In this document: positions 1 through 35,887 of the stretch, piece after piece | How the letters are laid out: each line of letters starts with the position of its first letter | Position numbering within the stretch: position 1 is the stretch's first letter | NCBI GenBank assembly: GCA_025356475.1 | Contig: JANXSX010000095.1 | Coordinates: 1 to 35,887 of the forward strand | Source of the DNA: Isosphaeraceae bacterium | Lineage (GTDB): Bacteria > Planctomycetota > Planctomycetia > Isosphaerales > Isosphaeraceae | Reading direction: 5' to 3' | Length of the DNA stretch: 35,887 bases | Made by a program: the position numbers and the translations under genes | The notes under the pieces: generated by a model | The model's database searches: none | The model's input: the letters and a program-made list of their open reading frames with translations, nothing else | What the model was told of the DNA's origin: nothing

Positions 1-391
1 GACTTCCAGGACTGGACCGCGCAAGAGGCTGCCGAAGCTTACATGTTCCGTAACGACGTCCAGTACGCTCTCAACTTGCAGCCAGGTGCCGAAGTCTCCG
101 ACCGAACCGTCGAACGCTACCAGAAACTCTTTCGCGAAGACAATGCTGCCGCGCACATCTTCGATCGATGATTTCGCGATTGACGAGCGGACCGGCGTGA
201 TCACTGCCTGTCCGGCGGGTCATCAGCCGTTATCATGTACACGTGATGTGAAGTCAGGGAAAACAAAGGTAGAGATGCTTGCGAAGATTTGTGGTGGCTG
301 TTTGTTTCGGAGTCAATGTCCGATAGGCGAGGCTCGCAAGGGACGATTTGTGCTTGTGATCAGCCTGGCGGAAACCCGTTCTCTTGCGTAA
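1..391 (+). pseudogene. IS1182-like transposase remnant, 5' end outside window
   Basis: Two pieces of a DDE transposase lie in different frames. Bases 1-168 (frame 1) encode the end of a DUF772-type N-terminal domain, with YALNLQPGAEVSDRTVERYQ followed by KLFREDNAAAHIF, then a stop at 169-171. From about 165, frame 2 encodes DFAIDERTGVITACPAGH and a Cys-rich segment (CGGCLFRSQCPIG), which resembles the late DDE_Tnp_1_6 region of IS1182-family transposases, and stops at 391. In an intact transposase these segments are separated by roughly 200 residues that include catalytic acidic residues, so an internal deletion plus frameshift is inferred. The product cannot be active. No terminal inverted repeat was recognised. 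The family call rests on motif memory; that the element is broken is directly visible. Confidence 0.72.
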
Positions 392-424
392 TCGCGAGTC
401 GCATGCAAGCAAGCGGCTCGCGAT
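391..424 (-). terminator. Inverted repeat downstream of the small secreted protein gene, possible terminator
   Basis: ATCGCGAG at 391-398 pairs with CTCGCGAT at 417-424, and inner CGC/GCG pairs extend the stem with one mismatch. It lies 17 bases past the stop of the minus-strand gene ending at 442. No T-run follows, so it may stabilise a 3' end rather than terminate intrinsically. Confidence 0.4.
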
Positions 425-441
425 CGGTTATCCGTCGTGCG

Positions 442-807
442 TCACGGATTTGGGCTGGCTTCCTTCTTCTTGAAGGCGGGTGAGATCTTCGAGGCGACAC
501 CCTTCTCATGCTCGACCTTCACGGGGATGCCCTTGGCACCCTTTTCCTTAGCCTTCTCGATGTTCTTCTCGATCTTTTCGAGATCGATCTTGGTGCTACC
601 CTTCTTGGTAACGTACTCAGTAGCGTCCGTGATGGTCACGACCACTTCCTTGTCGGTGTCCTTCTCGACAACGGTGACCTTCTTGCCGGCGATGTCGACC
701 TTCGTCAAAACGCCAAAGAGCTCGTCAGCGAGTGCCGATCCGGCAACCACGCCCAAGGCAACAATACCTGCGACTAGCGAGAACAAGAACTTGCGGCGAT
801 TCTTCAT
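442..807 (-). CDS. Small secreted protein of unknown function
   Basis: This 121-residue protein starts with a clear Sec signal peptide: basic MKNRRK, a hydrophobic core to about residue 24, and an ALA-type cleavage site near residue 27. The mature part is a short beta-rich segment (ELFGVLTKVDIAGKKVTVV) followed by a lysine/glutamate-rich helical segment (about residues 74-100) and a basic tail. The first half reads like a small OB-like or single-stranded beta module, but no family was recognised with confidence. The start is supported by GAGGAGA just upstream of the ATG. It is probably exported to the periplasm. It stands alone between a transposase remnant and a divergent photolyase gene. 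Function is unknown. Confidence 0.8.
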   Translation of the reverse strand: MKNRRKFLFSLVAGIVALGVVAGSALADELFGVLTKVDIAGKKVTVVEKDTDKEVVVTITDATEYVTKKGSTKIDLEKIEKNIEKAKEKGAKGIPVKVEHEKGVASKISPAFKKKEASPNP

Positions 808-1022
808 CGGAACATCTCCTCGAAGACGGGTCGAGACCCAGGTGCAGCCACACGGCCAGACGGGGCCATTCGCGTCTGGTTCGCTCCTGGCAGATTACTC
901 GCATCTAACCCCGAGTCCAGACTAAAGTAGTTTGCGGCTGGCCGATTCTCAGAATAATTTGTCGTTACCCCGCGCCTGCCTACACTCTTGAGACCTGAAC
1001 AGTTCTCAAATCGAGCGTAGCA

Positions 1023-2561
1023 ATGCCCAAGACAATCAGCGTCTGGATCATGGCGGACCAACTTCGAACCGCCCATCCTGCCCTTCTCGCTGCCGAGAGG
1101 AAGGTGGGTCGGGACCGCGTTCGCATCGTGATGGTCGAGAGCCTCGCCTGGATGCGACGGCTACCGTTCCACCGCAAACGCCAGGTGCTCTACCTTAGTG
1201 CCGGTCGTCATTTTGCGGCTGAGTTGGCCCAAGCGGGGTACAAGGTCGATCTGAGGCCAGCGTCAGATAGTCGTGAAGGGCTGGCCGCCCATATTAAGAA
1301 GCATAAATCTTCTCAGATGCTGATGACGGCTGGATCCGAATACCAGCCTCGGCGATGGCAAGAGGGAGTGATGAGTGTCGACCTCGGTATTGAGGTCGAA
1401 ATCCTTCCTAACACATTTTTCTTGGTCGGCCAATTCGATCCCATTCCCAATCCCGAGCCGGGCAAACGCTACGTGATGGAGAACTTTTACCGAGCGATGC
1501 GAAAGCATTTTCAGATCTTGATCGAGCCTGATGGAAAGCCGACAGGCGGCACCTGGAACCTTGACGCCGAGAACCGGAAGTCTCTACCGCGCGGTCTCAG
1601 AGTCCCGCAATTGCCCTCGTTCGCCCCTGACGAAATCACCCAACAGGTGATCAAGGAGGTCGATGGTGCCAGCTTTGGAGTTGGGACCACCGACGGCTTT
1701 CAGTTCCCTGTGACACGGGCTGACTCGGAGCAAGCTTTCGCCGACTTCCTTGCGCATCGCTTGCCCCTATTCGGTGTTTATGAAGACGCGATGAGCCGCA
1801 CTGAGGGGATTCTGTTCCATTCGGTCCTCTCACCCCAGATGAACCTCGGCCTCCTGGACCCCTTGACGATGGCCCGCGCCGCAGAGGCAGAGTTCCGAGC
1901 GGGTCGTGCGCCATTGAACTCGGTTGAGGGCTTCATTCGCCAGGTGATCGGCTGGCGTGAATTCATGTACTGGCAGTATCACCGCCAGATGCCAGAACTT
2001 CGTGAGGCCAACGCTTGGAACGGGACCAGGCCAACTCCTCAAATGATGTGGGATGGCATAACAAAAATGGAGTGTATTCGTTCTGTTGTTGGTCGATTGC
2101 TCGAAAGCGGCTACACCCATCACATTGAAAGGCTTATGATCCTGACGAATTTCTCCCTGCTTGCCGGCCTCGACCCCGCCTCAGTCGCGGATTGGTTCTT
2201 GACGTTTTATGCCGATTCCCACGACTGGGTCGTCCTTCCCAACGTCATCGGCATGGGCATGAATGCAGATGGGGGAATTACAGCGACAAAACCTTATATC
2301 TCATCGTCGGCATATATCCACAAAATGAGCAATTTCTGTGGAAGCTGTTCCTATCAAAGGGATGAGCGGATCGGCGACGACGCGTGCCCATTTAACCGGT
2401 TGTATTGGAACTTCTTGATCGAAAATGAAGCCAAGCTCCGCGCGAACCCCAGGTTTGGACCAGCCGTCTTGGGATTGAAGCGAATAAGCGAGTCGGATCG
2501 TCTGGAGATCCGTAAGAGTGCTCATCAGTTCTTGAGCGAGTTAAAGCCCTACGACGAGTGA
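1023..2561 (+). CDS. Iron-sulfur bacterial cryptochrome/photolyase (FeS-BCP, PhrB-type (6-4) photolyase family)
   Basis: This 512-residue protein matches the deoxyribodipyrimidine photolyase-related (COG3046) family, flavoproteins that use light to repair DNA photoproducts, mainly (6-4) lesions in the characterised Agrobacterium PhrB. The N-terminal Rossmann-type antenna domain starts at ISVWIMADQL; the C-terminal FAD domain includes SSSAYIHKMSNFCGSCSY. Four cysteines sit at 351, 439, 442 and 455, each one residue from the PhrB cluster ligands (350, 438, 441, 454), so a 4Fe-4S cluster is expected. Family members bind FAD and often 6,7-dimethyl-8-ribityllumazine. Length is typical. It is monocistronic, divergent from the small secreted protein gene. 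Whether it repairs DNA or acts as a photoreceptor cannot be told from sequence. Confidence 0.94.
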   Translation: MPKTISVWIMADQLRTAHPALLAAERKVGRDRVRIVMVESLAWMRRLPFHRKRQVLYLSAGRHFAAELAQAGYKVDLRPASDSREGLAAHIKKHKSSQMLMTAGSEYQPRRWQEGVMSVDLGIEVEILPNTFFLVGQFDPIPNPEPGKRYVMENFYRAMRKHFQILIEPDGKPTGGTWNLDAENRKSLPRGLRVPQLPSFAPDEITQQVIKEVDGASFGVGTTDGFQFPVTRADSEQAFADFLAHRLPLFGVYEDAMSRTEGILFHSVLSPQMNLGLLDPLTMARAAEAEFRAGRAPLNSVEGFIRQVIGWREFMYWQYHRQMPELREANAWNGTRPTPQMMWDGITKMECIRSVVGRLLESGYTHHIERLMILTNFSLLAGLDPASVADWFLTFYADSHDWVVLPNVIGMGMNADGGITATKPYISSSAYIHKMSNFCGSCSYQRDERIGDDACPFNRLYWNFLIENEAKLRANPRFGPAVLGLKRISESDRLEIRKSAHQFLSELKPYDE

Positions 2562-2675
2562 GTGGTGTCGTTTCCGGCCACCTTCGTCTCATCGACCTCG
2601 TCCATGCACAGTTCGAGCTGACATCCAAGTCGTGAGGTTCGTCGTCGTTTTCAAACTGCATATGCCTAAAGTCAG

Positions 2676-2748
2676 TGGAGACGAGGGGGGTCGAACCCCT
2701 AACCTCTGCCTTGCAAAGGCAGCGCTCTCCCAGTTGAGCTACGTCCCC
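2676..2748 (-). tRNA. tRNA-Ala (anticodon TGC)
   Basis: Read on the minus strand, this is a full 73-nt cloverleaf. The acceptor stem GGGGACG pairs with CGTCTCC, followed by discriminator A. The anticodon stem CTGCC/GGCAG encloses loop TTTGCAA with anticodon TGC (Ala), and the T-arm reads GGTTCGACCCC. The 3' CCA is not encoded. It is a single tRNA gene between the photolyase and a divergent secreted-protein gene. Confidence 0.97.
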
Positions 2749-3055
2749 GAATCCGTTCGTTAACCTCTGTTAACAAACTCGACTAACTGATTCTACCAAC
2801 TCAGCATCGTACTGCCAACCGGTGTTTTGAACCGATCTTGGCGAGAATTCGGGCAAGGCATGCTCCGTGCATGAGATTTCTGTGACTTCCGAGTGAATTT
2901 CGTCCTAATATGCTTGAGCACGCGTGTAAGCGGCTAGAGATCTCTCAGGAGTTGGTGTGGAATCGAACCAGGATTTTGAGTTTGCCGCTCTCGAAAGCGT
3001 GTTGACGTTCTGCGGATTTTCTGATCTAGGAACTCGAGCCCCAAGGTTTATCTCC
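2749..3055. other. Intergenic region between tRNA-Ala and a secreted-protein gene
   Basis: No convincing gene is present. It must hold the tRNA promoter (leftward) and the promoter for the gene at 3056 (rightward). Two copies of the palindrome GTTAAC lie at 2759-2764 and 2769-2774, just upstream of the tRNA 5' end. An open frame continues upstream of 3056 to 2957, but it precedes an obvious signal peptide and is judged non-coding. Confidence 0.5.
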
Positions 3056-3970
3056 ATGAGAGCCGGACTGATTCTTGTGACATTAAGTACGGTGTTCCCA
3101 GTGTTCGCACAGGAACCCACGAAGCTTGACCGCCCCGTCGACCGGGCGTCCATTTCCGCCATCACCAAAGAATTTCTCGACGCTTTCAACGCGGGTGATG
3201 CCAAGAAACTGGCGGCGACCTTCACCGTGGATGGTCAAATCATTGACGAGAATGGAGAGGTCATCTGCGGTCGAGCAGCGATCGAAGAAGACTTTCGCCA
3301 GGCCTTTCAGTTGCCTGCCAAGGCCAAGCTGGAGATTGAGTCGGGAACAACGTGGTTTTTGACCTCGGATGTGGCGGTCGAGGAGGGGCTCTCCCGACTG
3401 ACCCCGGCACCAGGGGAGCCGCCGGAAGTGACTCACTACACCGTCAACTACGTGAAGACGGACGGAAAGTGGTTGCACGCCTTCGTCCGAGACCACGCTG
3501 TCGAGCAGGTTGCTGCCCATAACGAACACCTCAAAGCACTCGACTGGATGGTCGGAGAATGGGTAAGTGAGGGGACAAACGCAATCGTCAAGACGAAGTG
3601 CGAGTGGATCGACGATGGGCGGTTCTTGATGCGAACGTACCAGGTCGAACTCGCGGGCAAGCCGATGCTCAAGGGGACTGAACGGGTCGGTTGGGACCCT
3701 CTCACCAAGCGGATCCGCTCATGGGTGTTCGACAATGGGGGCGGCTTCGGTGAAGCGACCTGGGCCCAGTCCGACCCAAGCACCTGGACACTCCATGCCA
3801 GCGGAGTCAGCAATACAGGCATTCCGGCGACGATGACAAGGGTCGTGACCAAACTCGACGCACACCGAAGTCTCTGGATTCAACGAGACGGAGTCGTCAA
3901 CGGTAAGTCCGTTGACTCGCTTGGCGAGTACGTGATGGTCAAGGCTCCTCCGACCGCGAAGCGCCCTTGA
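3056..3970 (+). CDS. Secreted SnoaL-like (DUF4440-type) protein with a C-terminal DUF1579-like domain
   Basis: The chosen ATG gives a 304-residue protein with signal peptide MRAGLILVTLSTVFPVFAQ; AAGG lies upstream. An earlier in-frame ATG at 2957 would bury this signal. After the signal, about residues 30-150 form a SnoaL/NTF2-like fold (FLDAFNAGDAKKLAATF, then TVDGQIIDENGEVICGR), a pattern shared with DUF4440/SgcJ proteins. The second half (LDWMVGEWVSEG, GRFLMRTYQVEL, WDPLTKRIRSWVFDNGGGFG) resembles the DUF1579/lipocalin-like domain. Such fusions are common in Planctomycetes, and their substrate is unknown. It probably forms a unit with the gene 38 bases downstream. Location is inferred to be extracytoplasmic; catalytic function is not assignable. 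Confidence 0.82.
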   Translation: MRAGLILVTLSTVFPVFAQEPTKLDRPVDRASISAITKEFLDAFNAGDAKKLAATFTVDGQIIDENGEVICGRAAIEEDFRQAFQLPAKAKLEIESGTTWFLTSDVAVEEGLSRLTPAPGEPPEVTHYTVNYVKTDGKWLHAFVRDHAVEQVAAHNEHLKALDWMVGEWVSEGTNAIVKTKCEWIDDGRFLMRTYQVELAGKPMLKGTERVGWDPLTKRIRSWVFDNGGGFGEATWAQSDPSTWTLHASGVSNTGIPATMTRVVTKLDAHRSLWIQRDGVVNGKSVDSLGEYVMVKAPPTAKRP

Positions 3971-4008
3971 ATACAAAGAGACTGTCCCCAACCTACAAGA
4001 GATTTATC

Positions 4009-5637
4009 ATGAGATACTTGCATTGCAGATCGTTGCGAGCCCTGATTTCTGCCGCATTGATACTCACGTTGCCGGTCGGCCCCGCCATGGCATATCGAGG
4101 AGGCCGCGGTGGCGGTGGCGGAGGAGGAGGTGGTCGGGGTAGTTTCTCCGGAGGAGGACGACCTGCTGGGGGCTTCACCGGAGGACGACCCGCAGGGGGC
4201 TATGGTGGGGGAATGGCCCACAGCCCGTCATTTAATATGGGGGGAGTTGGGCCGAGACCAAGTCCCAATCAGGGCAATTTCAATCGCCCTCCCGCCAACT
4301 CGAACATCAATCGAGCGAATGTCGGAAATACGAACATCAATCGAACGAATATGGGAAATATTAACAATATCAATCGCAATAACAATTTCACGAACGTGAA
4401 CGTGAATCGCAACAATATCGGCAATATCAATGGTGGTAACAACTATCGCGCCGGTTCAAACGGAGGGTGGGGCTACGGAGGAGGTTGGGGACCGACTCAC
4501 GCAGGAGGCGGGTGGGGGCCTGGTTCCTATGGAGGACGATACGGACCAGGATACTGGGGAGGTAACCACTCGGGCTGGATGAACGGATACTGGAACAATA
4601 ACTGGGGTGGCATTGCTGCCGTCGGAGTCGGTGCCGGACTTCTGGGTTGGTCGCTCGGTTCATCAATTTATAATTGGGGCTATTCACCTTACGTCAACCC
4701 TTACCTGGTCCAGCAGACGGTCGTGGTTCCCGGACAGGGTGTGGCCTCGACTTACGATTATTCACAGCCGATCAATACCGAGATCGCTCCACCCCCGGAA
4801 GAGGTCGTGAATGGTGCCGAGCAATCGTTTGACGAAGCTCGGTCACTCTTCAAGGCGGGCGACTATCCCGGCGCCCTCGTCAAGATCGACATGGCCCTGA
4901 GTCAAACCCCTTCGGACGCGACCGCCCATGAATTTAGGGCCCTCGTTTTGTTTGCAACCCAGAAGTATGCCCAAGCGGCCGAGACACTATACAGCGTGCT
5001 ATCGGTCGGACCAGGTTGGGATTGGTCTACAATGATCGGGCTCTACCCCGATGTTGAAACCTACACGGCACAACTTAGAGCCCTCGAAGCCTACTGCAAA
5101 GCCCACGGCAACGATTCAGCACCCATTTTTGTTCTTGGTTATCAGTACTTGACGATGGGACAGACAGAGGCTGCCAAGCCTATGTTCGAGCGAGTCACTA
5201 AACTTCAGCCGAGTGATAAGCTTGCCTCGACACTTTTCCAGAAACTTGGTGGGGGACCTACCGGCCAACCGATACCTGCAGTCGCCGCGAATGATCCAGT
5301 CCAGCCTCAAGCTCTTTCCGCCTCAGTCTACGATGCTAACGATGCCGACCTCGTTGGGGTCTGGACGGCGAAACCGGCACAAGGGGTGACGATCAATATT
5401 ACGTTCACCGCCGACGGCAAATTCAACTGGGTCGTCGATCAAAATGGTAAAAAGAACACGATCACAGGCGAGACATCCATGGGCAAAAACCTTTTAACGC
5501 TTGCCGGCTCGGAGCAGGGGAGTGTGATGGTCGGCAACTGCAATTGGACCGACGCAACTCACTTCACGTTCAAAATCGTCGGTGGTCCTGCGGATGACCC
5601 TGGCCTGTCGTTGGTGAAACCGACTGTCGGCGGATAA
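4009..5637 (+). CDS. Gly/Asn-rich secreted TPR protein
   Basis: This is a 542-residue protein if started at the ATG with AAGAG upstream. The ORF also opens at 3967, but 4009 places a signal peptide (LISAALILTLPVGPAMA) at the N-terminus. Residues about 28-75 are Gly/Arg-rich; about 95-155 are an Asn-rich low-complexity tract built from NINR/NNIGNIN-like units; about 155-215 are Gly/Trp/Tyr-rich. A short hydrophobic segment (GGIAAVGVGAGLLGWSLG) follows. From about 270, tetratricopeptide-like repeats occur (EARSLFKAGDYPGALVKID; FVLGYQYLTMGQTEAAKPMF). The last ~90 residues form a small beta domain (VGVWTAKPAQG, ITFTADGKFNWVV). The architecture suggests a cell-surface or periplasmic scaffold. Function is unknown. 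Confidence 0.82.
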   Translation: MRYLHCRSLRALISAALILTLPVGPAMAYRGGRGGGGGGGGGRGSFSGGGRPAGGFTGGRPAGGYGGGMAHSPSFNMGGVGPRPSPNQGNFNRPPANSNINRANVGNTNINRTNMGNINNINRNNNFTNVNVNRNNIGNINGGNNYRAGSNGGWGYGGGWGPTHAGGGWGPGSYGGRYGPGYWGGNHSGWMNGYWNNNWGGIAAVGVGAGLLGWSLGSSIYNWGYSPYVNPYLVQQTVVVPGQGVASTYDYSQPINTEIAPPPEEVVNGAEQSFDEARSLFKAGDYPGALVKIDMALSQTPSDATAHEFRALVLFATQKYAQAAETLYSVLSVGPGWDWSTMIGLYPDVETYTAQLRALEAYCKAHGNDSAPIFVLGYQYLTMGQTEAAKPMFERVTKLQPSDKLASTLFQKLGGGPTGQPIPAVAANDPVQPQALSASVYDANDADLVGVWTAKPAQGVTINITFTADGKFNWVVDQNGKKNTITGETSMGKNLLTLAGSEQGSVMVGNCNWTDATHFTFKIVGGPADDPGLSLVKPTVGG

Positions 5638-5658
5638 GCAAATCGACCACTTCTTATC

Positions 5659-5690
5659 AAACCAAGTGGGACAGTGTTCCCGCTCGGTTT
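5659..5690 (+). terminator. Imperfect hairpin between convergent genes
   Basis: AAACC at 5659-5663 pairs with GGTTT at 5686-5690, with inner pairs GGGA/TCCC and a few mismatches. It lies 21 bases after the TPR gene stop and before the convergent DUF1570 gene end. No clear T-run follows, so a bidirectional terminator is only possible. Confidence 0.38.
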
Positions 5691-5710
5691 GACTCATTGA
5701 ACAGGTGACT

Positions 5711-7159
5711 TCAGCGTCCCTGGACAAAGGCCTCGATCATAGTCTGGGCATTGCCCTTCGTAGTATGTGGGACTAGATTCCACTGCGAGGGGATCGTTCC
5801 TTCCCCCGTCTTCGTCAACCATTCACGGATCGACGAGGGTGACTGACTGACAATCCCCACGCGGCGGACCTGGCCACGTCCTCCTACCTGTTCGACCATC
5901 ACTGCATAGTAAGGCAGAAACTCACCCGGCTTAACCTTGAGCTTGTTGATATGTTTGACAATCTGGCGGTCGATTCCAAATAAATCCCGTCCGAACGCAG
6001 CCTCAAAATCAGCAAGGTGCTGCTCAGGTGAGACAAGCTGACCGGGTTCGAGCCGACCCAAACTCTTGAGATATTTCAGAAAGTCTGAGTTCTTACGGGT
6101 GGCGAGATAGTGAGTGAGGCCCCACGCGAGTGCATAGTCGGTTGGGGTCAGTTGTGGGGCGCAGACCAGACTTTGGACCATTGGTAAATCTGGCCGCCGC
6201 GCCAAGACGTTGTTCGAGACATTTGCCCCTCCGGCAATGTCGCGAATCGTCGCGAGATGCTGGGCGTTCACCATCCCGAGCCCAGCCCAGTTGGTTTGCC
6301 CCTTCTTGATCGTGGGGGGCGAACAGTATTCGGCAAGTCCCTCGACCAGCCAGATCGGCCAAGGCGCGAGCCGAGGTTGAACTCCGATATTGTGAAGGAT
6401 CTGATGAGCTCCCTCATGGGCGACCGTCTGCGGCTTGCGCATCGCCGCGACCTCCGGGGCTGTGCTCTCACGGTCGGCTTGTTCGTAGAGATAGATCCGA
6501 TTCGTGAAAATCTCGTAATAGGCTTGGATGTCCTTGTCGACCGCACGATGGGCGCGGAACTCGCGTTCCGTTCGGAAAATGACTGCCACGAGGGGAAACT
6601 CGGGAGGATGGACGGCGAATCCGCTCTTCTCGAGCTTCGTGAAGAGTTCGTCGTAGAGGTCTTCCAGCAACCTACCACTCGCGGCGGTGAACGCGTCGGT
6701 TGCCTTGGTGAAGATCAAATAGTGGGACTTACGAAGCACCTTGAAGCCGGAAAATTCTCCATTGGAGAGGTCTGCTTCTACGGCGTCGAAGGTCGCGGGA
6801 ACAAACGGCACACGCGTCTCGATCAACCGGTCGGGGAAGCCAAGTTGCCCATCTGGGAGGATGACAAGGGTTTTCCCCTCCTCTCGTCCATGAATCCTAG
6901 CAACGACAGGGTGCCCCTTGAGATCATTCACTAACAACTGGCGGTGAACTTTCTCGGTCGGCCCAGTGGGTTGAGGGGAAGGGGGGAGTATCGCAGGTTG
7001 AGGGGGACTATCGGGTCGCGCGGGCCCGCCTGGTGCGAATCCGGCCTTTCGCAGCGGTGTGACTTGCGATAGTGCGGAATTCGCAGGCAATCCGATCAGG
7101 TGACAGAAGAGGCCGAGGAGGAGGAGCCGAATCGACGGTAACACCCAGAGGTCGCGCAT
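5711..7159 (-). CDS. DUF1570-type secreted metallopeptidase-like protein
   Basis: This 482-residue protein is called from the ATG at 7159, where GGAAGGA is well spaced and a signal peptide (MRDLWVLPSIRLLLLGLFCH onward) begins. A Pro-rich linker follows. The core matches Planctomycete DUF1570 proteins. A zinc-peptidase signature HEGAH lies at about residues 248-252, followed ~20 residues later by WLVEGLAEY, the arrangement seen in gluzincin-type peptidases where the second Glu is the third zinc ligand. Family members are largely uncharacterised. An extracytoplasmic protease role is inferred from the motif, not shown. The gene is monocistronic and convergent with the TPR gene. Confidence 0.85.
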   Translation of the reverse strand: MRDLWVLPSIRLLLLGLFCHLIGLPANSALSQVTPLRKAGFAPGGPARPDSPPQPAILPPSPQPTGPTEKVHRQLLVNDLKGHPVVARIHGREEGKTLVILPDGQLGFPDRLIETRVPFVPATFDAVEADLSNGEFSGFKVLRKSHYLIFTKATDAFTAASGRLLEDLYDELFTKLEKSGFAVHPPEFPLVAVIFRTEREFRAHRAVDKDIQAYYEIFTNRIYLYEQADRESTAPEVAAMRKPQTVAHEGAHQILHNIGVQPRLAPWPIWLVEGLAEYCSPPTIKKGQTNWAGLGMVNAQHLATIRDIAGGANVSNNVLARRPDLPMVQSLVCAPQLTPTDYALAWGLTHYLATRKNSDFLKYLKSLGRLEPGQLVSPEQHLADFEAAFGRDLFGIDRQIVKHINKLKVKPGEFLPYYAVMVEQVGGRGQVRRVGIVSQSPSSIREWLTKTGEGTIPSQWNLVPHTTKGNAQTMIEAFVQGR

Positions 7160-7292
7160 GGAGTCCGGTCCTTCCGCGGTCGGGTCAAAACTCGGGAACA
7201 ACTCCGTGAACTATCGTACTCCGCATGGCCTTCTGGGGATAGGCATTGATCTAGCCTACTTACGTTCTACGTTCTGAAGGTCTCGGCTGAGG

Positions 7293-8822
7293 TTATGTCG
7301 GTAAACCACTCGCCAAGAGGCGGACCTTGAAGCCGAGCGAACGGCTGAGGGCGACCATCTCACCGTAGATATCGCCATACGCAATAGCGATGTGGTTGCT
7401 CATATAATGGGCCATGATCGTCTCCATCGAACAGCCGAGATCGGCGGCCATGAACGGCCATTGTCGGGTCGTGCCATTCCACCAAGAGTCTCGCACCGAT
7501 TCTGGGAGTGTGACACTCTCACCCCGACCGAGATCCATGACAAGATCGCCCTCACGATCGATCCACGACCGTGCCCAAGTCAGTTTCCCAGGCAAGCTTT
7601 CGCCGGCAAACGTACCGCCAGGGACTGGAAAATAACCGGAAGGCTGGCGGTAACTGTGAGTTCCCTTCAGGCTCGTCACATCATGGTTGAAGGCGTAGGC
7701 ACCGCAGCTTCCCGAGTTGAGTAAGACCCAAAGCCAACGGCCATCGTGCTTCGCCCCCCAACGGACGTCATGGAACATGACCGCCCCAGGAAGACCCTTC
7801 GCTTCCAGAAGCCGTTTCATCAGTTCCATTGGAACGAGATTCCCTTGGTCGGCCTCGGTGCTGGTGATCAGCGAGTGGCCATTCCCTTCGGGACGAGCAT
7901 GCGAATTGAGCAACCCCTCGCCGAAGTCGCTGGGCGGAAGTAGTTTCAAGAGCCCAAGCTGATACTGCCAACCCACACAGTCGGCCTGAAACTCGTCGAC
8001 CAGGTCGAGAACGGTGAGATACGACCGGAGTTGTTCGCGAGTCGATTCCGCGCTGAAGTCCTCAGCGTCGGCTTCTCCCCAATGGAAGGTCACACCGCGA
8101 TCGACCACAAATTGGAAGGCATCGTCGACCCGATTCTGGTCAATCGCTCTAACCCGTTCTACGAGCCAGGCTTGATCGACTTTATGCTCGCTGAAGCCAA
8201 TCTTGTAGAGAAGCCGAGGCCCAAAGTACCCGTTGATCATCCCCATCGACGTATCGCCAAGCATCAGTGCAAGGATACGTTTGCGTCGGATTTCATCGAG
8301 AACGCCCTGGGCGGTTGCCACGGCATCGACTGAGACCGGTGCTGCGGAGTGAAGCTCGCCCGTGCCATAGGCAATTTTTCCGGTGGTACACCACTCGTCG
8401 AGCCGCTCCATGAATGTCGAATCCGCCGTCCAGTCTTCACCATCCGTCCAGATTCGTGACGAAGCCCGCCCCACGCTTTCGAGCGAGGCACCCGTATTCA
8501 GCAATGCCACGAGCCCTGGCCATTGGCCTGAGAAGTTCGACGCAAGCAGAAGCGGGTTGTCCTTGCCCACGGTTCCGTCCACCGTGTGCGGCGCATACGC
8601 CCAGTGGACATAGAGCCCGATCATCGGGTCGTCGATCGGCCCGAGCTTGCGGATCGATTCGTCTGGTTTGGTCAGGTAGCCCTCGACCAGATACGGGGTC
8701 CGACCGAGTTTCTTGAGCGCCGAGGTAAGCTGCTCGGTCGCTCTGCCGGAGGTTGGCAGGGCCCATGCGTTGGGCTTGGCTCGATAGTCACCTGGCCAGA
8801 AGATCGCCACCTTCTTCATCAT
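7293..8822 (-). CDS. L-fucose/L-arabinose isomerase-fold protein
   Basis: This protein of about 509 residues starts at one of two adjacent ATGs (8822 or 8819) beginning MMKKVAIFWPGDY. It resembles the FucI/AraA ketol-isomerase superfamily, which interconverts aldoses and ketoses with Mn2+. Predicted metal ligands are visible: Glu in STEADQGN (about 323), Asp in MFHDVRWG (about 352) and His in MSNHIAIAYGD (about 477). These correspond to FucI Glu337, Asp361 and His528 by motif. No signal peptide is present, so it is cytosolic. No fucose kinase, aldolase or transporter lies nearby, so the sugar is unknown. An isomerase on a non-standard sugar is the best guess. Confidence 0.75.
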   Translation of the reverse strand: MMKKVAIFWPGDYRAKPNAWALPTSGRATEQLTSALKKLGRTPYLVEGYLTKPDESIRKLGPIDDPMIGLYVHWAYAPHTVDGTVGKDNPLLLASNFSGQWPGLVALLNTGASLESVGRASSRIWTDGEDWTADSTFMERLDEWCTTGKIAYGTGELHSAAPVSVDAVATAQGVLDEIRRKRILALMLGDTSMGMINGYFGPRLLYKIGFSEHKVDQAWLVERVRAIDQNRVDDAFQFVVDRGVTFHWGEADAEDFSAESTREQLRSYLTVLDLVDEFQADCVGWQYQLGLLKLLPPSDFGEGLLNSHARPEGNGHSLITSTEADQGNLVPMELMKRLLEAKGLPGAVMFHDVRWGAKHDGRWLWVLLNSGSCGAYAFNHDVTSLKGTHSYRQPSGYFPVPGGTFAGESLPGKLTWARSWIDREGDLVMDLGRGESVTLPESVRDSWWNGTTRQWPFMAADLGCSMETIMAHYMSNHIAIAYGDIYGEMVALSRSLGFKVRLLASGLPT

Positions 8823-9076
8823 CGCCCAGCCCCCGAATCCTATCGCCTCGCTTCCGGATACTCTGGGAATCATGCCAGAACTGCTCCCTCAAGGCCAGAC
8901 CTGGGAAAACTCCGCTCGACCGGTCGTCACAAACCTGGTTTGATACTTCCTACTTGCGGAGTGCCCCCCCAGGCTGGTTGAATCGCCCATCCCAATCGTG
9001 TTTGGCCGACCTTATACTCACGAACTAGCTGGATCAGCAGGGCGTAGGGTCGATTCCATCATGAGGAGGAAAAGGA

Positions 9077-9121
9077 ATGCGGCGGAAAGGCGGGTTCTGT
9101 AGTGAGCGAGGAACGTCGTGA
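9077..9121 (+). CDS. Possible 14-codon leader ORF overlapping the CphA-like start
   Basis: An ATG at 9077 sits six bases after the strong SD GAGGAGG (9064-9070) and opens a 14-codon frame, MRRKGGFCSERGTS. Its TGA (9119-9121) overlaps the GTG start of the next gene (9118) in a GTGA arrangement. A second mini-frame, ATG 9061 to TAG 9100, runs through the same purine-rich segment and carries four AGG and one CGG codons. The overlap suggests translational coupling or attenuation. Nothing shows that it is translated. Confidence 0.35.
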   Translation: MRRKGGFCSERGTS

Positions 9122-10980
9122 TTCTACTGGAGACGCGAGTTCTGCTCGGGCCGAATCGATGGGCTCCGGTTCCCGTCCTCGAATCTCGGGTCGATTGTCG
9201 AGAATGGGCTCAGAGCGAACTGGACCAGGCGTCTCCCTTTCGGCAACGTTGGCGCGAGTGGATTCCAGTCTTTGCGACGCTCGTTGGCCAAACCTCACCC
9301 CTGGCAAAAGGGTTCGTTGGGTCTCCACCCCACCTCCTTCCACAGCTTGAGCAAGCACTCGCCAGTTCTGCCAACCTTGCCGAGATCCTCGAACTTTGCA
9401 CTCGGCTCCTCCAGTCGCTGGCAGGGGTAGGAGCTCAGTTCGGCGAAACACGTCAAACCGAAGTTGCTCATATTTATCTGGTCGCAGTCGAATCCGAAGA
9501 GCAACAGTTCGACCGTGCTTGCCTGAAGACGGCGCGTGATCTGTGTCTCTCCGCCGCACACGAAGAGCCCTTTGACCTGATGTGTGTCGTTCGCGACCTC
9601 ATCACGCTGGCCGATGACGTTCGCCTGGGACCAAGTAGTCTCGCCATCGTTCGGGCGGCGATGGCACGAGGCATCCCCGCGATGAGGCTCAATCGCGGCA
9701 GCTTGGTCCAGCTCGGCGAGGGGTGCCACCAGAGGCGGGTCTGGACAGCGGAGACTGATGCCACTAGCGCAATCGCTGAGAGCATCGCGCAAGATAAGGA
9801 CCTGACCAAACGTCTATTACAGGCCGTCGGTGTGCCGGTCCCACGCGGTCGCCCGGTCCTCGACGCGGAAGATGCCTGGCAAGCCGCAACCGAAGTGGGA
9901 CTGCCTATTACGGTCAAACCTCGTCGCGCCAATCATGCCCGAGGGATCTCACTCGACTTGTACACGCGGGAAGAAACTCTCAGTGCCTTTGACTGGGCCG
10001 TGGAAGATGGCGAGAATACCGGTGTTCTGGTCGAGCAGTACATCCCGGGGAGTCCCCATCGACTCCTCGTCGTGGGTGGTCAACTCATTGCCGCAGCCAG
10101 TGGTGAACCGGAGTACGTGGTCGGAGATGGCCAGCTCACGATCGCTGAACTCGTTGAGCAACTGAACAGCGACCCACTTCGAGGTGAAAATTATGCGGAC
10201 CGTCTGAGTCTAGTCGCGCTCGATGCTGCGGCCCTGATGGAACTTCGCCGTCAGAGTTTTGAGCCGGAGTCGATCCCTCCCGATGGGGTCCGGATCTTGA
10301 TCCAACGCGTTGGAGATCTCACAAGCGATTGCACAGCGAATGTCCACCCAACGACCGTCGCACAAGCAGTTCTGGCCGCCAAGGTCGTCGGTTTGGACGT
10401 CGCGGGCATCGATCTTATCGCCGAGGACATTCGCCGCCCCCTCAATGAACAAAGGGGGGCGATCCTCGAAGTTAATGCTGGCCCATCGTTGGGAATGCAT
10501 GTCGCCCCATTGCATGGCACACCTCAACCGGTGGGTGAGGCGATCATCAACCAACTGTTCCCGTCCAACTCAAACGGCAGGGTGCTAACAATCATCGTGA
10601 CGGGCGGGGGAGATCGACCTTCGGTCACGAGGCGGATTGCCGAGACACTCCGGGAGGTTGGGCATCAAGTCGGCTGGGCCTCATCCAGCGGAATCTATTT
10701 TAACGAAATCAAAATTTCTGATGGATCTGAGTCTGATGGCGAGAACCTCTGGGCCCTCCGGCTCCACCCTCGGATTGAGGTCATGATCTGCGAGAGCCGA
10801 CCGGATCAGGTGTTGAACTCCGGCCTCGGTTGTCCTCACGTCGATATTGCCGTCGTCACTTCCTTGCCAATCCCGGACGACGGTCGGCTGCTTGAGGAAA
10901 TTCAGGACCCCACAATCTTGGGGACACTCGCCATTGTGGCAGCCGTACCCCCCGAAGGCATTGTCGTGTTCTGGGCCTGA
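9118..10980 (+). CDS. CphA2-like cyanophycin synthetase (ATP-grasp ligase with degraded Mur-ligase domain)
   Basis: This is a 620-residue protein with a GTG start preceded by GAGGAA; its first residues (ILLETRVLLGPNRW) match the CphA N-terminus. Domains are: CphA N-domain 1-~220; ATP-grasp ~222-482 (KDLTKRLLQAVGVPVPRGR; YIPGSPHRLLVVGGQLIAAA; ILEVNAGPSLGMH, keeping Glu451 and Asn453); and a shortened Mur-ligase-like domain ~487-620. Canonical CphA1 is near 870-900 residues and has GTNGKTT there; this protein has TGGGDRPSV at 495-503, so the second ATP site is lost. That matches CphA2, which polymerises beta-aspartyl-arginine dipeptides using only the ATP-grasp site. The usual DGNQGRG and NLSTGG loops are altered (RANHARG, DLTSDC), so substrate may differ. 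No cphA1 or cyanophycinase lies nearby. Confidence 0.82.
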   Translation: MILLETRVLLGPNRWAPVPVLESRVDCREWAQSELDQASPFRQRWREWIPVFATLVGQTSPLAKGFVGSPPHLLPQLEQALASSANLAEILELCTRLLQSLAGVGAQFGETRQTEVAHIYLVAVESEEQQFDRACLKTARDLCLSAAHEEPFDLMCVVRDLITLADDVRLGPSSLAIVRAAMARGIPAMRLNRGSLVQLGEGCHQRRVWTAETDATSAIAESIAQDKDLTKRLLQAVGVPVPRGRPVLDAEDAWQAATEVGLPITVKPRRANHARGISLDLYTREETLSAFDWAVEDGENTGVLVEQYIPGSPHRLLVVGGQLIAAASGEPEYVVGDGQLTIAELVEQLNSDPLRGENYADRLSLVALDAAALMELRRQSFEPESIPPDGVRILIQRVGDLTSDCTANVHPTTVAQAVLAAKVVGLDVAGIDLIAEDIRRPLNEQRGAILEVNAGPSLGMHVAPLHGTPQPVGEAIINQLFPSNSNGRVLTIIVTGGGDRPSVTRRIAETLREVGHQVGWASSSGIYFNEIKISDGSESDGENLWALRLHPRIEVMICESRPDQVLNSGLGCPHVDIAVVTSLPIPDDGRLLEEIQDPTILGTLAIVAAVPPEGIVVFWA

Positions 10981-10989
10981 CGAGTCGAT

Positions 10990-11403
10990 TCATTGCCCGT
11001 CGCTTTGCGATGCTCGTTTCTTATCAACGCGACGCTTGAAGCGATCGACGTCGATCACTCGTCGGCGGTGAAGGCCTTTCGAGACCAGTTCCTGTTCGTC
11101 GTGCGCTTCAACTTGGAACGTGACGACGGGGCCATCGACCATGATCACCCGCGCTCTGCAAACGACTGTCATGCCTTGAGGAACAGGTGCAATGTGCTCG
11201 ACCTCAACGTAGGTGCCTACACTGCGTTCGTTCTCGGTCAGACAGGGGGCGATCGCATTCCGTGCCGCGTATTCCAGATAGGCAACCAACCATGGAGTTG
11301 CCAGAACCGCCGGCATCCGGGCATCTGTGAACACAATGCTGTTGCTTGCGTCCACCAAATGATGCTCTTCCGCGACCATTCCTACCCGAATTGGCTGCCT
11401 CAT
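10990..11403 (-). CDS. FlK-type hotdog thioesterase
   Basis: This is a 137-residue single hotdog domain of the fluoroacetyl-CoA thioesterase (FlK)-like family, cytosolic acyl-CoA hydrolases. Candidate catalytic residues Thr36 (LATPW), Glu44 (AYLEYAA) and His70 (VEHIAPVP) all lie exactly six positions before FlK Thr42, Glu50 and His76, a strong alignment sign. VIMVDGPVVTFQVEAHDE and ISKG-like LVSKGLHRRRVID complete the fold, with a basic tail. Most FlK-like proteins act on unknown short acyl-CoAs, so fluoroacetate resistance should not be assumed. The gene is convergent with the CphA-like gene (9-base gap) and divergent from the ferredoxin gene. Confidence 0.87.
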   Translation of the reverse strand: MRQPIRVGMVAEEHHLVDASNSIVFTDARMPAVLATPWLVAYLEYAARNAIAPCLTENERSVGTYVEVEHIAPVPQGMTVVCRARVIMVDGPVVTFQVEAHDEQELVSKGLHRRRVIDVDRFKRRVDKKRASQSDGQ

Positions 11404-11630
11404 CCGTTCGACTCTCCAATTTTGCGATTAGCACTGCTTGACCAAAAGATGCTGCTTAACAATAATCATTATTATCTCCAAGTTCGAGTGGAGCCTTTTC
11501 TGCTCGGCGTCTGGGGGAAGTCGATTCCTTCAAATCTGCTTGTCGGCTAAGATACGGTTGATAGGCTTGGCGTCGATACGAATGAGACGTGAGCTGGCGC
11601 TTCAAGACCACACTCGCGAGACTGTAGATT

Positions 11631-11996
11631 ATGGCCACGATCGTCGGCAAGCCTCGCAAGGTTGTTCCCCGAATTCTCGCGGTGATCCACGCGGATGGCT
11701 GCACAGGATGTGAAGCCTGCGTTGAGGTTTGCCCCGTCGACTGCATCTACAAAGTTCCTGGCGAAGAGCACCCCAGCCTACAGACTTGGTGTGATATTGA
11801 TCTCGATCGTTGCATTGGATGCAAGCATTGTGCCCAGGTTTGCCCCTGGGATGCGATCGATATGGTGGATACGTTGGAAGTTGCCCAATACGTGGCGATC
11901 AAGGGGGGCCCACCCTCGTACGTTGAGAAGCACTGGGATGACCTGGTCGACTCGGCCTATCGCAACGCTGAGACACTCGCGGCTAAGAAGAAGTAA
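11631..11996 (+). CDS. Dicluster 4Fe-4S ferredoxin
   Basis: This is a 121-residue electron carrier. Two CxxCxxCxxxCP motifs lie at Cys24/27/30/34 and Cys61/64/67/71, each with the trailing Pro, so two 4Fe-4S clusters are expected. An N-terminal ~20 residues and a C-terminal extension of ~45 residues (charged, ending AAKKK) exceed the classical 55-residue clostridial form. No signal peptide is present, so it is cytosolic. No SD sequence is obvious before the ATG; the message could be leaderless. The redox partner is not identifiable. The cytochrome gene 123 bases downstream encodes an exported protein, so a direct partnership is unlikely. Confidence 0.93.
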   Translation: MATIVGKPRKVVPRILAVIHADGCTGCEACVEVCPVDCIYKVPGEEHPSLQTWCDIDLDRCIGCKHCAQVCPWDAIDMVDTLEVAQYVAIKGGPPSYVEKHWDDLVDSAYRNAETLAAKKK

Positions 11997-12119
11997 AGAG
12001 ACGCCGGTTTCGTTGGTTCTTGATGATTTTGACACCGGCTCGCCCACCGGTTGTTCCGTATTGCGCTCATTCAGAGCCGCCCGCCCTCGGCGTACTCCCT
12101 CCTCTGGAGATTCGACTCG

Positions 12120-13505
12120 ATGCGATTAAAATTCATGCTCGGGCTCTTCGTTCTCGGTGTCATCGGCTGCTCAGAAGCTCAGAAGGAATCGACACCGGTC
12201 GTGGCCGCACCTCAGGGGAGCAATGTACAGAAGGAGGACGGTCAACCAGGGGTGACGGCTCCTGTGCCGAAGTCCGACTCTGGAAAACTTGTCGAAGTCG
12301 TCAAGGAAGATGTGAAGGATCGACCTGCGATCGATGAATCCTTCCTCTGGCTGACCTCGGACTCCAAACTGATCAAAGATGAGCCGCTCGAAGTCGTCGC
12401 CCCCAACGGCCTCCCGGTCCTTGTCGCACGCGTTCCTGCCTCGAATCCGATGACCAAAGCCAAGGTTGAACTCGGAAAACAGCTTTACTTTGACCAACGA
12501 GTCTCCAAGAACGGGACTGTGAGTTGTGCCACCTGCCACAATCCCTCAAAGGGCTGGACCGACAATGAGCCGACTTCGGCTGGGATCAATGGCCAACGTG
12601 GTGGTCGAAACGCACCTACCGTTTTGAATACCGCGTATCAAGCGGTCCAGTTCTGGGATGGACGCGCTCCTTCGCTCGAAGCACAGTGCCAGGGACCACC
12701 CCAAAATGCAGTTGAAATGGGTGACCAAAGCCATCAGCAGATCATCGAACGACTTCGGACGATCCCCGGGTATGTCGAGCAATTCAAGATCGTATTCGGT
12801 ACGGCCGTGACCCTGGACGGAATGGCAAAGGCGATCGCGTCGTTCGAGCGGACCGCCCTCTCGGGTAACTCGCCCTACGACAAATACAACAAGGCCAACA
12901 GCGATGACGCCCCCCAGGACTTGAAGGCCCTCTCTGAGAGTGCCAAGCGCGGCCTCGTCCTCTTTGGCCTGACCCTTAACCCCGACGACGAATTCCGGAC
13001 GGATGTGGTCCGTAAGAAGGCCAATTGCACATCCTGCCATGTCGGTTTCAACTTCACGGATGACAAGTACCACAACCTTGGCGTCGGATTCGACGCGGCC
13101 TCAGGCAAGTTTGCGGACCTCGGGCGATTTGTGATCTCGCCCGTGGGTGCCAAGGACCCCGCCGAACTCGGCGCGTTCAAGACTCCAACGCTTCGAGACA
13201 TCGTCCGCACGTTCCCTTACATGCATGACGGTACGCAGAAAACACTCGAGGATGTTATCAATCACTACGACAAGGGGGGCAATGCCAACCCCTCCCTCGA
13301 TAAGGATATCGTCGCCCTGAAGCTCACCGAGCAAGAGAAGAAGGATCTCGTCGAGTTCATGAAGGCACTCACGGGTGAGGAGATCAAGGTCACTCTCCCC
13401 AAACTCCCACCTGGTAAGGACGGCACGGCTCCCGATCCTGCCGAGGCCCTCAAGCTCCCCACGAAGAAGGTCGCGGCCTCCGACGTGCTCCACCTCACTC
13501 GCTGA
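12120..13505 (+). CDS. Di-haem cytochrome c peroxidase / MauG-family lipoprotein
   Basis: The ATG at 12120 (GGAGA upstream) gives 461 residues with a lipoprotein signal peptide MRLKFMLGLFVLGVIGC, lipobox Cys17. The ORF extends upstream to 12051, but that would hide the signal. Haem-binding CxxCH motifs are at 136-140 (CATCH) and 303-307 (CTSCH), the spacing of bacterial cytochrome c peroxidases (CCP/MauG). KTPTLRDIVRTFPYMHDG is the typical CCP C-terminal signature. The likely role is periplasmic, membrane-anchored reduction of H2O2 or a MauG-like oxidation. A Lys/Pro-rich linker follows the lipid anchor. A strong terminator follows. Confidence 0.93.
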   Translation: MRLKFMLGLFVLGVIGCSEAQKESTPVVAAPQGSNVQKEDGQPGVTAPVPKSDSGKLVEVVKEDVKDRPAIDESFLWLTSDSKLIKDEPLEVVAPNGLPVLVARVPASNPMTKAKVELGKQLYFDQRVSKNGTVSCATCHNPSKGWTDNEPTSAGINGQRGGRNAPTVLNTAYQAVQFWDGRAPSLEAQCQGPPQNAVEMGDQSHQQIIERLRTIPGYVEQFKIVFGTAVTLDGMAKAIASFERTALSGNSPYDKYNKANSDDAPQDLKALSESAKRGLVLFGLTLNPDDEFRTDVVRKKANCTSCHVGFNFTDDKYHNLGVGFDAASGKFADLGRFVISPVGAKDPAELGAFKTPTLRDIVRTFPYMHDGTQKTLEDVINHYDKGGNANPSLDKDIVALKLTEQEKKDLVEFMKALTGEEIKVTLPKLPPGKDGTAPDPAEALKLPTKKVAASDVLHLTR

Positions 13506-13530
13506 GACAGATCCGACCGTGATATTGAAC

Positions 13531-13564
13531 GCCCGGAGCGAGCAGGACTCGCCCGGGTGTTTTT
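13531..13564 (+). terminator. Rho-independent terminator after the di-haem peroxidase gene
   Basis: CCCGG at 13532-13536 with CGAG pairs to CTCG and CCGGG (to 13557), forming a GC-rich hairpin directly followed by TGTTTTTAT. It lies about 26 bases after the stop codon. Confidence 0.85.
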
Positions 13565-13666
13565 ATGCGCCAAGATCAGTCTCGTGGACTCTCCCGAGTT
13601 TCATGTCGAGCCGTTACCATAGACAACTTCATCCATCCGTCGATTCATTCTCGGAGTTCCTGACCC

Positions 13667-16627
13667 ATGCGCCGATTTATCCCCGGGCTGGCACTCGGCG
13701 GCGGGCTCACCGTGTTAGTGCTCCTGTTCTTCGGCGATGTCCTGTTCCGCGATCGACAGTTCGCCTATCGCGATGCAGCCCACTATTACTATCCCCTCTA
13801 TCAGCGCGTTCAGGCGGAGTGGAACGCAGGACGTTGGCCACTTTGGGAGCCCGAAGAGAACAGTGGGATGCCACTACTGGGCAACCCGACCGCAGCGGTT
13901 CTCTATCCCGGCAAGATTCTGTTCGCAGGTATCCCTTATGCTTGGGGTGCGAGGATCTACATCATCGCTCATGTGATTCTTGCGTTTGTCGCAATGGTTA
14001 TTCTCATGAGACATTGGAAGGTGAGCTGGACCGGATCGACGCTCAGTGGACTAGGCTATGCGTTTGGGATGCCGGTCTTATTCCAATACTGTAATGTGAT
14101 CTATCTGGTTGGAGCCGCGTGGTCGCCGTTAGGCTTCCATGCGGCCGATCGCTGGCTGCGAAAAGGGCAACGTTGGGGGCTTGTCGAGCTGGCGGTCGTG
14201 CTGGCCATGCAAGTGCTCGGAGGCGAACCTCAATCGGCCTATGTGATTGGTATATGCTCAGCAGGGTACGCCTTTGGATTGGGGCGGGAGACTCGTTCTA
14301 AGATTCGAACAACTTCGAAAGTGAGTCGCAAGTCTGTCGTTCTCCTCACGCTTGGGTTCTTCACTCTCTGGATGATCCTGGTTTTGGCTGGGGCGTATTA
14401 CCTCCCCAAGTTTCGCGAGCGAGGTCTTCCAAAACCGGTTTTCCCCTGGGTCAAGTATGTGCCGTATGTCGTACTGATGACTTGGAGTCTGTTTGCAATC
14501 CGGCTGATCTGGATCTGGAAGTCCAAAGGCCGATCCGTTCGGCTTCGAACGATGCTTCTGGGGCTGATTGCGGCCGGGGGTATGGGCGGCGCACTCACAT
14601 CGGCACAACTCATCCCTGTGTTTGAGTACACTTCCCGAACCGCCCGTGCCGCTGAAGAAGGCCCACATGACATCTATCCTTTCAGTCTAGAGCCCTCCCG
14701 GTTAGTCGAGGCGATTTGGCCACGTTTCTACGGCAGTAACTACGGCGAAACCACGCATTGGTTCTTCGCGATCCCACCGACATTAAGTCATGCTAAGGAA
14801 TGGATTCCTTCGCTTTATCTCGGCGGTTTTACCCTGATACTCGGACTTGCAGGCTGGAGCTTCAAAGAAGCCCCATCATGGCGTAAATGGTTATGTGTCG
14901 TGGGAGTGATCACGTTTCTCGGGGCGCTCGGCGAATACGCTGGTCCACTCTGGTGGATGAGGTGCATCCCCATGTTCAACGCACTGATCGGCCCGCACGA
15001 CAGCTTCGATGGTGGAGTCATCCGCTTCGACGACCAGTTGCGCGACGGCGATGGCAGCTTCTACTGGTTTCTAGCCACGACTCTGCCTGGCTTCGGCCAA
15101 TTTCGATACCCAGCAAAGTTGCTCTCCTTTACGGCTCTCACGCTTGCCGCACTCTCCGGCGTGGGTTGGGATCAGCTCTTGGTTGGACGAGCCAACCGCG
15201 TGATTCGACTTACACACGTGGTTTTGGGTCTGACTACAATCTGCCTCGTTGCGCTTGTCATCGGTCGATCGCCTCTCTTGCGTAGTCTCGATTCGTTCGC
15301 TGCAACCGGCCCCCGTAGTTCGTTCGGACCGCTGGATTCGCGGAACGCGTGGTGGGCGATCTTTCGCTCTTTGATCCATGGATTGATTTGGATGGTTGCG
15401 ATTCTCACGCTGGTACGGATCGCCCCCAAGAGACCTAAGATCGCATGCACACTGGCAATTATGATTGCGGCCACTGATTTATGGATTGCAAACAAGCCAT
15501 TCCTGGTGACAGTGCCTCAGTCGCTTCTGGATGCCAAGCCAAAGGCTGTCGCACTCATTGAGGATGCGGAAAAATTAGACCCAGATACAATGCCGTTCCG
15601 CGTCCATCGGATGCCAAGCTGGGAGCCCATGACTTGGCATAACACGAGTTCCATCAATCGATTGGGGGACCTTGTTCGATGGGAACATGACACACTCCAG
15701 CCCAAGTATGGCCTCATGTTCGGCATTAACTATACCTTCACAATGGGTGTCGCCGAGCTTTTTGATTACGACATGTTTATGGCATCATTTTTTAGACATG
15801 TTGATGAGCCAACCGCACGGGCCTTGTCGTTGAAGCCGGGCGACGAGATCGTGTACCACGCCCGACGCGGCTATGACCTCTGGAATACTAGGTATTTCAT
15901 AGTCCCGGCCTTCCCTGGCGGGTGGAAAAACGAGTTGCGAGGTTATGCGTCCTACCTCTTCAATGTCGATCAAATTTATCCACCTAAGGATGCGTTCACC
16001 GGACCGGGTGGAACCGAACGGCAGCGTGCCTGGGTGGAAGACGAAGATATGCAAATCTTCCGAAATAGGCAGGTCATGCCTCGTTCCTGGATCGTTCATG
16101 AGGCAAAATTTCTGAACCCGATTGTGGGACTGGCGCGGGCTCCTCGCAAGGAACCGATGGAAGCCATGATTTACCAGGACGATCCCCTCTGGCACGACCC
16201 AAGCAAGACAGCATATGACCCTCGGCGCGTTGTTTGGATCGAAGCAAAGAGCGACGAACGCCTTGAACTCGCCCCCTTCCTCACGGGCGGGCCCCCCAAC
16301 GCAAATGAGTCGGTTCGATTTCTCAAGTATGAGCCACAACGTGTCGAGATCCAGGCGAGTATGAAGCGTCCGGGGATCGTGGTTCTGGCCGACGTCAATT
16401 TCCCAGGCTGGAAGCTCGCAATTGATGGGAAGCCCGCTCCGATTCGCGTTGTGAACAGAATCATGCGCGGGGCGGCTCTTCCTTCGGGTGAGCATACGCT
16501 CGTCTATACCTACGAGCCGAGATCATTCTATGTTGGTGGAATGATCTCGCTGGCTTCGATTGTTGTCCTTCTGGCCACATCCGTCGGAATCTGGCGAAGA
16601 CCGATCTCTGCTCTTCTGCAGAGTTAA
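13667..16627 (+). CDS. YfhO-family membrane protein
   Basis: This 986-residue protein has many hydrophobic segments spread over the first ~640 residues and a soluble C-terminal domain, ending with another transmembrane helix near residues 960-980. N-terminal features GDVLFRDRQFAYRDAAHYYYP and WNAGRWPLWEPEENSGMPLLGN match YfhO/GT-C-like membrane proteins; B. subtilis YfhO is linked to lipoteichoic acid glycosylation. The C-terminal VNFPGWKLAIDGKPAPIRVVNRIMRGAALPSGEHTLVYTYEP pattern is the common YfhO ending. It likely transfers a sugar from a lipid carrier on the outer face of the membrane, by inference. GGAG precedes the ATG. Its stop overlaps that of the convergent gene. Confidence 0.88.
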   Translation: MRRFIPGLALGGGLTVLVLLFFGDVLFRDRQFAYRDAAHYYYPLYQRVQAEWNAGRWPLWEPEENSGMPLLGNPTAAVLYPGKILFAGIPYAWGARIYIIAHVILAFVAMVILMRHWKVSWTGSTLSGLGYAFGMPVLFQYCNVIYLVGAAWSPLGFHAADRWLRKGQRWGLVELAVVLAMQVLGGEPQSAYVIGICSAGYAFGLGRETRSKIRTTSKVSRKSVVLLTLGFFTLWMILVLAGAYYLPKFRERGLPKPVFPWVKYVPYVVLMTWSLFAIRLIWIWKSKGRSVRLRTMLLGLIAAGGMGGALTSAQLIPVFEYTSRTARAAEEGPHDIYPFSLEPSRLVEAIWPRFYGSNYGETTHWFFAIPPTLSHAKEWIPSLYLGGFTLILGLAGWSFKEAPSWRKWLCVVGVITFLGALGEYAGPLWWMRCIPMFNALIGPHDSFDGGVIRFDDQLRDGDGSFYWFLATTLPGFGQFRYPAKLLSFTALTLAALSGVGWDQLLVGRANRVIRLTHVVLGLTTICLVALVIGRSPLLRSLDSFAATGPRSSFGPLDSRNAWWAIFRSLIHGLIWMVAILTLVRIAPKRPKIACTLAIMIAATDLWIANKPFLVTVPQSLLDAKPKAVALIEDAEKLDPDTMPFRVHRMPSWEPMTWHNTSSINRLGDLVRWEHDTLQPKYGLMFGINYTFTMGVAELFDYDMFMASFFRHVDEPTARALSLKPGDEIVYHARRGYDLWNTRYFIVPAFPGGWKNELRGYASYLFNVDQIYPPKDAFTGPGGTERQRAWVEDEDMQIFRNRQVMPRSWIVHEAKFLNPIVGLARAPRKEPMEAMIYQDDPLWHDPSKTAYDPRRVVWIEAKSDERLELAPFLTGGPPNANESVRFLKYEPQRVEIQASMKRPGIVVLADVNFPGWKLAIDGKPAPIRVVNRIMRGAALPSGEHTLVYTYEPRSFYVGGMISLASIVVLLATSVGIWRRPISALLQS

Positions 16628-17442
16628 GGAAACTCACGGGTCGCGATCTTCCAGATCGCCCAGATCTTTCGAAGATGTCTCATGTGATCGTCAGGACCCT
16701 CGCCCGCGTAGCCAAGAACCAGGAACTTTTCTATTCGGGCGAGATTCGTGAGCTTGCCATCCGTGTCGAGTTGGTATCTGGTCCGAGCATCTTCATTAGG
16801 AACGATTTCGTCCGCTCCGACCGCTTTAATGAGATACTGGGCCGTCTCGGTCGTGCTCGCGTAACCGTCGGGAACCTGTGCGGAATGGGTGACAACCATC
16901 GTTTTCTTCCCCTCTGCGGCCTGCTTCGCGAACTTGACGAATCCCTCCATTAAGGCGGGATCCACTTGGTGATCCTTGATATCACCCACGTAGCCGCAAT
17001 AGAGTGAGTCAGCCAGGATCAGTGTATCGAGCCGCTCGAAATTCGCGGGGGTCTTGAGGATCTCTCGGGCACCGCCGAAGCCGGCGCTAAACGTGCTTAG
17101 AACCACCTTTCCGAGTTTCGGGTCGACAACGAGTTTCTTGTCCTTGAGGGCGGCGAGTCCATTCTCCAGAAGGCGAGGGAAGAGGGCTGGATCAGAAAAG
17201 GGCTTGGAGTAAGCGCTCGAGAGCCCCTTACGGTTGAACTCGATCAGGACTCCGCGCCATCCTGCCCCAACAAATGCCCCCTCGACAACCCCTGACGCAC
17301 CATGGAGGTGAACCAGAATATTCACTCGTCCCTGATCGAATGTGATACCCGCAGGGATGAAGAGGGTGGATTCGTCACCGATGTCGATTCGATCTCCGAG
17401 TGGGCCTTGCGTGATCAGGACAGCAAGAATCCAAAGAATCAT
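16624..17442 (-). CDS. Secreted alpha/beta-hydrolase-like protein
   Basis: This 272-residue protein starts at the ATG with GAGGAG upstream; an upstream extension to 17523 lacks the signal sequence at its start and is less likely. A short hydrophobic N-terminus (MILWILAVLITQG) suggests export. The core has ILVHLHGASG, a likely oxyanion strand, and LSTFSAGFGG, which fits a nucleophile elbow (TFSAGFG, Ser in S-x-G-like context). FLVLGYAGEGPDDHMRHLRKIW near the C-terminus supplies a plausible catalytic His. The fold call is moderate, and the substrate is unknown. It is divergent from the DUF4114-like gene across 87 bases and overlaps the YfhO gene tail by a few bases. Confidence 0.7.
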   Translation of the reverse strand: MILWILAVLITQGPLGDRIDIGDESTLFIPAGITFDQGRVNILVHLHGASGVVEGAFVGAGWRGVLIEFNRKGLSSAYSKPFSDPALFPRLLENGLAALKDKKLVVDPKLGKVVLSTFSAGFGGAREILKTPANFERLDTLILADSLYCGYVGDIKDHQVDPALMEGFVKFAKQAAEGKKTMVVTHSAQVPDGYASTTETAQYLIKAVGADEIVPNEDARTRYQLDTDGKLTNLARIEKFLVLGYAGEGPDDHMRHLRKIWAIWKIATREFP

Positions 17443-17529
17443 CGGACGGACTCCTCGATCAGTTTGGGACGATCGGTTAAGTTGAATACCAAGAAGTCGG
17501 GCAGACTCACCTCCAGGAATCAACCCGAA

Positions 17530-18204
17530 ATGCGTTTCCTCTCAACGATCACAGTGATCGCCCTGATCACCGGTCAAGCTTCCGGCCAGAGCAGCAGCCA
17601 GCCCAAGGTTACTCCAGGGGCCGCCGAGCCCGACTGGGTCGCGATTCTTGATGGCTTCTTCGGCCTCTCGATGTTCGGTGACCTGGCAAATCCGGTCAAG
17701 ACGACTCTGGTTGCTGTCCCCGGTAAGTTCCAGAAAGCTGGCCCAGGTCCTGTCATTTACACGCCGATCTTCGCGCTCGGGCTTGAGACCACGAACCGGG
17801 GTGGTTGGTACACGCCCGGCAATGATGATACGAGTCCTAATACCAAGCCTCTCTGGTCCTACACATTCAAGAATACAGGAAATGATCTCGAAACCGGAAA
17901 GAGGTTGCCTCCACCGCTCGCGGAGGGATCAACTACCCGCTTTGATCCAGGCACCTCAGCGTTTGGTGTCTGGGTCGCCAACGATGGACTCAAAGATGGC
18001 GGCGTTTTCAGTGAGCCAAAGTTGGTGAAAGCGATCAATTCCAGGCTGGCGAAACAACCCTACAAGGCGATGATTTACCCAAACAAAGAGAAAGCCACGG
18101 GCAAACTTGTGCCTAACTCTTATCTGATCGGCTGGGAGTATTCGACCAACGACGATTTCCAGGACGTTGTCTGTCGGATTGACAACGTTATTCTGGTCGA
18201 TTGA
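17530..18204 (+). CDS. Secreted DUF4114-like protein
   Basis: This 224-residue protein starts at an ATG with signal peptide MRFLSTITVIALITGQASGQ. The ORF is open further upstream to 17302, but that part overlaps the divergent hydrolase gene. The mature protein has a Gly/Pro-rich beta pattern. YLIGWEYSTNDDFQDVVCRI at the C-terminus resembles the calcium-binding-like end of DUF4114 (consensus GWED...DYNDVV), here with DDFQDVV. It is probably a surface or periplasmic protein. Enzyme function is not indicated. The next gene (18327) follows on the same strand. Confidence 0.65.
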   Translation: MRFLSTITVIALITGQASGQSSSQPKVTPGAAEPDWVAILDGFFGLSMFGDLANPVKTTLVAVPGKFQKAGPGPVIYTPIFALGLETTNRGGWYTPGNDDTSPNTKPLWSYTFKNTGNDLETGKRLPPPLAEGSTTRFDPGTSAFGVWVANDGLKDGGVFSEPKLVKAINSRLAKQPYKAMIYPNKEKATGKLVPNSYLIGWEYSTNDDFQDVVCRIDNVILVD

Positions 18205-18326
18205 ACTGGACGTGAAGTTCGGCTCGCTCTTTGCTTGTGCTTAGACTAACGAGCACGACGCCATCTCGCCGGCCTGAATGCGTCCGGGAGCACCGCTCGG
18301 TGTCTAGATGTGGGAGTTTCTCGCCC

Positions 18327-19892
18327 ATGGCCGACATTGTTTTGATCAACCCCAGATTCGAAGTGTCGTATTGGGGCATGGAGCATGCCTTGCCGTTGAT
18401 GGGCAAACGAGCAAATCTGCCAGTCTCGTGCTTACCTCTGATCGCAGCTCTGACCCCCGCTGAACATACTGTCACGCTGATAGATGAGAACATCGAAGCG
18501 ATTAACTTCGAGCGTTGTGCCAGAGCGGATATCGTCGGCATCACCGGCATGAGCGTTCAGCGGTTCCGAATGAAGGAGATCGCCACGGAGTTGAAACGAC
18601 GGGGAGTCTTCGTGGTGATCGGCGGCCCTCTTGTCACAGTCCATGAGGATTATTTCGACGGCCTCGCCGACGTAATCTTCGTAGGCGAGGCGGAACAGAC
18701 CTGGCCTCAGTTCTTGACCGAGTGGAAGCAGGGGCTCAACCAACTGCGTTATGAGCAACTCGAAAAGACCGATATGTCGACCGTTCCGACCCCACGGTTC
18801 GACTTGCTCAAGATGCATCATTATGCGTTCGGAAGTCTGCAATTCTCCCGAGGTTGCCCGTTTCAATGCGAGTTTTGCGACATCATCGTCACATTCGGTC
18901 GCAAACCTCGGATCAAGACCGATGAACAGATCATTAAGGAGCTTGACGCACTTTGGGCACAACGGATGCGTGTTGTATTTATCGTCGATGACAACTTGAT
19001 CGGCAACAAGAAAGCGATCAAGGACACGCTTAGGGCTGTGATCGCCTGGCAAGAAAAGAATGATTACGCGATGACCTTCTTTACCGAGGCATCGATCGAC
19101 TTGGCGGATGATGACGAGTTGATGGAGTTGATGGTCGTTGCTAACATCATCAGCGTGTTTGTCGGTATTGAGAGCCCTAACGAAGATTCACTCCGCGAAA
19201 CAAAGAAGTTCCAGAATGTCCGAACCGCGAAGGGGACGATGCTGGAAAAAGTGCATCGGATCCAGGAAGCGGGAATGGAGGTTTGGTGCGGGATGATCGT
19301 TGGGTTCGATAACGACGACTCGACAATCTTCGACCGACAGATTGAATTCATTGAAAAATCCAGAATTGCGTTCAGCATGACCGGCATGCTTTACGCAATT
19401 CGCAAGACTCCCCTACACGACCGGCTGGCGGCGGAAGGCCGGCTCGATCCTTCCGACATACCCGAGTTCGGCACAAATGTCATCCCGCTCAAACTCGGTC
19501 GCGAAGAGCTGCGCGATGGCTACATTCATGTCATGAATGAGCTTTACGACCCCGCCAAGTATCTCGACCGGTGTGAGGAACTCTTCCTCCAGGTTCCGCT
19601 CGACATTGGTCGCGGTCGGTCACGTTGGTGGAAACGTCACCGGTTCTCTCAACTGAAGATGGAATCGCTCTGGGCCGCCCAGACGGTTGGCCTCTTCTTT
19701 CGACTCCAGACGATGGTCACTGAGGCGTCACTCCGCAAGCTCTATCGGGACCGATTTTTTCGCTACTTTCGCAAGCGACTCAACCCAGGAATGGCGCTCT
19801 ATTTCCTCCAGCATATGGCGATGCATTACCACGCCTACACACTGGCAAAAGCGAATGCGTCGAACCGGTCTGCCGTTGCGAACTCCTATTGA
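18327..19892 (+). CDS. B12-binding-domain radical SAM protein with C-terminal DUF4070 region
   Basis: This 521-residue protein is called from the ATG with GGGAG upstream; the ORF opens at 18231 without support. An N-terminal cobalamin-binding-like domain (IVLINPRFEVSYWGMEHALP, LIDENIEAINFERCARADIV, VIGGPLVTVHEDY) lacks an obvious DxHxxG. Radical SAM CPFQCEFC gives Cys177, 181 and 184 for the 4Fe-4S cluster. The motif order (FVDDNLIGNKK-like IVDDNLIGNKKA, GIESPNEDSLRETKK, GMIVGFDNDD, LYAIRKTPLHDRL) parallels the DUF4070 group that includes the hopanoid C-2 methylase HpnP. It likely methylates or otherwise modifies a hydrophobic or unactivated substrate. HpnP identity is not claimed. Confidence 0.9.
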   Translation: MADIVLINPRFEVSYWGMEHALPLMGKRANLPVSCLPLIAALTPAEHTVTLIDENIEAINFERCARADIVGITGMSVQRFRMKEIATELKRRGVFVVIGGPLVTVHEDYFDGLADVIFVGEAEQTWPQFLTEWKQGLNQLRYEQLEKTDMSTVPTPRFDLLKMHHYAFGSLQFSRGCPFQCEFCDIIVTFGRKPRIKTDEQIIKELDALWAQRMRVVFIVDDNLIGNKKAIKDTLRAVIAWQEKNDYAMTFFTEASIDLADDDELMELMVVANIISVFVGIESPNEDSLRETKKFQNVRTAKGTMLEKVHRIQEAGMEVWCGMIVGFDNDDSTIFDRQIEFIEKSRIAFSMTGMLYAIRKTPLHDRLAAEGRLDPSDIPEFGTNVIPLKLGREELRDGYIHVMNELYDPAKYLDRCEELFLQVPLDIGRGRSRWWKRHRFSQLKMESLWAAQTVGLFFRLQTMVTEASLRKLYRDRFFRYFRKRLNPGMALYFLQHMAMHYHAYTLAKANASNRSAVANSY

Positions 19893-19900
19893 GCTGGGTT

Positions 19901-19931
19901 GGAGGCTCTCGCTTGGAACGCGAGAGCCTCC
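19901..19931. terminator. Perfect 12-bp hairpin between convergent genes
   Basis: GGAGGCTCTCGC (19901-19912) pairs perfectly with GCGAGAGCCTCC (19920-19931) across a 7-nt loop. It begins nine bases after the radical SAM gene stop and precedes the end of the convergent lipoprotein gene. Neither side has a T-run, so it may act as a bidirectional 3'-end stabiliser or a Rho-assisted terminator. Confidence 0.6.
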
Positions 19932-19963
19932 GTGCCGCGCTTCTGACCTTGAGTGTCTTGTTC

Positions 19964-20398
19964 TCAGCGGGCGAGAATTGCGACCTTAATCGCCTCACCG
20001 CCAAGTTTTACCGAGAGTTCGCCCGCGATGTCGCGACCGGCGGCGATCGCCACGCCGGGCTCGGACGCAAATCGGCCTGATGCTTCGGGTTTGAGGGTGA
20101 TGCTCTGACCGTGTTCGGGTGTGAAGCTGACGTCCGAAGGACCGGGCTCGAGTGGTCCGGAGCTATCTTCCTTGAGGAAATAGGCAACAACGAGGCTTTT
20201 CTTCGACTTCGACGAGGCGGCCCCAACGGATTCGACCACAAACTCGACCAAGCCTTTCCCACCCTCCAGCGGGAGTAAAGTCCCACCATGGGCGGCAACG
20301 GTGTTTGGCTTGATCGCCTGGGGAGATGAACCACAACCTAGCGTGAAAAGTGAGGGGATTAGAAATATCCCGGCGGTCAAGAATTTTCGGTGTCGCAT
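19964..20398 (-). CDS. Small lipoprotein paired with a DUF1559 gene
   Basis: This 144-residue protein starts at an ATG with GGAG upstream. It has signal peptide MRHRKFLTAGIFLIPSLFTLGC and a lipobox (FTLGC), so it is lipid-anchored. The mature part (NTVAAHGGTLLPLEGGKGLVEFVVE, DVSFTPEHGQSITLKPEASG) reads as a beta-sandwich similar to small planctomycete lipoproteins and transthyretin-like modules that commonly follow DUF1559 genes. It lies 113 bases downstream of the DUF1559 gene on the same strand, a recurrent gene order. No catalytic residue is apparent; an envelope structural role is the most economical reading. Function is unknown. Confidence 0.78.
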   Translation of the reverse strand: MRHRKFLTAGIFLIPSLFTLGCGSSPQAIKPNTVAAHGGTLLPLEGGKGLVEFVVESVGAASSKSKKSLVVAYFLKEDSSGPLEPGPSDVSFTPEHGQSITLKPEASGRFASEPGVAIAAGRDIAGELSVKLGGEAIKVAILAR

Positions 20399-20511
20399 AG
20401 GTACTCCAGATTCCAGTCCAAGGTTCAAAGGTGTATTCAGAGTAAGAGCCCTGGACGGCGACTGCATGCCCAGGGCTCAGGTGATCAAACAGACGGATCA
20501 GGCTTCGAGAC

Positions 20512-21687
20512 TTAGAATGAGTCTGCGCTGATCACTTCGCCACCGTTACGGCTTGAGAGTGCCTGGTAAACTCCTGGAACTGCGGTTCCCTGGCTCCAGG
20601 TGAAGCAGGAAGTGCTATAGACCGAGCCGGCGGGCAAGCTGCTGCTGCGGGGACCAGTCGCGTTTGTCGTGGCCCAGGAGGCGATCGTACTCTTGATGAA
20701 CTTCACCGAACCGTCGCAGAATGCGAAATTTGCACCACCAGGGTGAAGGCTGGTCGCCACGGTTGGATAGTAGTAATTGCCTGCGCCGAGGACAGAGGTG
20801 CCAACCGTCGCCGAAGGGGGAACCTTGATGTTCACAGGGTACATGGTCGAGAAGAGCGTGTCGTACCACCGACCCGACTGCCAGGAATTGTCAGATGCCC
20901 CAAATGCCGCGTCATAGATCAGCAGGTTGGCGTGGCAGTGTTCACCGAACATCATGGTATTGCTCGTACCGTCGGTCACTTCCGCGATGCGGGTCGAACT
21001 GTCGTTGTAGATGACCCCGTTGTATTCCGAACGCTGGGGGGCACACCCGGCAGGGTTCGTAAGATCATAATTGGTGATATAACCGCCGCTGCCGAAGGTT
21101 CCAGTAGAACCTGCATAGCTACTGAATGACTGTTTCCAGTTGCCCGGGGGCAAGGGGGTCAACTGATTGAACGAATACCCGGGGCTTCCCGCTGACCCCA
21201 ATTTGCTCGGAACTTGAATTTGGACCGTCTCGATATTGCTATCGGAAGGGCAGGTGAGTGCGTTCAGCTTGACACCCGCGATCGTGATGTTCTCGTTATT
21301 ACCAGAAGTGAGGGAGAAGTTGACCGCGTTAAAAATTTGATTCTGCTCGAAGTAAGGCAGCATTCGCACGAAACTACTGAAGTTCTCTGGGTAGATGCAT
21401 TTGGCAACACTACCGGCTCCGCCACACGTGTTGTTAGGAACTCCGCCATTGTAGTTCGAGTACGAACCACCTGGATAACACATATTTGTCGATTCGTAAT
21501 TGTTGGCCGCTAGCGCAATTTGCTTCATGTTGTTAACGCACTGGACTCGGCGGGCAGCCTCGCGAGCGGCCTGAACCGCTGGGAGCAGAAGCGCGATGAG
21601 AACCGCAATGATGGCGATGACGACCAGCAGCTCGATGAGCGTAAACCCACGGCGCGGGGAGGGAGCCAAACGGTGACCGTGAACCAT
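20512..21687 (-). CDS. DUF1559 pseudopilin-like protein
   Basis: This is a 391-residue protein typical of Planctomycetota. The N-terminal RRGFTLIELLVVIAIIAVL is a class III (type IV prepilin/type II secretion pseudopilin) signal with G before F and Glu at +5. LLPAVQAAREAARRVQCVNN continues the helix. The C-terminal DUF1559 domain ends with HPGGANFAFCDGSVKFIK (the H...DG box) and LSSRNGGEVISADS. A well-placed CGAGGT precedes the ATG. These proteins are probably processed by a prepilin peptidase and sit in the envelope, but no function is established for most copies. Such genes occur in large families, so this copy need not be pilin-related. Confidence 0.93.
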   Translation of the reverse strand: MVHGHRLAPSPRRGFTLIELLVVIAIIAVLIALLLPAVQAAREAARRVQCVNNMKQIALAANNYESTNMCYPGGSYSNYNGGVPNNTCGGAGSVAKCIYPENFSSFVRMLPYFEQNQIFNAVNFSLTSGNNENITIAGVKLNALTCPSDSNIETVQIQVPSKLGSAGSPGYSFNQLTPLPPGNWKQSFSSYAGSTGTFGSGGYITNYDLTNPAGCAPQRSEYNGVIYNDSSTRIAEVTDGTSNTMMFGEHCHANLLIYDAAFGASDNSWQSGRWYDTLFSTMYPVNIKVPPSATVGTSVLGAGNYYYPTVATSLHPGGANFAFCDGSVKFIKSTIASWATTNATGPRSSSLPAGSVYSTSCFTWSQGTAVPGVYQALSSRNGGEVISADSF

Positions 21688-22380
21688 GGATCGAACCTCG
21701 AAATAGGAAGCAACAGAGTTGCCGGAGATCGACGAAGGAATCCGACGGGTAAGGAAGGAAAATCAACGACAAGGAGAGGGAAAAATCATCGCTCTACGCT
21801 GAGAAGGAAGGATCCTTCACCCTGGAAGAGTAGGACCGTTGGCGGGGTTGACGCGTCTTCAGGAATCGAAGGACACGCCAATAATGGCGGAGACCTAATA
21901 GGTCGAGCAGGGCTCGCTAACGCACAGTCAAGTTGGACTCGATTTGTACGATCAAGGATGATGACATGCAGGTTGGGGATTCCTGAACGCTGTATCACGA
22001 GTGTGAATCATTATCTTACAGTGAGAACCTGTCGCTGGTATAGAGGCTGGTGACATACTAGTGAATTCTCGACCCCTCTTCGGGCTCATGGACAAACTCC
22101 ATGGCCTGAAGCATTGCGGAGATCCACTGCTCCACTCGTCGATTTTTGCGTTTGGTCATACAATTCGTTTTTCACTCGGAAGGCTCTCACAGCGAACGAG
22201 GATTGTTCCAGATCTCAGAGGTCACATCCTCGGATGGTCCACTGCGACGAAAGTATTCTACCCTAACACGTCAGAAAATGGCGTGAAGATTACAAGAATG
22301 TTCGCGTCTCACTTTTCTTGATGCAGTGGGCGAGGTTTGCCCCAATATCCATGACCAACATTTGAAGTGGAGTACTGCCA
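21688..22380. other. 693-bp intergenic region between DUF1559 and photolyase genes
   Basis: This region should carry divergent promoters for both genes. No long gene is convincing; an 86-codon open frame at 22061-22321 on the plus strand has no SD or recognisable family. A 33-codon minus-strand frame (22058-22159, MTKRKNRRVEQWISAMLQAM then EFVHEPEEGSRIH) has protein-like composition but only a weak SD. A GGAAGG-rich purine stretch at about 21740-21830 precedes the DUF1559 start. No RNA family was recognised. Confidence 0.45.
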
Positions 22381-23790
22381 TTGCCGGCTTCCCTCGACAC
22401 GTTGCTTGAACCTCATCCCCGGGTCCGGGTCCTAAGAGAGGGCCTGCCCTCGACATCGGGGCAATGTGTCCTCTACTGGATGCAGCGCACCCAGCGGGGA
22501 CACGATAACGCAGCTCTCAATCTGGCGATCGCGATCGGGAACGCACTGGATTTACCGGTTCTCACCGGGTTTGGCCTCACTGATCAGTTCCCAGGGAGCC
22601 AGATTCGACAGAAACGCTTCGTAGTCGAAGGTCTGGTGGATGCTTCAACGGATCTGAAAGCTAAGGGAGTACCCCTCGTCGTACGAATCGGCCCACCCGA
22701 CCAAGTTGCGTTGAAGCTTGCCAACGAGTCGAACGCCGCTTTCGTGGTTGGTGATGAAAACCCGCTCCATTTTGCTCAAACCTGGCAGGAACGACTTGTA
22801 AATGAGTTGGCCGTTCCTTACCGGGTCGTCGATGCCGATGTTGTTGTACCCAGCTCGATTTTCCCCAAAGAGGAGTTTGCCGCTCGAACCTTAAGACCCA
22901 AGCTGCATAGGGTTCTCGCAGATTTTCTCAAGCCTATCCCCAATCCGACCGCACGAGTTGCATGGAAGGAAGGCACTTGTCCGGTGGGTGAGCTCATTGA
23001 ACTCGACCACCTGCTGAGCAAACTGAAGCTCGGAGGGGCGGGGGCCGTTCCGACCTACAAGGGGGGGCGGGTCGAAGCGGGCAAGCGGCTCAAGCTTTTC
23101 CTCGGAGAACGGATCGGTAAGTACGCAAACGATCGCAATGAACCAACACCTTATATGACAAGCGAACTCTCCGCTCACCTCCACTTCGGGCACATCAACC
23201 CCCTAACTATTGCGCTCGCCGTGCAATCCGCATCCGCACCCGACGAGGATATCGCGGCATATATTGAAGAGATGATCGTTCGGCGCGAACTCTCGATCAA
23301 TTATGTAGCCCGGAATCCCAGGTATGACACGCTGTTGGGTTGCCCCGACTGGGCTCTGAAAACGCTGGCCAAGCACGCTAGCGACCCTCGCCCTTTTCTC
23401 TATGACGAGCGACAATTGGTTGCCGCAGAAACTCACGACCCACTCTGGAACGCGGCGCAGAAGGAGATGATGATCACGGGCAGGATGCACAACTATTTGA
23501 GGATGTATTGGGCGAAGAAGATCCTCGAATGGTCACCCGACGCCGAGACGGCCTTCAACGTCGCTCTCTTGCTCAATGATCGGTATGAGATGGACGGGCG
23601 CGACCCAAACGGTTACACCGGAGTGGCCTGGGCGATCGGCGCTAAGCATGACAGACCGTGGGGCGAACGTCCGATTTTTGGCACAGTGCGATTCATGAGC
23701 TATCAGAGCACGCGAAAGAAATTCGATTCCGACGGATACATTGCCAGAGTCCGATCCCTGGAGCAGGGGCGTTTGTTTGGTGACGTTTAA
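22381..23790 (+). CDS. Class II CPD photolyase
   Basis: This 469-residue protein starts at TTG with GGAG eight bases upstream; in-frame stops exclude an earlier ATG. It is a class II deoxyribodipyrimidine photolyase: VLYWMQRTQRGHDNAALNLA (antenna/Rossmann domain), then FAD-domain signatures NYVARNPRYDTLLGCPDWA, MHNYLRMYWAKKILEW and DPNGYTGVAWAIGAKHDR, and the IFGTVRFMSY end. It uses light to split cyclobutane pyrimidine dimers. The fold differs from the FeS photolyase at 1023. An overlapping downstream membrane-protein gene suggests one transcription unit. Class II members occur in plants, animals, archaea and some bacteria including Planctomycetes. Confidence 0.93.
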   Translation: MPASLDTLLEPHPRVRVLREGLPSTSGQCVLYWMQRTQRGHDNAALNLAIAIGNALDLPVLTGFGLTDQFPGSQIRQKRFVVEGLVDASTDLKAKGVPLVVRIGPPDQVALKLANESNAAFVVGDENPLHFAQTWQERLVNELAVPYRVVDADVVVPSSIFPKEEFAARTLRPKLHRVLADFLKPIPNPTARVAWKEGTCPVGELIELDHLLSKLKLGGAGAVPTYKGGRVEAGKRLKLFLGERIGKYANDRNEPTPYMTSELSAHLHFGHINPLTIALAVQSASAPDEDIAAYIEEMIVRRELSINYVARNPRYDTLLGCPDWALKTLAKHASDPRPFLYDERQLVAAETHDPLWNAAQKEMMITGRMHNYLRMYWAKKILEWSPDAETAFNVALLLNDRYEMDGRDPNGYTGVAWAIGAKHDRPWGERPIFGTVRFMSYQSTRKKFDSDGYIARVRSLEQGRLFGDV

Positions 23791-25021
23791 GCAGTCGCGG
23801 GCTGGGTTACTGGTGATCGTCCTTACTGGAATGTTGTTCCGGGCAGGACTTCTCGCGCCTCGAATCCGATCGATGGAGGATCCGGACAATTACCTGCCGA
23901 TGGCCCGGTCGATTGTTGAAGGACACGGGTTAGCCTTTAATGGTCGATTAACGGCCTACCGGCCTCCGCTCTATCCCATCCTCATTGCACCGATCTTGGC
24001 GATCTCGGGCGAGTTCTGGCCGATTGGAATTGCAACATTTCAAATTCTGCTCGGGGGAGCGACCATTGCCCTCACCTGGATCTCCGCCCGATCTTGGGGT
24101 ATTTCGCATCTAGGGAGCCTGCTTGCGTCGATCCTGGTTGCGTTCGACCCGGTCCTCGCCGTACAGTCGCGATCGGTCATGACCGAGACTTTGGCAGCCG
24201 CTTTGGTCACGTTCAGTTTGACGGTCTTGGCATACAAAAGGGACCGGTCAGGCCCTTCGACCGGGATCCATTTTTTCGTGGCCGGGATCTCTTTCGGACT
24301 GTGTGTTCTCTGCAGACCAAGTCTATTGCCTGGCGTGGGATGTGTTCTATTGGCTCGCTTATTCGTTCCAAGATTTGGTTGGTCGAGCCTCACTGCGCTC
24401 GCTTTGGGAGTGGGTATCACACTGAGTCCCTGGTCTATTCGCAATTTCATGGTGGTCGGAGGACCAATCGTGACTACCACTCACGGGGGTTACACCTTAG
24501 CCTTGGCCAACAACCCTGCCTACTATGCCGACGTGCTTGATGGCCCTCCAAACGCGGTTTGGTCAGGCCCAAATCAACAGGCATGGTGGAATGACGTGAA
24601 TGAGCGAACCCAAGGCATGAGCGAACCTGAAGCCGATCGGTTCTTGCGGAATTCGGCTCTCAGGTTGGCGGTTTCTCGGCCCTTCGACTTCTTGAGAGCA
24701 AGTCTCGCTCGCCTGGGACGATTCTGGGGGCTCGCCCCTTCGGGTGAAGTCTACCCATGGCCAATGCGCGTGGCAACTTGCCTCTGGACGATCCCATTCT
24801 GGCTCGCTGTCGGGGTTGGTTTGTCGCGTCGAACAACCTGGGAATGGCCGAATATCAGCGGAATTTGTATGGTTTTTGGACTGATGGTTGTGCATGCGTT
24901 TTATTGGACTGACCTGCGTATGCGAGCACCAATCGTACCTGCGCTTGCCCTGATCGCAGCCTCAGCGTGGATCGAGCCTAGTCGAGAAGCTGCATCGGTT
25001 GCACCGAAGTCAACGGTCTAG
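23780..25021 (+). CDS. GT-C fold (GT39/PMT-like) membrane glycosyltransferase
   Basis: This protein is 413 residues from GTG 23780, which overlaps the photolyase stop by 11 bases and is preceded by AGGGGCG. It has about ten hydrophobic segments. The first outer loop holds EDPDNYLPMARSIVEGHG, an acidic motif (Glu33, Asp34, Asp36) followed by RPPLYPILIA, a pattern of the ArnT/PMT-type GT-C family. These enzymes transfer sugars from polyprenyl-phosphate donors to proteins or lipids at the outer membrane face. C-terminal YWTDLRMRAPIVPALALIA fits the last helices. The substrate is unknown. Translational coupling to the photolyase gene is likely. Confidence 0.85.
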   Translation: MTFKQSRAGLLVIVLTGMLFRAGLLAPRIRSMEDPDNYLPMARSIVEGHGLAFNGRLTAYRPPLYPILIAPILAISGEFWPIGIATFQILLGGATIALTWISARSWGISHLGSLLASILVAFDPVLAVQSRSVMTETLAAALVTFSLTVLAYKRDRSGPSTGIHFFVAGISFGLCVLCRPSLLPGVGCVLLARLFVPRFGWSSLTALALGVGITLSPWSIRNFMVVGGPIVTTTHGGYTLALANNPAYYADVLDGPPNAVWSGPNQQAWWNDVNERTQGMSEPEADRFLRNSALRLAVSRPFDFLRASLARLGRFWGLAPSGEVYPWPMRVATCLWTIPFWLAVGVGLSRRTTWEWPNISGICMVFGLMVVHAFYWTDLRMRAPIVPALALIAASAWIEPSREAASVAPKSTV

Positions 25022-25177
25022 TCCCGAAAGTGCGAGAAAAAAATCGCAAAATTGCCGATGTTGCGCTGTTCAAACGGACGAAAAACGGTAGTCTAACTGA
25101 TAGCCGCTCTTGGCGGGTCCACGATTAGCCGTTAGGACGCTAGCCTCGCCAGAACGCTTTTTGCAAGAGGATTGACA

Positions 25178-25699
25178 GTGGCCAAGAAGCTCTATGTCGG
25201 AAATTTGACGTACGACACGACCGAAGACAACCTGGTGGAATTGTTCAGCGAGTTCGGCGAGGTCCTATCGGCGCAGATCATCATCGACCGCGATACGAAT
25301 CGGTCCAAGGGATTCGGCTTCGTGGAGATGGCTGAAGGTGCCGATCAGGCAGCCGAAGCTCTGAATGGTCAGGACTTCCGGGGCCGGAACCTGACCGTAA
25401 ATGAAGCCCGCCCGCGTGAGGATCGTGGACCCCGTGGCGGCGGTGGCGGCGGCGGCGGTGGCCGCGGTGGCTACGGCGGCGGTGGTAGTGGCGGCGGCGG
25501 TTATGGTGGTGGCAGCGGCGGCGGAAGCAGCGGCGGCTACGGTGGTGGAAGTAGTGGTGGTGGCGGCGGCTACGGTGGTGGTAGCGGCGGCGGAAGCAGT
25601 GGTGGTGGTCGGGGTGGCTACGGTGGCGGTGGCGGCGGAGGTCGCGGCGGCTACGGTGGTGGTAGCGGTGGCGGAAGTGGTGGCGGAAGCCGCTATTGA
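25178..25699 (+). CDS. RRM-type RNA-binding protein with glycine-rich tail
   Basis: This protein is 173 residues from GTG 25178 (AAGAGG seven bases upstream); the TTG at 25172 would leave no SD spacing. Residues 1-~80 form one RRM: RNP2 LYVGNL and RNP1 KGFGFVEM are intact. The remaining ~90 residues are Gly/Ser/Tyr/Arg repeats (GGYGGGSGGGS units). This is the usual bacterial Rbp architecture, related to cyanobacterial cold-induced RNA-binding proteins. It likely binds single-stranded RNA and may act as a chaperone or condensate-forming protein (inferred). The tail DNA is a GGN tandem repeat and may vary in length. A terminator follows. Confidence 0.92.
   Translation: MAKKLYVGNLTYDTTEDNLVELFSEFGEVLSAQIIIDRDTNRSKGFGFVEMAEGADQAAEALNGQDFRGRNLTVNEARPREDRGPRGGGGGGGGGRGGYGGGGSGGGGYGGGSGGGSSGGYGGGSSGGGGGYGGGSGGGSSGGGRGGYGGGGGGGRGGYGGGSGGGSGGGSRY
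25430..25697 (+). repeat. GGN low-complexity repeat encoding the Gly-rich tail
   Basis: Nearly continuous GGC/GGT/GGA codons mixed with AGC/AGT and TAC create imperfect tandem units such as GGYGGGSGGGS repeated about five times. The strand is strongly purine/pyrimidine and G/C skewed. Length polymorphism and assembly errors are likely here. Confidence 0.85.
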
Positions 25700-25750
25700 T
25701 CCTTCGGTGATACCGAATCATCGACCGGTCCAGGCACGTTCTGGACGATC

Positions 25751-25778
25751 CGGGTCAGCCTTGATGGCTGGCCCGTTT
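25751..25778 (+). terminator. Terminator after the RRM gene
   Basis: CGGGTCAGCC (25751-25760) pairs with GGCTGGCCCG (25766-25775) across loop TTGAT with one central mismatch, then TTT. It lies about 50 bases after the stop codon. Confidence 0.75.
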
Positions 25779-25829
25779 CCGTAAATTGATTTCTCAAATC
25801 GACGAGGTCGAAGTCGCTACGGGAGTCCG

Positions 25830-27497
25830 TCAAGGCTTGACTGGTTCGGCGACTCTGGGCTCATTCTCCATCGTGGGGATCGGCGAACCAGGCTTGGCTT
25901 CAACCGGTGTGTCCTCACGATACATCGGCAAATACCGATAGTAGACTTCGAGTGTCAGGATCGACATCGAGGTGACATAAAGACGTCCGCCGACATCTCC
26001 CCACTTGTCCGGCTGAGGCTCAACGGGCGACCAACTCCCCCGGTCGCAGCCCTCCCCCTTGATTTGAATCCCCACCAACCCGTCACGCACCTTGACGTTC
26101 CAAAGGTCCCAAAGCGGACCTCGCATATTATGCAACAACTGGGTAGCATAATACCAATAGTAGATATTCCGATCGGTCGATTCGTTGAGGTCGCTCGCCA
26201 CCAGAGCAACTCCCTTGATTAACGACGGGTGTTTCTTCTGCCAGCCGAGAATCTGTCGCGACAGGAGGGCTTCGGCAGTCATGATCGGCGATGAGCGACG
26301 CCCAGGCATGTACGAATAGGTAACTTTGTTCGGATCCGCGCTCGCATAATCCAAGTATTGGACACATCGGGCCAGTGCCTTCTTGGGGACATTCAGACCG
26401 GCGAGTTTGCCGCAACGCAATGCCATGATCTGCCAGCCGAAGACGGACGTATCACCAGCCTCATCGGCAAAGTATCGCCATCCACCATCGCTCGCCCCTT
26501 GCATCCTGACAATCCAGTGAATCGCACGTTGGGCAGGAATGCCTAGTTTTTCATCGTTGGATAACCCATAGGCCTCGCAGAGAGCCATGGTCGCAATCGC
26601 GTGGCTGTAAAAGCGGGTTGTTCGCCCACCACCGACCCAGAGTTCCCCATCCTTGCCTTGCCGGTCAGTCAACCACTGAAGTCCACGCTTCAAGGTTGAT
26701 TGATACTTGCCATCCTTATTATGCAGATGTCCCGCACCGAGCAACGGGAGCAAAGCCAAACCTGTCGCTGCGGTATCGCTTTCCATCATCGTACTATCGT
26801 CAATCGGGCAGCCGGCACCAGCGCAGGCGGGATGATAGTTGAGACTCCAGCCACCATCCCCCTTCTGATGTCGTGCCAACCACTCTAGCCCGACCAGAAC
26901 CGCTGCCTCCGACTTGACGGTCCCCCCTTCACGTCGGACAAGGGCAGCTTTCGTCGGTCCACTCCGACCCGAGAACGGAGCGGTCAGATCGTCCGCAATC
27001 TCACGGCCCGAGATCGCGACTGGTTTCAGCGCGCCGGTGTCGAGAATCGCAAAGTTCCCCCGAGGCAGCCCGCCGACCCCAACTGCATTCGGAGGCAGAT
27101 TCGGGCTGGCGAGTTCTGGGGCATAGCGAACATTTTCAGGCAACTTCGGTTGGCTGATCGTCAGTTCGCTGGAGTCCGCAGGTTCCAACGACAGCGAAGG
27201 CGTCTGATCGGATGAATCGTTGGTAAATGGGTCGCCGGCCCGATCCGCCGGAAACAGCGAGGTTAGATCCTCGGTAAGTTGGCCGAAACGACCGCCTATG
27301 ATGTCGGAGGGCTCTGTTCTCTCAGAATTGAGCACGATCAAGGCCAGAATCAGCAAGAGGCTTCCGTGCAAGGCGAGGCTCACGCCCCAGGTCGGAAGCC
27401 ACTTATCCCACCCAGGGGCTCTTCGGTCGAGGGAGCGCACCACTCGCCGACCGCCGACCCGTATTCGACGACGCCATGGAGCCCTGCTCGATCGCAT
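25830..27497 (-). CDS. Membrane-anchored prenyltransferase/squalene-oxidase-repeat protein
   Basis: This 555-residue protein has a basic N-terminus, a single transmembrane helix (about 36-57, LALHGSLLLILALIVLN), a low-complexity linker to ~200, then an alpha/alpha-barrel of the squalene cyclase/prenyltransferase repeat type: VLVGLEWLARHQKGDGGWS, LKRGLQWLTDRQGKDG, AIHWIVRMQGASDGGWRYF. The squalene-hopene cyclase DxDD motif is not seen, so a cyclase activity is not supported. Such anchored repeat proteins are abundant in Planctomycetes and of unknown role, possibly protein or lipid binding in the periplasm. The gene is monocistronic; the esterase gene ends 208 bases upstream of it on the same strand. 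Confidence 0.83.
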   Translation of the reverse strand: MRSSRAPWRRRIRVGGRRVVRSLDRRAPGWDKWLPTWGVSLALHGSLLLILALIVLNSERTEPSDIIGGRFGQLTEDLTSLFPADRAGDPFTNDSSDQTPSLSLEPADSSELTISQPKLPENVRYAPELASPNLPPNAVGVGGLPRGNFAILDTGALKPVAISGREIADDLTAPFSGRSGPTKAALVRREGGTVKSEAAVLVGLEWLARHQKGDGGWSLNYHPACAGAGCPIDDSTMMESDTAATGLALLPLLGAGHLHNKDGKYQSTLKRGLQWLTDRQGKDGELWVGGGRTTRFYSHAIATMALCEAYGLSNDEKLGIPAQRAIHWIVRMQGASDGGWRYFADEAGDTSVFGWQIMALRCGKLAGLNVPKKALARCVQYLDYASADPNKVTYSYMPGRRSSPIMTAEALLSRQILGWQKKHPSLIKGVALVASDLNESTDRNIYYWYYATQLLHNMRGPLWDLWNVKVRDGLVGIQIKGEGCDRGSWSPVEPQPDKWGDVGGRLYVTSMSILTLEVYYRYLPMYREDTPVEAKPGSPIPTMENEPRVAEPVKP

Positions 27498-27630
27498 CGG
27501 AATCGCCCTGGGTTTGAGATGAAGGGCAGAGGGTGGAACTCCACATGTCGATCGATTCTAGACGCACCTGAGAACGAGTCTATTCATTCTGTTTGGAGAG
27601 AACCGGCTTTTCAATGGTGTTGGAAGGCGA

Positions 27631-27649
27631 AAGCGAGTTGAACTCGCTT
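27631..27649 (-). terminator. Hairpin downstream of the esterase gene
   Basis: AAGCGAG (27631-27637) pairs with CTCGCTT (27643-27649) across a 5-nt loop. Reading the minus strand, it lies 56 bases past the esterase stop and is followed by a short T-rich stretch (TTTCGCC). It is a possible weak terminator, or a member of a dispersed palindromic repeat. Confidence 0.45.
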
Positions 27650-27705
27650 CGGCCTACCGGATTTCTCGGGCGATCTACCCAGGCCTCCCAAGTTAGCTCT
27701 GACGC

Positions 27706-28587
27706 TTACTTTACGTCCGCCTTCTTACCCAACTCATCTTTCCAGAGCCAGCGGAGTGAGTCTGGCAGGATAGCGCCACCATGCTTCCCATTGTGGCCGC
27801 CATCACCATAGACAAATTCATAATCATACTTGGCGAACTTGAGCGCTTCCGCCATCGACTGATTGGCGAGCGGCCAGTGTCCAGCCGCGTTATTGAGGTC
27901 ATTCGAGCCATCTTGGAGGAACACTCGAATCGGTCGCTTTTTCGCCTTGCGAATGATCCCTGGGTAGGTATCGCCGCCACGGATATTCGTGAAGCTCCCC
28001 ACATGAGAGAGAACCTTGCTGAAAAGGTCGGGACGTTCCCAAGCGGCTGTAAAGGCACAGATTCCCCCACTGCTGATGCCACCAATCGCTCGACTGGCCG
28101 CATCGGTTCGGAGGTTGTAAGTCTTGGCAAGTTCGGGGATCATCTCGAGTTCGAGGAACTTGGCATACTGATCGGAAAGCGTGTCATACTCGAAACTTCG
28201 GTTCGAACGAGGCTTTGCTGTTGTGTCCTTCGTCGGGAAAACACCCGGATCAATGAATAATCCGATGGTGACAGGCATCTCCTTCTTATGGATCAGGTTG
28301 TCGAACACGATCGGCACCCGGAACTGTCCCTTCTCATTCATGTAATTACCGCCGTCCTGGAAGACCATGAGACAAGCAGGAGTCTTCTCGTCATATTGGT
28401 CTGGGACATAGATCCAGTAATTGCGAGTTGTGTCTCCAAACACTTTGCTTGTGTTCCACTCGTGTTTGGTAACCTTCCCCTTGGGCACCCCGGCGTGGAC
28501 TTCGGAATCGGGTCCCAACTTATAGTCGTCCGCTGCCTGAAGTGTTGTCGATGCGACCAGGACTGAGAGACACGCGATCATTCTCAT
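27706..28587 (-). CDS. Secreted esterase (esterase D / enterochelin-esterase-like)
   Basis: This 293-residue protein has signal peptide [19 protein letters not shown]. The alpha/beta-hydrolase core includes [20 protein letters not shown], a FQDGG segment, the nucleophile elbow GGISSGG (Ser in GxSxG), and [10 protein letters not shown] supplying the catalytic His. This matches the Fes/esterase D-like (COG2382) group, which hydrolyses ester bonds, including carbohydrate-linked acyl or feruloyl esters in exported members. GGAG is upstream of the ATG. It is divergent from the DUF1111 cytochrome gene (95 bases). It is likely periplasmic, with polysaccharide deacylation a possible role (inference). 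Confidence 0.87.
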
Positions 28588-28682
28588 GGCGAGGTAACTC
28601 CGGGAGAGTCGGGAAAGATCAAGACTGATTTCTACCGTGTCCAGTGAGACATCGCCAGTCAGAACTCCCAGGAGGACTCAAC

Positions 28683-30032
28683 ATGCCGGGCTTGAAAACC
28701 TTTGGATTGTGGTTAGTTCTCCTGGCGGGAGGGAGCCTGGCCCCCCACGCGTTCGCCCAGGACGGGGCTATCGTCAGTGGGCGCGAACTCTTTGAGCGAG
28801 TGTGGGTTCCCGGCGATACTCGAAGCCAAGGGGGGGATGGACTTGGTCCCGTCTTCAACGCCCGATCGTGTCTCGACTGCCACAATCTAGGAGGGGCTGG
28901 GGGATCGGGGGGCTTTGAGCGCAATGTTGAAGTCATGACACCCACGGCCACGCCTGTCGGAGGGAATTCTGGATTCGGCGGCTTCAGCTACTCATTTCGG
29001 TTCGGTGATAATGGCTTCGAGCCGAGTGTGGGCAATTCGCTTCAGCCTACGCCCCGAGACGTGCGACTCGACCCGGTAGCCCTCGCCGCGATCCATCCCA
29101 GTTTGAAGTCGGGCAAGTCGGTGATGCTCCATGCGTTGGGGACGGATCAAGGGTACCGGGGTTGGCGTGAAAAGGTTCCTGGGATTCACGGCCCGATCAC
29201 CATCATGGTCACTCCCCGAAACCCGACGCCGTTATTTGGGACAGGCTTGATCGACTCGATACCCGACTCGGCCATTGAGGCTGCCGCCCGCAAGCGCCAC
29301 ACGGGATTCCCCCAGGTCAGAGGTCGTGTCCGCCGCCTGGCGGATGGGAGGGTCGGTCGATTTGGATGGAAAGCTCAATTGGCGACTCTCGATGGATTTG
29401 TCCGAGCTGCGGCTGCCATGGAGCTAGGTCTGGAGGTTCCCGGCCACCATCAAGCCACCGATCCCCGAGTACCCCGATTTGTGGATCCCGGTCTGGATCT
29501 GAGTGAGGAATCGACAGCCGCCCTGGTCGACTTCGTTCGGAGCCTTCCTGCTCCAATGTTGCAACTCGGTAACGGAAATCGCGAAGATATCGAATTTCGT
29601 GAGGGCAAGCGCTTGTTCAGGGGGTCTGGTTGCGCCACCTGCCATACACCCAACCTCGGACCAGTCGACGGGTTATATAGTGATCTCTTGCTCCACGACA
29701 TGACTCCGCGAGTCACATCACCGGGCACGAATCCTTATCTGGCATTTCTCAACGGCGCAAACCTGCAGCAACCACAGGGTCGAGAGGCAAGGCCTACTCC
29801 TCAAAAGGGAGACGAGCCGGGTCTCATGGAATGGCGAACGCCCCCCCTTTGGGGTCTTCGAGATAGCGGCCCCTACTGGCACGATGGTCGTGCCGAGACA
29901 ATTGCAGAGGCGATCCGACTCCATACAGGGCAGGGGGAGGAGTCTGCGACTCGTTATCGAGGCCTCTCGTCGAGGGAGCGTCGGCAACTCGAGTCGTTCT
30001 TACTTTGCCTGACTGCTCCGTTACCAGAATAA
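28683..30032 (+). CDS. DUF1111 di-haem oxidoreductase
   Basis: This protein is 449 residues from the ATG preceded by AGGAGG; the longer ORF from 28644 lacks SD support. The signal peptide is LKTFGLWLVLLAGGSLAPHAFA. Haem motifs are CLDCH (63-67) and CATCH (317-321), as in DHOR/DUF1111 'di-haem oxidoreductase, putative peroxidase' proteins distantly related to CCP/MauG. MEWRTPPLWGLRDSGPYWHDGRA is the characteristic C-terminal motif. It is exported to the periplasm. The natural substrate is unknown for the family. It is divergent from the esterase gene and its relation to the other di-haem enzyme at 12120 is only superficial. Confidence 0.92.
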   Translation: MPGLKTFGLWLVLLAGGSLAPHAFAQDGAIVSGRELFERVWVPGDTRSQGGDGLGPVFNARSCLDCHNLGGAGGSGGFERNVEVMTPTATPVGGNSGFGGFSYSFRFGDNGFEPSVGNSLQPTPRDVRLDPVALAAIHPSLKSGKSVMLHALGTDQGYRGWREKVPGIHGPITIMVTPRNPTPLFGTGLIDSIPDSAIEAAARKRHTGFPQVRGRVRRLADGRVGRFGWKAQLATLDGFVRAAAAMELGLEVPGHHQATDPRVPRFVDPGLDLSEESTAALVDFVRSLPAPMLQLGNGNREDIEFREGKRLFRGSGCATCHTPNLGPVDGLYSDLLLHDMTPRVTSPGTNPYLAFLNGANLQQPQGREARPTPQKGDEPGLMEWRTPPLWGLRDSGPYWHDGRAETIAEAIRLHTGQGEESATRYRGLSSRERRQLESFLLCLTAPLPE

Positions 30033-30335
30033 AGCCAGGGAAGGGCGTTCGAATTTGGGAGTTGAGGCGCTGGCATACGACGGACAAGTGCGTTAAGATT
30101 CTTCATGTTGCCCTCGCGCGGGCGGGCGTACTTTTTGTGTCGGGCTGAGCCATGAGGCGAGGCGACTGTCAAAAAGACCGGCTTCTGACCCCACCCTCTC
30201 CCTCACGATCGTCGACAGCTCTGCCAATCTCGCGCCTCGGCGTGAGCCTGTTCGGATTGTAACGAGGGGTCGGAGCCAGTCCTATCGCGGCCGACACGTG
30301 TGTCAAGTCTCTTGCCTTGCTGGAGCTGAACGTCC
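30033..30335. other. Leader/promoter region of the glutamine synthetase III gene
   Basis: No gene is seen here. Two segments about 70 bases apart can pair: GGCTTCTGACCCC (30180-30192) with GGGGTCGGAGCC (30266-30277), allowing a long stem with one bulge and a wobble. This could be leader RNA structure. No recognisable glutamine riboswitch, NtcA-like or NtrC-like site was identified. The likely SD is GGAG (30321-30324) before the ATG. Confidence 0.4.
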
Positions 30336-32534
30336 ATGTCAACGAAGTCGTCCGTACGGCAATCCGCCGTCGCCGCGCTGACCGCCGCCTCGGCTGCGTC
30401 CCACGGACAGCCTATCGGATCAGCGAAGCCCAGATCACTCCGCGAGCTCTTTGGACTCAATGTCTTCTCCGACGACGTCATGCGCGCACGTCTTCCCGAA
30501 GGAACATACAAAGCCCTTCAGAAGACCCTCAAAAAGGGTGCCCCGCTCGACCCAACCGTCGCCGATGTCGTCGCGACCGCGATGAAGGAATGGGCGATGG
30601 AGAAGGGTGCAACACACTACACCCACTGGTTCCAGCCTCTCACCGGTTTGACCGCCGAAAAGCATGACTCTTTCCTCGTCCCCGACGAGGGTGGTGGTGC
30701 CCTGACTGAGTTTTCCGGTAAAGAACTTGTCCGAGGCGAGCCCGACGCGTCAAGCTTCCCCTCGGGTGGCATCCGCGCCACCTTCGAGGCCCGTGGTTAC
30801 ACCGCGTGGGATCCGACCAGCCCGGCCTTCGTTCTCGAGGCTCCCGGCGGCACCACTCTTTGTATTCCGACCGCCTTCTGTAGCTGGACCGGTGAGGCTC
30901 TCGACAAGAAGACCCCACTGCTCCGTTCGATGGAGGCACTCTCCAAGCAGGCCCTCCGCATCCTTAAGCTTTTCGGCTCCAGCGCCCAGAAGGTCTTCAC
31001 GACCGCTGGCCCCGAGCAGGAATACTTCCTGATCGACAAAAATTTCTACTACGCCCGCCCCGACCTCTTGAACGCGGGCCGAACACTCTTCGGTGCCAAG
31101 CCCCCCAAGGGTCAGGAACTCGAAGACCACTACTTCGGCGCGATCCCTGACCGCGTGCTCGCCTTCATGCTCGAATCCGAGACCGAACTCTATAAGCTCG
31201 GGGTTCCGGTCAAGACGCGGCACAACGAAGTTGCACCGGCGCAGTACGAACTCGCCCCGATCTTCGAGAACGCCAACGTCGCGACCGACCACAACATGCT
31301 TGTCATGGAGACCATGAAGCGCGTGGCCGATCGCCATGGCCTTCAACTCCTGCTCCATGAGAAGCCGTTCGCAGGGGTCAATGGCTCCGGCAAGCACGTC
31401 AACTGGTCGATGGCCGACGACCAAGGCAATAACCTTCTCAAGCCCGGCGATACTCCCCACGAGAACGCCCAGTTCTTGATCTTCCTGGCCGCTGTGATCT
31501 CCGCCGTTGCAAAGCATGGCGACCTCCTCCGCGTGGCGATCGCTCACGCGGGTAATGATCACCGACTGGGTGCAAACGAAGCTCCTCCGGCCATCATCTC
31601 GATCTTCCTGGGCGACATGCTGCAGGACATCGTCGAGCAGATCGAGGCTGGTGGCGCGAAGAGCACCAAGGCCGGCGGCACGATGACCGTTGGCGTGACC
31701 GCCCTGCCGACCCTTCCTCGCGACGCGGGCGACCGGAACCGTACGAGTCCGTTTGCCTTCACCGGCAACAAGTTCGAGTTCCGCGCTGTCGGTTCAAGCC
31801 AGTCAATCGCCGGCCCCAACGTCGTGCTCAACACGATCGTTTGCGAAGCCGTTGATGAGATCGCTACGGTTCTCGAAACTGCCGTCGCTGCCGGTAAGGA
31901 TCTGAATACCGAGATCCAGGCGTTGTTGCCCAAGTTGATCAAAGCTTCCAAGCATGTGATCTTCAATGGTGACGGCTACTCCGACGAGTGGCACGCTGAG
32001 GCGGCCAAGCGTGGTCTGCCCAACAAACGGAACACGATTGACAGCTTGCCTGACCTGATCACACCGAAATCGATCGCCCTCTTCGGCAAGTACGGCGTTC
32101 TCAGCGAGCGAGAATTGCACTCGCGCTATGAGATCTTGCTCGAATCGTACAAGAAGACGATCAACATCGAGAGCCAACTGACAGCTCAGATTGCTCGTCG
32201 TCAGATCTTGCCCGCCGCGCTTCGCTACCAGGCCGAGCTCGCCACCTCGATCGGTGCGCTCAAGTCCGCTGGTGTCATGATCCCCCCGTCGCAGGCTGAA
32301 CTGCTTGCGGAGCTGGTCTCGACCATCACCGATCTCCAGTCGAAGACCGCCGTCCTCATCAAGGCGAGCGACGAGCATTCCGATGGCGACAGCTTGGCCC
32401 ACGCCACGTATTCCCGAGATATCGTCATCCCCGCGATGAACGCCGTCCGAGTCATCGGCGATAAGCTCGAAGGGCTCGTCCCCGACGACCTCTGGCCGCT
32501 ACCGACGTATCAGGAAATGCTGTTCATCAAGTAA
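30336..32534 (+). CDS. glnN: Glutamine synthetase type III
   Basis: This is a 732-residue protein, the size of GS III (about 700-730), far longer than GS I (~470). It forms glutamine from glutamate, ammonium and ATP in the cytosol. Signatures include [55 protein letters not shown] and [20 protein letters not shown], all conserved in the type III family. An N-terminal Ala/Ser-rich stretch precedes the catalytic part; the C-terminal ~150 residues form the GS III-specific extension. GGAG precedes the ATG. A strong terminator follows, so it is transcribed alone. Gene neighbours amt and PII are 3 kb away. Confidence 0.96.
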
Positions 32535-32575
32535 TGCATCGACACTGATCAGTAACGTGTGTGTGTTCACAGATC

Positions 32576-32620
32576 AAGGGGTCCGGGATGGGTACTTTAC
32601 CCGTCCCGGCCCCTTGTTCT
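32576..32620 (+). terminator. Rho-independent terminator after glnN
   Basis: AAGGGG-CCGGGA-GGGTA (32576-32594) pairs with TACCC-TCCCGG-CCCCTT (32598-32615) with small mismatches, followed by TTGTTCT. It is a long GC-rich hairpin about 40 bases after the stop. Confidence 0.85.
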
Positions 32621-32724
32621 ATGGAGAGTCGTCAACTCGATCTCCGAGCCCATTGGACTCGGCGAATGGCTTCGCTACGATAATGACCTCACTCCCTTCC
32701 TGAAATTCCGTCGGGGCCAGAACG

Positions 32725-34002
32725 ATGCACGCCCTTGTTGTTTCGATCGCGTCGCTGGTGGCAACACTCCCCGCAGCTCCCTCGGCAGAGATTCTCCAGG
32801 CCCAGGCTTTAAGATGCGAACGGCTGTTGAAGTCGAGTGTTGTCGACTTCTATCTGCCAGCCTGTGTCGATCGCGAGAACGGGGGTTACCTTGAGGTTTG
32901 GAGAGGGGGCAAGTTCGTCCCTTCTGGTGAGAAGTTCCTCGTGATGCAGGCTCGCGAACTTTGGTTCTTCAGTACACTCGCGCGAGAGGGGATCGAGAAG
33001 GAAAAGTCACTCGCTGCGGCCAAGGTGGGGTTCGAGTTTCTGGAGGCGAAGATGCTGGACCGGAAACACGGCGGCTATTTCGCGAAAGTCACCGATTCAG
33101 GCGAGCCTAAAGACCGTCGCAAGCATGTTTATCTGAACGCGTTTTCGTTGTATGCACTGGTTGCCTATCACAAAGCGAGTCATGACCCCGCCGCGCTCGA
33201 TGCTGCGAAGGCACTCTATCAGACGCTTGACCTTCGGGCCTATGATCGGAAAAATGGTGGATATCTGGAGTTCTTCACTGAGGATTGGCAAGCGATTGAG
33301 GATCAGGCCACTCCGGGTTTTGTCGGTGCGATTGGCACAAAAACATACAATACGCATCTTCATGTTCTGGAAGCCCTAGCCGAGCTATATCGTGTCTGGC
33401 CTGACCCTTCAGTCCGTCGACGACTTGAGGAAATGGTTCTGATCAATGTGCAGACGGTCCGCCACCCTGAAGTCTTCTGCAATATCGACGGCTGGAGGCC
33501 CGACTGGCGGATGATCCAAGCACCCTCGAACTTGAAGGCAAGCTACGGGCACGACATCGAGTGTACCTGGCTTGTTCTGGACGCGTCTCGTGCGTTGGAG
33601 CAGCCCGAGGCGACTCTTCGCGAGTGGGCGATCTCGCTTTGTGGCAACAGCCTCAAGTATGGCTTTGATCGCCAGCATGGCGGGTTCTACAATACCGGCC
33701 CTCCCGGCCAACCTGCCGACGACACCAAGAAGGAATGGTGGGTCCAGGCCGAGGCCCTCCCGTCAATGCTCAGCCTTTACCGACTCACGGGCGACCCCGC
33801 CTATTATGAAGCCTTTGCTCGCACACTCGACTTCGTCGAGGCTCACCAAGTTGCCCCTGGGGGTGGATGGTTCGCAACGCGGAATGCCGATGGTACTTCA
33901 AAGGACGACGCTCGCAGTTCTCCCTGGCAAGGGGCGTATCACAGCGGACGAGCACTCATCCTCTCCGCGCGATGGCTCAACGAACTCGCCCAGGGGAATT
34001 GA
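32725..34002 (+). CDS. Exported N-acylglucosamine 2-epimerase / cellobiose 2-epimerase-like protein
   Basis: This 425-residue protein carries a hydrophobic signal peptide (MHALVVSIASLVATLPAAPS). The AGE-family (alpha/alpha)6-barrel is supported by KTYNTHLHVLEALAELYRVW, SYGHDIECTWLVLDASRAL, KKEWWVQAEALPSMLSLYRL and SPWQGAYHSGRALI, which contain the conserved His residues of the fold used for C2 epimerisation. Characterised members are mostly cytosolic, so the apparent export is unusual; an extracytoplasmic sugar-binding or epimerase role on oligosaccharides is inferred. It is monocistronic after the glnN terminator and convergent with the methyltransferase gene. Confidence 0.87.
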   Translation: MHALVVSIASLVATLPAAPSAEILQAQALRCERLLKSSVVDFYLPACVDRENGGYLEVWRGGKFVPSGEKFLVMQARELWFFSTLAREGIEKEKSLAAAKVGFEFLEAKMLDRKHGGYFAKVTDSGEPKDRRKHVYLNAFSLYALVAYHKASHDPAALDAAKALYQTLDLRAYDRKNGGYLEFFTEDWQAIEDQATPGFVGAIGTKTYNTHLHVLEALAELYRVWPDPSVRRRLEEMVLINVQTVRHPEVFCNIDGWRPDWRMIQAPSNLKASYGHDIECTWLVLDASRALEQPEATLREWAISLCGNSLKYGFDRQHGGFYNTGPPGQPADDTKKEWWVQAEALPSMLSLYRLTGDPAYYEAFARTLDFVEAHQVAPGGGWFATRNADGTSKDDARSSPWQGAYHSGRALILSARWLNELAQGN

Positions 34003-34154
34003 AGACTGAGTCGACAGTCGTATCGTCTCAGTGAGTTCGAAGCGAGCAACCCTCATCGAGCGAAAAATAGCGAATCGAAGCTCGCGTCAATAAAAGGTCT
34101 CGTTTTCCGGAAAAGATGAGATGGTGCTGAGGCCAAGATTTCGTTCACAAATGA

Positions 34155-34772
34155 TCATTCCATCTTCCGGCAGTAGCAATAAACAAATTTTTGGATCAAA
34201 CCAGAGGGAGTGTGATGCTCTTCTTTATGGTGCCGAATCAATACGAATGGCTCGCCAAATTCTGCATGCAGTTGGTCGGCGCGATATCGCATCACCGGAA
34301 GCCCAGAGCAGTGTTCCGGTCCATCTTCAGCGAAGGTCGAAACAATGACATGACCGCCTGGCCTCACTGTATTCAGGACGTTCTTGACATAAGCGTCGCG
34401 TTCATGCTGCTGCGTGAGGAAGTGAAAAACGGCTCGGTCGTGCCACACGTCGTAGAAGTAAGGGAGGAGGGTTGAGTCGGTAATACTCGCTTCCAACCAT
34501 TTCACGTCTCGACTCCTGGCTCCCAAACGAGTCTTGGCCGCGGAAAGTGCCGCAGCAGAGATATCCAGCACCGTGAGGTTCGAGTAGCCATCGATCAAAA
34601 GGTCATCCACCAGCGTTGAGGCTCCACCTCCGACATCAAGGATCGAGGCTGTCAGAGGGACTCCTGTTTCGCGGACGAGGCGAAGAGATTGCTCAGCATG
34701 CTCCTGAAACCAGCTAACTTCGGTTGTCGATTTTGTCGAATAGACCCGTTCCCAGTGTGCTTGAAAATCCAT
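34155..34772 (-). CDS. Class I SAM-dependent methyltransferase
   Basis: This protein is 205 residues from the ATG at 34772 (the longer ORF overlaps ynfA). The SAM-binding motif I ILDVGGGASTLVDDLL and motif II-like LTVLDISAAAL are clear; WHDRAVFHFLTQQHERDAY and VLNTVRPGGHVIVSTFAEDG complete the Rossmann methyltransferase core. The acceptor is unknown; relatives include small-molecule methyltransferases similar to thiol or metalloid methylases. It lies 35 bases downstream of ynfA on the same strand, so co-transcription is likely. No strong SD is seen. Confidence 0.87.
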   Translation of the reverse strand: MDFQAHWERVYSTKSTTEVSWFQEHAEQSLRLVRETGVPLTASILDVGGGASTLVDDLLIDGYSNLTVLDISAAALSAAKTRLGARSRDVKWLEASITDSTLLPYFYDVWHDRAVFHFLTQQHERDAYVKNVLNTVRPGGHVIVSTFAEDGPEHCSGLPVMRYRADQLHAEFGEPFVLIRHHKEEHHTPSGLIQKFVYCYCRKME

Positions 34773-34807
34773 GAATGCTCGGTTGTTGGTTGGTTTTGGA
34801 TGAGAAT

Positions 34808-35152
34808 CTAACCACCTCTTGGCCACCACATCATGAGTCCAACTCCGATCAGGGCAATCGTAGATCCTACCACATCGGCCATATCTGGTCGATCGCCGTC
34901 GAGAGCCCAACCCCAGAGCAGTGACAGGACGATAAAAAATCCGCCGTAAACCGCGTAGATTCTCCCAAAATGGCTAGTCTGGAAAGTTGGAATGATCCCA
35001 TAGAGCATCAGGACAAGCCCGCCTAACAGCCCCCACCAGCCTGGTCGGCCATCCCTCAACCATTTCCAGACCAGCCAGCCGCCGCCGATCTCGCAAAGTC
35101 CGGCGAGAACGAAGAGCAAGATCGACCGAGAAAGACTTGTAAATTGCGGCAT
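34808..35152 (-). CDS. ynfA: YnfA/UPF0060 family membrane protein
   Basis: This protein is 114 residues from ATG 35152. It has four hydrophobic helices (LSRSILLFVLAGLCEIGGG; WWGLLGGLVLMLYGIIPT; GRIYAVYGGFFIVLSLLWGW; VVGSTIALIGVGLMMWWP) and the family hallmark GLCEIGGGWLVWKWLRDG and FGRIYAVYGG. YnfA-like proteins belong to the DMT/SMR superfamily of small inner-membrane proteins; transport of a toxic cation or drug is proposed but not established. It is first in a probable pair with the methyltransferase gene and lies after the glnK terminator. Confidence 0.92.
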   Translation of the reverse strand: MPQFTSLSRSILLFVLAGLCEIGGGWLVWKWLRDGRPGWWGLLGGLVLMLYGIIPTFQTSHFGRIYAVYGGFFIVLSLLWGWALDGDRPDMADVVGSTIALIGVGLMMWWPRGG

Positions 35153-35169
35153 CTCTCTCGCCCCTACAA

Positions 35170-35202
35170 ACGAAAACATGCTCACGGAATTCGTGAGCAT
35201 GT
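35170..35202 (-). terminator. Rho-independent terminator after glnK
   Basis: ACATGCTCACG (35176-35186) pairs perfectly with CGTGAGCATGT (35192-35202) across a 5-nt loop. Read on the minus strand, the stem is followed by TTTTCGTTTGT. It lies 36 bases after the PII stop and separates amt-glnK from ynfA. Confidence 0.9.
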
Positions 35203-35238
35203 CGAGAATTCTGACAAACTGATCAGACTGACCAAACC

Positions 35239-35586
35239 TTAGATGGCTTCGCCACCACGTTCCCCGGTGCGAATCCGAATGCACTCTTCGATCGGCATCA
35301 CGAAGATCTTACCGTCGCCGAGCTCACCACTGTCACCAGATCGGCAGGCCTTGATGATTGCGGCGATGGTCGGCTCGACAAACGGCTCGTTGACGGCAAT
35401 CTGCAGCTCAACCTTCTTGAGCAAGTTCACGGTGAACTCGTGTCCACGATAAACCTCGGTGAAGCCCTTCTGGCGACCGAAGCCCTGGGCATCGATCACA
35501 GTCAGGCGGAAGACTTCGACCGCCTGAAGACACATTTTGACGGCTTCCAGCTTGGATGGCTGGATGATCGCAATAATCAGTTTCAT
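35239..35586 (-). CDS. glnK: PII nitrogen regulatory protein (GlnK/GlnB family)
   Basis: This is 115 residues from ATG 35586, with GAGGAGA upstream. It is a trimeric signal transducer that senses ATP/ADP and 2-oxoglutarate and binds partners such as Amt. Conserved features: MKLIIAIIQPSKLEAVK, Gln39 and the T-loop GFGRQKGFTEVYRGHEF, Tyr46, Arg47, and C-terminal IEECIRIRTGERGGEAI. Position 51, the uridylylated Tyr in enteric PII, is Phe; position 49 (Ser in cyanobacterial PII) is His. The B-loop RSGDSGELGDGK is about three residues longer than E. coli TGKIGDGK. The Amt gene is upstream on the same strand, so GlnK is the likelier name. Confidence 0.95.
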   Translation of the reverse strand: MKLIIAIIQPSKLEAVKMCLQAVEVFRLTVIDAQGFGRQKGFTEVYRGHEFTVNLLKKVELQIAVNEPFVEPTIAAIIKACRSGDSGELGDGKIFVMPIEECIRIRTGERGGEAI

Positions 35587-35658
35587 GGAGATTCTCCTCG
35601 CTGTCGATTCCTTGAATTCTTTGCCTGGTCGAGGTGGTTCACACGGGCTGGGACTGTC

Positions 35659-35694
35659 GGCGAGCCGGTTCACGCTGCGTGAGATCGGCTCGCC
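35659..35694. other. Large stem-loop in the amt-glnK spacer
   Basis: GGCGAGCCG (35659-35667) pairs perfectly with CGGCTCGCC (35686-35694); an inner TCACG/CGTGA stem with loop CTG stacks inside. It lies about 60 bases after the amt stop and 70 bases before glnK. On the minus strand no T-run follows, so termination is uncertain; RNA stabilisation or partial attenuation is possible. Confidence 0.65.
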
Positions 35695-35752
35695 GTTGGC
35701 TCTTTTAAGTCCGTGGTTGATGATCGATCATCGGTAGAGGCTGCTCAATCCG

Positions 35753-35887
35753 TCAACCTCCGAGGATGCTCTTCCCCGCGTTTTTCACTTCGATGGGGTC
35801 TTCGTTCACATATCCAAGGACGCCCATCTCGGGGATGTCGAGCCCTTCGATCTCAGCGCGACTATCGGCACGGTTGCCCACGATCGC
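35753..35887 (-). CDS. amt: Amt-family ammonium transporter, C-terminal fragment
   Basis: Only the last 44 residues and the TGA stop lie inside the window; the gene continues beyond base 35887. The sequence AIVGNRADSRAEIEGLDIPE followed by MGVLGYV matches the cytosolic C-terminal tail of Amt/AmtB transporters, which takes part in PII docking. The position directly upstream of a PII gene on the same strand supports this strongly (amt-glnK is a conserved pair). The membrane part cannot be judged. It imports ammonium across the cytoplasmic membrane (family knowledge). Confidence 0.85.
   Translation of the reverse strand, partial: AIVGNRADSRAEIEGLDIPEMGVLGYVNEDPIEVKNAGKSILGG

Follow-up and report, generated by a model that had tools for sequence, protein, structure and literature searches.

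A 620-residue CphA-like protein of an Isosphaeraceae bacterium (Planctomycetota; assembly GCA_025356475.1) is best explained as an orphan and most stripped member of a lineage, here called A, that derives from CphA1, the synthetase of the nitrogen-storage polymer cyanophycin, and as a putative single-site ligase with an acceptor other than aspartate; we give this reading a probability of about 0.5. The gene resides in a window of 35,887 nucleotides, by which we mean the whole stretch of DNA analyzed (contig JANXSX010000095.1, positions 1 to 35,887). Score, tree and signature residues concur in placing the protein in the separate lineage A, an assignment we regard as nearly certain. The state of its active sites suggests that it is probably a live single-site ligase and, with slightly less confidence, that its acceptor is not aspartate. 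The features on which the argument is built are the following.

9118..10980, + strand: CphA-like protein assigned to the A lineage, 620 aa, orphan gene (ORF, family models, trees)
9108..9113, + strand: Shine-Dalgarno-like GAGGAA 5' of the GTG start (sequence)
9118..9597, + strand: N domain, residues 1-160; protease motif C59/H79/E82/H83 of CphA1 reads S/E/E/L and is lost
9610..10569, + strand: G domain, ATP-grasp, residues 165-484, the conserved part
9916..9945, + strand: KPRRANHARG, equivalent of K261 and B-loop with the equivalent of catalytic H267, both kept
10060..10062, + strand: R315, corresponding to essential R309 of CphA1, kept
10102..10104, + strand: G329 at the R323 position of CphA1, Arg lost
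10306..10329, + strand: RVGDLTSD, aspartate-recognition loop, five residues shorter than RATANLSTGGIAID of SuCphA1
10468..10494, + strand: EVNAGPSLG, Mg-binding E450 and N452 kept, R458 replaced by G
10570..10977, + strand: Mur-ligase core remnant, residues 485-620, without lid and C-terminal module
10603..10623, + strand: GGGDRPS replacing the Mur P-loop GTNGKTT

The reading frame (9118-10980, forward strand) is intact from its GTG start and free of internal stops, its codon-position GC content (0.70/0.46/0.62) is strongly periodic, and the other frames downstream of it contain no evident Mur motif. An earlier note on this DNA had described a protein of 620 residues with one ATP site that retained ATP-grasp and had lost the Mur P-loop, and this description holds: the ATP-grasp catalytic set is complete (K227, K267, N272, H273, R315, D432, E451 and N453, that is K220, K261, N266, H267, R309, D431, E450 and N452 in CphA1 numbering), the Mur domain is truncated, and GGGDRPS at residues 496-502 takes the place of GTNGKTT, located at 495-501 in SuCphA1. 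Neither this P-loop nor the DH and DYxHN features of the Mur site are present.

The roles of G- and M-site residues in CphA1 have been worked out in detail (PMC9427784), as has the function of the N site, the protease motif (PMC9262961). K261 is the alpha-phosphate lysine and H267 the catalytic histidine of the B-loop, while R323 binds the beta-carboxylate and R458 the alpha-carboxylate of the incoming aspartate, which is also held by N394 and S396 on a large loop comprising residues 389-399; alanine at N394, R323 or R458 impairs TeCphA1 (PMC9427784), and H267A was the exchange chosen to inactivate the G site of SuCphA1 (PMC9262961). With roles taken over from CphA1, the residues kept in the Isosphaeraceae protein are those predicted to handle ATP, Mg and the acyl phosphate. 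Judged by the alignment, none of the residues with which CphA1 is known to hold incoming aspartate is left: in the RVGDLTSD loop, N394 is changed to D and the S396-G-G stretch is missing, in addition to the exchanges at positions 323 and 458. The alteration of both loops pointed out in the earlier note is thus borne out in so far as NLSTGG is shortened by five residues and DGNHGRG reads RRANHARG; the catalytic histidine in the latter, H267, is retained. A different ligation, also proposed there, appears plausible because it is the acceptor side of the pocket that is altered.

The NCBIfam model for cyanophycin synthetase, NF010623, matches the protein with 614 bits (E 3.5e-184; residues 1-587 aligned with positions 1-578 of the 871 in the model), and TIGR02068 yields 454 bits, so that it stays below both curated cut-offs for CphA1 (877 and 850, respectively). 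The NF010623 score falls under 877 because half of the Mur ligase, the second, is absent; a full-length A protein exceeds both cut-offs (1165 and 946). In a comparison with solved structures, bit scores reach 280-327 for CphA1 chains and 158-168 for two CphA2 chains (7ta5 and 8fxh, recognized as CphA2 via a Foldseek fold search). An AF2 model of the protein (pLDDT 81, pTM 0.73; loops 214-225, 357-361 and 460-466 poor) confirms the fold, with a Foldseek E value of 4e-49 versus CphA1. Fold comparison of this model does not separate the two families (Z 24.2 for CphA1, 23.4 for CphA2), and its predicted loops are too inaccurate to name the acceptor.

All members of lineage A share a signature consisting of R323G, a five-residue deletion in the NLSTGG loop and the loss of R458, and the Isosphaeraceae protein carries all three, R458 being replaced. 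The lineage is one clade with a support of 100/98 when the loop and columns 323 and 458 are left out, and it is found on one side of a branch with a support of 85 in a larger tree; our protein falls inside the clade with the signature columns left out. Named genomes were scanned with an alignment of short A proteins, and the following counts are among the matches listed. Loci of Betaproteobacteria, Myxococcota and Planctomycetia contain two adjacent cphA genes, and most other A proteins are encoded by the first gene of such tandem pairs, which we take to be the gene named CphA'. Among these listed matches, the gene order is A followed by B in 68/68 pairs, which share descent and hence do not represent 68 independent events. 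The G and M domains of B are canonical, and both ligase sites are kept. Again among the matches listed, a complete N-domain CHEH, the protease site that generates primers, is present in 68/68 paired A, 0/68 paired B and 65/73 stand-alone B proteins, and a complete DYxHN Mur motif in 135/141 B and 0/110 A proteins, many of the latter ending before the position in question. The N-site remnants in B vary (EVR, AKCE, QDAS, CHEL, PHEK), as expected for decay following relaxed constraint. This reciprocal loss of CHEH and ligase sites suggests that A-B pairs form a two-subunit cyanophycin synthetase. The Isosphaeraceae protein lacks two traits typical of paired A, the adjacent downstream B and the N-site CHEH.

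The tandem pairs sit at loci L128-L207 and L110-L120. In 66/68 paired B among the matches listed, catalytic His267 is exchanged for Gln (e.g. L136, 10642-13224), and stand-alone B proteins have either H or Q at position 267; DGNQGRG, used as the reference loop in the earlier note, is therefore the form that belongs to paired B. Some further loci feature other arrangements. In L102 of genome G353, two adjacent CphA genes (7671-9839 and 9846-12206, reverse strand) divide one CphA1 between them, the first encoding complete N and G sites and no Mur P-loop, the second a protein with a deleted G active site and a complete Mur site (GTNGKTT, DH, DYHN). L109 encodes overlapping tandem CphA-like proteins of 648 and 650 residues (8317-10257 and 10197-12122, forward strand) without P-loop and N site, with the loop IAHTETGATS and with H267 replaced by W/Y; the pair is classed as a second, separate truncated type within the window's family. 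Other versions of the aspartate loop (NTHLWDGG with R458K; NSHLKDGG) occur in full-length CphA-like proteins encoded in L044 (1471-4197), L049 (598-3303), L050 (640-3249) and L116 (7223-9814), which may be further substrate variants.

A search of planctomycetes covering 392 genomes from the phylum, 45 from the order and 397 from the class returned more than 100 CphA-like proteins. In a tree of the ATP-grasp region, from which the loop and columns 323 and 458 had been removed, the Isosphaeraceae protein is part of an 18-row clade (SH-aLRT 100) of planctomycete proteins, in agreement with the planctomycete version proposed in the earlier note. All its members are short, none has the P-loop lysine and none the N site, the branch having lost the protease site of the N domain as well as the Mur site. 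K220, K261, N266, H267, R309, D431, E450 and N452 are kept in 18/18 proteins; position 323 is occupied by G and position 394 by D, likewise in 18/18, and R458 has been exchanged. Mean pairwise identity in the branch amounts to 0.63 for the G domain, 0.33 for N and 0.32 for M, giving an M/G identity ratio of 0.42 versus 0.78-1.13 in other groups. As the G domain is far more conserved than N and M, selection acts on the ATP-grasp domain. A sequencing truncation, which the earlier note had allowed for, or a frameshift was rejected, given the lack of an evident Mur motif in the other downstream frames and the state shared by the 18 planctomycete proteins of the branch, which also speaks against chance.

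The source genome (5.9 Mb, 99.98% complete) was inspected for cphA1, cyanophycinase and isoaspartyl dipeptidase, which the earlier note had named as genes to look for. It contains one canonical full-length CphA1 with three intact sites on another contig, close to a cyanophycin-associated ABC transporter (NF052233) and a DUF1854 protein (NF052234), as well as two cyanophycinase-family matches barely above cut-off and one Asparaginase_2/IaaA-type protein, an isoaspartyl-peptidase homologue; IadA is not found above cut-off in this genome. The gene studied here is unlinked to that for CphA1 (contigs C193 and C143) and shares no operon with a cyanophycin gene. An operon role of the neighboring fucose isomerase-like, DUF1570, ferredoxin, MauG, YfhO and radical SAM genes was considered and dismissed as no link emerged, and conserved-neighbor clustering returned DUF1559 (pilin-like) as the sole family in common with the window. 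The window also harbors two photolyase-type genes, a type III glutamine synthetase and a squalene-hopene-cyclase-like protein (1023-2561, 22381-23790, 30336-32534 and 25830-27497). Other short A genes are found near genes for the cyanophycin ABC transporter and/or DUF1854 in L084, L098 and L104, and a B-type CphA1, whole or partial, is present in 17/18 other short-A genomes checked, the exception being 91% complete. A search for DUF1854 in plasmids gave one weak match, and the literature search on DUF1854 in connection with cyanophycin brought up nothing relevant.

In the reaction we envisage, a cyanophycin-type peptide, which may be supplied by the genome's own CphA1, would be activated at its C-terminal carboxylate as an acyl phosphate at the expense of one ATP and then joined to an amine acceptor other than free aspartate. 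A non-aspartate acceptor is proposed because the aspartate contacts are absent. The likeliest candidate would be beta-Asp-Arg or short (beta-Asp-Arg)n, although naming beta-Asp-Arg as acceptor is tentative; the outcome would be a recycling reaction resembling that of CphA2 and reached by an independent route. The wider scheme, in which A (protease kept, aspartate pocket lost) and B (ligases kept, protease lost) make up a two-subunit enzyme and the planctomycete branch of A has turned, independently of CphA2, into a single-site ligase that acts on its own and on a new acceptor, is conceivable at somewhat less than even odds.

The main alternative, which we consider unlikely yet the most serious, is that the protein partners the genome's CphA1 as a subunit. 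The G domains of CphA1 assemble into dimers (PMC9427784), and pairing between the G domains of the two proteins could tune or anchor polymerization, with ATP binding being structural or regulatory and no ligation taking place. Such a role fits the gene order, with A immediately upstream of B in 68/68 pairs among the matches listed, the reciprocal N-site state in the same listed matches (complete in 68/68 A versus 0/68 B), as befits a two-subunit enzyme, and the presence of B in 17/18 short-A genomes. It is at odds with the separate contigs of the two genes and with the invariance of the acyl-phosphate residues H267 and R309 in the short branch, which goes beyond the needs of a scaffold. A live ATP-grasp ligase could also cap or branch cyanophycin or make an unrelated peptide, with a diamine or a basic amino acid as acceptor. 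None of the residues that clamp the carboxylates of aspartate (R323, N394 and R458) survives, and position 394 carries an acidic residue in 18/18 proteins, a state that might suit a cationic acceptor. On the other hand, no genes for partners in making another product lie near the gene, and we rate this option as rather improbable.

Much less probable still is a true CphA2, orthologous to the cyanobacterial beta-Asp-Arg ligase, as implied by the label CphA2-type in the earlier note. CphA2 is defined by the missing Mur P-loop and Mur lid and by one ATP site (PMC9427784), and the Cx19HxxEH motif of the N domain is absent from it (PMC9262961). The Isosphaeraceae protein agrees in each of these points, with ATP-grasp kept, and its AF2 model resembles 7ta5 and CphA1 to nearly the same degree (Z 23.4 and 24.2, respectively). 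The NISAGG acceptor loop and R323 of CphA2 are nevertheless absent from it: 7ta5 retains R323 (ALERRPSYV) and the full loop (ANISAGGVSIN) and has Lys in place of H267 and Phe in place of R458, so that the pockets are alike at R458 only. Bit scores are 158-168 as opposed to 327 with CphA1. In the tree, CphA2, represented by one 235-residue segment of 7ta5 read from the structure-search alignment, falls outside the A clade; forcing the segment together with short A is rejected (p-AU 0.034), while forcing it with all A is not (p-AU 0.125). Scores, pocket and tree together speak against CphA2 orthology and the CphA2-type label, and since CphA2 lies outside the A clade, the loss of Mur and N sites in both is most likely convergent. 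A decaying gene without function, suggested by the loss of two of three ancestral active sites and by the orphan position, is hardly credible in view of the open frame, its codon periodicity and the same state across the 18-protein clade, in which the G domain is conserved at 63% and the catalytic residues do not vary.

A single-site ligase with a non-aspartate acceptor would be a natural case of a sole surviving ATP-grasp site combined with a rebuilt acceptor pocket, and would be useful for learning what determines the choice of acceptor in cyanophycin-type ligases. In R. eutropha, cyanophycin has not been detected despite two synthetase homologues (PMC11362209), and a recognizable cyanophycinase occurs in only about 3% of beta-proteobacterial CphA1 genomes, which has been called unanticipated (PMC10206079). 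That A and B have lost active sites in a strictly reciprocal manner leads to a specific hypothesis relevant to both puzzles. In the literature searched, mostly without subscription papers, we found no description of this reciprocal loss or of the aspartate-pocket signature and nothing relevant on a truncated CphA or orphan branch in planctomycetes.

Among characterized systems, CphA1 (7lg5, 7wac) is the best-scoring family with solved structures (327 bits) and is collinear with our protein up to residue 587; CphA1 has three active sites, whereas in the Isosphaeraceae protein solely the ATP-grasp site is left and its aspartate pocket is altered. With CphA2 (7ta5 from Gloeothece, 8fxh from Stanieria) it has in common a single ATP-grasp site and the loss of Mur P-loop and lid, N site and R458; CphA2 differs in keeping R323 and the NISAGG loop, in having Lys for His267 and in occupying a separate branch of the tree. 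Paired A proteins from Achromobacter, Cupriavidus, Nitrosomonas, Herbaspirillum, Myxococcota and Planctomycetia form one clade with it and share R323G, the five-residue loop deletion, the loss of R458, the ATP-grasp catalytic residues and the lack of a complete DYxHN (0/110 A among the matches listed). The Isosphaeraceae protein departs from them in being shorter (620 aa), in having lost the N site and in standing without an adjacent B.
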